Positions 1-64,000 of a stretch of DNA of 64,000 bases are shown here, piece after piece. Under the pieces are notes generated by a model that was not told the origin of the DNA, did not search any database, and was given only the letters and a program-made list of their open reading frames with translations. A program made the position numbers and the translations under genes. The first letter of the stretch is position 1; every line of letters starts with the position of its first letter. Source of the DNA: Fluviicola sp. XM-24bin1 (GTDB taxonomy: Bacteria; Bacteroidota; Bacteroidia; Flavobacteriales_D; Crocinitomicaceae). The stretch spans positions 124,001 through 188,000 of the forward strand of contig QCWI01000006.1 of the NCBI GenBank assembly GCA_003149635.1, in the 5' to 3' direction.

Positions 1-1
1 C

Positions 2-316
2 GACTTGGTCGATCCGGTAGGTTATTTCGATATGATCGAACTCTTGAAGAATTGCAAGATCGTTTTAACCGACAGTGGCGGATTGCAGAAAGAAGCGTAT
101 TTCTTTCAGAAACACTGCGTGACGATGCGCGACGAAACGGAATGGGTAGAATTGGTAGAAAACGGTTACAACGTGCTTGCCGGTGCTGACACTAATTTGA
201 TCCTTTCTTCCGCTCAGGAAATGATGTCGAAAACGTCTGATTTTTCCAATCAACTGTACGGCGACAGCATGGCAGGAGAGAAAATTTTGAGCGCTCTACA
301 AAACTTCAAAAAATAG
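2..316 (+). CDS. wecB: UDP-N-acetylglucosamine 2-epimerase (non-hydrolysing), C-terminal part, cut by window edge
   Basis: Only about 104 C-terminal residues are present; the reading frame is open to the left edge. The segment TDSGGLQKEAYFF followed by RDETEWVELVENG is the conserved sugar-nucleotide and UDP-binding region of the WecB/MnaA family, which interconverts UDP-GlcNAc and UDP-ManNAc in the cytoplasm for surface polysaccharide synthesis. The gene ends 6 bp before a DegT-type aminotransferase on the same strand, so both probably belong to one polysaccharide operon that continues to the left. The family is clear. Which polysaccharide is made cannot be told from the fragment. Confidence 0.9.
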   Translation, partial: DLVDPVGYFDMIELLKNCKIVLTDSGGLQKEAYFFQKHCVTMRDETEWVELVENGYNVLAGADTNLILSSAQEMMSKTSDFSNQLYGDSMAGEKILSALQNFKK

Positions 317-322
317 AATTGT

Positions 323-1537
323 ATGATCCCCTTTTCACCACCCCGAATTGATGACAAAACCATAGAGGCGGTATCCGAAGTATTGAGATCTGGCTGGATC
401 ACCACAGGCCCTAAAACGAAGCAATTCGAGAAAGAGATTTCTGCGTATTGTGGTGTAAAGTCTACCGTTGCGGTAAATTCCTGGACGATGGGGATGCAAG
501 TGCTTTTGCATTGGTGGGGAATAGGTGAGGGTGATGAGGTCATCTTGCCTGCGTACACGTATTGTGCAAGTGCCAATGTGATTGTTCATGCAGGTGCAAA
601 ACCAGTTTTGGTGGATATTAACGAAGAAGATTTCAATTTGAACGTAGATGCTGTTCACGCTGCAATTACTCCGAAAACGAAGGCAATTTTGGCTGTTGAT
701 ATTGGTGGCTTTCCCTGCGATTACAACACGTTACGAGATTTAATCAACGAACCTGAAATCAAAGGGCAATTTTCACCAAATACCGATCTCCAGAAGCAAC
801 TCGGTCGAATTTTGTTACTGTCTGATGCGGCTCATAGTTTTGGAGCAATCATGAATGGACAAAAATCTGCCGCACTAGCCGATATAGCCACCTTCTCTTT
901 TCATGCTGTGAAGAATCTTACTACAGCGGAAGGAGGAGCTTTATGCTTCAACTTGCCTGATGGATTCGATCACGATGCGATCTATCGTGAAATGTGTACT
1001 AAAATTTTGCACGGACAAAGTAAAGACGCTTTGGCAAAAACCAAGAAAGGGAATTGGCGCTATGACGTTGAAGAACCTGGTTTCAAGTGCAATATGACCG
1101 ATATTCAAGCTGCAATCGGATTAATCGAATTGGATCGTTATCAAGAAAACTTGGATCGCCGTAAAGCTATTTTCAATACTTATGATGCCGCCTTTGCTAA
1201 AGAGGATTGGGCATCTACACCAATTCATACAACGGAAAATAAGGCGTCTAGCTATCATTTATATCAAATCCGAATCAATAACGTTTCAGAAGAGCAGCGT
1301 GATGCCATTATTCAGGAAATCTTCGAACAAGATGTTTCTGTCAATGTTCATTTCCTTCCCATCCCGATGTTAACTGCGTACATGAAGCGCGGATATTCCA
1401 TTTCAGATTACCCGGAGGCATACAGAAAATATTCTCAGATGATTAGTCTGCCGGTGTACTATGATCTTTCGGATGAGCAGGTAGGTATGGTGATTGAGGC
1501 TATTAAGAATGCCGTGGTTAAAGTTTTGGGTTCTTGA
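323..1537 (+). CDS. DegT/DnrJ/EryC1/StrS-family PLP-dependent sugar aminotransferase
   Basis: The 404-residue product has the usual family length. It has the PLP-contacting stretch SDAAHSFGA (Asp168) and the Schiff-base lysine, about Lys197, in SFHAVKNLTTAEGG. The family transaminates keto-sugar nucleotides, making amino sugars for O-antigen or capsule. The N-terminal pattern (FSPPRIDDKTIEAV, GWITTGP) is typical. It follows the epimerase by 6 bp, so the two are probably co-transcribed. Its last 20 bases overlap the end of the convergent ArsR-type gene. The sugar substrate cannot be read from the sequence. Confidence 0.9.
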   Translation: MIPFSPPRIDDKTIEAVSEVLRSGWITTGPKTKQFEKEISAYCGVKSTVAVNSWTMGMQVLLHWWGIGEGDEVILPAYTYCASANVIVHAGAKPVLVDINEEDFNLNVDAVHAAITPKTKAILAVDIGGFPCDYNTLRDLINEPEIKGQFSPNTDLQKQLGRILLLSDAAHSFGAIMNGQKSAALADIATFSFHAVKNLTTAEGGALCFNLPDGFDHDAIYREMCTKILHGQSKDALAKTKKGNWRYDVEEPGFKCNMTDIQAAIGLIELDRYQENLDRRKAIFNTYDAAFAKEDWASTPIHTTENKASSYHLYQIRINNVSEEQRDAIIQEIFEQDVSVNVHFLPIPMLTAYMKRGYSISDYPEAYRKYSQMISLPVYYDLSDEQVGMVIEAIKNAVVKVLGS

Positions 1538-1886
1538 GTCCGTCAGGAATTTTGAAATGAACATCCTCAAAGTTTTGATCTTCACTAAGTCTTATCGGTT
1601 CCTCCAGGTAGTTCGCTGCCTCGGAAAGTGCAAATGGATTTATGAAATAGTAAGTTTCATTCACAATTTTGTCGTATCCAATAATTCCGGCGTCGTAAAG
1701 AATTTGAATGTGACGACTTAGAGTTGATTTAGCGATTTTTAATTCAAGCTGAATAAGCTTACATGAGATTTGATTTGTACTTAGCTTGTCAATTATTGCA
1801 AGCCTCGTTGGATGCCCAAGTGCTTTGAATAAATCCGCATTTCGATTTTGTAGTGTTGTTGATCCAACTCTTTTGATGGAAGCCAT
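1518..1886 (-). CDS. ArsR-type winged-helix transcriptional regulator
   Basis: The 122-residue product has the winged-helix core of the ArsR/SmtB group: FKALGHPTRLAIIDKL, then a recognition helix in KSTLSRHIQIL and a wing in NETYYFINP. I see only one cysteine (about residue 42) and no ELCVCDL-type metal site, so a metal sensor is unlikely. It is encoded against its neighbours, converges on the aminotransferase gene (20-bp overlap) and diverges from the sugar transferase gene. The shared upstream region carries inverted repeats that could be its operator. Function as a regulator is well supported; ligand and targets are unknown. Confidence 0.85.
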   Translation of the reverse strand: MASIKRVGSTTLQNRNADLFKALGHPTRLAIIDKLSTNQISCKLIQLELKIAKSTLSRHIQILYDAGIIGYDKIVNETYYFINPFALSEAANYLEEPIRLSEDQNFEDVHFKIPDGLKNPKL

Positions 1887-1931
1887 AGTAGTTATTTTGA
1901 TTAGGTTATACTTGAAGTTAGGAATTACAAA

Positions 1932-1979
1932 ACGAAATTCCTAGAATTCGCCAATTAGCAAGTTCGCGAAATGGCGAAC
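1932..1979. promoter_or_regulatory. Inverted repeats in the divergent intergenic region; candidate operator
   Basis: A perfect arm pair GTTCGC (1962-1967) and GCGAAC (1974-1979) is separated by 6 nt. Just to the left lies the imperfect palindrome CGAAATTC-CTA-GAATTCG (1932-1949). Both sit between the divergent ArsR-type regulator and the sugar transferase gene, where such regulators often bind. That they are operators is inference from symmetry and position. Confidence 0.35.
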
Positions 1980-2038
1980 AAGCATTTGTTCAGACGTCTT
2001 AATGCGAACTATCATTAAATAGTAACTTTACGAACCCA

Positions 2039-2629
2039 ATGAAAAGAATTTTCGACATATCTATCTCAGCCCTCGTCCTTCTAATTTTCTTTCCGTTCGG
2101 TTTCATCATATCCATCTTCATCCTCCTCACTTCAAAAGGAGGCATCTTCTATTTCCAAGAACGAATCGGACAGCACGCCAAATCATTCAAATTAATAAAG
2201 TTTCGCACTATGAAGGTCAATGCGGAGGCGTCGGGACAACTCACCGTCGGAATGCGAGATCCGCGAATCACCAGCATTGGATACTTTTTGAGAAAAACCA
2301 AATTGGACGAGTTCCCACAGTTTTTAAATGTGTTGCTCGGACAAATGAGCATTGTTGGGCCGCGTCCAGAGGTGAAAAAGTACGTGGAGATGTATTCCAC
2401 GGAGCAGAAGCGTGTCTTAGAGGTCAAGCCGGGAATCACCGATTACGCATCTATTGAATACTTTCGAGAGAATGAGATTTTGGGGAAGGCAGAAGATCCT
2501 GAAAGAGCATATATCGAAGAAATCATGCCGGCTAAAATTGAGCTCAATATGAAGTATATTGAGAACCCTGGAGTAGCTCAAGATCTTAAGATTATGTGGA
2601 AAACCTTTCTTAAAATTATTAAGCGTTAA
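2039..2629 (+). CDS. Initiating sugar-phosphate transferase (bacterial sugar transferase, PglC/WcaJ-like)
   Basis: The 196-residue product matches the minimal monotopic phosphoglycosyl transferase domain. It has one N-terminal hydrophobic segment (about residues 8-32), then KFRTM, the catalytic Asp-Glu dyad in KLDEFPQF, and the GQMSIVGPRPE signature. These enzymes transfer a sugar phosphate from a UDP-sugar to undecaprenyl phosphate on the cytoplasmic face of the inner membrane, the first step of O-antigen or capsule assembly. It is separated from the aminotransferase by the ArsR gene. Its 3' end overlaps the convergent PAP2 gene by 11 bp. Length and motifs indicate a complete gene. Confidence 0.9.
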   Translation: MKRIFDISISALVLLIFFPFGFIISIFILLTSKGGIFYFQERIGQHAKSFKLIKFRTMKVNAEASGQLTVGMRDPRITSIGYFLRKTKLDEFPQFLNVLLGQMSIVGPRPEVKKYVEMYSTEQKRVLEVKPGITDYASIEYFRENEILGKAEDPERAYIEEIMPAKIELNMKYIENPGVAQDLKIMWKTFLKIIKR

Positions 2630-3293
2630 GCTCCGATAACGGTCGCTTTGAAACAAGCACAAGGAGAATAAAGATAGCGCTGCCTAGGAGCATCCCGGCT
2701 AAGACATCTTCTAAAAAATGTTGTGAAAGGTACATTCGCGAATAACCGACCAAACCAGCAAAAAGAGCAAATACGAATTGCAAAACTTTATTTTTTCTAG
2801 CGAGGAATAGGGAAGCAAAAGCAAAAAAGGCGAAAGCAGCCGTCGTATGTCCAGAAGGGAAGGAGTGGTTTCCATGGATTTCAACTCCTTCGACGATGTA
2901 GAGTGAGTGCTCCGAGAGGTACAAACTAGGGCGCAACGCATCTTCAAAAACGAAACGCTTCAACAACTGAGCGGCTGCTCCGGATAATAGCAATGTCGCC
3001 GCTCCAAACCAAAGGGGAAGCCACTTGTACTTTGGAAACAAAATCAACGCGATAACTATGCCCGCAAGTGCAACGAAAATTCCATCACCAACGTACGTCC
3101 AGTAGGTAAAGAAGAAGTCAGCAAATGGAGAATGAGCCGCATTAATGGAAAGATGAATTGTTGTTTTATCCGAACTTAATAATGCAATGCTTGCCGCCAG
3201 TATGAGCGCGAGTACCGTGATAAAGTAGTACCGTAATTGCCATATTAAAGAAGATTTCAATTGCACGTCAATGAATGAAAAAAGCGATTGCAC
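2619..3293 (-). CDS. PAP2-family membrane phosphatase
   Basis: The 224-residue multi-pass membrane protein has all three acid phosphatase motifs: KRFVFEDALRP (KX6RP), SFPSGH (PSGH) and SRMYLSQHFLED (SRX5HX3D). Such enzymes dephosphorylate lipid pyrophosphates (undecaprenyl-PP, phosphatidyl-glycerophosphate, lipid A) on the outer face of the inner membrane. It is last in a minus-strand operon after the methyltransferase and the ZIP transporter, and its start overlaps the ZIP gene by 26 bp, suggesting translational coupling. Being next to the polysaccharide locus is compatible with undecaprenyl-PP recycling, but the substrate is not shown by sequence. Confidence 0.9.
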   Translation of the reverse strand: MQSLFSFIDVQLKSSLIWQLRYYFITVLALILAASIALLSSDKTTIHLSINAAHSPFADFFFTYWTYVGDGIFVALAGIVIALILFPKYKWLPLWFGAATLLLSGAAAQLLKRFVFEDALRPSLYLSEHSLYIVEGVEIHGNHSFPSGHTTAAFAFFAFASLFLARKNKVLQFVFALFAGLVGYSRMYLSQHFLEDVLAGMLLGSAIFILLVLVSKRPLSELNA

Positions 3294-4002
3294 ATCCGAT
3301 AAAGATAGCGATCAATTTGACGAAATTGAATTTATGATTTTCACTGGTTTCGAAGATGATGGTCGTTGAGATGTGCAAGAGCATCCCTACTACGATCGCC
3401 AGTAGAATGTTGAAATCGAAGCCTTCAACTGCATGGCCAGAGAATAGTCCGATAAATAAACCAATCGGTGTAGTTAGCGCAAAGAAGGTAAGGTAGATCC
3501 AAGATTTAGCTGTTCCTACTTTGGCACGGGTTAGCAAAGTCATAAGGGCAATCGCTACAGGCAAACGGTGAAATAAGATCCCTAAAAACAAGGTATGATC
3601 TTCACCGTGATGGTGCGCAGTTGCGGTTTCCAAGCCCGCCAGTTGCGTTCCAATGGGAATTCCTTCGATAATTGCGTGAACAGAAAGGGCGATTAGGAGC
3701 GCGATAGGAAGTTTAGCGCCCTCGTGCTTGTGCGTGTGTCCGTGCTCAATCCCACCAGAGAAGAATTCGAGAAACAATTGAACAAGGAATCCAACAAGAA
3801 TGAAAATCCCAATTTGGAGTTCACTATGCTCGTACAATTCAGGAATGAAATGAATGAAAGCAATGGATAATAGGAAGCCACCGCTAAACGCCAGAAGAAT
3901 CTTAATGAGCTGTGTATTTTGCTCCTGACGTAAGCGTAAAACCAGTCCCCCTCCTAGAAGTACAGAACCGATGAGTCCCAATAAAATGATTCCTAATTCC
4001 AT
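3268..4002 (-). CDS. ZIP-family divalent metal transporter
   Basis: The 244-residue protein has about eight hydrophobic segments. A histidine-rich cytoplasmic loop (HGHTHKHEG, about residue 90) is followed by the metal-site helices HAIIEGIPIG and GILFHRLPVA, the conserved ZIP binuclear centre. The family moves Zn2+, Fe2+ or related ions into the cytoplasm. It overlaps the upstream methyltransferase by 1 nt (TAATG) and the downstream PAP2 gene by 26 bp, so the three form one operon. Specificity cannot be read from the sequence. Confidence 0.9.
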   Translation of the reverse strand: MELGIILLGLIGSVLLGGGLVLRLRQEQNTQLIKILLAFSGGFLLSIAFIHFIPELYEHSELQIGIFILVGFLVQLFLEFFSGGIEHGHTHKHEGAKLPIALLIALSVHAIIEGIPIGTQLAGLETATAHHHGEDHTLFLGILFHRLPVAIALMTLLTRAKVGTAKSWIYLTFFALTTPIGLFIGLFSGHAVEGFDFNILLAIVVGMLLHISTTIIFETSENHKFNFVKLIAIFIGCAIAFFIH

Positions 4003-4736
4003 TAATGTTTCTTAGCGATCAGAATAAGTCGATCTGATTCCATCTTATCAAACGGATGCAAATCGAAGTCGCCAAAAGTACGAAGAATTTCAAAGCCATT
4101 CTCCGTCAAAAGGGATTGGAAATCCTCCTTTTTAAAGGCCTGAACGCGTTCCGTATAATGAAAAGATTGTCCCTTGTCTTCGAATCGAATCTCTTTTAGA
4201 ATATGCGTCCCGTTGTATTCTTTCGTAATATGAAAATCGATGCCCTCCTTCGATTTTACCAACTTTTCAGGAAGCGTTCGAATTACTTTATCGGCATTCA
4301 TGAAGTCGATTATAAACAATCCATTCGTTCGTAGCATACTGTGAACGGAACGAATTACTTTCTCATTTTCTTCGTTGTGATCGAAATATCCGAAACTGGT
4401 AAAAATGTTGAAAACGGCATCAAACGAACGATTTGGAATCACTTCTCGCATATCATGAACAATGAATTCCAATCCATCATCCGAGCACGCACGCGCCGCT
4501 TCAATACTGTTCTCCGACAAATCCGCGCCGGTCACTTTATATCCTAATGAATGCAGGGTTCGGGAATGTCTTCCTTTGCCACAAGCGAGATCAAGAACTT
4601 CCGCACCTTTCGGAAGTTGCAGGTCACGACAAAGGTTCCCAACAAATGCTTGCGCTTCGCTGAGATCTCGGTTTTTGTACAAAAGATGGTAATAATCCGT
4701 GTCAAACCACGAGGCAAACCAGGCTTTTTCATCCAT
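4002..4736 (-). CDS. Class I SAM-dependent methyltransferase
   Basis: A 244-residue protein results if the start is the ATG at 4736, giving MDEKAWF. A longer frame to 4766 would overlap the promoter element at 4741-4748 and is less likely. Motif I is VLDLACGKGRHS (residues 47-58), followed by GADLSENSIEAAR and FDAVFNIFTSFGYF, a Rossmann methyltransferase with the usual SAM contacts. The substrate is unknown; this subgroup acts on small molecules or is uncharacterised. It is the first gene of the methyltransferase-ZIP-PAP2 operon. The -7 element lies only 4 nt before the ATG, so the mRNA may be leaderless. Confidence 0.88.
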   Translation of the reverse strand: MDEKAWFASWFDTDYYHLLYKNRDLSEAQAFVGNLCRDLQLPKGAEVLDLACGKGRHSRTLHSLGYKVTGADLSENSIEAARACSDDGLEFIVHDMREVIPNRSFDAVFNIFTSFGYFDHNEENEKVIRSVHSMLRTNGLFIIDFMNADKVIRTLPEKLVKSKEGIDFHITKEYNGTHILKEIRFEDKGQSFHYTERVQAFKKEDFQSLLTENGFEILRTFGDFDLHPFDKMESDRLILIAKKH

Positions 4737-4740
4737 AATA

Positions 4741-4748
4741 CAAAAGTA
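4741..4748 (-). promoter_or_regulatory. Bacteroidota -7 element for the methyltransferase operon
   Basis: Read on the minus strand this is TACTTTTG, matching TAnnTTTG. It ends 4 nt before the ATG at 4736, predicting a transcript starting at or next to the start codon. No convincing TTTG -33 element is seen. Confidence 0.5.
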
Positions 4749-4767
4749 CATTAACTTTTGATTCACA

Positions 4768-4798
4768 TTTGATTTGTAGGGGCTATTGTTTATATTTG
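4768..4798 (+). promoter_or_regulatory. Bacteroidota promoter for the SiaB/SiaC-type genes
   Basis: TTTG at 4768-4771 and TATATTTG at 4791-4798 are spaced by 19 nt, matching the Bacteroidota -33/-7 consensus. The element ends 14 nt before the ATG of the downstream gene. Confidence 0.65.
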
Positions 4799-4812
4799 AG
4801 CGACGATTAATT

Positions 4813-5364
4813 ATGGCTATTTCTGACGTTTACGACTTCTACAGACGGATGGAAGATGATCATATCATCCTCTCATTCAAAGGTGCGTTTACAGAAGATT
4901 TACTGACTTCCATTCTTCACATCGTTGAAGGCAAAATGGAAGACTTGCAGGTGGATACCAAAAAAAAGAAACGCGTTTTTAACGTTTTGGTAGAGTCTTT
5001 TCAAAATCTGTATCATCATATTGAAGAGATGGCGCCAGATAGAGGCGATTCTGAAAAAGACAACTCCGCCATGATTATTGTCAAATACGAAAACCATCGT
5101 TTCACCATAATCACCGGAAATTTTGTAAATAGCAATCGTATTCCGGAATTAAGGCATAAGCTCGACACCGTGAATGCCCTGAATGATGAAGCGCTAAGAG
5201 AATTATACAGATCAAAACTAGAAAATGGAGGCAGAACAGAAAAAGGAACTGCGGGATTGGGTCTGATCGACATTGCTCGTAAATCCAAAAACAAACTGGA
5301 TTACGAAATCATCGATGTGACCGAATCAATTGGTTTCTTCTGTTTGAGTGTCTTAATTGATTAA
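4813..5364 (+). CDS. SiaB-family protein kinase (DUF6272)
   Basis: The product is 183 residues from ATG 4813; the in-frame start at 4786 would lie upstream of the promoter element and is rejected. The sequence runs through ESFQNLYHHIEE (about residue 65), then NGGRTEKGTAGLGLIDIARK near the C-terminus, an ATP-binding GHKL-like fold with a G-rich lid as in SiaB. In Pseudomonas aeruginosa, SiaB phosphorylates SiaC to control a c-di-GMP pathway. Here the next gene, 10 bp downstream, encodes the SiaC-type partner, so a kinase-substrate pair is well supported by context. No SiaA phosphatase or SiaD diguanylate cyclase is encoded nearby. Confidence 0.8.
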   Translation: MAISDVYDFYRRMEDDHIILSFKGAFTEDLLTSILHIVEGKMEDLQVDTKKKKRVFNVLVESFQNLYHHIEEMAPDRGDSEKDNSAMIIVKYENHRFTIITGNFVNSNRIPELRHKLDTVNALNDEALRELYRSKLENGGRTEKGTAGLGLIDIARKSKNKLDYEIIDVTESIGFFCLSVLID

Positions 5365-5374
5365 AAAAGTGAAC

Positions 5375-5758
5375 ATGGACAATTTAATTATTGAAGGTAC
5401 ACCGAAAACACCGACGGTAGAATTTGATGCGGCAGCAGGAAAGATTGTTTTGAAGGGAAGATCAATCCCAGAGAACTCTATCGAATTCTACAAACCGATG
5501 CAGGATTGGTTGGCTCAGTATGGATCAACGCCAGCAACTCAAACTGTTGTTGATATTCGATTAGAGTATTTCAATACCTCTTCATCAAAGTGCATCTTGG
5601 ATTTCTTCAAAAAGCTTGAGACAATCAAGGATAGTGGAAATCAAGTGACCGTTAATTGGTACTTTGAAACCGATGACGAGGACATGCAAGAAGCTGGTGA
5701 AGATTACGAAGCAATTGTTGGTCTTCCGTTTACCATCATCGAAGTAGACGAAATTTAA
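5375..5758 (+). CDS. SiaC-family regulatory phosphoprotein (DUF1987)
   Basis: The product is 127 residues from ATG 5375; a TTG at 5357 inside the previous gene is less likely. The family core is visible as VDIRLEYFNTSSSK followed by ILDFFKKLE. Thr68 in NTSSS falls at the same position as the phosphorylated threonine reported for P. aeruginosa SiaC, the target of SiaB. Unphosphorylated SiaC binds and activates a diguanylate cyclase in that system. The partner here is unknown because no GGDEF gene is in the window. It is in an operon with the SiaB-type kinase and is followed 2 bp later by coaE. Confidence 0.82.
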   Translation: MDNLIIEGTPKTPTVEFDAAAGKIVLKGRSIPENSIEFYKPMQDWLAQYGSTPATQTVVDIRLEYFNTSSSKCILDFFKKLETIKDSGNQVTVNWYFETDDEDMQEAGEDYEAIVGLPFTIIEVDEI

Positions 5759-5760
5759 TC

Positions 5761-6345
5761 ATGCTGAAAGTTGGGATTACCGGGGGCATTGGATCCGGTA
5801 AATCGATGGTCGGGAAAATCCTAGAGTCCATGGGGTGTCCGGTGTTCTATTCCGACGATCAAGCCAAGCTTTTATCAGATACGGATCCAAACATCCGAAA
5901 GGATCTGACTCAACTATTTGGGCCAGAAGTTTACACAGAAACTGGCCTCAACCGACCTTTTCTCGCTGAAAAAATATTTGGAAACGAGGTGCTTCGGCAG
6001 CAAGTAAACCAAATCATTCATCCTAGAGTCCGCCAGGCTTTTAACGATTTCGCAGCCAATCAAGATTCCCCTTACGTTTTTAATGAAGCGGCCATTCTAA
6101 TTGAAACGGGGGCACATGAAAGCTTCGATTCCATGGTACTGGTAACAGCTCCTGAAGATATTCGAATAGAGCGCATTCAAGCCAGAGATAGCGCCGATGT
6201 TGCGTCCATTAAGCAACGTATGGGCAAACAATGGACAGATGATCAAAAACGTCCCTACGCCGATTATGAAATCATCAACGACGGCAAAAACCCTTTACTA
6301 AAACAAGTCGAAAAGCTGATCTTTAATTTACAATCGAAAGCGTGA
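5761..6345 (+). CDS. coaE: Dephospho-CoA kinase
   Basis: The 194-residue protein has the P-loop GGIGSGKS (residues 8-15), then SDDQAK, HPRVRQAF and NEAAILIETG, all typical of CoaE. It carries out the last step of coenzyme A synthesis, ATP-dependent phosphorylation of the 3'-hydroxyl of dephospho-CoA, in the cytoplasm. Its length is normal. It starts 2 bp after the SiaC-type gene and is likely transcribed with it, although no functional link is known. About 60 nt of A/T-rich sequence with AACCTTC repeats separates its stop from the convergent membrane protein gene. Confidence 0.96.
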   Translation: MLKVGITGGIGSGKSMVGKILESMGCPVFYSDDQAKLLSDTDPNIRKDLTQLFGPEVYTETGLNRPFLAEKIFGNEVLRQQVNQIIHPRVRQAFNDFAANQDSPYVFNEAAILIETGAHESFDSMVLVTAPEDIRIERIQARDSADVASIKQRMGKQWTDDQKRPYADYEIINDGKNPLLKQVEKLIFNLQSKA

Positions 6346-6406
6346 TTAGTGAAAGGCAGAAGTGAATTAGTTTCAGCTTATAACCTTCAACCTTCAACTC
6401 ACTCTG

Positions 6407-7069
6407 TCATTTCACTTCTTCCCAAGGATCGTAATGGTCATTATCGCGATCGTTGTCAATCTTATTGAAAGGATCTTCTGGAGCGCGCCCACCATTCAAA
6501 ATGAAGTTGATACCATTGATCATCTTGAAGAACAAATTCAGCAAGAAGAAGAATCCCACGATCTTGAAAATAAACCCGAAGAAAACGGTATCTTCAATAT
6601 CTACGATGCTCTCGTAAAACCATACAGAGATCGGGTTTTCAGCGTATTGCGGTGCGAAATTGAGCAATGTAAATACGGTTAAAGCCAGAACGATTACGGC
6701 TATTTCTGCTCGAAGATTGAACAATGTCAATTGCTTTGGTAAGGCACGAGTAGCGTTCGTGAATACCTGAAAAATGCGATTTCTGTTCTGATTGTTTTGA
6801 AATTTTCCAACGAAGTATGTAAGAAGAATGATGCCGGCTAAAACCAACTGATTCAAGTAGTTCATCTTCGAAGCACCTCCATCGATGCAGAACAAGAATA
6901 CTACGTCAGCGAGGAATACATATTTGATTCCGCGCAATAAATACACTTCGCCTACCGTGCGCTGACGGCCAGACGTTAGCAATCGAAATCCAATTTCGAT
7001 CAATCCCCATAGAAATCCGTAGATGGCGAAAACAACCCCCAAACGGAATACAAAGTTGAATAATTCCAC
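6407..7069 (-). CDS. Unrecognised integral membrane protein
   Basis: The 220-residue protein is predicted to start at GTG 7069 and is not assigned to a family I know with confidence. It has about five hydrophobic segments, at residues 5-29, 48-62, 74-90, 122-140 and 162-186. The C-terminus is strongly acidic (DNDRDNDHYDPWEE). It stands alone on the minus strand between convergent coaE and the divergent S46 peptidase gene. Aromatic-rich helices and no motif of known transporters make a function call impossible. Confidence 0.7.
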   Translation of the reverse strand: MELFNFVFRLGVVFAIYGFLWGLIEIGFRLLTSGRQRTVGEVYLLRGIKYVFLADVVFLFCIDGGASKMNYLNQLVLAGIILLTYFVGKFQNNQNRNRIFQVFTNATRALPKQLTLFNLRAEIAVIVLALTVFTLLNFAPQYAENPISVWFYESIVDIEDTVFFGFIFKIVGFFFLLNLFFKMINGINFILNGGRAPEDPFNKIDNDRDNDHYDPWEEVK

Positions 7070-7138
7070 GGGTGTAAAGATAGTTAATAGAGCGGCAATC
7101 GCTATCTTTAACGCCTCTCAAAAAAGTAAATCTTTAAG

Positions 7139-9349
7139 ATGATGAAACAATTCTTCCAAAAGGCAACTTTGATGGTTGCGATGGTATTCACAACAATTTT
7201 TACGTCTCTCGCGGAAGAGGGAATGATCATTCCTTCGCTAATTGCTGCCTTCGAGGATGATATGAAAGCAATGGGGATGAAACTCTCCGCAGATGAAATT
7301 TACAGCGTAAATAACTCCAGTTTGAAGGATGCAATCTTGCATTTTAACGGAGGGTGTACGGCCGAATTGGTTTCGTCTGAAGGATTATTGTTAACGAATC
7401 ACCACTGTGGATTCTCTCAGATCCAAAGTCATTCTTCGGTAGAGAACGATTATTTGAAGAATGGTTTCTGGGCTAAGACACGTGCGGAAGAATTGAAAAA
7501 TCCAGGATTGTACGTAGATCGTGTAGTACGTATCGAAGATGTTTCTGAAACAGTTTTGTTTGGAACAGAAGGACTGAACGACCAGCAGAAAGCAATGAAA
7601 ATGGAAGAAAACATCGCTGCTCTAGTTTCAGATGCGACGAAAGGAAATAACTACTCTGCGCGCGTCAAAGCGTTCAACTATGGAAACGATTACTACATGA
7701 TCGTGAAAGAACGTTTCAATGATGTTCGATTGGTGGGAGCACCACCAAGTTCTATCGGTAAGTTCGGTGGAGATACAGACAACTGGGTGTGGCCACGTCA
7801 TACAGGAGATTTCTCTGTTTTCCGCGTATATGCCAATGATAAGAATGAGCCAGCGGAGATCAGTGATGACAATGTTCCATACAAACCCTTGCACTTCCTT
7901 CCTGTGTCGATGAAAAAGCGTCAGGATGGAGATTTTACTATGGTGTACGGTTTCCCGGGAAGAACGGAGCAGCACTTGTGTTCAGAGCAATTACGTTACA
8001 TCATGGATGACATGCGTCCGTCTCAGATTCGCATGCGAGATTTGTCACTTGGTGTGATCAACGCAAGTATGTCAACTACAGATGAATTGCGCATTATGTA
8101 CGCTTCTAAGCAAGCTAGAATTGCGAACGCTTGGAAGAAATGGATCGGTCAATTAGGCGGATTGAAAACGGTAGACGCGATGCAAATCAAGTTGGATCGT
8201 GAAGCAGCCTACAACAAGAAAGCCAACAGCATGGCTGAATGGAAAGATAAATACGGTTCTGTAATCGCAGACATGAATTCATTGGCATTGAAGCAAGGGA
8301 AGTACGATATCCTTTACAATATGTACGTTGAATACGCATACTACGGCCCAGAAGTCTTTAAGCAAACTCGTGCAATGGATGGTTTCATGGAAGAGCTTAT
8401 GAAAGCGGAGAACGAAGGAGCTTTCTACGAAGCGGTTGAGAAACGACGCAAAGGAGTCAACGGTTTCTTTAAGAACTATGATCCTGAAACAGACGGTTAT
8501 ATCTTCTTGAAGTTGACCGAAGAGTATGCTGACAACATGGGAACGGATCTTCCCGAGATCTTAAAAGCAAAATCGGCACAAGATCTGATGGCGGATCTTT
8601 ATGACAATTCTGTTTTCACGGACAAACAACGTTACTTGGAATTTTTGGATCGATTGAGCTATAAGAAGCTGGAGAAATACAAGAAGAAATTAGCGAAGAA
8701 CGAAGCAAAGCCAGAAGAGAAACGCAAAGTGATTGGGACGTTTATTGAAGATCCAGCCTTGGAACTTTGGGCAGAATTGAACAACTATTTCCAAACGACG
8801 ACATTGCCAGGGGTACGTGAGTACTTCGGTGGGATGAATGCTTTGTTGCAAGTTTATGTTGCTGGTCGAAAAGAAATGTTCCCAGATGAAAATATGTGGC
8901 CAGATGCGAATTCAACAATGCGTATTACTTACGGTAAATTGGAAGGATCGGCACCGCACGATGGAATGATGTACACACCATACACGACATTGGATGGAAT
9001 CATCGCAAAGAATAATACTGGAAATTCAGATTTTGATATTCTTCCGCGCTTGCGTGAATTGGCAGAAGCGAAAGAGTACGGAATGTACGCGCAAGATGGA
9101 GAACTATGGGTATGTTTCACAGGATCGAACCACACAACGGGAGGTAACTCAGGTTCACCAGCGTTAGACGCAGAAGGAAATCTAATCGGAATCAACTTCG
9201 ACCGTACGTGGGAAAGCACCATGAGTGATTACATGTTCGATACGAGTCGTTGTAGAAACATTATGGTAGACATTCGCTACGTAATGTGGGTTATGGATGT
9301 ATATGCCGGAGCTGGACATTTGGTTGAAGAGATGACCCTAGTGAAGTAG
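7139..9349 (+). CDS. S46-family dipeptidyl-peptidase, DPP11-like (Asp/Glu-specific predicted)
   Basis: The 736-residue precursor has a signal peptide of about 25 residues. The serine-protease triad of family S46 can be placed: His88/89 in LLTNHHCG, Asp224 in TGDFSVF, and Ser671 in GGNSGSP. Eighteen residues after the serine is Arg689 (NFDRTWE), the position equivalent to Arg673 of Porphyromonas gingivalis DPP11, which selects Asp/Glu at P1; DPP7 has Gly there. These enzymes release dipeptides in the periplasm from peptides made by secreted proteases, fitting the two metalloproteases nearby. It is a single-gene unit ended by a strong terminator. The family is certain; the specificity is inferred. 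Confidence 0.93.
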   Translation: MMKQFFQKATLMVAMVFTTIFTSLAEEGMIIPSLIAAFEDDMKAMGMKLSADEIYSVNNSSLKDAILHFNGGCTAELVSSEGLLLTNHHCGFSQIQSHSSVENDYLKNGFWAKTRAEELKNPGLYVDRVVRIEDVSETVLFGTEGLNDQQKAMKMEENIAALVSDATKGNNYSARVKAFNYGNDYYMIVKERFNDVRLVGAPPSSIGKFGGDTDNWVWPRHTGDFSVFRVYANDKNEPAEISDDNVPYKPLHFLPVSMKKRQDGDFTMVYGFPGRTEQHLCSEQLRYIMDDMRPSQIRMRDLSLGVINASMSTTDELRIMYASKQARIANAWKKWIGQLGGLKTVDAMQIKLDREAAYNKKANSMAEWKDKYGSVIADMNSLALKQGKYDILYNMYVEYAYYGPEVFKQTRAMDGFMEELMKAENEGAFYEAVEKRRKGVNGFFKNYDPETDGYIFLKLTEEYADNMGTDLPEILKAKSAQDLMADLYDNSVFTDKQRYLEFLDRLSYKKLEKYKKKLAKNEAKPEEKRKVIGTFIEDPALELWAELNNYFQTTTLPGVREYFGGMNALLQVYVAGRKEMFPDENMWPDANSTMRITYGKLEGSAPHDGMMYTPYTTLDGIIAKNNTGNSDFDILPRLRELAEAKEYGMYAQDGELWVCFTGSNHTTGGNSGSPALDAEGNLIGINFDRTWESTMSDYMFDTSRCRNIMVDIRYVMWVMDVYAGAGHLVEEMTLVK

Positions 9350-9370
9350 ATTAAAATGAAATTTAAAAAA

Positions 9371-9396
9371 GGCGATCTTTTCAGATCGCCTTTTTT
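9371..9396. terminator. Rho-independent terminator, probably bidirectional
   Basis: An 8-bp perfect stem GGCGATCT/AGATCGCC (9371-9378, 9383-9390) has a 4-nt loop, with A6 before and T6 after. It lies between the convergent S46 peptidase and VWA protein genes, so it can serve both. Confidence 0.9.
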
Positions 9397-9408
9397 GTGT
9401 ATATCCCT

Positions 9409-10932
9409 TTACAATTTGTGTTGTGCGACCATGATTTCTCCATCAACTAACGTGAAATGATTTTGCCCAATTTGAAAAGTCTCACCGGGTTTGATGTTCC
9501 GCATTTCCATGTCTTCTTCGATGGTGTGAATGGATCCACCGGTACGAAAAGCGGCTTGTAGGTAGGCGAGATTGATCCCCGCTTGCGCTTCGCACAAAAT
9601 GATGTGAATCGGACGATCAACTCGACTTAACAAAGCCAAATCGCGAGGTGTAGCAAAATTATCGGCTACCATAACGATTTCGTCGCAATCCGGGTACTTT
9701 TTCATTCCATGCAATACGGCTTCGATATTGTTTTCAGGGCAGTCGCCACCACCTCTGTTCAGCATGGTAGTGCTCATGGTCTTCTTCACTTTTTGATAAG
9801 ATGAATTTTTGGTGCTGTAGATGCCCCCAACGGAACCAACACGCTTTTGTCGATCCATTTTTCCATCTCCGTCATTAAAGAAGATAAAAGCGTCCACCAA
9901 ATCTTTGTCCTGCGTGTCCTTTACCCATGCAAAAGTTTTCGCGATGTAAGGCGCCATGCTTCCAGTAACATCAATAATCACTTGTGTGTTTTTCCATTGT
10001 GGATGACGTTCAAAGGTCGCTTTGACGACATCGTAGCTAGTATCGTCATAAGATGGCATGTACAATGGTACCATGGTTGTTGACATCATTGGAGCTGGAA
10101 GGCCATGAGGGTATTTAGAAGCGCAATTCGGATGCAATTTGGTCGCAGCATAGGAATAATGAATTACCTGTTTGGGATCACTGGTAATTGCGTCTGACGA
10201 TGAGTGATTGATTTGGACAAATCCTTCCAAAAGCAAACTATCGATGAAATCTTCCATGCCGGCAACCGTTAAATCGATCTTGCCGATCATTTGGATCAAA
10301 CATTCTGCATCTATTTCGCCAGTGGCGACTGGCCCTGAACTCATCACGGAAGTGCCAACGGTATATGCTGGGGCTGCGGCTACGGCAGGAGAGGTATGTA
10401 CGTCACCAAGGACTTTTTCAGTGGGAGATCCAAAGGTTTTTCGAGTGGCTTCTTCCATGGAGAGACCTTCTTCCAACATTAAATCAATAAAGGCCAGTTC
10501 TTTTTTCATACTCTCAACCGTTGGGCTCGGTCGGTAATACACTACGAAACCATGAAATAGGGCGCGTGCAGCTGCGTTGTCAGTTCCTGAACTTTGTCCG
10601 TAGGCATTCCATTGAATCACTGGATCTTTTAACTCAGGCAATTTTTTGATGAGGTTCTTTTTTCGGCGATTGTTCAATGCATGTTGATCGAAGGATTCGC
10701 TCTCTTTGTACCTTGTGTACACAAGGTCGATGCGTTCCACCGTTTGCCCTTTCATTGTCTTTTGAATGTCAAAGGGGAGTACGGCTGCATCAAAGTCTAA
10801 AGGGATCTTTAAAACTTGCGTTCCGGGACGCGATGGTGTTGTGTTGTACACGGCAACGGTGTCGTGAATGGATTGGGATAATCCCTGCCAGCAGATTAAG
10901 GCGGTTAGCGTAAAGAATATTAAGTATTTCAT
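9409..10932 (-). CDS. Secreted protein with von Willebrand factor A-like domain
   Basis: The 507-residue protein has a signal peptide (about 1-20, ending GLSQ). The N-terminal half matches no family I recognise. A VWA-like domain covers about residues 315-470. It starts with TQVIIDVTGSM, a metal-site motif with Thr in place of the first Ser of DxSxS, and includes GGGDCPENN and DEIVMVADN. No obvious T9SS tail or lipobox is present, so it is probably periplasmic. It is a single gene facing the S46 peptidase. VWA domains usually bind a protein partner through a divalent metal; the partner here is unknown. Confidence 0.75.
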   Translation of the reverse strand: MKYLIFFTLTALICWQGLSQSIHDTVAVYNTTPSRPGTQVLKIPLDFDAAVLPFDIQKTMKGQTVERIDLVYTRYKESESFDQHALNNRRKKNLIKKLPELKDPVIQWNAYGQSSGTDNAAARALFHGFVVYYRPSPTVESMKKELAFIDLMLEEGLSMEEATRKTFGSPTEKVLGDVHTSPAVAAAPAYTVGTSVMSSGPVATGEIDAECLIQMIGKIDLTVAGMEDFIDSLLLEGFVQINHSSSDAITSDPKQVIHYSYAATKLHPNCASKYPHGLPAPMMSTTMVPLYMPSYDDTSYDVVKATFERHPQWKNTQVIIDVTGSMAPYIAKTFAWVKDTQDKDLVDAFIFFNDGDGKMDRQKRVGSVGGIYSTKNSSYQKVKKTMSTTMLNRGGGDCPENNIEAVLHGMKKYPDCDEIVMVADNFATPRDLALLSRVDRPIHIILCEAQAGINLAYLQAAFRTGGSIHTIEEDMEMRNIKPGETFQIGQNHFTLVDGEIMVAQHKL

Positions 10933-10990
10933 AATGGTGTTTTACTACTTAATGTTCAATTCGAAGAAAAGTAATGGAGGGAAACAAAAA

Positions 10991-11012
10991 AAGCGACCCA
11001 ATTGGATCGCTT
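10991..11012 (-). terminator. Terminator of lpdA
   Basis: The stem AGCGACCC/GGATCGCT has one mismatch and an AATT loop. On the minus strand it is followed by a T-run (the plus-strand A-run at 10986-10991). It lies about 20 nt beyond the lpdA stop. Confidence 0.75.
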
Positions 11013-11033
11013 TTGAATCTATTTTAAAGAGAA

Positions 11034-12437
11034 TTACACGTGAAGTGGTCGGTTCTCAAATGCTGCTAATGCTGCTTCTTTTACTGCCTCTGAATACGTT
11101 GGGTGCGGATGACAGATACGCGCCATGTCTTCTGCCGAAGCGCGGTATTCCATCGCCGTAACCGCTTCCATAATCAAGTCGGCTGCTCGCGCCGCGATCA
11201 TGTGTACACCTAGAACTTCATCCGTTTCTTGATCCGCGATAATTTTCACAGTACCCATGATGTCCATACTTGCGCGTGCACGTCCCAAAGCTTTGATAGG
11301 GAAGGAGCCCACTTTAATAGCACGGCCTTCTGCCTTCAATTCTTCTTCGGTTTGTCCCACAGCGGCAACCTCTGGCCATGTGTACACAACCCCAGGGATC
11401 AAATTATAGTTCAAGTGAGGTTTTTGTCCTGCCAACAACTCGGCAACGTACACACCTTCTTCCTCCGCTTTATGCGCCAACATCGCTCCGCGGACAACAT
11501 CTCCAATTGCGTATATGTTCGGAACGTTTGTTTGCAAATGATCGTTTACTTCTACTTGTCCGCGATCGTTTACGTTAACTCCTGCATTTTCCAATCCAAG
11601 ACCGGCAGTGAATGGTTTACGTCCTACGGCTACCAAACAGTAATCCGCTTCCATCGTAACTTCTTCACCTTTCTTGTTCAATGCCGTCAACTTAACACCT
11701 TTACCAGTGTTCTCTACATTTTGTACGCGGTGCTCCAAGTGGAATTTAAATCCTTCTTTCTTCAGAACCTTCGTCAATTCTTTCGACATGGTTCCGTCCA
11801 TCGTTGGGATGATACGCGGCGCAAATTCTACTACGTCAATCTGAGTTCCTAAGCGACCGAATACAGAACCTAATTCCAATCCGATTACACCACCACCAAT
11901 CACGAGCATTTTCTTTGGAATTTCTTTCATTTCCAATGCTTCTGTTGAGGTAATAATGCGCTTTTTATCTGGTTCCATTCCCGGGAAGTAATTCGGTTTG
12001 GATCCTGTTGCAATGATGATGTTCTTCGAAGTGATCGTTGAATCTTTACCGTCTTTATCGGTAACCTTGATCGTTTTTTTGTCTAAAAATGAACCAACTC
12101 CGTGGTGAACATCAATTTTGTTCTTATCCATCAAGAATTGAACGCCTTTTGTAGTTTGTTCAACAACGTCGTTCTTGCGTTGAATCATTTGTGTAATGTT
12201 CGCTTTGACATCTTTCACTTCAATTCCGTGCGTATCGAAATTGTGCGTCGCATTGTGAAAATGTTCGGAAGAATCCAACAGAGCTTTCGACGGAATACAT
12301 CCTACATTCAAACACGTACCTCCAAGGGTGTCGTACTTTTCAATGATGGCCGTTTTCATTCCAAGTTGCGCGCAACGAATGGCAGCAACATAACCTCCAG
12401 GACCTGATCCAATTATTGTGATATCGTATGAACTCAT
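11034..12437 (-). CDS. lpdA: Dihydrolipoyl dehydrogenase
   Basis: The 467-residue flavoprotein has the FAD site IGSGPGGYVAA near the N-terminus, the redox-active disulfide in GGTCLNVGCIPSKAL, the NAD-binding segment VIGGGVIGLELG, and the C-terminal catalytic His-Glu region HPHPTYSE. It reoxidises dihydrolipoamide in the pyruvate and 2-oxoglutarate dehydrogenase complexes or the glycine cleavage system. It is a single gene with its own promoter and terminator. The lipoyl synthase gene lipA lies 5 kb away on the same strand, but not in the same operon. Confidence 0.97.
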   Translation of the reverse strand: MSSYDITIIGSGPGGYVAAIRCAQLGMKTAIIEKYDTLGGTCLNVGCIPSKALLDSSEHFHNATHNFDTHGIEVKDVKANITQMIQRKNDVVEQTTKGVQFLMDKNKIDVHHGVGSFLDKKTIKVTDKDGKDSTITSKNIIIATGSKPNYFPGMEPDKKRIITSTEALEMKEIPKKMLVIGGGVIGLELGSVFGRLGTQIDVVEFAPRIIPTMDGTMSKELTKVLKKEGFKFHLEHRVQNVENTGKGVKLTALNKKGEEVTMEADYCLVAVGRKPFTAGLGLENAGVNVNDRGQVEVNDHLQTNVPNIYAIGDVVRGAMLAHKAEEEGVYVAELLAGQKPHLNYNLIPGVVYTWPEVAAVGQTEEELKAEGRAIKVGSFPIKALGRARASMDIMGTVKIIADQETDEVLGVHMIAARAADLIMEAVTAMEYRASAEDMARICHPHPTYSEAVKEAALAAFENRPLHV

Positions 12438-12454
12438 GTTGATTTGTTTACCTA

Positions 12455-12462
12455 CAAATGTA
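12455..12462 (-). promoter_or_regulatory. -7 element for lpdA
   Basis: On the minus strand this reads TACATTTG, matching TAnnTTTG, 17 nt before the lpdA ATG. A -33 TTTG at the right spacing is not evident. Confidence 0.5.
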
Positions 12463-12572
12463 TGTATTATTTCCGTCTCGTTTGACCCGAATATGACAGT
12501 TTGTTTTTAGTCGATTCTGAGTTGGATTTCAACGATGAAAAATGTGTTTTAATGTTCGATTTTGATCATAAA

Positions 12573-12601
12573 AAAAGCCCTGACGAATCGCCAGGGCTTT
12601 T
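12573..12601 (-). terminator. Terminator of the first metalloprotease gene
   Basis: The stem AAAAGCCCTG/CAGGGCTTTT spans 12573-12582 and 12592-12601. The upstream A-run on the plus strand gives a T-run for minus-strand transcription. It uses the same CCCTG-type stem as the terminators at 28704, 30434 and 47849. Confidence 0.8.
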
Positions 12602-12619
12602 ATCGAGTTAATGTCTGTA

Positions 12620-14884
12620 TTACATTACAACTACTTTGCGAGTTGTAGAGTTATCTCCACTTGTAATTTCAAGGAAGTACATCGCAGATGGAAGATTTGA
12701 AGTGTTCTCCAACTGAGTTGTTACCTGTCCATTAGTCGTAGTGATTACTTGTGTAGCAATTACTTTTCCTTGTGCGTCCAACAATGTGAATTCAACTGGC
12801 TCGTCCTGAGCAACGTAAGATACGTTGATTGGCTCCCCGTTTGTTGGGTTAGGGTAGACTTGAAGATCCATCCCTTCGAATCCAGTTTCCTGAAGGTTCA
12901 ATACTCCAGTTACATTGATGTTATCGATGAACAAGTTACTTGCCAAATCAGAAGCACGGAATTCGAACATGAATCGTGTCTGCATGTCAGCAGTTGTTGG
13001 TGTGTAAGTGAATGAAGCTTCTCTCCACTGTGTGTTTGATGTTGGGTTGAAGTCAGCGTTTGACGCGTAACCTGCAGTAACGATATCATCACCAGAGATT
13101 GAACTTCCTACTGTAGATCCTTCAACAGCCAAAATACGTGGAGTCCAAGACTCACCACAATCACGAGAAGAGTACACTTTCAATTCCTCAGTGATGTCTC
13201 CTGTTACTGTTGCATTTGTAGCGTAAGCGTACTTGAAAGTAACGTTTACGTTAGTTGTGTATGCCAATTCGATAGAAGGCGTGATCAAACGATCGATAGT
13301 TCCTCCCAAACGGAAGTTGTAGAACCAATCATCAGTAAATGGATCTGCCTGAGAGTTATCAAAGTATGTTTGCAATTTCCAAGCGCGAGACTGATCGTAT
13401 CCAACTCCATCAACAACGCTGAATTTACCGTAGTTATCTTCTACGTTTTCAACTAGGAATAGGTAGTTTCCAGTTCCTTGAGCAAAATCTTGCTCCATAT
13501 CAAATACTGCTGGTCCTTGGTTTTCTGACCAGTTTGGAGATACGTAGATGTAAGACTCAGAAACACGAGTATCTGAACCAGCTGCGTTTGAAACTGTCAA
13601 TGTAACTGTTTTCCACCCTGGAGTGTCAAATGCTACGATTGGGTTTGGAGAAGTAGATGTTGCAGGAGTTGCATCCTGGAATGTCCACTCGTACGTATCG
13701 ATTACTGCGTTCCAAGAAGCATCTTCGAAGCGAACGTTAGATCCCAAACAAACAGTTTTGGTACATACAGCAGAACCGTCCGTCTTACAAACTCCATCCG
13801 GAGTGAAGAAATCAGCTACTGGAGTACACAATGGAACTGTCAATTGATCGCTTGGATCCTGAGGAACTGAAAGGTTATCAACCCCTGTCAATTCCAAAGT
13901 ACTATCTGCCCACAATTGGTTACGCTGACCAGCGATACCTTGTAGTGTGTTACTCATGATTGAAGCTTGACCTTGTGTGAACATTACTGCACAACTAGAG
14001 TAGTCCATGATGTTTTGAACGTTTGCGATAGAATCATTTGTTTGAGACGTATCACATGTTGGAAGGTTCAAGTTACATGTAGAGAATGATCCTTCAGTTG
14101 GAGGCGTATCTGCTACACCGTCATCTCCACACTGCGTTGGGTTACCGATATCAGAAACACCGTTGAAAGGGTGTGCCAATCCTAGGTAGTGACCTGCCTC
14201 GTGAGACAAAGTACGGTCTCCACTGTTGATTGTGTAATCACGACAAACGATACCGTCAGTCCAGAATCCTGAACCATCAGTACTTGCTGGGAATGTTGCA
14301 TAACCAAGAAGTGTTCCCTGGATAGTTCCTCCAGAGTTTGGTGTATGTACTACCCATACGTTCATGTAACGAGCACGGTTCCACTGATTGATTTTGGAAA
14401 CAGACTCACCATTATTTGTTTCGTGATTGTAAATGTGCTCGATACCGTTTGTACAGTTTCCAAGCGGGTCAAGTGCCGCCAAACGGAACTCAATATCAGC
14501 ATCACCGATAATACCAACGAAATCTGGAACCACCTGGCTCAAGTCAGCGTTAGTAGCACTGTAATCCTCGTTCAACTCTTCCATAATCGTGTAAACACGA
14601 GAATCTGGAATGTTTTCAGATCCATATTCGTGCAAAATGTGGAATACAACAGGAATCACATAGGTAGCTTTTTTCTTTTCTACCCCATTCTCATCAACTA
14701 CAGTTTGAATTTGCAAACTGTTTCTCAACAACTCTTGATTCACAAGATACTCTTCCTTTAACTGCGGAAATTGATTGTGAAGATTCTCCAATGCCTCATC
14801 CGTTCCACAAGGGATTTCTTGCTGAGCAAAGCCGGAAAAGGTTAGAAGAGATCCTGCAACAATCGCGAAGACTCTTTTTTTCAT
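12620..14884 (-). CDS. Secreted M43 (pappalysin/cytophagalysin-type) zinc metalloprotease with PKD domain and T9SS tail
   Basis: The 754-residue protein has a signal peptide (1-20). The propeptide-like and catalytic region includes PVVFHILHEYG and the extended zinc motif HEAGHYLGLAH (228-238, metzincin HExxHxxGxxH), with a Met-turn near residue 305. A PKD-like domain follows (about 385-460, ending in VTLTVSNAAGSDT), then a jelly-roll region (about 470-670) and a C-terminal sorting tail starting VYPNPTNG at about 684 and ending in KVVVM. The tail directs export and anchoring by the T9SS. A close paralogue follows at 15108-17336. The cargo role is well supported; the natural substrate is unknown. 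Confidence 0.93.
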   Translation of the reverse strand: MKKRVFAIVAGSLLTFSGFAQQEIPCGTDEALENLHNQFPQLKEEYLVNQELLRNSLQIQTVVDENGVEKKKATYVIPVVFHILHEYGSENIPDSRVYTIMEELNEDYSATNADLSQVVPDFVGIIGDADIEFRLAALDPLGNCTNGIEHIYNHETNNGESVSKINQWNRARYMNVWVVHTPNSGGTIQGTLLGYATFPASTDGSGFWTDGIVCRDYTINSGDRTLSHEAGHYLGLAHPFNGVSDIGNPTQCGDDGVADTPPTEGSFSTCNLNLPTCDTSQTNDSIANVQNIMDYSSCAVMFTQGQASIMSNTLQGIAGQRNQLWADSTLELTGVDNLSVPQDPSDQLTVPLCTPVADFFTPDGVCKTDGSAVCTKTVCLGSNVRFEDASWNAVIDTYEWTFQDATPATSTSPNPIVAFDTPGWKTVTLTVSNAAGSDTRVSESYIYVSPNWSENQGPAVFDMEQDFAQGTGNYLFLVENVEDNYGKFSVVDGVGYDQSRAWKLQTYFDNSQADPFTDDWFYNFRLGGTIDRLITPSIELAYTTNVNVTFKYAYATNATVTGDITEELKVYSSRDCGESWTPRILAVEGSTVGSSISGDDIVTAGYASNADFNPTSNTQWREASFTYTPTTADMQTRFMFEFRASDLASNLFIDNINVTGVLNLQETGFEGMDLQVYPNPTNGEPINVSYVAQDEPVEFTLLDAQGKVIATQVITTTNGQVTTQLENTSNLPSAMYFLEITSGDNSTTRKVVVM

Positions 14885-14993
14885 AAGTACTTATTGTGTA
14901 TTAACTCTTTAAATATCAGTGTAAATCGTCCGATAGTATGGCAACATTTACAATGAAACAAGCCAAAGATAGTGTTAATAACACAAAAATCGA

Positions 14994-15074
14994 AAATGTG
15001 CCTTTATAAAGTTGTGATGAAATATACAGGTCTATTTGGTTCCTAACATCTCATGCACAACTAAAGGCACATTT
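14994..15074. repeat. 13-bp inverted repeat between the two metalloprotease genes
   Basis: AAATGTGCCTTTA (14994-15006) and its perfect complement TAAAGGCACATTT (15062-15074) are separated by 55 nt in the 223-nt gap between the tandem protease genes. The spacer is too long for a classic terminator. It could form a long stem-loop in the downstream part of the second protease transcript or mark a recombination footprint. Nothing else is visible in this gap. Confidence 0.6.
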
Positions 15075-15107
15075 CCGACTTATGAAAAGAAGTTCTAAAT
15101 GGTTGAA

Positions 15108-17336
15108 TTACAATACAACAACCTTTTTAATTACGCTGTGTTCACCACTTTGAATTTCAAGTAGATAACATCCTGCGCTAAGGTTCGTGCTTTCCGCAAC
15201 TTTGTGAATTACGGAACTGTTTGTTGTGTTGTTTTGCTCCACAGAAATCACTTTTCCTTGAGAATCACGTAGTGTAAAAGTCACAGGGAAATCTGCTGCA
15301 TAATAGCTTACGGAAATCGCTTGCCCTTGATTTGGGTTTGGATACACATTGATTTCCATGTCTTTCATGAAGAGATCTTCTGTATTCAAGGTTCCGCTGA
15401 TTTGGATGTCGTCAATGAATAAGTTACTTGAGAAATCTGATGCTTCAAAAGAGAAACGAATTCGCGTTTTGTTGTCTGTTGAAGTCGTGTTGAATGTAAA
15501 TGAAGCTTCATTCCATTGGCTGTTGTTTGAAGGAGCGAAGTCCGTGTACCCAGCGTATCCTGCAGTTACTAAATCATTTCCTGTCAAGGTTGAACCAACC
15601 GGTGATCCACCAACGTTAATTACACGTGGTGTCCAGTTTTCTCCACAGTTTGAAGAAGTGTAAACACGCAGGTTCTCCGTGATATCTCCAGTGCTCGTAG
15701 CATTCGTAGCGTATGCATATTTGAATGTAACTGACACATTAGAAGTATAACGCAAATCCACTGCTGGAGTAATCAAGTGATCCATGCTCAATCCCAAACG
15801 ATTGTTGTAGAATCCTTCATCCGTAAATGGATCTGACTGAGAGTTATCAAAGAACGTTTGAAGTTTCCATGCTTTTCCTCCATCGTATCCATTGTTGTCA
15901 ACAACGCCGAAAGAACCGTAGTTATCTTCTGGATTTTGAACTAGGAAGTAGTTGGTTCCTGTTCCAGCTGCTGAAGCAGATTCCATATCAAATAGCGTTG
16001 GCCCGTTTGCTTCTGCCCAATCTCCTGAAATATAGATGTAGTCTGTTTCTTCACGCGTGTCTGAACCAGTTGCGTTCGTTACTGTTAATGTTACTTTTTT
16101 CCATCCTGAACCGCTAAATGTTACGTTCGCAACAGACGATGAAGCCGTTGCTGGATTTCCATCTTCAAAGGTCCATTCTCTGCTTTCTACAACCGCATTC
16201 CAAGATACATCTGTGAATGTCACCGGAGTTCCAGCACAAGCGGTAGTTCTACTCGCGAAGAAATCTGCAACCGGTGTACATAATGGCACTGTTAATTGAT
16301 CGCTCGGATCCTGCGGTGTGAGCAAATCTTTAACTCCTGTAAGCTCCAATGTGGAATCCAACCAAAGGTTGTTACGCTGTCCGGCAATTCCTTCCAAGGT
16401 ATTGTTCATGGCTGTACATTGACCTGGAGTAAAGTGACGGTAACAGTATGAGTAGTCCATGTAGTTCTGCAAATCTTCAACAACTCCTCCGTTAGTCGTG
16501 TCACAGTCGATCCACTCAGTAGGGTAAATGTAGTTACAGTTTTGGTGTCCTTTTGTAGGAGGTGTATCTGCGATTCCATCGTCGTTACAAATGGTAGGGC
16601 CATTGTTGATCAAATCTGAATTTCCGAATGTGTGTGCCAATCCCAACCAGTGACCGATTTCGTGTGTGATTACAGATTCCACACCCGGGCTTCCTGTTCC
16701 GATCGTTCCAACGTAGTTGTGTGCTGAAAGAATTCCATCCACCCAGAATCCTGAACCGTCTGTACTCGCAGGGAATGTTGCGTATGCCGCAGCTCCCGGT
16801 ACACCAACGATGTCTACCACCCAAACATTCAAATAACGAGCTCGGTTCCACTGATTCAATTTTGAATAAGCATCACCCACGCGCGTTTCGTGTGAGTAAA
16901 TATGTTCGATTCCATTGGTACAATTCCCCATTGGATCTTTTGCCGCTAATTTGAATGTAATGCGTGAATTTCCGTTCAAGTTTTGGAATTCGGGAACTAG
17001 GTCTACCGAATCCGCATCAGCCGCATTAAACTCACGATTGATTACCTCCATCGCGTCATAAACTTGTGCGTCAGAAATCAATTCAGAACCATATTCATGA
17101 ATGATATGGAATACCACCGGAATTTCGTAGCTTACCGACGACTTGCCATTTACCGTAGTTGGAACAACACTGTTCTGCAACAAACGATAAGCGTCATACT
17201 GCTCACGTAATTCAGGGTAATCATTGAAAAGTTGTTCTTGAGCTGTGTAAGCACCACAAGCTCCGTCGAGATTTTGGGCAAATACCGAAGACAGCCCAAA
17301 TAGCCCCACAGTGAGGGATAGAAGTTTTCGTTTCAT
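15108..17336 (-). CDS. Second secreted M43-type zinc metalloprotease with PKD domain and T9SS tail (tandem paralogue)
   Basis: The product is 742 residues from the ATG at 17336, giving MKRKLLSL and a normal signal peptide; the extension to 17375 adds 13 residues that spoil it. The layout matches the neighbouring protease: PVVFHIIHEYG, zinc motif HEIGHWLGLAH (225-235), a PKD-like domain (about 375-450), a jelly-roll part, and a T9SS tail starting VYPNPNQG and ending KKVVVL. The two proteins share long identical stretches such as YATFPASTDGSGFW, so this is a tandem duplication. This copy lacks the cysteine-rich insert near residue 365 of the other. Both are likely exported proteases that feed peptides to the S46 peptidase. 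Confidence 0.92.
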   Translation of the reverse strand: MKRKLLSLTVGLFGLSSVFAQNLDGACGAYTAQEQLFNDYPELREQYDAYRLLQNSVVPTTVNGKSSVSYEIPVVFHIIHEYGSELISDAQVYDAMEVINREFNAADADSVDLVPEFQNLNGNSRITFKLAAKDPMGNCTNGIEHIYSHETRVGDAYSKLNQWNRARYLNVWVVDIVGVPGAAAYATFPASTDGSGFWVDGILSAHNYVGTIGTGSPGVESVITHEIGHWLGLAHTFGNSDLINNGPTICNDDGIADTPPTKGHQNCNYIYPTEWIDCDTTNGGVVEDLQNYMDYSYCYRHFTPGQCTAMNNTLEGIAGQRNNLWLDSTLELTGVKDLLTPQDPSDQLTVPLCTPVADFFASRTTACAGTPVTFTDVSWNAVVESREWTFEDGNPATASSSVANVTFSGSGWKKVTLTVTNATGSDTREETDYIYISGDWAEANGPTLFDMESASAAGTGTNYFLVQNPEDNYGSFGVVDNNGYDGGKAWKLQTFFDNSQSDPFTDEGFYNNRLGLSMDHLITPAVDLRYTSNVSVTFKYAYATNATSTGDITENLRVYTSSNCGENWTPRVINVGGSPVGSTLTGNDLVTAGYAGYTDFAPSNNSQWNEASFTFNTTSTDNKTRIRFSFEASDFSSNLFIDDIQISGTLNTEDLFMKDMEINVYPNPNQGQAISVSYYAADFPVTFTLRDSQGKVISVEQNNTTNSSVIHKVAESTNLSAGCYLLEIQSGEHSVIKKVVVL

Positions 17337-17436
17337 AAGTTTAAGTAACATGCGTTGTAGGAACGCAATGTACAAAAAAAGATGTTCGAATTATCCTTGA
17401 ATTGAGGCTCAGTAATTTAACTGTATGGATCGTTGA

Positions 17437-18336
17437 TTAAAAGAGATGTTTCTCTGCTCGGTATGAAGATCGAACCAATGGCCCACTTTCCACGTACTGG
17501 AATCCCATTTTCAATCCCAATTCCTTGTATTCTGCGAAATGTTCTGGAGTTACGAACTCTGCAATCGGAAGGTGTTTTGGAGTCGGTTGCAAGTATTGAC
17601 CGAGCGTAAGAATGTCAACATCAACGCTACGCAAGTCCTCCATCGTTTCGATGATTTCTTCGTGCGATTCACCCAATCCAAGCATGACGCCTGATTTCGT
17701 TTTCATTCCTCCTTTTTTCAATCGGAATAAAACCTCTAGACTTCGATCGTATTTGGCTTGAATTCGAACTTCTTTGGTCAGACGACGCACTGTTTCAAGG
17801 TTGTGACTCACAATTTCTGGAGCGACATCTATAATCACTTGGAGGTTGTCCCAGTTTCCAGCGAAATCAGGAATTAAGGTTTCCAACGTAGTTCCGGGAG
17901 ATTGGTTTCGGATAGCACGAACCGTTTGCGCCCAGATTTCCGATCCACCGTCTTTCAAATCGTCACGATCTACAGAAGTGATCACGGCATGTTTGACTCC
18001 CATCGTTTTTACACTATGAGCGACTTTTCCTGGCTCGTAGATGTCGACATCGTCCGGGCGACCTGTTTTCACCGCACAGAATCCACATGAACGGGTACAA
18101 ATGTTTCCAAGAATCATGAACGTAGCTGTTCCTTCTCCCCAACATTCACCCATGTTCGGACAGTTTCCACTTTCACAAATTGTGTGCAGATTGTGCTCCT
18201 CAACGAGAGAGCGAACTTTCTTATAATTCTCTCCTGTGGGAAGCTTTACGCGCAACCATTTCGGTTTCTTGATGCGAACCACACCATTTTTGACTTCGGT
18301 TTGTACTGAACCCTCCTGCTCTTTGATCTCACTCAT
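17437..18336 (-). CDS. lipA: Lipoyl synthase
   Basis: The product is 299 residues from ATG 18336; a TTG three codons upstream is less likely. The auxiliary cluster cysteines are Cys54, Cys59 and Cys65 ([12 protein letters not shown]) and the radical-SAM cluster is CTRSCGFC (Cys80, 84, 87). The C-terminal RSSYRAEKH supplies the serine that ligates the auxiliary cluster. It inserts two sulfurs into octanoyl groups on E2 and GcvH proteins. It is a single gene divergent from the OsmC-rlmB operon. Confidence 0.97.
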
Positions 18337-18374
18337 ACAATCCAATTAAATCGCTCTATAGCTTAAATAAAAAC

Positions 18375-18382
18375 TACTTTTG
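18375..18382 (+). promoter_or_regulatory. -7 element upstream of the OsmC-like gene
   Basis: TACTTTTG matches TAnnTTTG and lies 51 nt before the ATG at 18434, in the lipA/osmC divergent gap. A -33 element is not clear. Confidence 0.4.
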
Positions 18383-18433
18383 TCCTGTCTTTTCGAATAA
18401 GACATTATACAAATTTACGCAAATCAATAGCAT

Positions 18434-18838
18434 ATGGCAACCTCCAGAGTGGAATATAACGGGAAGCTGCGCACAACGTGCATGCACTTGAAGTCAGGTG
18501 AGCAAATCATAACCGATGCACCAACCGATAATAATGGAAAAGGAGAAGCATTTTCTCCAACGGATTTGGTGGCTACGGCCCACGCTTCGTGCATGTTGAC
18601 AGTTATCGGGATTCATTGTGATAAGAACGATATCACTTTTGATCATGGAAATGCTGATGTGACCAAGATTATGGGAGATGCGCCACGTCGAATTGCCCGT
18701 TTGGAAATTGCCCTAGATCTAAGTGGCAACGGTTGGGATGATGAGCTTTGCGAGCGTATAAAAAGAGTCGCTGAGGCATGCCCAGTAGCACAATCCGTTC
18801 ATCCGGATATTGAAGTTTTAATTACTTATACATTCTAA
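18434..18838 (+). CDS. OsmC-family peroxide-reducing protein
   Basis: The 134-residue protein has the two conserved cysteines of OsmC/Ohr-type peroxiredoxins, in AHASCMLTVIG and EACPVAQSVHP, and the ATDNNGKGEAFSPTDLVA-like N-terminal region. These cytoplasmic dimers reduce organic hydroperoxides, often using lipoyl-dependent or thiol donors. It starts a plus-strand operon, with rlmB beginning 1 nt after its stop. It is close to the YhfA/OsmC subgroup, for which the exact substrate is not settled. Confidence 0.9.
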   Translation: MATSRVEYNGKLRTTCMHLKSGEQIITDAPTDNNGKGEAFSPTDLVATAHASCMLTVIGIHCDKNDITFDHGNADVTKIMGDAPRRIARLEIALDLSGNGWDDELCERIKRVAEACPVAQSVHPDIEVLITYTF

Positions 18839-18839
18839 G

Positions 18840-19619
18840 ATGGAGAGAAGACCTAAATATGACAATCGACCGAGAAGGAAAAAGGATACTGGAGATTACA
18901 TCTTCGGAGTTCGCGCGGTAATTGAGGCGGTAAAAGCAGGAAGAGAGTTGAATAAAATTCTGATCCAGAAGGGAATGAACAAAGAATTGTTCCTGGAATT
19001 GAAACAGGCGTTGAAAGGGGAGAATTATAACCTTCAATTCGTCCCAACGGAAAAATTGAACGCGATCACCGAGAACAATCACCAAGGAGTTATTGCATAT
19101 GTATCTCCTGTGGAATATCACAAGGCTGAAGAGTTAATTGAAGCGTTGATTGAAGAAGGGAAGAAACCTTTCGTTTTGGCGTTGGATCGATTGACGGATG
19201 TTCGAAACTTTGGTGCAATTGCTCGAACAGCGGAGTGTGAAGGTGTTGATGCGATTATCATCCCATCCAAAGGATCGGTGACGGTAACGCCTGACGCTAT
19301 TAAAACATCTGCCGGAGCTTTGAATCGAATCAAGGTTTGTAAAACAGATAATCTAAAGGATACATTGTTCTATATCCAGCAATGTGGTCTTCGTTTGGTA
19401 GCTAGTACAGAGAAAGGAAGTGTACCGTTATATGAAACGAATTTGCGCGGATCTGTAGCCGTAATTATGGGGTCAGAGAAAGACGGAGTATCTCAAGATT
19501 TGATCAATATGGCTGACGTGAAATGTCGTATTCCAATGCGCGGAGAAATTGCTTCTCTAAACGTAAGTGTTGCGGCTGGCATGGTTTTGTATGAGAAATT
19601 ACGACAAGAGTTGTATTAA
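18840..19619 (+). CDS. rlmB: 23S rRNA (guanosine-2'-O-)-methyltransferase, SpoU/TrmH family
   Basis: The 259-residue protein has an N-terminal substrate-binding domain (FGVRAVIEAVKAGRELNKI), then the SPOUT motifs NFGAIARTAECEGVD, VAVIMGSEKDGVS and IPMRGEIASLNVSVAAG, which form the knotted SAM site. RlmB methylates G2251 of 23S rRNA in E. coli. It is separated by 1 nt from the OsmC-like gene. The lysine- and arginine-rich first 20 residues probably help bind RNA. A different TrmH-type specificity cannot be excluded, but length and N-terminal domain favour RlmB. Confidence 0.93.
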   Translation: MERRPKYDNRPRRKKDTGDYIFGVRAVIEAVKAGRELNKILIQKGMNKELFLELKQALKGENYNLQFVPTEKLNAITENNHQGVIAYVSPVEYHKAEELIEALIEEGKKPFVLALDRLTDVRNFGAIARTAECEGVDAIIIPSKGSVTVTPDAIKTSAGALNRIKVCKTDNLKDTLFYIQQCGLRLVASTEKGSVPLYETNLRGSVAVIMGSEKDGVSQDLINMADVKCRIPMRGEIASLNVSVAAGMVLYEKLRQELY

Positions 19620-19634
19620 TCAAAACAGACGCCT

Positions 19635-20093
19635 ATGAAACGTTTACTATTATTTCTTTTTGTTCTGGCGATCATGCCATTAGCGTATGGGCAATTGCCA
19701 AGTAGAGTTCAAAAGTTGGAAGGACTTTGGGAATACCTTGAGGGAAGTGGTTATGAACGTTGGGAACGTCGCGGCGATGTTATGTATGGTGAGTCGTTTC
19801 GGATTAATAAGTTAGGGGATACGCTTGTTGCAGAGAGTTTCGAAATCAGTTACGTCAACAAACGTTTGATCTTGAACCTGAAGGCCTATCACATGGTGAA
19901 TGATTCTATTCGAGTGAAGGAACGAGTGTTAGTTGGCAAACGAAGAAAAATGCATTTTACTGGATTAACAGGAAACCGCCTAGAGGAATTGGAATTCAAA
20001 TTTGGCTTCTTTTCTAAAAATCGACTGAAGTTATTTGTGCATCATCAAGGGATGTTGAAACCGCAGAAGTTGCGGATGAATCGGAAGGAATAA
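19635..20093 (+). CDS. Secreted hypothetical protein, DUF6265-like
   Basis: The 152-residue protein has a clear signal peptide (about 1-19, ending AYGQ). The mature part begins with KLEGLWEYLEGSGYERWER and continues with alternating strand-like segments (GDVMYGESFRI, DTLVAESFEI), suggesting a small beta-barrel such as the lipocalin-like DUF6265 group. It is the last gene of the osmC-rlmB operon, 15 bp after rlmB. It is rich in Arg/Lys toward the end. The family assignment is from pattern recall and moderate only; no function is known. Confidence 0.75.
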   Translation: MKRLLLFLFVLAIMPLAYGQLPSRVQKLEGLWEYLEGSGYERWERRGDVMYGESFRINKLGDTLVAESFEISYVNKRLILNLKAYHMVNDSIRVKERVLVGKRRKMHFTGLTGNRLEELEFKFGFFSKNRLKLFVHHQGMLKPQKLRMNRKE

Positions 20094-20168
20094 TTGGAGG
20101 TAGATTCTATTTAAGTTCAGGATAATTTGTGGCAATTCCTATGAAATGGAATGTTTTTTCGTCGGCAT

Positions 20169-20192
20169 ATTCCGACATTCCGACATTCCGAC
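20169..20192. repeat. Three tandem copies of ATTCCGAC
   Basis: Three perfect 8-bp units lie end to end in the 150-nt gap between convergent genes. They are preceded by GTCGG, so GTCGG-N6-CCGAC also forms a small inverted repeat. It is too short and regular for a CRISPR. Confidence 0.8.
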
Positions 20193-20243
20193 AATGCGAT
20201 ATTCCATCGTTCAAATATTCGAATGTTTCGTAATTCAACAGAT

Positions 20244-20942
20244 TTACTTCATAAACGGAATAATCTCCGGCAAGCGACTCAAATCATAAATCCGCCATTC
20301 ATGCGCCCGTTCATTATAATATCTATGCGGATCAAAAAGCACACCCGTCATTCCAACGCGCTCGGCGCCTTGCACATCCACGCGTAAGTCATCGCCAATC
20401 ATGACGCTTTCCTCTGGCTTCGCATTCGCCAAGTTCATGGTATGCGTGAAAATTTCTGGGGCTGGTTTGTTCTTCCCTACGTCTTCGGAGCAAATTATAA
20501 CATCGAAGTAATTGAGCAATCCGCAGTTCTCCAATTTAATGAATTGCACTTCCTTGAAACCATTCGTGATGATGTGCAACTGCATACCTTCCTTCTTGAG
20601 ATCTTGTAACGTTTCATGCGTATTTGGGAAGATGTTCGTTTGTCTCGGAGAAATGGCTACATATCCTTCAGCCAATTGATTTGCAATGTCTGGAGCGTCG
20701 ACCTGAAAGCTTTTCAAAGTGTCTTCAAATCGCTTGACGCGCAAGACTGCCTTGGTGATTTTCCCCGATCCATACGAATTCCAAAGTTTCGCATTGATTT
20801 TCTTATAGGATTTGAAAAAAGTATCGAAATCTTTGATGTGATTTCCCAGTTTCAAGTCTTCGTAGAGCATATTAAGGGCTTGCTCAGAATTTTTTTCGAA
20901 ATCCCAAAGCGTTCGGTCTAGGTCAAAAAAGATGTGCTTCAT
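20244..20942 (-). CDS. HAD-superfamily hydrolase, YjjG-like nucleotidase
   Basis: The 232-residue protein has the four HAD motifs: FFDLDRTLWD (nucleophile and acid Asp), IITNG, KNKPAPEIF (Lys) and IGDDLRVDVQGA. The alpha-helical cap after motif I and the D-x-D-R-T-L-W-D signature are typical of YjjG/YfnB pyrimidine 5'-nucleotidases, which remove non-canonical nucleoside monophosphates. It overlaps the upstream membrane protein gene by 4 bp (ATGA) in an operon headed by upp, supporting a nucleotide-related role. Substrate is inferred from family and context. Confidence 0.88.
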   Translation of the reverse strand: MKHIFFDLDRTLWDFEKNSEQALNMLYEDLKLGNHIKDFDTFFKSYKKINAKLWNSYGSGKITKAVLRVKRFEDTLKSFQVDAPDIANQLAEGYVAISPRQTNIFPNTHETLQDLKKEGMQLHIITNGFKEVQFIKLENCGLLNYFDVIICSEDVGKNKPAPEIFTHTMNLANAKPEESVMIGDDLRVDVQGAERVGMTGVLFDPHRYYNERAHEWRIYDLSRLPEIIPFMK

Positions 20943-21400
20943 GAAAATAGATAGGTAATCAAGGTGCTAACGAACCCGTTGAGGAAAATTCCGCAAAGTA
21001 TGATCACAAAAGTGATCTTGCGTTTTCTGAAAAATTTAGCAGTGACAATAGATCCAATAGGAACTGAAAGAAAAAATGGAGCCCACATCGCAATGCCGAA
21101 AATCCCAATGGATTTTTTAACTCGCACTACAGCCTTGTTTACTCGGGTGAAGTTCTTCTTACGCTTTATTGGGTTCCCGCTTTCAACACTTTTTCGGTAC
21201 TTCTCCACACGTTTTTCGTGGGCTCGTCGCATGAAATAATTGGCGCCGAAATAAAAGACAATTGCTGTGATAATGGCTCCCGCAACACAACTCAAATAGG
21301 TTTCAAGAAAACTCAGTCGTAAGTTCAGCCCTAAAACAGGAGCGAACATAAATTTGATGCTGGACAATCCAGCCAGACTAAGATAGGCGAGCCAATTCAT
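20939..21400 (-). CDS. Small integral membrane protein, unrecognised
   Basis: The 153-residue protein has hydrophobic segments at about 5-25, 35-52, 97-118 and 130-152, and a very basic loop in the middle (RRAHEKRVEKYRK, NPIKRKKNF). The pattern is somewhat like small DedA-type or COG2426-type proteins, but I cannot assign a family. It is flanked closely by upp (3-nt gap) and the HAD gene (4-bp overlap) on the same strand, so it is co-expressed with nucleotide metabolism genes. Confidence 0.7.
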   Translation of the reverse strand: MNWLAYLSLAGLSSIKFMFAPVLGLNLRLSFLETYLSCVAGAIITAIVFYFGANYFMRRAHEKRVEKYRKSVESGNPIKRKKNFTRVNKAVVRVKKSIGIFGIAMWAPFFLSVPIGSIVTAKFFRKRKITFVIILCGIFLNGFVSTLITYLFS

Positions 21401-21403
21401 TGC

Positions 21404-22051
21404 TTACAACTTCACTCCGTATGCAAGGTCTCCCGCGTCACCCAATCCAGGGACAATGTATGATTCTGCTGTCAGTTCATTGTCAATAGCGCCAATGTAA
21501 TATTCTGTTCGAGCCGGTAATTTTTGTTTCAAGAAGTCAAGGGCGTCAGGAGTGGCGATGGCTGAGACAACAAAAATGCTTCTCGGATCTCCTTGTTGTA
21601 AAAGCGCTTTATACACAAGTGCCATGGAAGTTCCGGTAGCCAACATCGGATCAGAAATGATCAAATCTTTTCCATCAATGGTTGGAGCCGCCATGTATTC
21701 CACATAAACGTCGAAATCTTCCGGAGTTGTGTGTTTTCGGTATGCACTGACGAAAGCACTGTCGGCTCTATCGAAGTAATTCAAAAGTCCCAAATGCATC
21801 CCGAGGCCTGCACGCAAAATGGTTGCTAAAACTGGCTGATCCTTTAATAGAGGAACAGTAGTACTTCCCAATGGCGTTTCCACCTCCTTCGAAGCGTAAT
21901 GCAATTTTTTAGACAACTCATATCCTAGAATTTCACTAATACGTTCAAGGTTTCTTCTGAATCGCATCGGATCTTTCTGAATTTCAACATCGCGCAATTC
22001 TGCAACGAAGGTTTGAAAAATGGAGTTCGATTCGGACAAATTATGTATCAT
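21404..22051 (-). CDS. upp: Uracil phosphoribosyltransferase
   Basis: The product is 215 residues from ATG 22051 (MIHNLSES); the open frame to 22114 adds a non-homologous, cysteine-rich extension and is rejected. The PRPP-binding loop is LIISDPMLATGTS, with ILRAGLGMHLG upstream and a uracil-binding end GLGDAGDLAYG. It converts uracil and PRPP to UMP for pyrimidine salvage. It is first in an operon with a membrane protein and a YjjG-like nucleotidase. It is divergent from the ABC exporter gene, with about 115 nt between them. Confidence 0.96.
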   Translation of the reverse strand: MIHNLSESNSIFQTFVAELRDVEIQKDPMRFRRNLERISEILGYELSKKLHYASKEVETPLGSTTVPLLKDQPVLATILRAGLGMHLGLLNYFDRADSAFVSAYRKHTTPEDFDVYVEYMAAPTIDGKDLIISDPMLATGTSMALVYKALLQQGDPRSIFVVSAIATPDALDFLKQKLPARTEYYIGAIDNELTAESYIVPGLGDAGDLAYGVKL

Positions 22052-22154
22052 CTTACAGGCATTTCCGATAAAAGTACAGCAATAATTTCTTTTGACAAGC
22101 GGCATTTTTATCACAACAATCCTAAAGGCGTTCTTTCCATTTCAATCTTTGGAT

Positions 22155-22162
22155 TAACTTTG
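22155..22162 (+). promoter_or_regulatory. -7 element for the ABC exporter operon, very close to the start codon
   Basis: TAACTTTG matches TAnnTTTG and ends 5 nt before the ATG at 22168. Transcription would begin at or beside the start codon, predicting a leaderless mRNA. Confidence 0.5.
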
Positions 22163-22167
22163 CAGTA

Positions 22168-23949
22168 ATGGCGCAGAAGAACAAGTTGAATACCCGGGTA
22201 TTTATCCGGCTGCTTTCCTATTGGAAAACCTACAAATTTTTGTTCTTTCTTGCGGTTGCCACAACCGTTCTTTTGGCATTCATTGGCCCAACGCGACCTT
22301 TCGTGATTAAGTACATGATTGACGAGTTCATCCGCAAGACGAAGGATGCTCACATGTTGTGGTATTGGACGATGATCGTAATCGGAATGTTGCTCGCCGA
22401 AGGGTTGTTTCAATTCATTTCTAGTTATTTCTCCAATCTCTTTGCGCAATCCATTATTCGAGATATTCGAAAGAAGTTGATGAAGCACATCATGACCTTT
22501 AACATCCGTTATTTTGATCGAACTCCGGTCGGAACCCACGTAACTCGTTTGGTGGCGGATTTGGAAGCGATCACAGATGTTTTCTCAGCCGGAATGATGG
22601 CAATTATCGGTGATTTACTCATGCTCTTTATCATTGTTGGATGGATGTTCTATCTGGATTGGTCATTGGCATTGTTAACCCTTCTTCCGATTCCAATTTT
22701 GGTGGTAGCCACGCGAATCTTTGCCCGAGCCGTGCGAAAGTCATATGAGCAGGAAAGAGAAGCGGTGACTCGCCTGAATAACTTCGTTAATGAGCGATTG
22801 ACGGGGATTTCCATTGTTCAATTATTCAACCGTCAAGAACAAGAGCTCGCTGGATTCCGTGAGATTAACAAAAAGCACCGTCAGGCGCACTTCAATTCCA
22901 TTTGGGCCTATTCGATTTTCTTCCCAATCGTAGAAACACTGAGCACGCTCTCTGTAGCCCTGTTGTTGGTTTGGGCAGGAGTTGCAGTGAGCAACAATAT
23001 CGACGGCGGTAACACGGATTTGGGAACCGTAACGGCATTCGTACTTTGGATTTACATGCTGTATCGACCGATTCGTCAGTTGGCGGATAAATTTAACATT
23101 CTTCAAAGAGGAACGGTACGTGCAGAACGCGTTTTTAAAGAGTTGGATCGTGAACAGCACATCCAGAATGACGGCGCCAATACCAATGTCAATTTTGGAA
23201 CTGACATTCACTTTAAAGATGTGTACTTCGCCTACAACGATGAAGATTGGGTGCTCCAAGATTTGAATCTCAACATTGAAACAGGATCGACAGTAGCCTT
23301 TGTCGGAGCAACAGGAGCCGGGAAAACTTCCATCGTGAATTTGATCGGAAGATTTTACGAATTCCAAAAAGGAACCATTTCGTTTGGAGATGTGTCGATT
23401 GCCGAAATTGAACTTTCGCACTTGAGAAGAAACGTAGCCTTCGTATTGCAAGACGTCTTCTTATTTTCAGATACGATTCACAGCAACATCACTTTGGGCG
23501 ATCCGTCCATTTCTAGAGAACAGGTAATTGAGGCAGCCAAGGCGGTTGGGGCGCATGATTTCATTTCCAAACTTCCCGGCAGTTACGATTACGAAGTAGG
23601 GGAGCGTGGAGGCGTTTTGTCTGTCGGACAAAGACAGTTATTGTCATTCATTCGAGCGTACGTGTACAATCCAAGCATTTTGATTTTGGACGAAGCCACT
23701 TCAAGCGTGGATATGGAATCAGAACTATTAATTCAGGAGGCAACGAAGAAAATCACCAAGGGAAGAACATCCATCGTAATTGCCCATCGATTGTCTACGA
23801 TCCAGAATGCGGACAAGATTGTTGTTTTGGACAAAGGTAAAATTGTAGAGGTAGGAGATCATCAAGAATTATTGACGCATGAAGGAGGATACTACAGACG
23901 ATTGTACGATCTGCAATTCTCCGAAATGCATGACAGAACGAAGAAATGA
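22168..23949 (+). CDS. ABC exporter, fused permease and ATPase (MsbA-like)
   Basis: The 593-residue half-transporter has a six-helix transmembrane domain (about 1-320) and a nucleotide-binding domain (about 340-590) with Walker A GATGAGKTS, Q-loop FVLQDVFLFSD, signature LSVGQRQLLS and Walker B ILILDEATSS. Such homodimers flip lipids or export drugs; many Flavobacteria carry several of them. It overlaps the next gene by 4 bp (ATGA). It is not clearly the lipid A flippase MsbA, since close relatives have mixed roles. The predicted leaderless start is notable. Confidence 0.92.
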   Translation: MAQKNKLNTRVFIRLLSYWKTYKFLFFLAVATTVLLAFIGPTRPFVIKYMIDEFIRKTKDAHMLWYWTMIVIGMLLAEGLFQFISSYFSNLFAQSIIRDIRKKLMKHIMTFNIRYFDRTPVGTHVTRLVADLEAITDVFSAGMMAIIGDLLMLFIIVGWMFYLDWSLALLTLLPIPILVVATRIFARAVRKSYEQEREAVTRLNNFVNERLTGISIVQLFNRQEQELAGFREINKKHRQAHFNSIWAYSIFFPIVETLSTLSVALLLVWAGVAVSNNIDGGNTDLGTVTAFVLWIYMLYRPIRQLADKFNILQRGTVRAERVFKELDREQHIQNDGANTNVNFGTDIHFKDVYFAYNDEDWVLQDLNLNIETGSTVAFVGATGAGKTSIVNLIGRFYEFQKGTISFGDVSIAEIELSHLRRNVAFVLQDVFLFSDTIHSNITLGDPSISREQVIEAAKAVGAHDFISKLPGSYDYEVGERGGVLSVGQRQLLSFIRAYVYNPSILILDEATSSVDMESELLIQEATKKITKGRTSIVIAHRLSTIQNADKIVVLDKGKIVEVGDHQELLTHEGGYYRRLYDLQFSEMHDRTKK

Positions 23950-24803
23950 AAGGGTTTAAAATAGGAGGAGTTCCAGAGCATTTTAATTTGCCGTGGCGAA
24001 TGGCAATTGAAGAAGGCCGATTTCGCGAGAAAGGCATTCAATTGCACTGGAGTGATATGGGCGGAGGAACCGGACAAATGATCCGTGGTCTGGAAACAGG
24101 ATCACTTGATATCGCTGTATTATTGACAGAAGGAATCACCAAAGCCATTCTTCAAGGCTTGGATGCACGAATCATTCAAGTGTATGTTACTACGCCATTA
24201 CATTGGGGAATTCACGTTCCGTATCACAGTCAGATTACTTCGGTAGATCAACTTGAAAATCAAACGTTTGCCATTTCCAGAGAAGGGTCGGGATCTCATC
24301 TGATGACCTATGTGAAAGCAAATCAGGAAGGATGGGGTACAACGAACTTAAAGTTCAATGTCATCGGTGATATTTATGGTGGATTGTGGGCACTAGAGAA
24401 CGACGAAGCTCAAGCATTTCTATGGGAAAAGTACACCACGCATCCTTATACTGAGCAAAAGAAATGTCGCTATATCGATGAGGTAGTAACACCGTGGCCT
24501 TGTTTCGTGATTGCCGCTAGAAAGGAGGTTGCCGATCAATACTTAGAGGAACTTCAAACCATTTGCGAAATCGTGAATGAAAGAGCCCGCTTGCTCAAAA
24601 AGAATGAAGATGTAGTGGATTTGATCTGCTGGAGATACAATCTACGTCACGGTCAAGTGGAAAACTGGTTGCAAGAAACTGAATGGAATTATGACGGCAT
24701 TGGATATCCTTTGGCATTCGAAAAAACCATTTCTTATTTATTGAAGTTAAATTTGTTGCAAGAAGACGATGCCATCGATTGGCGCGAAAAATTGTTTGTA
24801 TGA
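23946..24803 (+). CDS. Periplasmic-binding-protein-fold (PBP2, NMT1/THI5 or Ca3427-like) protein without signal peptide
   Basis: The 285-residue protein begins KIGGVPEHFNLPWRMAIEEG and continues with GGGTGQMIRGLETGSLDIAV, the typical opening of NMT1/THI5-type type-2 periplasmic binding folds. No signal peptide or lipobox is seen, so it is likely cytoplasmic, like the fungal Ca3427-type proteins. It sits between an ABC exporter (4-bp overlap) and hemH (4-bp overlap), so it is tightly co-translated. The ligand is unknown. A role in haem or tetrapyrrole handling could be proposed only from context. Confidence 0.8.
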   Translation: MKGFKIGGVPEHFNLPWRMAIEEGRFREKGIQLHWSDMGGGTGQMIRGLETGSLDIAVLLTEGITKAILQGLDARIIQVYVTTPLHWGIHVPYHSQITSVDQLENQTFAISREGSGSHLMTYVKANQEGWGTTNLKFNVIGDIYGGLWALENDEAQAFLWEKYTTHPYTEQKKCRYIDEVVTPWPCFVIAARKEVADQYLEELQTICEIVNERARLLKKNEDVVDLICWRYNLRHGQVENWLQETEWNYDGIGYPLAFEKTISYLLKLNLLQEDDAIDWREKLFV

Positions 24804-25825
24804 GAAAAAGAGTAGGAGTTTTATTAGTGCAGTTGGGGACACCAGACAGTCCAAAAACAAACGATGTACGTCGTTATTTGTCCGAATTTTTGAACGATCC
24901 ACGTGTGATCGACTTACCGTGGCTTGGGCGTAAAATCCTTGTGAACGGAATCATTGTTCCATTTCGAGCACCGAAGTCCGCGAAGGTGTACAAGGAGTTG
25001 TTCGAAATGTACGAAGGTGTTTCGCCTTTAACCTTGCACACAGAAAATGCAGTGGCAAAATTACAAGATCGATTTGCGAACGATGACGTTACCATTCATT
25101 GGGCCATGCGCTATCAAAATCCATCGATGTACGATGTCATGGAGCAAATGCGTGAGCAGAATTACGATCATATTGTAGTTCTACCATTGTTTCCGCAGTA
25201 TGCGAGTGCAACAACGGGTTCAGCTATCGATTTGGCGATGCGAATCATGCGAAAGTGGTGGGTCGTTCCTGAAGTTTCAATGATCAATCAGTTCTGGGAC
25301 AACGAAGGATACATCGATTCTATCGTTGAGCGTGCCAAAGAGTTCAATTTGGATGATTACGATCACATTATGTTCTCGTATCATGGATTGCCAGATCGTC
25401 ACGTTGATAAAGTCTACGAAGGTTCCGACTTATGTTCCGATCAACCTTGTGAAACGGAAGTGAACGAAAAGAATAAGTTTTGCTATAAAGCCACGTGTTA
25501 CGCAACTACTCGTCTGATCGCTGCGAAGTTGAACATTCCAGAAGATCGATATACGGTTTGTTTCCAATCGCGTTTGGATAAGAAATGGTTAACGCCATTC
25601 GCAGATAAAGTGGTAGAGGAGCAAGGAGAAAAAGGAGCAAAGAAAATCTTGGCGTTCAGTCCAGCTTTCGTTGCAGATTGTCTTGAAACAGTAATCGAAA
25701 TTGGTGACGAGTATCAAGAACTCTTCGAAGAAAAAGGTGGAGAGAAAGTACAGTTGGTTCCAAGTTCGAACGATCATGATCGATTCATCGATGGTTTGGA
25801 AGAGTTAATCCGTGAACGAATCTAA
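24800..25825 (+). CDS. hemH: Ferrochelatase
   Basis: The product is 341 residues from ATG 24800, which overlaps the previous stop in ATGA. Family motifs are VLLVQLGTPDSP at the N-terminus, GVSPLTLHTENAV, PLFPQYASATTGSAI, the catalytic-site FSYHGLPDRHV, and FVADCLETVIEIG near the C-terminus with the conserved Glu. A group of cysteines (LCSDQPCETE, FCYKATCYA) occupies the middle. It inserts Fe2+ into protoporphyrin IX. It is the last gene of the ABC-PBP-hemH operon. Confidence 0.96.
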   Translation: MRKRVGVLLVQLGTPDSPKTNDVRRYLSEFLNDPRVIDLPWLGRKILVNGIIVPFRAPKSAKVYKELFEMYEGVSPLTLHTENAVAKLQDRFANDDVTIHWAMRYQNPSMYDVMEQMREQNYDHIVVLPLFPQYASATTGSAIDLAMRIMRKWWVVPEVSMINQFWDNEGYIDSIVERAKEFNLDDYDHIMFSYHGLPDRHVDKVYEGSDLCSDQPCETEVNEKNKFCYKATCYATTRLIAAKLNIPEDRYTVCFQSRLDKKWLTPFADKVVEEQGEKGAKKILAFSPAFVADCLETVIEIGDEYQELFEEKGGEKVQLVPSSNDHDRFIDGLEELIRERI

Positions 25826-25894
25826 TCTAGACGAAATCAACAGCTAGTAGAGTATTATTGCCGGGGTAAAATTCATTATTACTCAGGAACTTCG

Positions 25895-25902
25895 TATCTT
25901 TG
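25895..25902 (+). promoter_or_regulatory. -7 element for ahcY
   Basis: TATCTTTG matches TAnnTTTG and lies 34 nt before the ATG at 25937, giving an ordinary short leader. Confidence 0.65.
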
Positions 25903-25936
25903 CACAGCAATTTTAGAAACACACACAAAGAACAAT

Positions 25937-27247
25937 ATGAGCACAACAGAACGTTTAGCTTACAAAGTAAAAGACATTAGTCTTGCAGAATGGGGACGTA
26001 AAGAGATTCGCTTGGCAGAAGCAGAAATGCCAGGTTTGATGTCTCTTCGTGAGGAGTATGGAGCAAGCAAGCCGTTGAAAGGAGCGCGCATTGCAGGTTG
26101 TTTGCACATGACAATTCAAACCGCTGTTTTGATTGAAACATTGGTTGAATTGGGTGCAGATGTAACTTGGTCTTCTTGTAACATCTTCTCTACGCAAGAT
26201 CACGCAGCAGCGGCAATCGCAGCAGCAGGAATTCCAGTTTACGCATGGAAAGGAATGAACGAAGAAGAGTTCGATTGGTGTATCGAACAAACATTGTTTG
26301 CATTCGAAGATGGACAACCATTGAACATGATTTTGGACGACGGAGGTGACTTGACAAACATGGTGTTTGATCGTTACCCTGAGTTGACGAAAGATATCAA
26401 AGGACTTTCTGAAGAAACAACGACAGGAGTTCACCGTTTGTACGAGCGCATGAAGAACGGAACTTTGGTAATGCCAGCAATCAACGTAAACGATTCAGTT
26501 ACCAAGTCAAAATTCGATAACAAGTACGGATGTAAAGAATCTTTGGTAGATGCGATTCGTCGTGCTACTGATACTATGATGGCAGGTAAAGTTGCTGTTG
26601 TATGTGGATACGGAGACGTAGGTAAAGGTTCAGCAGCTTCATTGCGTGGAGCAGGGGCACGTGTAATTGTTACAGAAATCGATCCTATCTGTGCGCTTCA
26701 GGCAGCAATGGACGGATTCGAAGTAAAACGTTTGGAGTCAGTTGTAGATAACGTAGATATCGTTGTTACAACAACTGGAAACAAAGACATCGTTCAAGGA
26801 CAGCACTTCGAAGCGATGAAAGACAAAACAATCGTTTGTAACATCGGACACTTCGATAACGAAATCGATATGGCGTGGTTGAATGAGAAATACGGATCGT
26901 CAAAAACAGAGATCAAGCCGCAAGTGGATATGTACACGATCAACGGTAACGATATCATCGTTTTGGCAGAAGGTCGTTTGGTAAACCTTGGATGTGCAAC
27001 TGGACACCCTTCATTCGTAATGTCGAACTCATTCACTAACCAAACGTTGGCACAATTGGAATTGTGGAACAACTCTGAGAATTACAACAACGAAGTATAT
27101 ATGCTTCCAAAGCACCTAGATGAGAAAGTAGCGAAGTTGCACTTGGCGAAAATCGGTGTGGAATTGACGGATTTGCGTCAAGATCAAGCAGAATACATCG
27201 GGGTAACAGTAGAAGGGCCGTACAAGCCAGAGCACTACCGTTACTAG
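25937..27247 (+). CDS. ahcY: Adenosylhomocysteinase
   Basis: The 436-residue enzyme has the substrate-domain motifs [15 protein letters not shown] and [17 protein letters not shown], and the NAD-binding segment [15 protein letters not shown]. The C-terminal PEHYRY is the conserved tail, in which a Lys of the dimer partner is replaced by the shorter bacterial form. It hydrolyses S-adenosylhomocysteine to homocysteine and adenosine, and so sustains SAM-dependent methylation. It is a single gene with its own promoter and a strong terminator, and its codon use looks highly biased, as for an abundant protein. Confidence 0.97.
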
Positions 27248-27270
27248 AATATATTTCAATTCAAAACAAA

Positions 27271-27297
27271 GGGAGCCCCTTCGGGCTCCCTTTTTTA
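27271..27297 (+). terminator. Terminator of ahcY
   Basis: The 8-bp perfect GC-rich stem GGGAGCCC/GGGCTCCC (27271-27278, 27283-27290) has a 4-nt loop and a T6 tract. The T tract merges into the -7 element of the next gene. Confidence 0.92.
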
Positions 27298-27303
27298 TTT
27301 TTG
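27296..27303 (+). promoter_or_regulatory. -7 element for the kinase-fold gene, overlapping the ahcY terminator tail
   Basis: TATTTTTG matches TAnnTTTG and ends 5 nt before the ATG at 27309. The element uses the T tract of the preceding terminator, and the transcript is predicted to be leaderless. Confidence 0.4.
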
Positions 27304-27308
27304 TAACC

Positions 27309-28292
27309 ATGAATCCTACTCTTGAGGCGAAAATCATTCAGAACACTGGAGCTAGCACGGTTATAAAAATTGAAAAAGTACAGTCGCTTTGGAGTGATTT
27401 TGGTGTTCTTGAACGGGTTTATCTGTCTGGATTTAAACAAGATTCTATTGTAATCAAGCGGATCAAACCGCCTACAGAATTGAATCATCCAAGAGGCTGG
27501 AATTCGGATGTTTCGGCGCAGCGAAAGTTGAAATCGTATGAGATTGAAAGGCATTGGTACGAAGAGTACGTGAATCAACTTCCTCCACAAATTAAAACAC
27601 CGAACTTCTTGTTTTATTTCGAATCGGATGACGAACGCGTGCTAGGGTTGGAAGATCTGAATGTAATCGGATTAAGTGCTAAATACAGCCATTCTAAACA
27701 ATGTTTTCGACATTGTTTAGAATGGCTTGCCAATTTTCATGCGTTTCACATTAATGATACCGGCAATGGTTTGTGGGAAGTGGGAACGTATTGGCACTTG
27801 GATACCCGCAAGGACGAATGGGAAGCCATGCAGTCTGGTGAATTGAAAAATGCGGCGTCGCAAATTGATTTCTATCTAAAAAGCTGTAACTATCAGACCT
27901 TAGTTCATGGGGATGCCAAACCGGCAAATTTTTGTTTTTCTCCTGATTTAAAAAAGGTTGCAGCCGTCGATTTTCAATACGTCGGTAAAGGTTGCGGGAT
28001 AAAAGATGTCATTTACCTGATGAGTAGTGCATTGATAGAAAACGAATTGTTTCGTCAAGATGAAATTATCATAAATGAATATTTTATTTTCTTGGAAAAA
28101 GCACTGCAACAATTCAGCAAAAATGACATCGATTTTGATGCGCTAAAAAAGGAATGGATGACATGTTATACGATTGCTTGGTCAGACTTTGATCGCTTTT
28201 TAAAAGGCTGGAATTCAAGTAATAGAAGAGTGAATGATTATATGGCCTTTCAAACGAAAGAGGCGTTGCGAAAGTTGAAAAATCTCAACTGA
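27309..28292 (+). CDS. Phosphotransferase-family (aminoglycoside/choline kinase-fold) protein
   Basis: The 327-residue protein has a small-molecule kinase fold, with VLGLEDL before the catalytic loop LVHGDAKPANFC (HGDxKxxN, about residues 198-209) and metal-binding AAVDFQYVG (Asp about 220). It resembles the ecdysteroid kinase-like/choline kinase group (PF02958-type) more than true aminoglycoside kinases. It probably phosphorylates a hydroxylated metabolite with ATP. It is a single gene with no close partners. The fold is well supported, the substrate is not. Confidence 0.85.
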   Translation: MNPTLEAKIIQNTGASTVIKIEKVQSLWSDFGVLERVYLSGFKQDSIVIKRIKPPTELNHPRGWNSDVSAQRKLKSYEIERHWYEEYVNQLPPQIKTPNFLFYFESDDERVLGLEDLNVIGLSAKYSHSKQCFRHCLEWLANFHAFHINDTGNGLWEVGTYWHLDTRKDEWEAMQSGELKNAASQIDFYLKSCNYQTLVHGDAKPANFCFSPDLKKVAAVDFQYVGKGCGIKDVIYLMSSALIENELFRQDEIIINEYFIFLEKALQQFSKNDIDFDALKKEWMTCYTIAWSDFDRFLKGWNSSNRRVNDYMAFQTKEALRKLKNLN

Positions 28293-28427
28293 AATTCTTT
28301 TTCCGAAGAGGGTGATTTTTACCGAAATAATTACTTGTACGCATCTTTTCGGGTATATGTGCGCATCTAGAATTAAAATTAAACCGTTATATTGGCGCGA
28401 ACTTCTTAAAGTATTTACTACTCACTG

Positions 28428-28683
28428 ATGAGAAAGATTGGCGTTCTTGTTCCACAATCAAAATCCTATCCAGGCATAGGTCGTGATTTCGTAAACGGCT
28501 TAAAATTGCAAGCTCCTGATGATATAAGTTTCAGTATTGGATATGACAGGTCGATTGGTTGCAGTAGATGTAAACTTGACAGAGAAGACAGTTGATGTGT
28601 CTAAGTTGGTGAACGGAGCTTACATTGTAAGAGTTGTAACGAACGAAGGACAAGAACTTGTCGGAACGATAAGAGTTCACTAG
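28428..28683 (+). pseudogene. Chimeric gene relic: start of an ABC substrate-binding-type protein joined to the end of a T9SS-cargo gene
   Basis: An ORF from ATG 28428 encodes RKIGVLVPQSKSYPGIGRDF, which looks like the N-terminus of a type I periplasmic (branched-chain amino-acid receptor-like) protein, then stops at 28595. From 28540 in the next frame, an uninterrupted 47-residue segment DMTGRLVAVDVNL up to GTIRVH (stop TAG 28681-28683) has the form of a T9SS type A sorting tail. The two parts meet near 28537-28540, where the frame changes. I read this as a deletion that fused two unrelated genes, leaving only the first 38 or so codons of one and the last 47 of the other. A terminator follows directly. 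Confidence 0.7.
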
Positions 28684-28703
28684 AATAACTCAATGATAAG
28701 AAG

Positions 28704-28734
28704 AAGCCCTGACGATTACGTCAGGGCTTTTTTT
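28704..28734 (+). terminator. Terminator after the chimeric relic
   Basis: The 11-bp perfect stem AAGCCCTGACG/CGTCAGGGCTT has an ATTA loop and a T7 tail. It lies between convergent units and overlaps the stop codon region of the DnaJ-like gene. Confidence 0.92.
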
Positions 28735-29545
28735 ATGTGCGTTCCTTCCAGTATTCGTAAGCTTCTTGTATTTGTTGGAATTTTTCTTTCGCCAATAATT
28801 GTTGTGCTTCCGACGCTTGTGAGAATCGATCTGGATGGTGCTGCTTCACAAGTTTTCGATAGGATGTTTTCAAGCTTTCTTCCGTTGGTGTTCCGCTTAT
28901 GTGAAGGATCTCTGCATACCTTTTAGCCTGATTAATGCTTCCTTTCTGGCTTCTCTTATTCGCTTCTTTCTGATTCTGTTGCTTGGTTTCGTGGTAGTTT
29001 TTGAATATGGATATGATGCGTTCTAGATTGGACGATGGTAGTTCCAATTTTCGATTGATAATTTCCAGAAATTGTAATTCCCGGGTAGAAAGTTTACCAT
29101 CCAACATTCCCAATCCAGTGAGGAAATAAACAACCTGAGATCGTTCCCCTTCAGTATGAAGGTTATTCCTTAGCCAAGATGAAACAGAATCAATTTGCAT
29201 TGGGTGGCGCATACTGAACAACAACGAATCACCAAAGTTGTAATTTGCTTTGCGAAAGTATCGATTGAAGTATTCGTTGATGAATCTTGTTTTATCTTTT
29301 GATCGCTGATAGTTCAGCAGAATCAATAATGAACCCAATGCTAAATACGCTTCGAGAAGATTATCTTCTGTAAGCTTTAAATTCGGTGGGTATATTCCTT
29401 TTCTCCACAATCGTGCATGTCTTGTTTTATAGATGTAAAGAATTAGTCCGCCTCCGAATGGGATGAAGAAAACCAATGCAACAACCCAAGCCGGCCAATC
29501 TTTGACAGGTTCGAAGTACGATAAAGGGAAGTTCAGGATCTGCAT
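28733..29545 (-). CDS. Membrane-anchored DnaJ-domain protein (DjlA-like)
   Basis: The 270-residue protein has one N-terminal membrane helix (about 18-38, with a proline- and glycine-rich turn). A central helical TerB-like region (about 60-185) includes GLGMLDGKLSTRELQFLE. A C-terminal J domain (about 205-270) carries the HPD motif in LVKQHHPDRFSQ. J domains stimulate DnaK ATPase; a membrane-tethered form resembles E. coli DjlA. The orientation is inferred. It converges on the relic and shares its terminator region. Confidence 0.85.
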   Translation of the reverse strand: MQILNFPLSYFEPVKDWPAWVVALVFFIPFGGGLILYIYKTRHARLWRKGIYPPNLKLTEDNLLEAYLALGSLLILLNYQRSKDKTRFINEYFNRYFRKANYNFGDSLLFSMRHPMQIDSVSSWLRNNLHTEGERSQVVYFLTGLGMLDGKLSTRELQFLEIINRKLELPSSNLERIISIFKNYHETKQQNQKEANKRSQKGSINQAKRYAEILHISGTPTEESLKTSYRKLVKQHHPDRFSQASEAQQLLAKEKFQQIQEAYEYWKERT

Positions 29546-29578
29546 TTAATTATATAATGCGTTCGTCTCAAAAGATAA

Positions 29579-29586
29579 CAAAATTA
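29579..29586 (-). promoter_or_regulatory. -7 element for the DnaJ-like gene
   Basis: On the minus strand this reads TAATTTTG, matching TAnnTTTG, 33 nt before the ATG at 29545. Confidence 0.5.
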
Positions 29587-29615
29587 GTGTTGGAAGATAT
29601 ATTATCTTTACTCTG

Positions 29616-30413
29616 ATGAGAGAACGCTTACACACGGTCATCTTCGGTACATCTACACGAGCTGGGAAGAATTTTGATTTGGTTCTTCTCTTCATTATTC
29701 TCGCTTCTGTACTCATAGTACTGTTAGAAAGCATGCCTAGTATGAGGGCTCGTTACGGTGAAGAATTGTCTATCGCTGAGTGGGGATTCACTATCGTTTT
29801 CTCTATAGAATACTTAATTCGAATATGGATTTCACCTAAACCGCTGAGATATATAATTAGTTTTTGGGGGATTATTGATATCGTATCTATCATTCCGACC
29901 TTCATTAGTCCTTTTATCACCGGATCTCATTCATTGGCTGCCATTCGCGCCTTACGTTTACTGAGGATTTACCGTATTCTAAAGCTAAGCCGATTCACGT
30001 CTGAATCCCAAATGCTTTTGCAATCACTCAGGGCAAGTTATTACCGCATAATGGTGTTCATGTTCTTCGTTGTTATGATGATGATTTTAGCGGGAACTGC
30101 GATGTATGTCATTGAAGGAGGTGAGAATGGTTTTGAATCTATTCCTGCTAGTATTTACTGGGCGATTGTTACAACAACTACTGTTGGATATGGCGACATC
30201 ACTCCAACAACAGGCTTAGGTAAAATCCTCTCCTCAATTATGATGATTTTAGGTTATGTAATAATCGCCGTGCCTACTGGTTTAATCTCGGTAGAAATTG
30301 CGAAGCAAAGAGGCCATGTGATAAACGATAACGAATGCGATGCCTGCGGTCATGATAATCCATCAGGATCCGTTTATTGCAATCAGTGCGGTAAGGAAAT
30401 GACGAATACTTAA
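29616..30413 (+). CDS. Voltage-gated-type potassium channel with C-terminal zinc ribbon
   Basis: The 265-residue protein has six membrane segments. The fourth contains regularly spaced arginines (AIRALRLLRIYRILKLSRF), a voltage-sensor pattern. The pore loop has the selectivity filter TTVGYGD (about residues 188-194). After the last helix a short tail carries four cysteines (Cys241, 244, 255, 258; CDACGHDN, YCNQCG), a rubredoxin-like zinc ribbon. Such KvAP-like channels pass K+. The zinc ribbon is an unusual attachment. It is a single gene with its own terminator. Confidence 0.92.
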   Translation: MRERLHTVIFGTSTRAGKNFDLVLLFIILASVLIVLLESMPSMRARYGEELSIAEWGFTIVFSIEYLIRIWISPKPLRYIISFWGIIDIVSIIPTFISPFITGSHSLAAIRALRLLRIYRILKLSRFTSESQMLLQSLRASYYRIMVFMFFVVMMMILAGTAMYVIEGGENGFESIPASIYWAIVTTTTVGYGDITPTTGLGKILSSIMMILGYVIIAVPTGLISVEIAKQRGHVINDNECDACGHDNPSGSVYCNQCGKEMTNT

Positions 30414-30433
30414 TCTAACAGTATCGAAATAGA

Positions 30434-30465
30434 AAACCCTGACTCCAAAGAAGTCAGGGTTTATT
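30434..30465 (+). terminator. Terminator of the potassium channel gene
   Basis: The 11-bp perfect stem AAACCCTGACT/AGTCAGGGTTT (30434-30444, 30452-30462) is followed by TTATTAT. It shares the CCCTGAC stem with other terminators here. Confidence 0.85.
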
Positions 30466-30518
30466 ATATAAAGTCGACGATACTATCTGAGCAAAATCAG
30501 GAAGTACCAATCGTGAAA

Positions 30519-30545
30519 AAAGGCCGACTTGCATCGACCTTTTAT
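30519..30545 (-). terminator. Terminator of groEL
   Basis: AAAGGCCGA and TCGACCTTT pair through one G-T wobble around a 6-nt loop. The plus-strand A-run becomes a T-run on the minus strand. It lies about 40 nt beyond the groEL stop. Confidence 0.75.
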
Positions 30546-30582
30546 AATCATCTGTAAGATACAAATCTTACGTCGTTTCTGT

Positions 30583-32244
<1,662 letters not shown>

Positions 32245-32520
32245 TTAGAAAATACCGTAGATGTCAGCTTCACGCATGATCAAATACGTTGTTCCGTCCA
32301 ATTTGATTTCAGTTCCTGAGTACTGACCGTACAAAACTTCATCTCCAACTTTCACTGTCATAGGTTCATCCACTTTTCCATTTCCAGCAGCGACTACCTT
32401 TCCTTTCAATGGTTTTTCCTTTGCTGAATCTGGAATAATGATTCCGCTAGCAGTTGTTTGCTCTGCAGGTGCCGGCTCAATCAGAACGCGGTCTGCAAGT
32501 GGTTTGAATTGTGTTGACAT
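32245..32520 (-). CDS. groS: Co-chaperonin GroES
   Basis: The 91-residue protein has the mobile-loop region [16 protein letters not shown] and the typical LADRVLIEP start and [13 protein letters not shown]. It caps the GroEL ring. It is 27 bp upstream of groEL and is the operon's first gene. About 125 nt separates it from the secG terminator, and I see no TAnnTTTG element there. Confidence 0.98.
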
Positions 32521-32647
32521 ATCGTTTATTTTTTGTTTAAATTTTCCATTCGCCTTTCCCCCAATTTTGTGCCATCACGGAATAAGTACGAAAACAATGA
32601 TTTCTTGTCAGTTTTTAGTGACAGACTGACATATTTAGAAACAAAAA

Positions 32648-32668
32648 AGCCGATCAAAATGACCGGCT
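32648..32668 (-). terminator. Terminator of the miaB-secG operon
   Basis: AGCCGATC/GACCGGCT pair with one mismatch around a 5-nt loop, with the T-run on the minus strand. It lies about 30 nt beyond the secG stop and separates that operon from groES. Confidence 0.75.
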
Positions 32669-32696
32669 AAATATTGTTTCGTTAGTGCTTGAAATT

Positions 32697-33041
32697 CTAA
32701 CGTTGCTGTCCTTGTCCTTGTTGTCCTTGACCTTGGCCTTGCTGACCTTGTCCCTGACCCTGCTGTCCTCCTTGACCTTGCTCTTGCTTTTCCTTAACAA
32801 TTGGCTCTGGCTTATCAGACATTGTCGTAACGGTAAGTACGATACTCAATACACCAATCACTGCTGCTAAGCCCCAAGTTGTCTTGTCAATGAAATCGTT
32901 TGTTTTTTGAACACCTCCAATTTGTTGAGCGCTTCCGAAGTCAGAACTCAATCCACCTCCTTTCGGGTTCTGGATGTAAACTACGAATACCAAAAAGACA
33001 CTCGCAAGAAGGATAACACCGGTAATGATAGTTGGTAACAT
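32697..33041 (-). CDS. secG: Preprotein translocase subunit SecG
   Basis: The 114-residue protein has two membrane helices (about 3-23 and 51-70) around the conserved loop VYIQNPKGGGLSSDFG, the SecG hallmark. It assists SecYEG export. The last 30 residues are a Gln/Gly-rich repeat (GQGQQGQ units) encoded by a repeating CCTTGACCT-like DNA tract at about 32700-32787. Bacteroidota SecG tails vary a lot. It overlaps the upstream TPR-like gene by 1 nt and ends the five-gene miaB operon. Confidence 0.95.
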   Translation of the reverse strand: MLPTIITGVILLASVFLVFVVYIQNPKGGGLSSDFGSAQQIGGVQKTNDFIDKTTWGLAAVIGVLSIVLTVTTMSDKPEPIVKEKQEQGQGGQQGQGQGQQGQGQGQQGQGQQR

Positions 33042-34192
33042 TATGTATTCAGTTTTTTCTGTAATTCTTCAATTTGGATTGCAAAGAAACTCTTTTTTTC
33101 TGGAATAGCCAAGATTAATTCCTCGTAAGCCGCAATTGCTTTTGGATAATTTCCTTGCATCACATAAACTTTGGCCAAAGTTTCACTCACAGGGAGTTGT
33201 GATTCGCTCAAACTTTCCTTTGCTTTTTTGGAAGGGGAGAAGAACTCTTTTTTCGGTTTTTCTACCTCTCCAGATAATGATTCTAATGGATCAAAATCTG
33301 AGAAATCCTCCACGATCGCGCGGATCGATGCGCTTTCATCGTCTTGTTCCTCATAGTTAGAATCCGCGTGCAACCAAGCCGTAAACGAAAGCTTCCCATC
33401 CGAAGGTTTGTCACTTTCTTCATCTGATTGGATACTGAGCTTACTTGTGCTGAGCGAAGACGAAGTAGTCGAAGTGTCGCTCTCGACCTCACTCTGTTCA
33501 GGCTCTCGAAGTTCACGCTCTTGCTCACGCTGTTTCAAAGCTTGTTCTTCCTCGGGAGTCAAATCCTCTAGTCGGTAATTATTGGCAACTGCGTGGTGTA
33601 AAATGTTCTCTTCCACTGCGTCCTGCGGATCGATTGGCAAAGTATCAGCCTCCTCCAAAACTTTCTCTTTTTCCGCTTCGGATTCCACTGAAACAGTTTC
33701 TTCCTCAATTTCGGATGCCTCCACTTTCGTGTCAGATTCTAGAAATTCCTCAGAGTTCAATTCGAAGGCTGGAACATCGCTCACGTCCTCTTCCACACTC
33801 TGGACTTCCTCCTCACTTTTCAAGTTGGGTTCAATCACTTTGTGACTTTCTTCAGGCAAAGCAACAGCTTCAGTATTCGATATCTCCTCATTCGCGGGTT
33901 GAGGGAGCTGTGCTGAGCTTGTCGAAGTATCTCGAAGCCCAGTCTCCTCCCTCGCACTCACACTATTAATGAGTTCATATAGCTGAACCCGATCCGAAAC
34001 GCGATACGAATGTTCTTTCAATGCCGATTCGAAATCTAGGGATTCGCTGGCATGCATGCCTTTCAGGTAAAGGATAGAAAAAAGCTGTGAGTACGGATAT
34101 TTTTCCGAAAGCTCTGCAATGGCATTGAGTTGATCTGCAGCAATTTCCTCCGGATGCGCAATCAAATGACCTATTTCTTTCCCTGTAAGCAT
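33041..34192 (-). CDS. Acidic protein with C-terminal TPR-like repeat; variable middle region
   Basis: The 383-residue protein has an N-terminal region conserved in Bacteroidota operons of this kind ([29 protein letters not shown]-like). The middle is long, acidic and low-complexity (about 110-270), and a single TPR-like unit lies at the end ([22 protein letters not shown]). The middle appears to hold in-frame dispersed repeats (see findings). No signal peptide, so probably cytoplasmic. It is between lptE (1-nt overlap) and secG (1-nt overlap). Its function is unknown; its place among envelope-export genes is suggestive. Confidence 0.8.
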
Positions 34193-34704
34193 TACCAGTT
34201 CGAAAATAGTTTATTCAAAACATCTTGGACAATTTGATCGGTCACTTCGCTCAAAAGATCATTTTCAACCGTTCCCAAATCCGTTGTGGCATCGTAGTCG
34301 ATAAATCTGCTACTGGTTAACTCCATGATATCTTCTTCCGGTTTCGTGATGAAGATTTCAAATTGACAAGTAACCGTCAAACGGTTCTGGGCTGCAGCAT
34401 CTCCTTCCTGAAGTGCTACTGGTGTAATTGTATAGGATGTGATGATTCCCTCAACGTTTACCTCGGCGTTCTCTGCGTTGTCCTCAAGATTCAATCTAGA
34501 ATTGTTTTGAATCCCATCTTTGATTGATTCGGTGAGTGTTGCATTGTAACTCAGGGGAGCATTTCCTGTGTTGTTTTCCAATGTCTTTACCGTAAACGAC
34601 TTCCATTCCTCGGGCATGCTTCCATCAACGAAAGAAACACGCACGGGCCAACAACTGGTCAACCCAAAGAATAAAAGCGCTATGGCAAGGAATTTATACA
34701 TCAA
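34192..34704 (-). CDS. lptE: LPS-assembly lipoprotein LptE-like
   Basis: The 170-residue protein has a lipobox GLTSC (Cys18), so it is a lipoprotein. The mature part begins [15 protein letters not shown] and has the alternating strand pattern of the LptE family, which plugs LptD in the outer membrane and helps insert lipopolysaccharide. The gene overlaps the upstream activator gene by 4 bp and the TPR-like gene by 1 nt. LptE sequences are poorly conserved, so the call rests on family appearance and on its recurring position beside secG and a sigma-54-type activator in Bacteroidota. Confidence 0.85.
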
Positions 34705-35942
34705 TCTGTGAGGTTGTACTCTTTAATTTTTCTATACAAAGTTCTTTCGCTAATGCCCAATTCAGAGGCAGCGTATTTACGTTTCCCTTTGTGCTTTTGA
34801 AGTGCTTTTTTGATCAACTCCTTTTCGGTATCTTCTAATGAAAGTGATTCCTCAACTTCCTCGTGCTCCTCGAATCCATCGTTTTCCTGATGGGAGGGTG
34901 TGTACACCGAAGGTGCGCTCGTTGGTGGGGCAGGAGGGAGCAATGGCTGACGCGTTTCAGGAACGTCATCGTAGATACGATTCAGCATTTGAGTTTGCTC
35001 GCTATTCAAGTGGATATCTCCGCCGCTGGAAATCATATCGACAACTAACTTTTTGAGTTCCGTTAGATCTTTTTTCATATCGAACAGGAACTTGTACATC
35101 AATTCTCGCTCGTTGATGCTTTCCGGCCCGGAATCACTGATTACTGCAGGAGTATTGTCGCGTTCTGGGGGTAAGTATGCTTGAAGTGCAACAGAGTCAA
35201 TATCGCGCTCCGTTTCAATCACCGAGATCTGTTCCACCACATTCTTCAATTGACGGATATTTCCCGGCCATGAATAACCATTCAACATGTACACCGCATC
35301 TTCTGTCAACTTAATTGCTGGCATTCGATATTTATCACCGAAATCATTCGCGAACTTGCGGAAAAGCAAGTGAATATCACCTTCACGATTTCTCAAGGGC
35401 GGCAAAGGAATTGGAACTGTACTCAAACGGTAGTAAAGATCTTCTCGGAACTTTCCTTTTGCGATCGCCTGAGCCATGTTTTCATTCGTCGCAGCAACCA
35501 CGCGCACGTTCGTTTTGATCACCTTCGATGAACCCACCCGGATAAATTCTCCGGTCTCCAAAACACGCAACAATCGAACTTGCGTTTGCATCGGTAGTTC
35601 GGCTACTTCATCCAGAAAAATTGTTCCTCCGTCGGCAACTTCAAAATATCCTTTTCGACTCCCGCTGGCACCAGTAAAGGCTCCTTTTTCATGTCCAAAT
35701 AATTCAGAATCAATGGTTCCTTCTGGAATGGCTCCACAGTTCACAGCGATGTATTCAGCATGCTTACGAGCACTCAATTGGTGAATCACCTGAGGGATGA
35801 TTTCCTTACCCGTTCCGCTTTCACCGGTTACGAGCACAGAAATATCCGTAGGAGCCACTTGTAACGCAACCTCCAATGCTCTGTTCAGCAAAGGTGCGTT
35901 TCCAATAATTCCGAATCGCTGTTTTACTTGTTGAATGTCCAT
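34701..35942 (-). CDS. Sigma-54-type AAA+ transcriptional activator without receiver domain
   Basis: The product is 413 residues from ATG 35942 (MDIQQVKQRF). The AAA+ domain has Walker A GESGTGKE (40-47), the sigma-54 contact loop GAFTGA (87-92) and Walker B TIFLDEVAEL. The Fis-like helix-turn-helix at the end includes KYAASELGISERTLYRKI. No N-terminal sensory or receiver domain is present, so it is probably constitutive or regulated by another protein. It starts 1 nt after miaB and overlaps lptE by 4 bp. An intermediate Gln/Pro-rich region (about 320-360) is variable. Its targets are unknown; it may need RpoN, encoded elsewhere. Confidence 0.93.
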   Translation of the reverse strand: MDIQQVKQRFGIIGNAPLLNRALEVALQVAPTDISVLVTGESGTGKEIIPQVIHQLSARKHAEYIAVNCGAIPEGTIDSELFGHEKGAFTGASGSRKGYFEVADGGTIFLDEVAELPMQTQVRLLRVLETGEFIRVGSSKVIKTNVRVVAATNENMAQAIAKGKFREDLYYRLSTVPIPLPPLRNREGDIHLLFRKFANDFGDKYRMPAIKLTEDAVYMLNGYSWPGNIRQLKNVVEQISVIETERDIDSVALQAYLPPERDNTPAVISDSGPESINERELMYKFLFDMKKDLTELKKLVVDMISSGGDIHLNSEQTQMLNRIYDDVPETRQPLLPPAPPTSAPSVYTPSHQENDGFEEHEEVEESLSLEDTEKELIKKALQKHKGKRKYAASELGISERTLYRKIKEYNLTD

Positions 35943-35943
35943 A

Positions 35944-37401
35944 TTAGTTATTTGCTGGAGGCAGTACTTCAACTACTTCTCCGCGCAATGTAGCAGCGGT
36001 GCAATCAGTAATCTTCACCATAACGTAGTCACATTTCTTAAAATTGCCTTTCGGGAATATGACTTTTACATTTTGATCGTTTCGTCCGGCCATTTCTTCA
36101 TCAGAACGCTTGGATACACCTTCCACCAATACGCGATCAATCTTTCCGATTCTCGCTTTGTGATGTTCCAAGGAATGTTCTTGCTGCAAATCAATGATTT
36201 CGATCAAACGTTTGCTTTTTACTTCCTTTGGAACATCGTCTTCGAAGCGTCGTTCCGCTAACGTTTTTGGGCGTTCCGAATACTGATACATGTACGCAAA
36301 ATCAAACTTCACTTCCTTCATCAAAGAAAGCGTTGCTTCGTGTTCTTCTTCCGTCTCACCGCAGAATCCAGTGATTATATCCGTAGAAATCGCGCAATCT
36401 GGAACGATCCGTTTGATGGCATCAATTCGATTCAAATACCATTCACGCGTATATCCGCGATTCATGCGCTGAAGCGTATCCGAGTGTCCAGATTGAACCG
36501 GAAGGTGGATGTAATTGCTAATATTCTCGTATTTCGCGATTACTTCCAGTACTTCATTGGTCATGTCCTTTGGATGTGAAGTCGAAAAACGAATACGTAA
36601 ATCAGGAGAAACCTGCGCCACCATGTCCATCAATTGGGCAAAGTTCGTTGTCGGTTTCGTTTCATCTTTGATCTCTCCTTTGGAAGTCATGTTCCATCGG
36701 TATGAATCCACGTTTTGCCCTAACAAAGTAACTTCTCGATATCCTTGATTGAACAAATCTCGGCACTCCTGCACAATCGTATGGGGATCGCGTGATCGCT
36801 CTCGTCCACGGGTAAATGGCACCACGCAGAATGAACACATGTTGTCACATCCTCTGGTAATGGAAACGAAACTAGAAACACCGTTTTTATCCAAACGGAT
36901 AGGCGCGATATCTGCATATGTTTCATCACGAGAGAGCAACACGTTCACTGCCTTCTGTCCGCTTTCAACTTCACCGATCAATCCTGGTAAGTCACGATAA
37001 GCATCAGGCCCGGCAACCAAGTCTACCAATTTCTCTTCCTCCAAAAGTTGTGTTTTCAATCGCTCTGCCATACAGCCAAGGATTCCCACAACCAATTCCG
37101 GTTCGCGTTCTTTTCTCTTTTTGAAATTTGTCAATCGGTGACGCACACGCTCTTCGGCATTCTCACGAATGGAACAGGTATTGATTAAGACAACATCCGC
37201 CTCATCAACATTTCCCGTTGTTGAGTATCCTTCCTTTGTCAAAATGGAAGCCACCACTTCACTATCCGCAAAGTTCATAGCACAACCATAACTTTCAACG
37301 TAAAGTTTCTTTCCGTCTGTTGAACCGGTTCCTTCAATTACCGTCGCCTCACCTTGGCGCGTTTCATCTATATCTTTCGAAATATCTACTCCTTCTTTCA
37401 T
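35944..37401 (-). CDS. miaB: tRNA-2-methylthio-N6-dimethylallyladenosine synthase MiaB
   Basis: The 485-residue protein has the N-terminal cluster region [25 protein letters not shown] and LGCMAERL (three Cys), a radical-SAM motif [20 protein letters not shown], and a C-terminal TRAM-like domain. It adds the methylthio group to i6A37 in tRNAs reading U-initial codons. It heads the minus-strand operon miaB-activator-lptE-TPR-secG, with a good promoter. The gene is divergent from topA. Confidence 0.97.
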
Positions 37402-37420
37402 CTCTTCAAAATCGAATCCA

Positions 37421-37451
37421 CAAAACTAGCCAAAATTGAAAGGGTGTCAAA
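37421..37451 (-). promoter_or_regulatory. Complete Bacteroidota promoter for the miaB operon
   Basis: Read on the minus strand: TTTG (-33, at 37448-37451), 19 nt, then TAGTTTTG (-7, at 37421-37428), then 19 nt to the ATG at 37401. Spacing and both elements match the consensus. Confidence 0.7.
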
Positions 37452-37490
37452 ATGGCAGTATTTAAATTATGCAAAAAATGTTGCGCCGAC

Positions 37491-37509
37491 CTATAACCAT
37501 AGGTTATAG
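37491..37509. promoter_or_regulatory. Palindrome in the miaB/topA divergent gap; candidate operator
   Basis: Perfect 8-bp arms CTATAACC/GGTTATAG flank a 3-nt centre. It sits between the miaB promoter and the topA promoter. A dyad of this size is often a regulator site; the role is inferred. The rest of the 238-nt gap holds only the two promoters. Confidence 0.35.
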
Positions 37510-37553
37510 AATCATATATAAGGTATGCGTTTCTATTTTCTCTCGTATAAGTG

Positions 37554-37586
37554 TTTGTTATTTGGAAAGATTTCCTCTTAATTTTG
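37554..37586 (+). promoter_or_regulatory. Bacteroidota promoter for topA
   Basis: TTTG at 37554-37557 and TAATTTTG at 37579-37586 are spaced by 21 nt, within the range seen for this class. The ATG at 37640 is 53 nt further on. Confidence 0.6.
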
Positions 37587-37639
37587 TGCGACCGACTAAA
37601 CGCGGCAGAACTGTTATTTTAATTATCAAATGTCACCGC

Positions 37640-39955
37640 ATGGCAAAGAACTTAGTGATAGTGGAGTCACCGGCGAAAGCCAAAACCATCGAGGGATACC
37701 TAGGAAAAGATTTCGTAGTAAAGTCAAGTTTCGGACACGTTAGAGATCTTGCGAAAAAAGGAGAAGCAATCGATATTGAAAATGGATTTGCTCCCAAATA
37801 TGAAGTCTCACCAGACAAAAAACAGGTAGTTGCCGAATTAAAGAAATTAGCAAAAGAGGCGGAAGTGATCTGGCTCGCAACGGATGAGGACCGCGAAGGA
37901 GAAGCGATTTCGTGGCACCTCTACGAAACCTTGAATCTTGCTAAGAAAACGACACATCGAATTACCTTCAACGAGATTACTAAGCCTGCAATTACGCGTG
38001 CAATTGAGTCTCCAAGAGAAATCAATAAAGAGTTGGTAGACGCGCAGCAAGCACGTCGAATTTTGGATCGATTGGTTGGATTCGAATTATCACCAGTTCT
38101 ATGGAGAAAAGTACGCCCGAGTTTATCTGCAGGTCGTGTACAATCCGTAGCGGTTCGCTTGATTGTTGAAAAGGAAAGAGAAATTGAAAAGTTCCAGTCT
38201 GAATCCTTCTACAAAGTTGTAGCGGAGTTCAAAACGGACAAGGGAAAAATAAAAGCGAATGTTTCGCGTCAGCTGAAGTCTGAAGAAGAAGCAGCTAAAT
38301 TGTTGGAAGAATGCAAAACGGGTGGATTTGCCATTGCAGACCTAACGCGTAAACCGGTAACGAAACGTCCAGTGGCGCCGTTTACAACTTCAACCTTGCA
38401 ACAAGAGGCAAGTTTGAAGCTAGGATTTACCGTTTCAAGAACGATGTCCGTAGCACAACGATTGTACGAATCAGGTCGTATCACATACATGCGTACCGAT
38501 TCCGTGAACTTATCGGATACAGCAGTAAACGGAGCCAAAGCCGAAATCGAAAAAGCATACGGATCAGAATTCTCGAATCCGCAACAATACACCACGAAAA
38601 GTTCAGGAGCTCAGGAAGCTCACGAGGCCATTCGTCCAACAGATTTTAGCGTTCACAATGTTGAGGGAGAAAGCGATCAAGAGCGCTTGTACGAATTGAT
38701 TTGGAAGCGTGCGATTTCTTCTCAGATGTCGAATGCTGAGCTAGAGCGTACTACAATTAAGATCGAAGCGAATGGAGTCTCGGAGACGTTCCAAGCGAAA
38801 GGCGAGATCATCAAATTCGAAGGGTTCTTGAAAGTGTACCTTGAAAGTAACATTGAAGATTTAGAGGAAGAAGAAGATTCTGGATTGTTGCCAGATGTTA
38901 CCGAAGGAGAAATTGTTCAGCAAGAATACGTTTCTGCAACACAGCGATTCTCGCGTCCTCCTGCACGATACGTTGAAGCATCATTGGTGAAGAAATTGGA
39001 AGGTTTGGGAATTGGACGTCCATCAACATACGCACCAACAATTTCTACCATCCAGAAAAGAGGATATGTAGAAAAACCAGATCGTCCGGGAACAGAGCGT
39101 TCATACAAGCGAATGACATTAACTGGCGGTGAAGTAAGTACGGAAATGCTTTCTGAGACCACGGGAAAAGAAAAGAACAAACTGGCTCCAACGGATATCG
39201 GTATCGTTGTAACAGATTTCTTATCCGAGCACTTCGGACGCATCATGGATTACAACTTTACAGCGAAAGTGGAGGAGGAGTTCGATGAAATCGCGAAGGG
39301 ATTGACGCAGTGGACGAAGATGTTGGAAGAATTCTACAAGCCTTTTCATGATAATGTGGAGGATACATTGGAGAATTCAGAGCGTGCAACCGGAGAGCGC
39401 GAAATTGGAGTGCATCCTGAAAGCGGACGTAGAATTATCGCACGTATTGGTCGTTTTGGGCCAATGGTTCAGATTGGAGACGAGCAAGTGGATGGTGAAA
39501 AGCCAGAATTTGCTTCACTTCGTGCGAATCAATCCATTAACTCCATTACTTTGGAAGAAGCCTTGGATTTATTCAAGTTGCCAAGAACGTTGGGTGAAAT
39601 GGAAGGTCAGCCCGTAAAAGCAAATGTCGGTCGATTTGGCCCGTACGTGCAACTGGGTAAACTTTTCGCATCCATTCCAAAAGAAGAAGATCCGATGACG
39701 ATTGACTTCGATCGCGCAGTTGAATTGATCAAAGAAAAGCGTGAGGCAGATGCCAAAAAGATCATCAAAACATTCCCTGAAAATGAAGATGTTCAATTAT
39801 TGAACGGACGTTGGGGGCCGTATTTGAAAATTGGACGTAAAAACTTCAAACTTCCAAAAGACGTTGAGCCGGAAAAGTTGACACTAGAGCAGTGTATCGA
39901 AATTTCCGAGAATCAACCCGCGCCAAGAAAAGGTCGTGCGAAAAAGAAGAAGTAA
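37640..39955 (+). CDS. topA: DNA topoisomerase I
   Basis: The product is 771 residues from ATG 37640 (MAKNLVIVESPAKAKTIEGY). The frame is open to 37469 but that part crosses the promoter and is not protein-like. The Toprim domain contains ATDEDREGEAI. The active-site tyrosine, about Tyr283, lies in RITYMRTDS. The C-terminal part has repeated FGPMVQIG/FGPYVQLG/WGPYLKIG units instead of zinc fingers, which is usual in Bacteroidota. It relaxes negative supercoils. A strong terminator follows. Confidence 0.98.
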   Translation: MAKNLVIVESPAKAKTIEGYLGKDFVVKSSFGHVRDLAKKGEAIDIENGFAPKYEVSPDKKQVVAELKKLAKEAEVIWLATDEDREGEAISWHLYETLNLAKKTTHRITFNEITKPAITRAIESPREINKELVDAQQARRILDRLVGFELSPVLWRKVRPSLSAGRVQSVAVRLIVEKEREIEKFQSESFYKVVAEFKTDKGKIKANVSRQLKSEEEAAKLLEECKTGGFAIADLTRKPVTKRPVAPFTTSTLQQEASLKLGFTVSRTMSVAQRLYESGRITYMRTDSVNLSDTAVNGAKAEIEKAYGSEFSNPQQYTTKSSGAQEAHEAIRPTDFSVHNVEGESDQERLYELIWKRAISSQMSNAELERTTIKIEANGVSETFQAKGEIIKFEGFLKVYLESNIEDLEEEEDSGLLPDVTEGEIVQQEYVSATQRFSRPPARYVEASLVKKLEGLGIGRPSTYAPTISTIQKRGYVEKPDRPGTERSYKRMTLTGGEVSTEMLSETTGKEKNKLAPTDIGIVVTDFLSEHFGRIMDYNFTAKVEEEFDEIAKGLTQWTKMLEEFYKPFHDNVEDTLENSERATGEREIGVHPESGRRIIARIGRFGPMVQIGDEQVDGEKPEFASLRANQSINSITLEEALDLFKLPRTLGEMEGQPVKANVGRFGPYVQLGKLFASIPKEEDPMTIDFDRAVELIKEKREADAKKIIKTFPENEDVQLLNGRWGPYLKIGRKNFKLPKDVEPEKLTLEQCIEISENQPAPRKGRAKKKK

Positions 39956-39986
39956 GTAGTTTTCAACGAGACATACTGAATATATT

Positions 39987-40018
39987 AAAGCGCCACTTGA
40001 GAAATCAGGTGGCGCTTT
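39987..40018 (+). terminator. Terminator of topA
   Basis: Perfect 10-bp arms AAAGCGCCAC/GTGGCGCTTT (39987-39996, 40009-40018) surround a 12-nt loop. Only a short T-run follows. Confidence 0.82.
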
Positions 40019-40022
40019 CTAT

Positions 40023-40030
40023 TAGTTTTG
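40023..40030 (+). promoter_or_regulatory. -7 element for the pseudo-arginase gene
   Basis: TAGTTTTG matches TAnnTTTG and ends 19 nt before the ATG at 40050. Confidence 0.5.
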
Positions 40031-40049
40031 ATTCAAATACGCTCGAATC

Positions 40050-41195
40050 ATGAAAGATATTTCCATTTATTTCCAGCCCTTGCCTGTTTTAGAAGGTAAA
40101 GGTGAGATTACAGAAAACTTATTGGTACACGATGAGAATGGGTTTCCGGAAATCGATGGAAAGGGTATCGCTATCATCTACGTTCCTGAGTATCGTCGAT
40201 CTGCAAAAGGAATTTCAGGATCGAATACCCGCTTCCGAGAAGAATTGGCCGAGTTCCATCTGGGGGACAATTGGGATTTCACTTTGTACGATTTAGGAAT
40301 GATCCAACCAGGGAATTCGGTAGAAGACACCTATTTTGCATTGGCCCAAGCAATCTCTGAATTAGTAAAAAAGGAAATCATTCCATTTGTAATTGGTGGA
40401 AGTCAGGATTTGCTCATGGCATGCTACAAAGGGTTTGAAGGTCTGGAGCGCATGATAAACATTTGCGCAATTGATAGTGCGTTAGATGTAGGCGAACCCA
40501 ACGAAGAATTATCATCCAATGCATTCGTGAGTCATCTTCTAATGCAGCGACCATGCTTCCTATTTAATTATGCTACGATTGGCGTGCAGCGATTATTAGT
40601 CCGCCAGAAAGAAATGGACTTATTCGATAAGTTGTATTTCGATGTAGCGCGATTGGGAGCTTTTAATGACAATCCACGCATTGCGGAACCGCACCTTCGT
40701 AACTCCGATTTATTATCAATTGATTTTAAAAGCGTTCGAAGCAGTGATTCAGATTCTTCCGTATATGATAATGTTAATGGATTCAGAGCCGACCAGTTGT
40801 GTCAAATCATGAAGTATGCGGGGATCAGTGATAAAATGTCCTGTGTCTTCGTTTCAGAAATCAATCCTGAACATTCACGCTCAGCATCCAATTTGTTAGC
40901 GCAATTGATCTGGTATTTCGCGGATGGAATTGCAAACCGAGTAGGGGACTTCCCGATTGGATCGAAAGTAACTTACAAGAAATTTCATGTGACCATTGAA
41001 GACTTAGAAGAAGAACTCGTTTTTTACAAAAGCGACAAATCAGAGCGCTGGTGGTTGGAAGTGAAATATCCTGCAGGTCAGGAGTCCAAGTATAACCGCC
41101 ATCATCTGGTGCCTTGCAACCAGGACGATTACAGTGCAGCACTAAAAAATGAAATTCCTGATTTGTGGTGGAAAACGTTGCAAAAGCTCAGTTGA
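40050..41195 (+). CDS. Arginase/formimidoylglutamase-fold protein with degraded metal site
   Basis: The 381-residue protein has the ureohydrolase fold pattern, but the Mn2+ ligands are only partly kept. The GGxHx motif reads GGSQD (His to Gln), DAHxD reads DSALD (His to Ala), and SxDxD reads SIDFK (second Asp to Lys). Three of six usual ligands are therefore lost, so ordinary arginase or formimidoylglutamase catalysis is unlikely. From memory, relatives recur beside topA and gldK-N in Flavobacteriia, which suggests a non-catalytic role. It lies between topA and porP/sprF on the same strand. Confidence 0.82.
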   Translation: MKDISIYFQPLPVLEGKGEITENLLVHDENGFPEIDGKGIAIIYVPEYRRSAKGISGSNTRFREELAEFHLGDNWDFTLYDLGMIQPGNSVEDTYFALAQAISELVKKEIIPFVIGGSQDLLMACYKGFEGLERMINICAIDSALDVGEPNEELSSNAFVSHLLMQRPCFLFNYATIGVQRLLVRQKEMDLFDKLYFDVARLGAFNDNPRIAEPHLRNSDLLSIDFKSVRSSDSDSSVYDNVNGFRADQLCQIMKYAGISDKMSCVFVSEINPEHSRSASNLLAQLIWYFADGIANRVGDFPIGSKVTYKKFHVTIEDLEEELVFYKSDKSERWWLEVKYPAGQESKYNRHHLVPCNQDDYSAALKNEIPDLWWKTLQKLS

Positions 41196-41318
41196 AAAGC
41201 GCGAAGTGTTAAAATTAACGACATATATTCCTGGATCGCACAGAAATTCGAGCATTGAAAAAATAATTTCTAGGATTTTAAATAAATTGCTTATTTTAGG
41301 CGCTTAAATGGAGATGAA

Positions 41319-41332
41319 CCGTGTTTACACGG
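41319..41332 (+). promoter_or_regulatory. Palindrome upstream of porP/sprF; candidate operator or leader hairpin
   Basis: CCGTGT-TT-ACACGG is a perfect 6-bp dyad about 26 nt before the ATG at 41358. It could be a regulator site or a small leader hairpin. No exact -7 element is seen in this gap; TTATTTTAG nearby is one base off. Confidence 0.3.
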
Positions 41333-41357
41333 GGTACCAAGCTATAACACATTGTTT

Positions 41358-42368
41358 ATGAAAAAACAACTACTTCTAATTGCACTATTCGCAGGAACTG
41401 TAGGTAGTTCATTTGCACAGCAAGACAAAGTATTGACACATTTCATGTATGACCGCACCACTGTTAACCCTGCAGCGACGGCTCTTACAAGACATTCCAT
41501 TTGTGGAACATTTATTTATCGTAACCAGTGGGATAAAATCAACGGAGCACCAAACTCTGGATCGTTCAACGTTGAGGCTGATTTGAATCAGCAGCTTCCT
41601 CACTTCTTCGCGGGCATCTCATTCTTTCAAGATATGATCGGATTCAACCGTCAAAATTTTGCGACGTTGAACCTAGGTTATTCCTTTGAAGCAATTTTAC
41701 CATTCGATCTTCGTATTGGAGCTGGGTTGGGAATCATGAACCACAGTGTGACGCCAAACTGGTTGCCACCTGAGACATTGATTGATGAAAACTTGACACA
41801 ACCATTCTCAAGAACTGGTTTTGATGCGAACTTCGGTTTGTACGCACGTCACACATTGGAAAATGGAACACGTGCAGGTGACAAATGGAACTTTGGAATT
41901 TCAATGACGCACTTGCCAGCAGCTAACTTGGAAAGCGGAATTCAGAATTCAGCTGGAATTCCTCTTGGGTTCCAATCTGCGCGCCACATTTATGTGATGG
42001 GAGGATATACAATGACTGGAATCACACCAACAGGTGATTTGGATGTTCAGTTCATGACACAGTCAGACTTAATTGAGTGGTCAACGCAAATTAGCGCACG
42101 ATATATTCATAAAAACATGGTGTACGGAGGATTGAACTTCCGTTCAGAAGATATGATTGGTTTAATGGCAGGAGTAAAGCCGTTTGCTTTAGCAGACAAC
42201 TCTGGATTCCCGCCGGCACTTAATCGAATGTTAATTGGTTACTCGTACGACTTTAGTATCAATCAATTATCGAACATTTCGCAAGGGTCACACGAGATTT
42301 TTGTGAGATATTGTCACCCGTTACCAGGTGTTCCAATGACGATTTCGAAGCACCCGCGCTGGTTGTAG
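41358..42368 (+). CDS. PorP/SprF-family type IX secretion outer-membrane protein
   Basis: The product is 336 residues from ATG 41358 (MKKQLLLIALF), with a signal peptide ending SFAQ. The PorP/SprF pattern is clear: KVLTHFMYDRTTVNPAATA near the start, RNQWDKINGAP, and later LGYSFE and WNFGISMTHLP. The family forms outer-membrane barrels that pair with specific T9SS cargo and, in Porphyromonas, with PorE/GldN partners. It precedes gldK by about 116 nt. In this position it is probably the core PorP, although Flavobacteria have several paralogues. Confidence 0.93.
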   Translation: MKKQLLLIALFAGTVGSSFAQQDKVLTHFMYDRTTVNPAATALTRHSICGTFIYRNQWDKINGAPNSGSFNVEADLNQQLPHFFAGISFFQDMIGFNRQNFATLNLGYSFEAILPFDLRIGAGLGIMNHSVTPNWLPPETLIDENLTQPFSRTGFDANFGLYARHTLENGTRAGDKWNFGISMTHLPAANLESGIQNSAGIPLGFQSARHIYVMGGYTMTGITPTGDLDVQFMTQSDLIEWSTQISARYIHKNMVYGGLNFRSEDMIGLMAGVKPFALADNSGFPPALNRMLIGYSYDFSINQLSNISQGSHEIFVRYCHPLPGVPMTISKHPRWL

Positions 42369-42484
42369 AATTAATTTTTTTTTGGAATATTTGTAACCAT
42401 TTCAGTGAATGTTCCGTTATATCGACAAATATTGATCCTGTAATTTGTTAATTAAGATATCCGGAAGATTTAAAAAGAGGTAGA

Positions 42485-44041
42485 ATGAAGAAGCTTTTGT
42501 TATTTGCTGTAGTTGCCATTGTGCTTGCGTCATGTAGTACGCGTACAGGGCATCTCACAGGTGTTCAGGGAAGACCGGTGTATCAGCCCCAGATTCCATT
42601 AGGTATGGTTTATATACCTTCTGGTGGATTTACCATGGGGGAGAACGACGGGGATATGCCGTTTTTGCATCAAACCAGAGCGAAAACCGTATCCGTGCAG
42701 GCCTTCTATATGGACCAAACGGAAATTTCCAACAACGAGTATCGTCAATTCGTGTATTGGGTTCGTGACTCAATCGCGCGTGATCTAATCTATTTCGGAT
42801 TGGAGGACGCTGAAGAAGCGAGCCGATACATCAATTATTCGGACTACTACTATAGTCCTGATGATTTGGAATATGTTGAGTTCGAAGCTGACGATCGCGA
42901 TGTAAACCGCGAGTTGTTTAGTTTGAACTGGGATCGTCGTTTCTCTTACAACGACCCTGAATTGGTTCCACTTTTGGCAGACATGTACTTTCCAGAGCCA
43001 GAGCGTTTCTATGGACGTAAAGAAATCGATACACGTAAGTTGATTTTCGAGTACTACTGGATCGATTACGTAGAAGCAGCACGCCGTGGTCGTATTGAAA
43101 TCGTTCGTAACGGTTACAACAACCAAGGAATCAAAGTAGTTCAAAAGCACCGTACGTTAAGTTCTCCTGATCATCCATTTACTGGTGAGCCTCAAGGTCA
43201 GGACTTGGACTTGTCACAAGGTGGTGATGGAATTAATAAGAAAGGACAGTCAAACGCGATTCGTGGACACGAGAACCGTCAGCGTTTCATCATCGATGAG
43301 AAAATTGCGGTTTACCCAGATACATTATGTTGGGTACGTGACTTTACATACTCATTCCACGATCCAATGACGAACATGTACTTCTGGCACCCAGCTTACG
43401 ACAACTACCCGGTTGTAGGTATTACGTGGCAGCAGGCAAAAGCATTCTCGGTATGGAGAACACAGTTGTTGAACAACTGGTTGGTGTCCATGGGAGATTT
43501 GTTCGTGAATGATTTCCGTTTGCCGACAGAGGCAGAGTGGGAAAGAGCTTCGCGTGGAGACTTAGAATTATCACAGTACCCATGGGGTGGGCCTTATATC
43601 CGTAACGAATCCGGATGTTTCCTTGGAAACTTTAAGCCAATGCGCGGACGTTACTTCGAGGATGGAGGTTTCCACACAGTGAAGGTGTATTCATACAACC
43701 CGAACGGATGGGGACTATACTGTATGGCTGGTAACGTAGCCGAGTGGTGTGAGACTGCATACGACGAGTCGATGTACGAGTTCTCTCATGACTTGAATAC
43801 AGATTACCGTTACAACGCAATGGATTGGGATCCACCATCAATGAAACGTAAAGTAATTCGTGGAGGATCTTGGAAAGATATCGGCTATTACCTGAGAAAC
43901 GGAACCAGAACGTTTGAATATCAGGATACTGCCAAGTCTTACGTTGGTTACCGTAACGTAATGACACACCTAGGTCGCGGTGGACGTGACTTTACAAAAG
44001 AAGGTGGTGAAGAAATTCGTAGCGATATTCAACTTCGCTAA
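42485..44041 (+). CDS. gldK: T9SS/gliding lipoprotein GldK
   Basis: The 518-residue protein has a lipobox VLASC (Cys17). It has the formylglycine-generating-enzyme-like fold found in GldK/PorK, with PSGGFTMGEN, WQQAKAFSVWRTQLLN, LPTEAEWERASRG and GNVAEWCETAYDES. A long insert (about 90-230) separates the first and later parts, as in known GldK. With GldN it forms the periplasmic ring of the T9SS, tethered to the outer membrane. It heads the gldKLMN operon, and gldL starts 62 bp downstream. Confidence 0.97.
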   Translation: MKKLLLFAVVAIVLASCSTRTGHLTGVQGRPVYQPQIPLGMVYIPSGGFTMGENDGDMPFLHQTRAKTVSVQAFYMDQTEISNNEYRQFVYWVRDSIARDLIYFGLEDAEEASRYINYSDYYYSPDDLEYVEFEADDRDVNRELFSLNWDRRFSYNDPELVPLLADMYFPEPERFYGRKEIDTRKLIFEYYWIDYVEAARRGRIEIVRNGYNNQGIKVVQKHRTLSSPDHPFTGEPQGQDLDLSQGGDGINKKGQSNAIRGHENRQRFIIDEKIAVYPDTLCWVRDFTYSFHDPMTNMYFWHPAYDNYPVVGITWQQAKAFSVWRTQLLNNWLVSMGDLFVNDFRLPTEAEWERASRGDLELSQYPWGGPYIRNESGCFLGNFKPMRGRYFEDGGFHTVKVYSYNPNGWGLYCMAGNVAEWCETAYDESMYEFSHDLNTDYRYNAMDWDPPSMKRKVIRGGSWKDIGYYLRNGTRTFEYQDTAKSYVGYRNVMTHLGRGGRDFTKEGGEEIRSDIQLR

Positions 44042-44103
44042 GAATAATAAAACAACAAACTAAACTAGTAGTTAATTTAAAACCCTAAAAAACAAGGAAA
44101 ACT

Positions 44104-44916
44104 ATGAAACCAGGAAGTAAAGGATGGAAGAAGTTTATGGCAAAGCTGTACGGATTTGGTGCAGCGGTTGTAATCGTCGGAGCATTGTTTAAAATTCAGC
44201 ACTGGCCAGGTGCATCAATCATGCTTATCGCAGGTTTGGGAACTGAGGCATTGATTTTCATCTTCTCAGCATTCGAACCTATCCATGAAGATCCAAACTG
44301 GGAATTGGTATACCCAGAATTGGCATTAGGTCATTCAGATGAATTAGATCACGACAACTTGCCTGCTGCAGGTGCCCGCGGTGGACGAGGATCAGGAGTT
44401 ACTGATCAGTTGGACAAAATGCTTGAAGAAGCAAAAATTGACGGAGAATTGTTAGAGCGTCTAGGAGACGGAATGCGTGCTCTTGGAGATAACGCTGCAC
44501 AATTGAAAGGAGTTACTTCTGCTGCGGCAGCAACTGACTCTTACGTTGATAGCTTGCAAGCTGCATCTGATAAAGTATCTAACTTGTCTGAAGCATACGA
44601 AAAAGCATCTGTTGCTATTTCAGGTATGACTTCATCTCAAGAAGAAGGACAATCATTCGGTGAGCAAATGCAGAAAGTGTCTAAAAATTTGGCTGCATTG
44701 AACAACGTTTACGAATTGCAATTGAAAGGATCATCAGCGCACTTGGAGGCTACGGAGAAATTCCAGTCTCAGGTTACAGATATGATGCAAAACCTTTCAG
44801 ATTCAGTAGAAGATACACGCCTTTACAAAGAAAACATGGCAGCGTTGACTAAGAACCTAACGGATCTAAACGCTGTATACGGAAACATGTTGAAAGCTAT
44901 GACGATTAAGGGTTAA
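44104..44916 (+). CDS. gldL: T9SS motor protein GldL
   Basis: The 270-residue protein has two N-terminal membrane helices (about 13-29 and 37-56). Residues known to matter in F. johnsoniae GldL can be placed: Tyr16, Lys30, His33 and the membrane glutamate Glu48 (in GTEALIFIFS), equivalent to Tyr13, Lys27, His30 and Glu49. The rest is a cytoplasmic helical domain. GldL pentamers surround a GldM dimer and use proton flow to turn it. gldM starts 51 bp downstream. Only one gldL is present, although there are two gldM genes. Confidence 0.97.
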   Translation: MKPGSKGWKKFMAKLYGFGAAVVIVGALFKIQHWPGASIMLIAGLGTEALIFIFSAFEPIHEDPNWELVYPELALGHSDELDHDNLPAAGARGGRGSGVTDQLDKMLEEAKIDGELLERLGDGMRALGDNAAQLKGVTSAAAATDSYVDSLQAASDKVSNLSEAYEKASVAISGMTSSQEEGQSFGEQMQKVSKNLAALNNVYELQLKGSSAHLEATEKFQSQVTDMMQNLSDSVEDTRLYKENMAALTKNLTDLNAVYGNMLKAMTIKG

Positions 44917-44967
44917 TCCCCCGTAGTCGATTTAAATGAAGTAAAACAAACTAAAATTTAATTAATC

Positions 44968-46734
44968 ATGGCAGGAGGTAAAGAAACCCCGAGACAGAAG
45001 ATGATCGGTATGATGTACTTGGTACTTACCGCACTTCTGGCCCTCAACGTATCAAAATCTATCCTCGACGCTTTCGTTGCTATCGAGGAAAACACTCAAA
45101 AAGGTAACATCGCTCAAGTACAACGTGGTAACGGTTACGTAATCACAGTACGTTCTGAGAAAGGTGCTTTGGAAGCTACTGACGCGAAAGGAAATGCGCC
45201 GAAGATTAAAAACATCGATGAGGCCTTGAAGCAGATGGACAAGATCAACGAGGCTACGGCTAAGATGATCGTAATGATCGACAATATCAAGATCGATATC
45301 TTGAAAAAATCAGGTGAAAACGTAAGTTCTTACAAAGACAACGATGAGTTGACTATTCTTTGGAAAAAGTACGAAGGTGGTTCACCAGAATTGATGTGTC
45401 AGCCTATTCGTATGAATTTGATGGCAGTATCTGCGAAAGATCAGTACGATGTTCCTATGCACGAAATCATTGGTGAGGACATCAAAAAGCCTAGCGCTGG
45501 TAAACACGGAATGAAGCTTTGGAAAGCATTGATCGATTACCGTCGAGAAATCATGAACTTGGCAGGTTCTTATACTTGGGCAGGAAAAGATTTCAAAGTA
45601 GATGTTAAGGACATTAACATGTACAAAGACAACGCTGATCTTACAAAGCAAGTGGATGCAATGGTAAACGCGGAAAGCGTAAACCCAGATGATAGAGAAA
45701 CACTTTCTCAAATCTACAACCGCTTGACAAAGTTGGAGAAGAACAAAGTACACGATCAGAAAGATGTACACTGGATTGGAATGACATTTGACCACTCACC
45801 GTTAGTAGCGGCGATTGCATCATTGTCTTCTTTGCAGTCAGACATCCTTACAGCTCGTGCAGATGCATTGTCATTGTGGAAAGCGAAAATCTCAACTGGA
45901 GAATACTCTTTCGACAAAATTACTCCAATTGCAATCGCACCTTCTTCTGTACGTAGTGGAGAGGAGGTTAAGATTCGTGTAATGATGGCAGCCTTCGATT
46001 CTCAAAACCAGCCGAAAGTAAAAATCGACGGTGAAGAGAAGGTGTACATCGGTAAAAACGGAGAGGCAATCATCACGAAAAGTGCTGGTGGATCTTCAGT
46101 TGACTTGAAAGGGACAATTACAATCCTTAACAAGCAAGGTGCTGAAAAAACACGTGAGTGGGAAGCATCAGTTCCGGTAATTACACCAAATGGTGCGATC
46201 GAATTGACAGAGTTGAACGTATTGTACCGTGGATACCCGAACAAGGTAGAGGCTTCAGGATCAGGATATGAAACTGTTTCATTGAGTGGATCTAATGTTA
46301 GCATCAGCAAAAGCGGTAAAGGTTACATTGTAAAACCAGGTGGTGGTAGAAGCGCTACTTTGAGTGTAACTGGACGTAACGCTGATGGAGCATCTAAGGT
46401 ATTGAAGAAAGGAACTTACCGTGTAAGTAACCTTCCAGATCCAGTATTGTACTGGGGTGGATCTAAGAGTGGTGTGAAAGGATCACGTTCTTCACGTGCT
46501 TTGTTAGCGAAGTACACTCCAGAGATTCCATTGAAGGCTAGCTTCAAGGTGACTAAATGGAAAGCAACCGCACCAGGTTTGAAAGGACCACCACCACAAG
46601 GTTTGGGAGGTAGTCTTGGCGCTGCAAGTGGATTGATCACGAACATCCCTCAGGGAACAGCGTTGAGTATTACTGCAACCGTAGTTGGTCCCGACGGAAT
46701 TTCCCGTCAGATTGGTGGTTCTTGGCCATTGTAA
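44968..46734 (+). CDS. gldM: T9SS motor protein GldM (first copy)
   Basis: The 588-residue protein has one N-terminal membrane helix (about 13-35) after TPRQKM, with Arg9 equivalent to the Arg that contacts GldL Glu49. Four periplasmic domains follow; VHWIGMTFDHSPLVAAIASLS is typical of D1. GldM spans the periplasm and carries torque to GldK/GldN. gldN follows after 55 nt. A second copy lies at 51643, with an identical first 42 residues. Confidence 0.97.
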   Translation: MAGGKETPRQKMIGMMYLVLTALLALNVSKSILDAFVAIEENTQKGNIAQVQRGNGYVITVRSEKGALEATDAKGNAPKIKNIDEALKQMDKINEATAKMIVMIDNIKIDILKKSGENVSSYKDNDELTILWKKYEGGSPELMCQPIRMNLMAVSAKDQYDVPMHEIIGEDIKKPSAGKHGMKLWKALIDYRREIMNLAGSYTWAGKDFKVDVKDINMYKDNADLTKQVDAMVNAESVNPDDRETLSQIYNRLTKLEKNKVHDQKDVHWIGMTFDHSPLVAAIASLSSLQSDILTARADALSLWKAKISTGEYSFDKITPIAIAPSSVRSGEEVKIRVMMAAFDSQNQPKVKIDGEEKVYIGKNGEAIITKSAGGSSVDLKGTITILNKQGAEKTREWEASVPVITPNGAIELTELNVLYRGYPNKVEASGSGYETVSLSGSNVSISKSGKGYIVKPGGGRSATLSVTGRNADGASKVLKKGTYRVSNLPDPVLYWGGSKSGVKGSRSSRALLAKYTPEIPLKASFKVTKWKATAPGLKGPPPQGLGGSLGAASGLITNIPQGTALSITATVVGPDGISRQIGGSWPL

Positions 46735-46789
46735 CCTTTTGTAATTGATTCGTTACATAGTTGTAAGCTCAAGACATAAATAAATAAGT

Positions 46790-47827
46790 ATGAAAAAATT
46801 ATTTGTTGTATCGCTAATTATGCTCGGCTTCTCAGCGCAAGCGCAAGAGGAGATTAAGGGTGGTCCAGTAAATGTACCTTCTGAAGGTATTATTGACGGG
46901 GTCTTCATTCAAGAGCATATCCCTACTAAGCGAATGATCCCTTATGAGAGCGTTCGTGAAGCGGATGCGATTTGGAGCAGACGTGTGTGGGAATCAATTG
47001 ATCTAAGAGAAAAGATCAACCATACGTTGTACTACCCGTTAGATGATATCTCAACGAGTGGTGTTTGGACGAAGAATTCTTCGCGCTGGAGCCTTTGGAC
47101 AATTATCCGTACTCACGTGTTGAACGGAGATTTAACACTTTTCTCACCTTACAACCCTGTTCTGCGAGGTTTCGGTGGAGAAGATGGTGACCAGTTGAAG
47201 TATCCAATTCGCCCTCAACCAGGTCTGAATTTTTATACCGATTCTGCTTTTAGAGAAGCAATGGTATATTATTTGGCAGAACTAGGTCCTGAGGGAACGG
47301 TTCCATTGATCGACGAGGATCCAAACTCACCTAACTTTGGTCAGAACTTGATCGTAACAGATCCAGTAACTGGAGCGCAGTCATTCGTTTACGATCCGCC
47401 AGATACAACTTGGTACGTGTCGAAGGATATTGTGCAGTACCGTTTGAAGGAAGATTGGTTCTTTGATAAAGAACGTTCTGTATTGGATGTGCGTATTATC
47501 GCAATTGCTCCTGTGAAGTATTCTACGGAGAAAGATCCAAACGGACGAGTGCAAATTACCGGACTAGAAGAAATGTTCTGGTTGTACTTCCCTCACTGTC
47601 GTTTTGTATTCAATAACTACTTTGTGTACAACGATAAGAATGATGCACAATGGATGAGTTTTGACGATTTGTTCTGGAAGCGCCGATTCAACGCGGTAGC
47701 CTATAAAGAGAGTAACACATACGATAGAGATATTGAAACGTATCGAATCGGAGTGGATGCCCTTTGGGAGTCTGAGCGAATCAAAAACGAAATTCGAAAC
47801 ATCGAACATGACGTTTGGTCGTTCTAA
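46790..47827 (+). CDS. gldN: T9SS ring protein GldN (first copy)
   Basis: The 345-residue protein has a signal peptide ending AQAQ. Conserved GldN stretches include YESVREADAIW, RVWESIDLREKINHTLYYP, TRSSRWSLWTIIR-like, MEEMFWLYFPHCR-like and QWMSFDDLFWKRRFN. It partners GldK in the periplasmic ring. It is followed by a strong terminator, and a paralogue starts at 48035. This is the likely core copy because it is directly attached to gldKLM. Confidence 0.95.
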   Translation: MKKLFVVSLIMLGFSAQAQEEIKGGPVNVPSEGIIDGVFIQEHIPTKRMIPYESVREADAIWSRRVWESIDLREKINHTLYYPLDDISTSGVWTKNSSRWSLWTIIRTHVLNGDLTLFSPYNPVLRGFGGEDGDQLKYPIRPQPGLNFYTDSAFREAMVYYLAELGPEGTVPLIDEDPNSPNFGQNLIVTDPVTGAQSFVYDPPDTTWYVSKDIVQYRLKEDWFFDKERSVLDVRIIAIAPVKYSTEKDPNGRVQITGLEEMFWLYFPHCRFVFNNYFVYNDKNDAQWMSFDDLFWKRRFNAVAYKESNTYDRDIETYRIGVDALWESERIKNEIRNIEHDVWSF

Positions 47828-47848
47828 GAAACGAAAGAAATAAAAGAG

Positions 47849-47881
47849 ACCCTGACATCGCAAGATCGTCAGGGTTTTTTT
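47849..47881 (+). terminator. Terminator after gldN
   Basis: The 8-bp stem ACCCTGAC/GTCAGGGT (47849-47856, 47868-47875) is followed by T-rich sequence. It separates the core gldKLMN operon from the second gldN unit. Confidence 0.88.
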
Positions 47882-47897
47882 GTGCTTTTTCCGCTAG

Positions 47898-47923
47898 CTT
47901 CCTGCCTGCCACAGGCACGGCGG
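47898..47923 (+). repeat. Dispersed palindromic repeat, copy A
   Basis: CTTCCTGCCTG followed by CAGGCACGGCGG, with a short spacer, forms an internal hairpin (TGCCTG/CAGGCA). An inverted near-copy lies at 55532-55557. Confidence 0.7.
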
Positions 47924-48034
47924 GAGCCTTAGCCCAAGGGAAAATTGTTTAAAAATTCGGTCGAAGTACGCGTAACCTACGATCGCCTGATTCATTATAA
48001 AAGTAGATGCCCTGTCTAACTTAAATTCTGTAGT

Positions 48035-49069
48035 ATGAAAAAAATGATGATGGTGGCGACTTCCTTATTTCTGTTCGCGACTCTAAACCCAAATTCCTTG
48101 TTAGCGCAAGGGCCCATTCATTCGCCCTCACCAGGAATCATTGATGGCCTGTATTTACCGGCTAATATTCCCACCAAACGATTGCCGCAATATGAAAGCG
48201 TCCGTGAAGCGGATATTGTGTGGAGCAAACGCGTGTGGTCGTTTATCGATCTTCGACAAAAGATTAATCATCCACTGTATTATCCAATGGATGAAATCAG
48301 TCCAGCGGGTGTTTGGACGAAAAATTCTACCCGTTGGAGTCTTTGGACAATTATTCGAATGCATATCATGAACGGTGATCTCACCATGTTCTCTCCATAC
48401 AATCCGGCGCTCATGGGGTTCAGTGGTTGGGATGGAGATCAACTTAAATATCCGATTAAGCCTCAAGCAGGGGAGAATTTCTTTACCGACAGTGTGTTTA
48501 GAGAGCAAGCGAGTTATTATCTCGGTGAAGTTGGCCCTCAAAGCACGACACCCTGTGTAATTGAAGACCCGAGCGATCCTAGATTCGGGGAAATTAAAAC
48601 TCGGATCGATGAAAATGGAGTTGAAGTAATTTGTTACCCGCCACCGGATACTACGTGGTACACATCGGCCGATATTGTTCAATATCGCATAAAAGAAGAT
48701 TGGTTCTTCGATAAAGAACGCTCTGTGATGGATCGTAGAATAATCGCAATTGCGCCCGTTCGGTACACGAAAGAAATGGTAAATGGTCAAATGCAGATAA
48801 CGGGAATGGAGGAAATGTTCTGGCTGTACTTCCCGCATTGCAGATACGTCTTCAACAATTACTTTGCTTACAATTCCAAAAACAACGCACAGTGGATGAG
48901 TTTTGATGATCTCTTCTGGAAACGCATGTTCCATGCTACACCTTACAAAGAGAGCAATATTTACGATCGTGATATTAGTACCTACCGCTTTGGATTTGAC
49001 GCGATTCATGAAGCAGAGACCATTAAAGAAGAAATCCGTACGATCGAACACGATGTTTGGTCGTTCTAG
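48035..49069 (+). CDS. GldN paralogue (GldO-like, second copy)
   Basis: The 344-residue protein has a signal peptide ending LLAQ. It is clearly homologous to the upstream GldN: YESVREADIVW, RVWSFIDLRQKINHPLYYP, WFFDKERSVMDRRII and QWMSFDDLFWKRMFH. In F. johnsoniae the GldN paralogue GldO can partly replace GldN. This copy is separated from gldKLMN by a terminator and a palindromic repeat, and is followed 63 bp later by the FG-GAP protein. It may be part of a second transcription unit with that protein and gldM2. Confidence 0.92.
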   Translation: MKKMMMVATSLFLFATLNPNSLLAQGPIHSPSPGIIDGLYLPANIPTKRLPQYESVREADIVWSKRVWSFIDLRQKINHPLYYPMDEISPAGVWTKNSTRWSLWTIIRMHIMNGDLTMFSPYNPALMGFSGWDGDQLKYPIKPQAGENFFTDSVFREQASYYLGEVGPQSTTPCVIEDPSDPRFGEIKTRIDENGVEVICYPPPDTTWYTSADIVQYRIKEDWFFDKERSVMDRRIIAIAPVRYTKEMVNGQMQITGMEEMFWLYFPHCRYVFNNYFAYNSKNNAQWMSFDDLFWKRMFHATPYKESNIYDRDISTYRFGFDAIHEAETIKEEIRTIEHDVWSF

Positions 49070-49132
49070 GAACAGGCAACTTTTGCAATCCAGTAAATAA
49101 TTTCAGATTTTAGCAGGAGAATCTAATGAACT

Positions 49133-51583
49133 GTGAATTGGAAAGTTGCATATAAAACTATGGGGTGGAATGGAAACGTTCGCCCCTTTTTCTTTGTAGC
49201 TTTCTCTGTTCTATTCTCCTTCATTAATGTCAATGCTCAAGTCTATGTGGATTCTTCCGCAGAATTAGGCATCCTCAGTGTTCAAAACATCGATGACGAT
49301 CTAGCCAATGGATTAAGCTTCTATGACTTCGATCAGGATGGCTGGGACGATTTAACCATTCCCGCCGGCACCGATTCCATTATCACCTATCGGAACGTGA
49401 ATGGAAGCTTCCAGGAGGTCAATTTGCTTTCGGTTGCAGCGGGAAACGTACGCCAAGTCCTATGGGTGGATTACGACAATGACGGAGATTTGGATCTATT
49501 CCTCAGCTATTACAACATTGGAGTTCGTCTCTATGAAAACGATGGTGCCCTTAATTTTACCGATGTTACCCAGCAAGTAGGAATCACTACACAACCATTT
49601 CGTTCTTATGGAGTAGCTTTCGCAGATCCGGATGGAGATTTTGATTTGGATTTGTACATCTGTGCTTACGCCTTAAATGCGCAGTCACCGGGAGCTTTGC
49701 TCAACTTTTACTACCAGAATAATGGGAACAATCAATTTACGAATGTTTCTAGTCCGCTCGGTATCGATAATGGGTACCAACCTACTTTCATGCCGGTTTG
49801 GTATGACGTAGAGTTGGATGGAGATGTCGATTTGCATTTGATCAACGATCGGGAATACACCAGCGATGCGTTTTTTATCAATGATGGATTTGGTCAGTTT
49901 AGCAATCAGGCGGTAACCTTCGGAATCTCTAATGACGATCACAGTCCAATGAGCTGCACAATCGGGGATTTTAATAACGATGGATATTTCGATGTCTTTG
50001 AATCGGATGTAGCGAATGGTGCCATCGAAAACGGACTTCCGAATGATTATAAAATCTTTCAGAATAATGCCGGTACAGGATTTACGAACGTCGCACCTAA
50101 CTTCGGGTTGGACACAAACATCTTTGCCTGGGGGGGGCTCTGGGTGGACTATGACAATGACGGCTTCGAAGATTTGTATATCGCGACCGCGGAGAATGAT
50201 CTGACTGGAATTACGGAAAAGTCCTCCTTACTATATAAAAATGGAGCAGGAACTAGTTTAACACTTGTCAATGATTCCATTCAGGGGAATATTGTCGGTG
50301 CTTCTTACAGTCCCGTGAAAGGCGATATTAACAGGGACGGTTATTATGATATTGTGGTGCTCAACGGCATGAATCAAGCGAACAATGTTCTGATGAATCA
50401 AAGTAGTGGTAACAATTTCATTCGGATTACGCCATATGGAAGTGTGTCGAATTCGCTTGCGCTGGGAGGACGCGTTGAAGTCTTTGCGAATGGTGAAAAT
50501 CAATCCAAAATGATTCTTTCATCTGATGGGATGTGTGCTCAAAATTCCCAACATCTAATCTTCGGTCTAGGAACAGCGACTGTTGTAGATTCCATCGTAG
50601 TTACCTTTCCAAGTGGATTGGTTTCCAAAGTGTACAATCATTCTGTAAACGAAGCCATAGAAATTTATGAGGTAGCTTCCGTCCAAGTGAGTTTGGGGAG
50701 TTCTTACAATCAAGCGTGCCCGGGGGATACAATTATTCTTGAATATCCAGGTTTAACAAACTTCCAATGGCAAGATGGAAGCACCAATAATTTCTACAAC
50801 GTAACGCAATCGGGAACATATTCATTCACAGCCGAGAATAGTACAGGGGATACCGTCTTCCTTTCCTTACCAGTATCGTACGATTTTGAAGCGGTTCCGC
50901 AGATTTCCAGCTTCGTTGTAGATAATCCGTGCGGAGTTGATAGTTTGGGATCGATAGAGCTATTTTGTACGCCACAACAAGTGTTCAATTCAGTATCGTG
51001 GAGTACTGGAGCGCAATCGATGCAATTGGACAGTCTTCCGACCGGAATGTACTCATATCAACTGACTACAAATTACGGATGCGTATATGAGGATAGTATT
51101 TCCGTCACGCAACAACCCAATTTTACTGTAACGTTCACAACTACTCCGTACACAGACACCACTTTTGGAAATGTTGAACTGTTTGTTTGGGGAGGCGTTG
51201 CACCTTATACTTTTTTATTGGATACTGTAAATATTGGCAACGCATTGTACGGAATACCTCCTGGAACTTACTTAATTCAGGTACTGGATGCCAATGGATG
51301 TTCTCAATACGTAGCCGTCACGATTCCTGATTTATCAACAGCAGATTTGGTTGATCAAGACATGAAAATTGGAGTGCATTCGGATGGAATTCGTGTGGTG
51401 ATTTTGGGAGAAAATATTCAGAAAGAAGCGATTCAAGTGTACGATCTTTCAGGAAAACAAATTCCTTATTCTATTGAGCAAGAATCTCATTATCTCCTGC
51501 TTCTACGACTTAATGCACCTCTGGGGTTGTACCAAATTTACACCGGTTTCGGTACCTCGATGATCTCTATTTTGAAACTGTAG
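49133..51583 (+). CDS. Large secreted FG-GAP/ASPIC protein with SprB-like repeats and T9SS-type tail
   Basis: The product is 816 residues from GTG 49133, with an AGGAGA sequence about 13 nt upstream; ATG 49160 would give a shorter start with a good signal peptide. About seven calcium-binding FG-GAP/VCBS repeats (FYDFDQDGWDDLTI, VDYDNDGDLDLF, GDFNNDGYFDVFESD, GDINRDGYYDIVV) form a propeller over about 50-440, followed by an ASPIC/UnbV domain (about 440-520). Then SprB-like repeats (GVAPYTFLLD, PGTYLIQVLDANGC) and a C-terminal tail ending SILKL complete it. It is probably exported by the T9SS and displayed or released. It sits between gldN2 and gldM2. Confidence 0.85.
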   Translation: MNWKVAYKTMGWNGNVRPFFFVAFSVLFSFINVNAQVYVDSSAELGILSVQNIDDDLANGLSFYDFDQDGWDDLTIPAGTDSIITYRNVNGSFQEVNLLSVAAGNVRQVLWVDYDNDGDLDLFLSYYNIGVRLYENDGALNFTDVTQQVGITTQPFRSYGVAFADPDGDFDLDLYICAYALNAQSPGALLNFYYQNNGNNQFTNVSSPLGIDNGYQPTFMPVWYDVELDGDVDLHLINDREYTSDAFFINDGFGQFSNQAVTFGISNDDHSPMSCTIGDFNNDGYFDVFESDVANGAIENGLPNDYKIFQNNAGTGFTNVAPNFGLDTNIFAWGGLWVDYDNDGFEDLYIATAENDLTGITEKSSLLYKNGAGTSLTLVNDSIQGNIVGASYSPVKGDINRDGYYDIVVLNGMNQANNVLMNQSSGNNFIRITPYGSVSNSLALGGRVEVFANGENQSKMILSSDGMCAQNSQHLIFGLGTATVVDSIVVTFPSGLVSKVYNHSVNEAIEIYEVASVQVSLGSSYNQACPGDTIILEYPGLTNFQWQDGSTNNFYNVTQSGTYSFTAENSTGDTVFLSLPVSYDFEAVPQISSFVVDNPCGVDSLGSIELFCTPQQVFNSVSWSTGAQSMQLDSLPTGMYSYQLTTNYGCVYEDSISVTQQPNFTVTFTTTPYTDTTFGNVELFVWGGVAPYTFLLDTVNIGNALYGIPPGTYLIQVLDANGCSQYVAVTIPDLSTADLVDQDMKIGVHSDGIRVVILGENIQKEAIQVYDLSGKQIPYSIEQESHYLLLLRLNAPLGLYQIYTGFGTSMISILKL

Positions 51584-51642
51584 TCTGTTACTTTTTTCTT
51601 TTGGGCTCATTCCCTTGATACAAACCAGAAAAATAAAGTATC

Positions 51643-53400
51643 ATGGCAGGAGGAAAAGAAACCCCAAGACAGAAGATGATCGGAATGATGTATCTCGTCT
51701 TGACTGCATTGCTCGCGCTCAACGTTTCAAAATCGATTTTGGACGCATTCGTAGCAATCGAAGAGAACATTCAAAAGGCAAATATCACTGAAGTCTTCCG
51801 AGGAGACGACAAGCGCGCCGAATTGGTGGAAATTTCTGTCGATAAAACCAACAAAACCAGAGCTGCAAAAGCGAAAAAGTATCTGGAAGCAGTGGAAGAT
51901 ATCGATCGTATGACCGCCGAGCGCATTCAACTCATTGACAAAGTAAAACTCGAAATTCTGAAAGAATGCGGTGAAGATGTCAATGCGAAAGGTGATTTGG
52001 CGATTATTACAATTCCATACGACAAGGCTAATGCACCGTGTACGCCCATTCGTATGAACTTGGATCGTGTAGAAGGAAAAGACAAATACGACGATCCCAT
52101 GCGAGTGATGTTGGGGCCTGACACCGACATTAAAAAGCCAAAAGGACGCGGAATGGAGATTTGGAAATCGATGTTAGGTTTCCGTAAGGAACTCACAGAG
52201 ATCATTGCAAGCAGCCGCGTTATTACAAGTGAAAGCGGAAAATTGTCTTTTGATAGCCGCTATTCGTTCAATGCTCCTGAGATCAACAAATTCAAGAATC
52301 CACAAGAATTGAATAATCAGATTCAGAAAGCTTTGGAAGCATCGAAGGTGCATGTAGATGACAAAGATGTTTTAATGGAAGTGTATCGATCACTTTCAAA
52401 AGAAGAATTCAGCACGGTGCATGAAGTGGAGAACGTACACTGGGTAGGTAAAACGTTTGATCATTCACCATCCGTAGCTGCTATTGCATCATTGAGTTCA
52501 TTGCAACGCGATGTGTTGTCAGCGCGTGCAGCTGCTATCGCTCACATTAGATCTAGAGTGGGAGGTGGCGATTATTCGTTTAACGAAATCATGCCGATTG
52601 CTATTGGGCCAGAAGTTGTGAACCGAGGAGAAGAGTTCAAAATGGAGGTTGTAATGGTCGCTTATGATTCAGACAAGCAGCCGAGAGTAACATTAGACGG
52701 TCAGCCTGTATCTGATGTGCGCGATGGTAAGGGATACATTACCTTGAAAGGAACAGGGAACAAAATGACTTTGAAGGGAACGATTGCAGTTCAAAACAAA
52801 CAAGGTGTTTGGAAGTCAAGAGAATGGTCGAAACCTGTAATGGTAATTGAACCGTCCGGATCTATTGAATTACCGGGAATGAATGTGTTGTATCGTGGAT
52901 ATGACAACGAAGTGAACGCTACGGCATCCGGATATCCAACCACAAATTTAACCGGGTCGAATGTGAGCATCACGCGCAAAGGAAGTGGATATGTTGTTAG
53001 ACCAGGAAGTGGAGGTACGGCAACTTTGAGCGTATCTGGAAAATCAACAGACGGGAAAACGGTACAACTGAAGCGTATGGAATACAAGGTGCGTCGCTTG
53101 CCTTCACCGACCTTATATTGGGGGGGAGAAAAAGCAGGAGGACGTGCACCAACGTCAAACCTACTTCGTGCGATGTACGGGCCAGAAATTCCGCTAAATG
53201 CCAACTTTGATGTTGTTTCGTGGAAAGCGAGAGCTGTCGGAATGCGCGCTCCTGATTTCACTGGAAATGGTAGCAATGTCGCGAATATCGCGAATCTAAA
53301 ACGCCAGGTACCATCGGGAACTGTGATCTACATTCGTGCAAAAATTCGAAGACCAGACGGTGTAATTGAAGATGTTGAAGGAACATGGACGAAACCTTAA
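51643..53400 (+). CDS. GldM paralogue (second copy)
   Basis: The 585-residue protein has an N-terminus identical to the first GldM over 42 residues (MAGGKETPRQKMIGMM on through FVAIEEN), then it diverges, with the same four-domain layout. Arg9 and the whole membrane helix are kept, so it should dock into the single GldL. The periplasmic domains differ throughout, for example VENVHWVGKTFDHSPSVAA instead of VHWIGMTFDHSPLVAA. It could compete with or replace GldM1 at the same GldL ring. It is 59 bp after the FG-GAP gene and ends at its own terminator. Confidence 0.93.
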   Translation: MAGGKETPRQKMIGMMYLVLTALLALNVSKSILDAFVAIEENIQKANITEVFRGDDKRAELVEISVDKTNKTRAAKAKKYLEAVEDIDRMTAERIQLIDKVKLEILKECGEDVNAKGDLAIITIPYDKANAPCTPIRMNLDRVEGKDKYDDPMRVMLGPDTDIKKPKGRGMEIWKSMLGFRKELTEIIASSRVITSESGKLSFDSRYSFNAPEINKFKNPQELNNQIQKALEASKVHVDDKDVLMEVYRSLSKEEFSTVHEVENVHWVGKTFDHSPSVAAIASLSSLQRDVLSARAAAIAHIRSRVGGGDYSFNEIMPIAIGPEVVNRGEEFKMEVVMVAYDSDKQPRVTLDGQPVSDVRDGKGYITLKGTGNKMTLKGTIAVQNKQGVWKSREWSKPVMVIEPSGSIELPGMNVLYRGYDNEVNATASGYPTTNLTGSNVSITRKGSGYVVRPGSGGTATLSVSGKSTDGKTVQLKRMEYKVRRLPSPTLYWGGEKAGGRAPTSNLLRAMYGPEIPLNANFDVVSWKARAVGMRAPDFTGNGSNVANIANLKRQVPSGTVIYIRAKIRRPDGVIEDVEGTWTKP

Positions 53401-53420
53401 GTTGAATTCAACTTTTACCC

Positions 53421-53463
53421 AAAGCCTCCAATCCGAATTGTATCGAAAATTGGAGGCTTTTTC
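53421..53463 (+). terminator. Terminator after the second gldM
   Basis: Perfect 12-bp arms AAAGCCTCCAAT/ATTGGAGGCTTT (53421-53432, 53449-53460) surround a 16-nt loop, followed by TTC and then the next promoter. Confidence 0.85.
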
Positions 53464-53466
53464 GTG

Positions 53467-53474
53467 TATCTTTG
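53467..53474 (+). promoter_or_regulatory. -7 element for the ABC-F gene, 4 nt from its ATG
   Basis: TATCTTTG matches TAnnTTTG exactly and lies 4 nt before ATG 53479, predicting a leaderless mRNA. The element directly follows the terminator of gldM2. Confidence 0.55.
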
Positions 53475-53478
53475 CGGC

Positions 53479-55416
53479 ATGATTCAGTTAGACAGCGTCA
53501 GTGTACACCTGCCCCAAGGGTATCTTTTCAAAGATATAACCGTGCAAATCAATAGTAATGATAAGATTGGTTTGGTCGGGAAGAATGGTGCGGGAAAATC
53601 GACAATGCTGAAGCTAATTGCGGAGCATAACAAGCCGACAGAAGGAGCCATTCATAAGCCGAAAGATTGCACGATTGGGTTCTTGACGCAAGACATTGTT
53701 CTGGATACTTCACAATCGGTTTTCGATTACCTGGTGCATTCCAACAAGCAATTAAAGACCATCAAAGATCGGATTGATGAGATCAATGCAGCGCTTGTAA
53801 CGCGCGAAGATTACGAATCAGAGGGTTATTTGGCGATGTTGGACGAGCTCAACGATCTGAATCATGAATTCTCCGTAAATGAAGGGTTTCAGTGGGAAGA
53901 AAAAGTCATCGGAACATTGATCGGTTTGGGGTTCAAAGAAAAGGAATTGCAGCGAAGCTTATCCACGTTTTCCGGAGGTTGGAAAATGCGTGCAGAGTTG
54001 GCTCGAATTCTTGTGAATCAACCGGATGTAATTTTATTAGATGAGCCCACAAACCACCTTGATATCATTTCCATCAACTGGTTGGAGAATTATCTGAAGA
54101 CCTATGCTGGAGCGGTGATTGTGATCTCTCACGACCGTTTATTCCTAGATAACGTCACGAAACGAACGCTGGAAATATCTGGCGGAAAGGTTCTGGATTT
54201 TGCGTTTCCGTATTCGAAATACAAGGAAGTTCGTGCCGAGGAGTTAATTCGTTTGTCGCAAGCGAAGAAACAGCAGGATAAAGACATCAAACATACCGAA
54301 GAACTCATCAATAAGTTCCGCGCCAAAAAGAACAAGGCAGCTTTCGCTCAATCTTTGATTAAGAAGCTGGAAAAGACGGAGCGTATTGAAGTGGAAGACG
54401 ATTCCATTCCTTCGATGAAAATCGGTTTCCCATTGAGCGTGCAACCAGGGAAATGGGTGCTGGAACTCGAAAATATGGGGAAAGCTTTCGGTGATAACCG
54501 ATTGTTTGAAGGTGTCAATATCACGGTTGGGCGAGGTGAGAAAATCGCTTTGCTTGGAGCCAATGGTACTGGTAAATCAACGTTATTGAAGCGTGTGATG
54601 AATGAACTGGATGGAGAGGGAACAGTAACCTATGGGCACAATGTCAATATTGCCTATTTTGCTCAGGATCAAGCGGAATCGTTAGACAAAACACTCACCG
54701 TTTTAGAAACAGTCGATCACGTTGCCAAGGGAGAAATCCGCAAGAGTTTGCGCAGCGTATTGGGAGCATTTTTGTTTCAGGGAGATGATGTCGATAAGAA
54801 GGTCTCCGTTCTATCTGGAGGGGAACGAACGCGTTTGGCTTTGTGTCAATTGTTATTGAGTCCGTCCAACTTTTTGATTTTGGATGAGCCTACCAACCAC
54901 TTGGATATCCAGAGCAAGGAAGTTTTGAAGAATGCTTTGAAAAGCTACGAGGGAACGTTTGTAGTTGTATCTCACGACCGTGAATTCCTCGATGGCTTGA
55001 CCAATCGTATTTGGGAGATTGAGGATCAGAATTTGCGTATCCATCATTTCGATGTGAAGGAATTCCTCAAGCGAAAATCGGAACAGCAACAGCAGATGAT
55101 GAAGCCCGCTCCGAAAACAACTCCAAAAGCAGAAGAAAAGAAAGAATCGTCGAAACCGGCATTATCATATCACGAAGAGAAAGAACTCAAACGTAAGAAG
55201 AACAAGCTGAAGAATCAGGTGAACAAGGCCGAGCAAGAAATTGAACGTTTGGAAAAGGAAATCGCTGAGTTGGATGAAATCATCGCGAATCTCAATTACG
55301 ACGATAAAGAAAAAGCGGAATCCGTTCTAGGAAAATACCACGAGTTGAAAGAATCTTACGACCAGCAGATGTCGCTCTGGGAAGAAGCCACGGAAGGATT
55401 GATTGAATTGGAATAG
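53479..55416 (+). CDS. ABC-F family ATPase with coiled-coil C-terminus
   Basis: The product is 645 residues from ATG 53479; the frame open to 53464 is not used because it would contain the promoter. Two ABC domains have no membrane helices. The first is GKNGAGKST, LSTFSGGWKMR, DEPTNHLD; the second is GANGTGKST, LSGGERTRLAL, LDEPTNHLD. A charged linker separates them, and the C-terminal 90 residues form a coiled coil like Uup/YheS (KLKNQVNKAEQEIERLEKEI). These proteins bind ribosomes and resolve stalling or protect them. The exact subfamily is uncertain, but not clearly a drug-resistance type. Confidence 0.93.
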   Translation: MIQLDSVSVHLPQGYLFKDITVQINSNDKIGLVGKNGAGKSTMLKLIAEHNKPTEGAIHKPKDCTIGFLTQDIVLDTSQSVFDYLVHSNKQLKTIKDRIDEINAALVTREDYESEGYLAMLDELNDLNHEFSVNEGFQWEEKVIGTLIGLGFKEKELQRSLSTFSGGWKMRAELARILVNQPDVILLDEPTNHLDIISINWLENYLKTYAGAVIVISHDRLFLDNVTKRTLEISGGKVLDFAFPYSKYKEVRAEELIRLSQAKKQQDKDIKHTEELINKFRAKKNKAAFAQSLIKKLEKTERIEVEDDSIPSMKIGFPLSVQPGKWVLELENMGKAFGDNRLFEGVNITVGRGEKIALLGANGTGKSTLLKRVMNELDGEGTVTYGHNVNIAYFAQDQAESLDKTLTVLETVDHVAKGEIRKSLRSVLGAFLFQGDDVDKKVSVLSGGERTRLALCQLLLSPSNFLILDEPTNHLDIQSKEVLKNALKSYEGTFVVVSHDREFLDGLTNRIWEIEDQNLRIHHFDVKEFLKRKSEQQQQMMKPAPKTTPKAEEKKESSKPALSYHEEKELKRKKNKLKNQVNKAEQEIERLEKEIAELDEIIANLNYDDKEKAESVLGKYHELKESYDQQMSLWEEATEGLIELE

Positions 55417-55531
55417 TGAATAAGAAATAAAGAATAAGGAATAGCTGGGTTGGTAAAAGGTTGAAGGCTAATGGTAGAAAGCCGAAAGCTGAAGGAGAAG
55501 TGAAACGGTTGGTTCAGCGCACTGAGCGTAG

Positions 55532-55557
55532 CCGCCGTGCCTGCGTCAGGCAGGAAG
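55532..55557 (-). repeat. Dispersed palindromic repeat, copy B
   Basis: CCGCCGTGCCTGCGTCAGG followed by CAGGAAG is the inverted near-copy of 47898-47923, differing only around the hairpin loop. It lies in a 213-nt gap that otherwise holds A-rich sequence and GGTTGAAGG-like repeats. Confidence 0.7.
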
Positions 55558-55629
55558 TGCAGCTTTAGGAAGATTGAAAGCTTAAAGATTCCTTCTACTT
55601 TCCACTTTCTGCCTTCCGTTATACTCTTC

Positions 55630-55896
55630 CTACTTCTTCCGCTTTCTAGCCGCTTTCTTCTGGCGACGTTTGTTCTTTCGAATGGATTTCTTGGCTTCTT
55701 TAGTTTGCATGCTCCAGAATCGTTTGTACTCTTCTTTCTTGATTTTCTTTTGAGCACGGGCCTTTTTCTTCTTCTCTTTGGCGAGTTCCTTTTGAACCTC
55801 AAAATCGGAAGGTGGCAAGTCACTGGATTTACACGACTGAAACCCGATCGTAAGCGTGAACAATAAAACCCCTATGATTATCGTTTGAATCTTCAT
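55630..55896 (-). CDS. Small lysine-rich lipoprotein
   Basis: The 88-residue protein has a lipobox GFQSC (Cys22), followed by KSSDLPPSDFE and then an extremely basic helical part (KEKKKKARAQKKIKKEE, KRRQKKAARKRKK). It is probably an outer-membrane lipoprotein. The positive tail may bind LPS, DNA or peptidoglycan; this is guesswork. It is divergent from the next lipoprotein gene, with about 25 nt between the starts. Confidence 0.7.
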   Translation of the reverse strand: MKIQTIIIGVLLFTLTIGFQSCKSSDLPPSDFEVQKELAKEKKKKARAQKKIKKEEYKRFWSMQTKEAKKSIRKNKRRQKKAARKRKK

Positions 55897-55921
55897 AACT
55901 TTACACTACTATCAAAACGAT

Positions 55922-56347
55922 ATGAAAGTACTATTTATTTTGGGTGCACTGTTTGTTTTGTTGATTTCAGGATGCAAAGTCAACAACAATCATCCTGTTC
56001 CCAATATTCCTTTTGATGTAACGATAGACATGACCCTTCCGCTCTACGATGATTTGATGGGAGTAGGAGGTTATGCATACGTGAACGCAGGTTCGCGCGG
56101 TGTTATCGTATATCGTAGAGGAATTGAAGATTTTGTAGCTTTCGATCGACATTCACCAGCAGACATTAATGGAACTTGTGATCAACCATTGACACCGGAC
56201 GCCAACAACTTTCTTATGTTGAATGACACGTGCAACAACGCGCAATTCTCCTTATATGATGGTTCTCCCATGTCTGGATCTGAATTCGGATTGCGTCAGT
56301 ACGCCGTAGCTTGGGGTGGTGGAAACACACTTCGCATTTATAATTAA
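55922..56347 (+). CDS. Lipoprotein of the Rieske-like fold without cluster ligands
   Basis: The 141-residue protein has a lipobox LISGC (Cys18). The body follows the pattern of Bacteroidota Rieske-like lipoproteins: GVGGYAYVNAGSRGVIVYRR, FVAFDRHSPADINGTC, then CNNAQFSLYDGSPMSG and FGLRQYAV. The usual CxH and CxxH iron-sulfur ligands are not intact (RHSPAD in place of C-x-H, and only isolated cysteines), so it may not bind a cluster. It is followed 59 bp later by a ferredoxin gene with its own promoter. Confidence 0.75.
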   Translation: MKVLFILGALFVLLISGCKVNNNHPVPNIPFDVTIDMTLPLYDDLMGVGGYAYVNAGSRGVIVYRRGIEDFVAFDRHSPADINGTCDQPLTPDANNFLMLNDTCNNAQFSLYDGSPMSGSEFGLRQYAVAWGGGNTLRIYN

Positions 56348-56379
56348 TCTTACCAGTAGCGACATCCTAAATCATTCCG

Positions 56380-56387
56380 TATTTTTG
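56380..56387 (+). promoter_or_regulatory. -7 element for the ferredoxin gene
   Basis: TATTTTTG matches TAnnTTTG and ends 19 nt before the ATG at 56407. Confidence 0.55.
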
Positions 56388-56406
56388 TGCAGGATAACGC
56401 ATTATT

Positions 56407-56727
56407 ATGGACGAAATTACCGTAACAATAATTGACAGAGAAGGCGTATCGCACGAGTTGGTAGCTCCAACAGACATGAACATGAATATCATGGAAGTTT
56501 GTCGTTCGTACGAATTGCCAGTGAAGGGAGAATGTGGAGGAATGGCAATGTGTGCAACATGCCAGTGTTATTTGGAGTCGGACACGGAGTTACCGGAACA
56601 AAGCGACGACGAATTGGACATGCTTGATCAAGCATTCCATGTGGAAGATAACAGCCGTTTGGGGTGCCAAATCCACATCACAGAAGAGATTGACGGAATT
56701 GTTCTCCGTTTGGCTCCTGAAGAATAA
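56407..56727 (+). CDS. Adrenodoxin-type [2Fe-2S] ferredoxin
   Basis: The 106-residue protein has the plant/adrenodoxin ligand pattern: Cys43, Cys49 and Cys52 in GECGGMAMCATCQC, and Cys87 in RLGCQIH. It has a strongly acidic surface (DTELPEQSDDELDMLDQ), as in electron donors to monooxygenases or biogenesis enzymes. Soluble, cytoplasmic. It is a single gene, convergent with the next unit. Its partner is not evident. Confidence 0.95.
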   Translation: MDEITVTIIDREGVSHELVAPTDMNMNIMEVCRSYELPVKGECGGMAMCATCQCYLESDTELPEQSDDELDMLDQAFHVEDNSRLGCQIHITEEIDGIVLRLAPEE

Positions 56728-56739
56728 GCAGAATTGGAT

Positions 56740-57522
56740 TTAAAAGGCTATCGCTGCGCCTATATGGAGTTGCAGGAATGTCTCGTTGCGCTTTTGTTTT
56801 ACCAAGCGTGACATGTCTAGTTCACCGGGTAGATCAGAGGTGCCAGGAGTATTTCTAACGAAGTTTGCTGTATAGCGCAGTCCGTACGTAATCATGAGGA
56901 AATCAGACACCGGTGTACGCATGTTGATTTGATACATCACTGTAAATCCTGTCCAGCGATCGCTATAATCAAGGAGACCATTGTCAAGGTTTGTTGTAAT
57001 CGTATCGTTGGTTTGGGTACCAATGTAGTAGATATAGTCGTCCTCTAGCATGCGCGTGCTCGTGTATCCAATCCCAACTTGATGACTAAGTCCAATAGGT
57101 AGGAGATTGGTGCGGGTGGAAAATTCGAACTTAGGCATGATACTGAACGTGCTAATATTGATCGCCTGATGTCGAATTTCATCGGTAAGAGAATAATTGA
57201 ATCCTCCTCCTGTATATTCTAACAGGATGGAATTGTTCGCAATCAGATTTTGGTATTCCAGTCCATATTCAACTCCGAATCCAAATTGATTGGAAATGGC
57301 ACGACTCACTCCAAATCGAACGCCTCCGTCAAATAAGTTGCGTCCAATAGTTAAGTTGCCATTACGCGCTTTGTAAAACGACCGCGATTTGAACCAGCTT
57401 GTTACAATTGGAATGGATCCGTGGCCTTGAACTTCAAAGGTCGTTTTCTTCCCGTAAAGTCCAGTGTTTTGCCCAAAACCGATCATTGGAACGAAGGCAA
57501 TTAACAGTAGAAAATGCTTCAT
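56740..57522 (-). CDS. Outer-membrane beta-barrel-like protein, unrecognised
   Basis: The 260-residue protein has a signal peptide (about 1-17, ending GFGQ). The mature part shows alternating hydrophobic strand patterns (FGFGVEYGLEYQ, GFTVMYQINMR, MITYGLRYTANF) and ends in an aromatic residue (AIAF), a common feature of outer-membrane barrels. It has no clear family name. It is last in the minus-strand operon and overlaps the M48 protease gene by 1 nt (TAATG). Confidence 0.75.
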   Translation of the reverse strand: MKHFLLLIAFVPMIGFGQNTGLYGKKTTFEVQGHGSIPIVTSWFKSRSFYKARNGNLTIGRNLFDGGVRFGVSRAISNQFGFGVEYGLEYQNLIANNSILLEYTGGGFNYSLTDEIRHQAINISTFSIMPKFEFSTRTNLLPIGLSHQVGIGYTSTRMLEDDYIYYIGTQTNDTITTNLDNGLLDYSDRWTGFTVMYQINMRTPVSDFLMITYGLRYTANFVRNTPGTSDLPGELDMSRLVKQKRNETFLQLHIGAAIAF

Positions 57523-59750
57523 TAGTTGTTTTTTAGAGTGTCAAACAAACTGTAAATATGTGCTCCGAATACGTGTTTTCGTAGTGTGCTGTTGAATTCA
57601 TGACTTAGGGATCCGACGACTTCGCCGCTTTCCAAATTCATAACAATCATGTTGATCTCCGCATAATTCCCCATGAAGAACTTGATAGGAAAATATACCG
57701 GTATCGCTGGGAAGATCATTACTGCGTAGAGCGTTCCCATGGTAGCGAAATCAGGAGCGTAGCCGTGCGTAGCAACCGAGTACATTACGTAAGGCGTTCC
57801 GAATTTCTCCTTTACTCCTTGCACCAATTGGTAATCTACTGGGAAGGTATTGACATCAGAGTTGTTTGCGGATTGCTCCAAATAATTCATGAGGATACAT
57901 CGGTCGTTGTAGGATTGCGTTCCTTCATCTTCGATGGTCTCGCGATCCAAATGGGCGACTTGAATTCCAGTCTTTTTTGCCGCAAAGTCGATGCTTTCAT
58001 GCACGGATTCCTGCGTTTTTTCGGATTTTACATACTTAATACCAGAAATGCCGTATTTCAAAATGATTGGTTCCATGGAAATGAGATAATCGACATCTTC
58101 GGTCGTTTTCATGTCGCCTTCCTTTTCCTTTTTCTGATCATAATAATATCGCTCTTTTGCGCTCATTTTTCGATACGCTTCCTCTTCTTCTTCCTGCTTC
58201 TGGAATTCGTCGTGGTATTCGTTGTATTTGTCCACGAAAGCCTGATCATTAACAAGGTCGGGAATCAGGTAGATTTCAAAATCAGAGGTATCAATGGCTA
58301 CAAAGCCGTCTTCGGTCTCCTTTCCTTTTATGCGGTCGTATTTGCTCAATCCTTCAGATTCTTCCTCCATAACCGTAGAGTCCATCATGGCAGGTGGAAG
58401 TGAATCCACTGTTTCCGGGAGATTTCTCAAATAAGCAGTATTAAAGCTCACGTCGGAATATTCGCTTAAATCAAAACGATCGGTATTTGCTACCGTTTCA
58501 ATCATTTTATCGTACACCGCACTGATTTCGGCATCCTCCGGGAATTTTTGATAGGTGGAAGCGACTTGTCGAACGCACATGGTAATCAATTGCGTTTTCG
58601 TCATCTCCTTGATGAAGTGGTGTACGTTCGCTGAAGCCCCTTCTAAATCTGATTTACGATCAACTACGCTGAAGATAGAATTGTCTAGTCGGTATTGAAG
58701 AATCCCTTGCCAGGATTGTGCCTTCATTCGTTGCAAGAACATACTTTCAGGGAAATCGGCCTCCAGAAGGAAAATGGAGTAGAGTGCGTCGGCGTATTCG
58801 GCTTCGTGCACGTTGATGCGAACTACCTCAAAACGAGCAATATTTCGTACTTCCTTAAAGCGTGGTCGACCTAATGTGAAAACTTCCGTTTTCCAGTTTT
58901 TAATGGCTTCAATCTCCTTTTTAATGCCGTCTTTACGCGTTTTAATGTTCGGGTGTGAGCTGCGACTGTCGTCTTCATCATCTACCGCGTCGATTTCATA
59001 GGCTTCGTCTGGGAATAAAAACGACGGCACGAACAAAGAATCGAAATCTTGAAAATACTCGTTAGGAACACGCACTTCGTCAAACGGAAGGTAGGAATAG
59101 AGTAGCACGTCAAACGTCGGAAGAATTTCCTCTTTGGAATATCCAGCAGCCGCGTACATCTCCAGTCCCAATCGATCGGCTTCCAACTCATTATCCTTAG
59201 AGTGGATGCTCATTTGTTCAATGCTCGCAGATCGGTTCTCACGCTGAAAGCTGTACGATTCCAGTACATGCTCTTGCGTGTAGTGCGCAATTTCATGAGC
59301 TAGGACATACGCCAATTGGGCTTCGCTCGTAATTTGAGATAAAAGTCCGGTAGTTACGAAAACGATTCCTTGATCCGTTGAGAATGCGTTCGTTGCATTG
59401 GATTTAATCGTGTAGAAACGCAATTCGCGGAACAATTTCTTTTCCTTAACCATTACTTTCTTCGCAACGTCACGAACATATTCCGTGATAGGATCACCAT
59501 AAATTATCGATCCGGAGTGCATCAACGCGTCCACCATATAGTTTGTGTTGGTGTAAAAACGTGTTTTCTCACTGTTCGACATGTCAGTAAGGTTCTCTTC
59601 AATATCTGATTCCAACTTCTCGTAAGTACGAAGCGTAAAATCCTCAGGAATGGGGCCTGACGACAATAAGGTCGTATAATTATTGAAGTCTATCTGAGCG
59701 CTAGCGTTTAAGGCCACAAATGCTATCAGCATGGACAATAAAAGTCTCAT
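57522..59750 (-). CDS. Secreted/periplasmic M48-family metalloprotease
   Basis: The 742-residue protein has a signal peptide (1-19, ending ASAQ). The zinc motif is HEIAH (152-156), with a downstream Glu about 190 in ELEADRLG, the M48/BepA-type pattern. A long middle and C-terminal part (about 240-740) is acidic and not in a family I recognise, though it contains EEEEEAYRKMSAKERYYYD. M48 enzymes such as BepA and LoiP watch outer-membrane protein assembly. It follows nadE by 16 nt and overlaps the next barrel-like gene. Confidence 0.88.
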   Translation of the reverse strand: MRLLLSMLIAFVALNASAQIDFNNYTTLLSSGPIPEDFTLRTYEKLESDIEENLTDMSNSEKTRFYTNTNYMVDALMHSGSIIYGDPITEYVRDVAKKVMVKEKKLFRELRFYTIKSNATNAFSTDQGIVFVTTGLLSQITSEAQLAYVLAHEIAHYTQEHVLESYSFQRENRSASIEQMSIHSKDNELEADRLGLEMYAAAGYSKEEILPTFDVLLYSYLPFDEVRVPNEYFQDFDSLFVPSFLFPDEAYEIDAVDDEDDSRSSHPNIKTRKDGIKKEIEAIKNWKTEVFTLGRPRFKEVRNIARFEVVRINVHEAEYADALYSIFLLEADFPESMFLQRMKAQSWQGILQYRLDNSIFSVVDRKSDLEGASANVHHFIKEMTKTQLITMCVRQVASTYQKFPEDAEISAVYDKMIETVANTDRFDLSEYSDVSFNTAYLRNLPETVDSLPPAMMDSTVMEEESEGLSKYDRIKGKETEDGFVAIDTSDFEIYLIPDLVNDQAFVDKYNEYHDEFQKQEEEEEAYRKMSAKERYYYDQKKEKEGDMKTTEDVDYLISMEPIILKYGISGIKYVKSEKTQESVHESIDFAAKKTGIQVAHLDRETIEDEGTQSYNDRCILMNYLEQSANNSDVNTFPVDYQLVQGVKEKFGTPYVMYSVATHGYAPDFATMGTLYAVMIFPAIPVYFPIKFFMGNYAEINMIVMNLESGEVVGSLSHEFNSTLRKHVFGAHIYSLFDTLKNN

Positions 59751-59766
59751 ATTTCAATGTTTGAGG

Positions 59767-60540
59767 TTATTTCAATGTCACCGGAATCTCACAAACGGGA
59801 ATCGGTAACATCTTATGCTTGTTGGCATTGTGGAACTTTTGATAAATTTCCAAAACTTCCTTTTGCCTTTTATTCAATCCCTTGGGATCTCCGCTAAATT
59901 CCATTGCCCATTCAAGCTCTGGATAGCTGGCGCCAATTTGATCTTCATCATTGCGATCGTCGTCCCAAAGTCCGTCTGTTGGTTTTGCAACGATAATTTC
60001 TGGATTCACGTTCAGCTCGCGCGCCAAATCCCATACATCTGATTTCGTCAAATCAGCGATTGGACTTACGTCTACGCCTCCATCACCGTATTTTGTGTAA
60101 AATCCAACACCAAAGTCCTCTACTTTGTTGCCGGTTCCAGCGACCAGACACCCTTCGGCCTGTCCAATACCATACAAGGTACTCATTCTGAGTCGGGATC
60201 GCGAATTTGCCATCGCCAATCGATCTTCTTTAGCCTTTTTTGGCATTGTAGATTCGAAGGCTTCAAAAACAGCTGTCAAGTTGATATCCATCCCGACCAC
60301 ATTGGGAAAACGCTTTTCGAGATCCGCGATGTGGTTCATGGCACGCTCGTATTCGGCGCTAGATTGCCGAATGGGCATGCTTACAATAATCGTTTTCTTT
60401 CCCGTTTGAGCGCACAGCGTAGATGTTACAGCCGAATCAACGCCTCCGGAAATTCCGATTATAAAACCAGACAGCCCGGCTTTATCGCAATAATTGCTGA
60501 GCCAGGCTGTAATATATTTTGCTACTTCAGGTGTATTCAA
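59767..60540 (-). CDS. nadE: NH3-dependent NAD synthetase
   Basis: The 257-residue protein starts at TTG 60540 (MNTPEVAKYITAW), just 3 nt after the stop of the upstream barrel gene. The ATP-PPase P-loop SGGVDS is at 31-36, and KTDGLWDDDRNDE-like and GTGNKVEDFGVGFYTKYGDG match the family. It converts deamido-NAD to NAD using ammonia. Flavobacterial nadE is commonly found beside gldB and gldC, which are here on the opposite strand 0.9 kb away. Confidence 0.95.
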   Translation of the reverse strand: MNTPEVAKYITAWLSNYCDKAGLSGFIIGISGGVDSAVTSTLCAQTGKKTIIVSMPIRQSSAEYERAMNHIADLEKRFPNVVGMDINLTAVFEAFESTMPKKAKEDRLAMANSRSRLRMSTLYGIGQAEGCLVAGTGNKVEDFGVGFYTKYGDGGVDVSPIADLTKSDVWDLARELNVNPEIIVAKPTDGLWDDDRNDEDQIGASYPELEWAMEFSGDPKGLNKRQKEVLEIYQKFHNANKHKMLPIPVCEIPVTLK

Positions 60541-60543
60541 ATC

Positions 60544-61365
60544 TTAGAATAAGATAGAGAGTTTAAGCATCAATTGAGATTGACGTGCTTGGTTTGAGAA
60601 ATTCACATCCGCTCCTTCTCCGTTGTTCACTGCTGAAGTAAACAATGTTGTTTTTTCGATGTTACGATCCAAGAACAATGGCGTGAACCCGTAGTAGAAT
60701 CCGATTTCAGCTACCAAACATGTAGATCCAACGAAGTTCCACTCAGCACCACCGGCTCCTCCAACTGCTGACTTGAAAATCAACATTTCTCCGCTAGCTT
60801 CAATATTTTCTTGTTCAATCGATTGGGTTGGTGTACCAAGAGGAGACTCAATGTCCTCGTAGTTGGAACCTGTATCGTTGTATTTGTTTGAAAGCAAGAT
60901 GCTGTTGCGCAAACCAAATTTTCCGAAGTAACGGAAGTACCCGATAAAGTTCGTACGGAACATCAACATGGTTGGAATCGTTAAGTAAATCACTCGCTGA
61001 CGACGCTCGCTTAATTGAAACAACTGAGGATTTGGAGCATTGGCAACTTCACCTTGTTGTAGGATTTGCTTGTCATTGTACCAGTAATACACTGGACTTC
61101 CACCTGCGTTGAAACGCAAACGTTCGAAATCGAATTCGGCACCTGTTGTGAAAGCAATTGTTTCTGTCAACCCGATGTTAACGTTGGCACCAAGGGTAAG
61201 ATCAGATCCTGCACCAAGGCTTCCCATTCGTGTCGTTCCCATTTCTTGGAAGTTCATTCCTGGCCCAAAAACAAGTCCCGCCTGGTATTTTTTTCCAGCA
61301 GCATCCTGCGCCATTACAGAAGTTGACAAAGCAACCATTGCCAAACCAAAAAATAGTCTTTTCAT
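60544..61365 (-). CDS. Outer-membrane beta-barrel protein (PorT-family-like)
   Basis: The 273-residue protein has a signal peptide (about 1-19, ending VMAQ). The barrel pattern includes LVFGPGMNFQEMG, GANVNIGLTETIAFTTG and EIGFYYGFTPLF, ending in KLSILF with a terminal aromatic. It resembles the PorT/OmpW-like barrels common in Bacteroidota. It is first in the operon that runs barrel-nadE-M48-barrel, with a promoter element at 61395. The exact subfamily is not certain. Confidence 0.8.
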   Translation of the reverse strand: MKRLFFGLAMVALSTSVMAQDAAGKKYQAGLVFGPGMNFQEMGTTRMGSLGAGSDLTLGANVNIGLTETIAFTTGAEFDFERLRFNAGGSPVYYWYNDKQILQQGEVANAPNPQLFQLSERRQRVIYLTIPTMLMFRTNFIGYFRYFGKFGLRNSILLSNKYNDTGSNYEDIESPLGTPTQSIEQENIEASGEMLIFKSAVGGAGGAEWNFVGSTCLVAEIGFYYGFTPLFLDRNIEKTTLFTSAVNNGEGADVNFSNQARQSQLMLKLSILF

Positions 61366-61394
61366 AACAGATAGATTAATGTGTATGTGTTCAC

Positions 61395-61402
61395 CAAAAT
61401 TA
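61395..61402 (-). promoter_or_regulatory. -7 element for the barrel-nadE operon
   Basis: On the minus strand this reads TAATTTTG, matching TAnnTTTG, 29 nt before the ATG at 61365. It is divergent from the gldB element at 61414. Confidence 0.5.
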
Positions 61403-61413
61403 GTACGTTTTCT

Positions 61414-61421
61414 TAATTTTG
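61414..61421 (+). promoter_or_regulatory. -7 element for gldB
   Basis: TAATTTTG matches TAnnTTTG and ends 20 nt before the ATG at 61442. With the element at 61395 it forms a compact divergent promoter pair. Confidence 0.55.
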
Positions 61422-61441
61422 ATACACGAAATTAATGATTA

Positions 61442-62464
61442 ATGTTGACTAGAAAAAACCTTTTTTTACTTCCCATTCTCGGTGTTTTGCTGGTTGCTTG
61501 TGACCGTAATCCACTGGATGTAGACGTTTCTGATGTCAAGTTAAAGATTGAATATGTGGACATGCGCACTGCCATGCACGATTACGAGGGATCGAAACTG
61601 ATGAAGACTCACGAACAGTACAAAAGGGAAATTCCAGATATCTACAACTACTTTTTGGGGGCTTGTATGGGCTTTCAGGAGAACTACACGGATTCAACTT
61701 TTGAGGCTTCAATGGCCAATTTCCGAATGGATGACGGTGTGAAGCTTTTTGAAGGTGAGATCGATAAGAAGTTCAAGAAACTTAAGCCGATTGAGGAGAA
61801 ATTGACCGATGGATTTAAGCATTTAAAGTATCATTTGCCAGATGCTAAAATGCCTTCACACATCGTTTTCATGAATACGCTGTTCCGATCTAGCGTTTGG
61901 GTAACGGAGAAAGAAGTAGGAATTGGATTGGGTAATTATCTCGGCCCGAGATCAAAGACAGTACAAAAAACCGATCCGAATGTGATGTACAAATGGATGC
62001 GTGAAGCCATGCGTAAAGAGTACCTAGAGCGCGATGTCGTTGAGAATTGGGTGAGTACGCACTTGGTAGAAGCTGTCGATTTGAACCTGGCCAGTGATTT
62101 GATTTACTACGGAAAGGTGATGTACTTGGTGAAAGCCGCGTATCCAGAAATACACGACCGATTGGTGTTGAGATATACGAAATCGCAATGGAATTGGGCC
62201 GAAAAGAACGAACAGGCATTTTGGGATTATCTCATGCAGAATCAAATGTTTTACAAGAATGAGGAGATCACAAAGTTGAACTTATTCAATGCCGGGCCTA
62301 AGACTCCAGGATTGCCAATCAAAGGATCACCAGATCGATTGGGGAAATATCTAGGGTACAAAATTGTATGCGATTACATGGCGGAAACTGAGGCTACTGT
62401 TGCCCAAATGATCAAAACGGATTACAAGAAAATTTTACAGAAATACAAGCCGGGGGAGGAGTAA
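61442..62464 (+). CDS. gldB: Gliding motility lipoprotein GldB
   Basis: The 340-residue protein has a lipobox LLVAC (Cys20) followed by DRNPLDVDVSDVKL, as in F. johnsoniae GldB. The body has YEGSKLMKTHEQYKREIPDIY-like and EKNEQAFWDYLMQNQ. GldB is a lipoprotein needed for gliding and T9SS function, though its exact role is unclear. It is 87 bp upstream of gldC. The gene order nadE-gldB-gldC is kept, although nadE is on the other strand. Confidence 0.93.
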   Translation: MLTRKNLFLLPILGVLLVACDRNPLDVDVSDVKLKIEYVDMRTAMHDYEGSKLMKTHEQYKREIPDIYNYFLGACMGFQENYTDSTFEASMANFRMDDGVKLFEGEIDKKFKKLKPIEEKLTDGFKHLKYHLPDAKMPSHIVFMNTLFRSSVWVTEKEVGIGLGNYLGPRSKTVQKTDPNVMYKWMREAMRKEYLERDVVENWVSTHLVEAVDLNLASDLIYYGKVMYLVKAAYPEIHDRLVLRYTKSQWNWAEKNEQAFWDYLMQNQMFYKNEEITKLNLFNAGPKTPGLPIKGSPDRLGKYLGYKIVCDYMAETEATVAQMIKTDYKKILQKYKPGEE

Positions 62465-62468
62465 CGCC

Positions 62469-62512
62469 CTTCGAGAGCCTCAGGGCTCGGTTGTGGACTG
62501 AGGCTCTCGAAG
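62469..62512. repeat. Perfect 15-bp inverted repeat between gldB and gldC
   Basis: CTTCGAGAGCCTCAG (62469-62483) and CTGAGGCTCTCGAAG (62498-62512) are separated by 14 nt. The palindrome begins 4 nt after the gldB stop. There is no T-run after it, so it is not a typical terminator. It resembles a dispersed GCTCTCGAAG-containing repeat also seen inside the TPR-like gene. Confidence 0.7.
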
Positions 62513-62551
62513 TCCACGGTGATTTGACAATAATTAAGAATACAATAAGAT

Positions 62552-62902
62552 ATGCAGGAAGATAAAATAGTAAAGACATCGAAAGTGTCTGTGGAGGTTG
62601 GATTGAATGAAAACAATCTTCCGATTAAAATGCGCTGGACGGCACCAGACGGGTCGGTTGAAAATGCGCCAGCGAAGGCCATGTTGCTTTCCTTGTGGGA
62701 TCCAACGGAGAACAATACGATGAAGATTGATCTTTGGACGAAGGATATGTCCGTAGAGGAAATGAAGCAGTTTTTCCATCAAACGCTTTTGACGCTTTCC
62801 GATACCTTCGAAAGAGCAACGGGAGAGCACAATATCAGCGAAGATTTGCGTGATTACTGCTACCACTTCGCCGATAAAATGAACATTTTACCTGAAGAAT
62901 AA
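62552..62902 (+). CDS. gldC: Gliding motility protein GldC
   Basis: The 116-residue cytoplasmic protein begins MQEDKIVKTSKVSVEVGLNE and has IKMRWTAPDG and LRDYCYHFADKMNIL, typical of GldC. GldC enhances GldB function or colony spreading in F. johnsoniae but is not strictly essential. It has no signal peptide. Its stop overlaps the start of the next gene by 1 nt (TAATG), so those two are coupled. Confidence 0.92.
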   Translation: MQEDKIVKTSKVSVEVGLNENNLPIKMRWTAPDGSVENAPAKAMLLSLWDPTENNTMKIDLWTKDMSVEEMKQFFHQTLLTLSDTFERATGEHNISEDLRDYCYHFADKMNILPEE

Positions 62903-63690
62903 TGGTTGAGGGTAACCTACGTAAGATGAAAACCTCTTTGGAGGATCAAGTTGAATACACATTGATACTCTCTGAAGAAGTGCGCATGAATGATTTTGTG
63001 GGGAAACCGCTGAAAATTGAATTCACTGGTACAATCAATTGTCAAAACTGCGGGAAAGTAACCAAGAAGACTTTCAGTGATGGCTTTTGCTACAATTGTT
63101 TCATTACAGCACCGCAAGCAGCGGAGTGTATCATTCGTCCGGAATTGTGCCGCGCACATTTGGGAGAAGGACGTGATCCTGAATGGGAGGAAAAGCATCA
63201 CAATCAACCGCATGTCGTATATCTAGCCGCATCTAGTGCCATAAAAGTAGGAATTACGAGAATGGAACAAGTTCCGACGCGCTGGATGGATCAAGGAGCT
63301 TCATCAGCTGTGATTTTGTGCGAGACGCCGAACCGTTATGAAGCGGGTAGGATAGAGGTTGCCATGAAATCCATTTACACGGATAAAACGTCTTGGCAGA
63401 AGATGTTGAAAAACGAAATCGATGATGAAATCGACCTGTTAGATGAAAAATGGTCGTTGGAAGATCAGCTACCGGGGGATATTTTGGATTACTTCTCTGA
63501 GGATGAAACGCTCTATGAATTGAACTATCCGGTTTTGGAGTATCCAACAAAAGTGAAGAGTACTTCATTGGATAAAATGCCTGTCATTGAAGGTGTTTTA
63601 CAAGGGATTAAAGGGCAGTATTTTCTCTTCGAAGGTGGACAAGTTTTCAATGTTCGTAAACACACAGGATATTATGTACAAATTTCTTAG
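62902..63690 (+). CDS. DUF2797 protein
   Basis: The 262-residue protein has two CxxC pairs (INCQNCGK and FCYNC), likely a zinc ribbon, then a GIY-YIG-like nuclease fold region (VVYLAASSAIKVGIT, ASSAVILCETPNRYEAGRIE). The DUF2797 family is not functionally characterised; the GIY-YIG resemblance suggests a nucleic-acid activity, but this is only inference. It is translationally coupled to gldC and is followed by a kelch-repeat secreted protein whose start overlaps its stop by 17 nt. Confidence 0.88.
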   Translation: MVEGNLRKMKTSLEDQVEYTLILSEEVRMNDFVGKPLKIEFTGTINCQNCGKVTKKTFSDGFCYNCFITAPQAAECIIRPELCRAHLGEGRDPEWEEKHHNQPHVVYLAASSAIKVGITRMEQVPTRWMDQGASSAVILCETPNRYEAGRIEVAMKSIYTDKTSWQKMLKNEIDDEIDLLDEKWSLEDQLPGDILDYFSEDETLYELNYPVLEYPTKVKSTSLDKMPVIEGVLQGIKGQYFLFEGGQVFNVRKHTGYYVQIS

Positions 63691-64000
63691 CCTACTACTT
63701 TTACTTGTTTCTTTTCAATCGAATGCGCAGAACTGGAATTGGACGGAATTAAGTCCGATGCCTTTTAGAACTGCTAACAATGCGGTATGTGAAGCGGTTG
63801 TCAATGGAAACGAATACGTGTACTCCTTCGGCGGGATTGACACGTCTAAAATCTATTCAGGAATTCACAATCGCAGTTTCAAATACGATGTCGCAGCGGA
63901 TACTTGGACGGAAATTGCTCCTCTACCGGATACGATGACTAAAATCGCGGCGGCTGCTTCATTTGTGAATGGAAAGATTTACATCATTGGGGGCTATTCC
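63674..64000 (+). CDS. Kelch-repeat secreted protein, N-terminal part, cut by window edge
   Basis: The ATG at 63674 overlaps the previous stop by 17 nt. The first 109 codons encode a signal peptide (MYKFLSLLLLLVSF to SNAQ), then kelch blades: YVYSFGGIDTSKIYSG, KYDVAADTWTEIAPLPDT and KIYIIGGYS. Kelch propellers in Bacteroidota often form part of large secreted proteins, so this is probably the start of another T9SS cargo, but the end is outside the window. Confidence 0.88.
   Translation, partial: MYKFLSLLLLLVSFQSNAQNWNWTELSPMPFRTANNAVCEAVVNGNEYVYSFGGIDTSKIYSGIHNRSFKYDVAADTWTEIAPLPDTMTKIAAAASFVNGKIYIIGGYS

What the first reader, a model, noticed from the sequence alone, without database searches (positions are those of the whole stretch)
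28428..28683. Chimeric relic: head of an ABC receptor gene fused out of frame to the tail of a T9SS cargo gene
The N-terminal part reads like a type I periplasmic receptor. After 28537-28540 the only open reading runs in another frame and reads like a T9SS type A sorting tail. This implies a deletion that removed most of two genes, once neighbours. The terminator after it belongs to the lost cargo gene. It marks a past rearrangement in an otherwise conserved region.
Basis: partly seen in the sequence, partly recalled or inferred. Interest (0 to 1): 0.6.

Follow-up and report, generated by a model that had tools for sequence, protein, structure and literature searches.

The report
Scar of a large gene-loss deletion
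About 260 bases that look like half a gene are the two stumps left when a deletion of roughly 7,000 bases removed most of two neighbouring genes that a close relative still carries intact, which is an ordinary but cleanly documented case of gene loss.

Summary
At 28428-28683 about 34-37 codons from the start of a Peripla_BP_6-type receptor gene run into the last 51 codons, stop and terminator of a T9SS cargo gene, in another frame. A close relative (G040) has the arrangement intact at the same locus: SAHH, kinase, a second T9SS cargo, collar protein, 381-aa receptor, 2087-aa HYR/T9SS cargo, DnaJ-like gene; 7,174 bp separate the points equivalent to the junction. G018 keeps a 1799-aa cargo with the same tail. 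G012 has a separate, older relic of a cargo tail there, with two in-frame stops and a different start. In the other 33 genus genomes held, no match reaches into the head. The rest of the receptor has no match elsewhere in the own genome. So the deletion hypothesis is supported, with corrections: the receptors have no leader and lie beside phage-tail-collar genes, so "ABC receptor" is unsupported; a collar gene was probably lost too; the junction lies at 28526-28539; and the locus is a repeated site of loss. It is ordinary pseudogenisation; reads could not be checked. The collar-receptor-giant-surface-protein gene set that was lost is the more interesting by-product.

The parts
28293..28427 (+). 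Upstream region of the lost receptor gene (between kinase stop and receptor start)
   Evidence: Aligns collinearly with the kinase-to-collar gap of G018 (upstream alone: 10 of 1000 dinucleotide shuffles reach the score; upstream plus head: 2 of 1000). No significant match to four other stretches tested, two of G040 and one each of G006 and G012.
28428..28538 (+). 5' stump of a Peripla_BP_6-type receptor gene, about 34-37 codons
   Evidence: 55% identity to intact receptors of G040 and G043; same locus as the intact gene in G040.
28526..28539 (+). Breakpoint interval; at most 14 bases could be assigned to either parent (upper limit of a microhomology)
   Evidence: cargo homology begins at 28526-28528. 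Receptor homology is not traceable past 28539, because the following codon, Glu in 6 of 6 relatives aligned, is Gly here.
28528..28683 (+). 3' stump of a HYR/T9SS type A cargo gene: last 51 codons and stop
   Evidence: Por_Secre_tail above cut-off; 76% and 80% identity to the ends of the 1799-aa G018 and 2087-aa G040 genes.
28704..28733 (+). Hairpin terminator of the lost cargo gene
   Evidence: conserved in place after the intact cargo genes of G018 and G040. The scan flags it only in the minus direction; the plus-strand T run is read directly.
27309..28292 (+). Upstream flank: kinase-like gene (EcKL/APH)
   Evidence: beside the same locus in G040, G018 and G012.
28733..29545 (-). Downstream flank: gene with a DnaJ-like C-terminus
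   Evidence: the family name was read from the sequence (recalled motif), not from a library search.

Best explanation
This is a non-functional scar of a deletion of roughly 7 kb. The ancestor carried, between the kinase and the DnaJ-like gene, a Peripla_BP_6 receptor gene without a signal peptide and a giant HYR-repeat T9SS cargo gene, probably with a collar gene between or beside them. The deletion joined receptor codon ~34-37 to the cargo gene 51 codons before its stop, out of frame. It left the receptor's upstream region and start on one side and the cargo's sorting tail and terminator on the other. The fused 55-aa ORF lacks the receptor domain, and the sorting tail has no signal peptide or passenger (its first possible start is a TTG inside the tail), so neither product should work. 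Shown: both stumps, both intact parents in place in a relative, no match to the rest of the receptor elsewhere in the genome. Inferred: a single event (about 3 in 4), end-joining at a short repeat (at most 14 bases), recent age, loss of function. The confidence below is for the deletion scar, not for the single event.
For: G040 has NMT1-FeCh-SAHH-kinase-[428-aa T9SS cargo]-[188-aa collar]-[381-aa receptor]-[2087-aa cargo]-DnaJ in the window's gene order, with 31 bp between receptor and cargo, and 7,174 bp between the points equivalent to the junction. G018 has kinase-collar-[1799-aa cargo]-DnaJ with a 76% identical tail. Among 34 genus genomes searched (own included), the kinase was found in 21 and the DnaJ gene or a paralogue in 27; the two lie within 12 kb of each other in 4 (G000, G018, G040, G012), and a cargo tail, intact or relic, lies between them in 4 of 4. 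Full-length G040 receptor against the own genome at E up to 10: one match, the stump. In the tree of the DnaJ-like protein G000, G018 and G040 form a clade with G006 and G012 next. The 51 tail codons have no stop, and the window branch has 7 nonsynonymous and 5 synonymous changes against 5/9 and 5/7 on the other two branches, so little decay since the deletion.
Against: No reads and no second strain were available, so a chimeric assembly at 28526-28539 is not formally excluded. Three contig ends of the assembly fall in HYR genes (C4, C14, C15), so this gene type is hard to assemble here. No closely related full-length receptor defines the left parent: identity is 55% over ~34 residues, with dN 0.48 and saturated dS over 37 codons. 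The head alone has no Pfam or NCBIfam match. G040 has a second cargo and a collar gene between kinase and receptor that the window lacks, so one deletion alone does not turn a G040-like locus into the window's. The window's upstream region does not resemble the stretches of G040 tested.
Confidence: 0.92

Rival explanations
1. Assembly artefact: the genome still has the two genes and the assembler skipped ~7 kb.
For: The own genome has contig ends inside HYR genes, and reads were not available.
Against: The full-length G040 receptor matches only the stump in the 99.86% complete assembly, at E up to 10. The possible overlap is at most 14 bases, short for a repeat misjoin, and the assembler broke contigs at HYR repeats elsewhere (inference). 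The HYR gene most like the lost cargo (C15) has other neighbours and a different tail.
Confidence: 0.05
2. The 55-aa ORF is a functional small gene or leader peptide retained by selection.
For: Start codon and frame are intact over 55 codons.
Against: In the other 33 genus genomes no DNA match includes the head. Its last 18-21 codons are cargo-tail DNA read in the wrong frame, and its head is the first 34-37 codons of a receptor that has 348-381 aa in G040, G043, G010 and G006.
Confidence: 0.02
3. Stepwise decay, a variant of the deletion reading: the receptor was already broken in the common ancestor with G018, and a later deletion took the collar and cargo genes.
For: G018 has a degraded stretch resembling the receptor head at the equivalent place (upstream plus head: 2 of 1000 shuffles reach the score; head alone 16 of 1000) and a collar gene with two in-frame stops.
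Against: The window's head has an intact frame over 34-37 codons, while G018's has no ATG at the equivalent place. G040, sister to G018 in the gene tree (support 90/84), keeps an intact receptor.
Confidence: 0.2

Closest known systems
Bacterial pseudogene made by deletion between short repeats (chimeric gene remnant; recalled category)
   Same: Two gene stumps joined out of frame, terminator of the distal gene kept, flanking genes intact, intact parents in a relative.
   Different: Nothing in kind; the parents are unusual (receptor without signal peptide beside collar genes, HYR/T9SS cargo).
G012 relic at the same locus (L036:3741-3950, minus strand)
   Same: T9SS cargo tail relic between kinase and DnaJ gene.
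   Different: Older-looking (two in-frame stops), longer (reaches the YPNPT motif), other start, no receptor head seen in the three forward frames.
T9SS type A sorting domain (TIGR04183 / PF18962)
   Same: Tail passes both cut-offs.
   Different: No signal peptide, no passenger domain, first ~22 positions of the domain missing.
Peripla_BP_6 (PF13458)
   Same: The intact same-genus relatives pass its cut-off in 3 of 4 scanned (G040, G043, G010; G006 below it).
   Different: Only ~34-37 of ~380 codons are left; the relatives lack a leader before the domain.

Membership tests
T9SS cargo (type A) | C-terminal Por_Secre_tail domain above curated cut-off | tested here: met
   30.6 bits against 27; 31.6 against 23
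T9SS cargo (type A) | N-terminal signal peptide and passenger region in the same ORF | tested here: not met
   A TAA lies directly before 28528 in the tail frame; the ORF listed starts at TTG 28537, 48 aa. It is a remnant, not a cargo
Peripla_BP_6 receptor | Two-lobed binding domain of ~340 residues | tested here: not met
   34-37 residues left; 0 Pfam families for the head
ABC transporter substrate-binding protein (intact relatives) | Signal peptide before the domain | tested here: not met
   Pfam domain begins at residue 2-5, profile position 3-4, in G040, G043 and G010; alignment. No signal-peptide predictor was run
ABC transporter substrate-binding protein (intact relatives) | Permease and ATPase genes beside it | tested here: inconclusive
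   Nearest neighbours are collar genes; an exporter-type ABC gene (named by eye) lies farther off beside the NMT1-like gene in G010 and G040. No systematic search for permeases was made
Pseudogene by deletion | Intact parents in a relative at the same locus | tested here: met
   G040, L056
Pseudogene by deletion | Junction real in reads | not testable with these tools
   no reads held

The most novel reading that the evidence does not exclude
The scar marks loss of one unit of a so far unnamed Bacteroidota surface module: one or more phage-tail-collar proteins, a Peripla_BP_6 protein without signal peptide and with a conserved C-terminal GW..(A/S/P)Y.C (10 of 11 receptors read), in some genomes a formyltransferase-like protein, and a giant HYR/Ig-repeat surface protein, T9SS-sorted where its end could be read. 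The small genes would modify, deliver or cap the giant protein, and the module decays piecemeal once one part is lost (G018, G012, window).
Probability: 0.4. Interest if true: 0.55.

Novelty: new member of a known kind. Interest (0 to 1): 0.22.

Why it matters
As a scar it is ordinary: it documents gene loss with both parents identified in a relative and shows repeated loss at one surface-protein locus in a genus. It keeps annotators from calling a 55-aa gene or a T9SS cargo here. What was lost belongs to a recurrent gene set (collar and receptor neighbours on the same strand in 39 of 40 loci checked) for which the literature searches made here found no description.

Tried and rejected
Misplaced copy of the lost cargo: the own-genome HYR gene on C15 (72% over 459 residues of the G040 cargo) looked like a relocated or misassembled copy, but its neighbours and C-terminal tail differ, and a HYR gene cut by the start of C14 could be its other part. 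Rejected.

Lost collar gene elsewhere: one collar gene remains in the genome (C5:49850), but by eye it has a signal-peptide-like start and it has other neighbours. Rejected as the lost one.

Strong relaxation of selection on the tail: branch counts of 7/5, 5/9 and 5/7 (nonsynonymous/synonymous) are too few to show it. Pairwise dN/dS values point the same way (window-G040 0.13/0.99, window-G018 0.14/0.70, G040-G018 0.10/1.47).

Receptor relic in G018 from protein comparison alone: weak. The window head and G006 each gave a short match reached by 5 of 500 shuffles; G040 (270 of 500) and G043 (38 of 500) gave nothing, and their best alignments lay elsewhere. The DNA test with upstream region is better (0 of 500 base shuffles; 2 of 1000 dinucleotide shuffles).

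Literature: searches returned no papers. One search found 3, one search found 1, and one search found 9 with 8 listed; only these listings were seen and no paper was opened. None listed appeared, from title and abstract start, to describe the collar-receptor-T9SS set. The library holds open-licence papers only.

Full report
What is there. The stretch 28428-28683 lies between a kinase-like gene (27309-28292, plus strand) and a gene with a DnaJ-like C-terminus (28733-29545, minus strand). One frame starts at ATG 28428 and is open for 55 codons. A second frame carries 51 codons (from 28528, directly after a TAA) to a stop at 28681-28683 and reads as the end of a T9SS type A sorting domain, above the curated cut-offs of Pfam (30.6 against 27 bits) and NCBIfam (31.6 against 23 bits). 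The head has no Pfam or NCBIfam match by itself.

The head. As a 40-residue query against 60 genomes it matches 13 at E up to 10 (own genome included); the best others are intact same-genus ORFs of about 350-390 codons in G043 (1.4e-6), G040 (2.7e-6) and G006 (5.8e-5). Full-length relatives against Peripla_BP_6 (cut-off 31.7 bits): G040 102, G010 82, G043 49, G006 25, so 3 of 4 pass. A profile of six receptors plus the window stump matches solved substrate-binding proteins, best 4ey3 at 3.7e-27. In G040, G043 and G010 the Pfam match begins at residue 2-5 and profile position 3-4, so there is no leader before the domain (alignment; no signal-peptide predictor was run).

The intact parents. A DNA search of 40 relatives found the tail and the downstream gene in G018. 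There the kinase stop and the tail are about 6.3 kb apart, against 0.24 kb in the window. G018 has a 1799-aa ORF with HYR repeats and a Por_Secre_tail; its last 51 residues are 76% identical to the window tail. G040 has the complete set: NMT1-like, ferrochelatase, SAHH, kinase, a 428-aa T9SS cargo, a 188-aa collar protein, the 381-aa receptor, a 2087-aa HYR/T9SS cargo whose tail is 80% identical, and the DnaJ-like gene (names of the flanking enzymes are by eye). Between the points equivalent to the junction lie 7,174 bp. The terminator hairpin after the relic is present after both intact cargo genes.

The junction. Identity to the cargo genes starts at 28526-28528. The receptor reading is traceable at most to 28539, because the next codon is Glu in 6 of 6 relatives and Gly in the window. 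Up to 14 bases could belong to either side, which would fit end-joining at a short repeat, but the true left parent is unknown, so this is only an upper limit.

Is it shared or an artefact? In all 34 genus genomes held (own included), 6 have any match to 28428-28690 at E up to 0.01. Apart from the own genome, the strong ones are the tails of G018 and G040 (79-80% over 166 bases, starting at 28520); the matches in G047 (two), G017 and G003 cover 23-45 bases. One of the G047 matches starts at 28523 and so covers the junction interval, but no match starts before 28520, so none includes the receptor head. In the own genome the full G040 receptor finds only the stump, at E up to 10. The G040 cargo finds 46 places there, the relic being one of them, because HYR and sorting-tail genes are many; the nearest (C15) has other neighbours and another tail. 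Contig ends of this assembly fall in HYR genes (C4, C14, C15), so the assembler broke there. Reads were not available.

A repeatedly damaged locus. Among the 34 genus genomes the kinase was found in 21 and the DnaJ gene (paralogues counted) in 27, at E up to 1e-20; they are neighbours (within 12 kb) in 4: window, G018, G040, G012. All four have a cargo tail in between. In G012 it is a relic with two in-frame stops that starts further upstream (at the YPNPT motif, recalled as typical of this domain), so it is a separate event. G018's collar gene has two in-frame stops, and in front of it lies a degraded stretch resembling the receptor head and its upstream region (2 of 1000 dinucleotide shuffles reach the score; upstream alone 10, head alone 16). 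The same upstream region showed no significant match to two stretches of G040 or one each of G006 and G012. This suggests the order kinase-receptor-collar-cargo in the window's lineage, so one deletion could have taken receptor, collar and cargo together. G043 likewise has the receptor before the collars, although collar before receptor is commoner (18 of the 19 loci with a collar). A tree of the DnaJ-like protein, made from the best-matching 17 of the 27 genomes with a match, puts G000, G018 and G040 together (97/93) with G006 and then G012 outside.

Age. The tail frame has no stop in 51 codons. Window-specific changes are 7 nonsynonymous and 5 synonymous, against 5/9 in G040 and 5/7 in G018, with 8 three-state columns left out. 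This hints at slight relaxation at most and is too little to date; the deletion looks recent relative to the split of these species. The head is far more diverged from G040 (dN 0.48, dS saturated, 37 codons), in line with the 23-30% identity of the other full-length receptors to that of G040.

What the lost genes were. The receptor profile matched 21 of 399 genomes of the order at E up to 1e-10, one of them the window stump; six of the 20 others had gone into the profile. In those 20 a collar gene lies on the same strand beside the receptor in 19, all but G006. In a phylum sample 22 of 395 genomes matched at E up to 1e-25; of the 20 loci returned, 20 have a collar neighbour. The background rate of collar neighbours was not measured. 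In five 13-kb stretches from other genera of the same family (chosen from the 20; ORFs of 150 aa or more listed by script), an ORF of over 1,200 aa follows the receptor in 5 of 5, and a formyltransferase-like gene (PF00551 and PF02911) lies between in 3 of 5. Whether those giants are T9SS cargo was mostly not testable, because they run to the edge of the stretch: in L182 an 810-aa ORF after the receptor ends in a Por_Secre_tail, while the 1437-aa one next to it is cut and its weak match to that model is not at an end. The function is unknown to me, and the literature searches made found no description.

Verdict. It is a deletion scar, not a gene, with both parents identified in a relative. Interest as a scar is low; the gene set it belonged to is the lead worth following.

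Noticed in passing
L090-L109, L186-L205, L181-L185 (related genomes): Peripla_BP_6 genes without a leader sit beside phage-tail-collar (PF07484) genes on the same strand in 39 of 40 loci checked, with a formyltransferase-like gene after the receptor in 3 of 5 stretches read and a giant ORF in 5 of 5: a recurrent Bacteroidota gene set.
   Followed up: partly
L036:3741-3950, minus strand (G012): Separate, older-looking relic of a T9SS cargo tail with two in-frame stops at the same locus.
   Followed up: yes
L035:2577-3450 (G018): Collar pseudogene with two in-frame stops, preceded by a degraded receptor-head-like stretch, while the giant cargo gene behind it is intact.
   Followed up: partly
window 27687-27727: Palindrome inside the kinase-like gene (88% self-complementary over 41 bases); its only own-genome match in the locus DNA search was to itself.
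   Followed up: no
G000:C15 right end and G000:C14 left end (L081, L082): Two contig ends each cut a HYR-repeat gene, in orientations that would let them be one large T9SS cargo gene.
   Followed up: no
G000:C6:199611, C6:136567, C5:58435 (minus): Terminator-like sequence resembling the one after the relic (92-94% over 33-37 bases) recurs at three other places in the genome.
   Followed up: no
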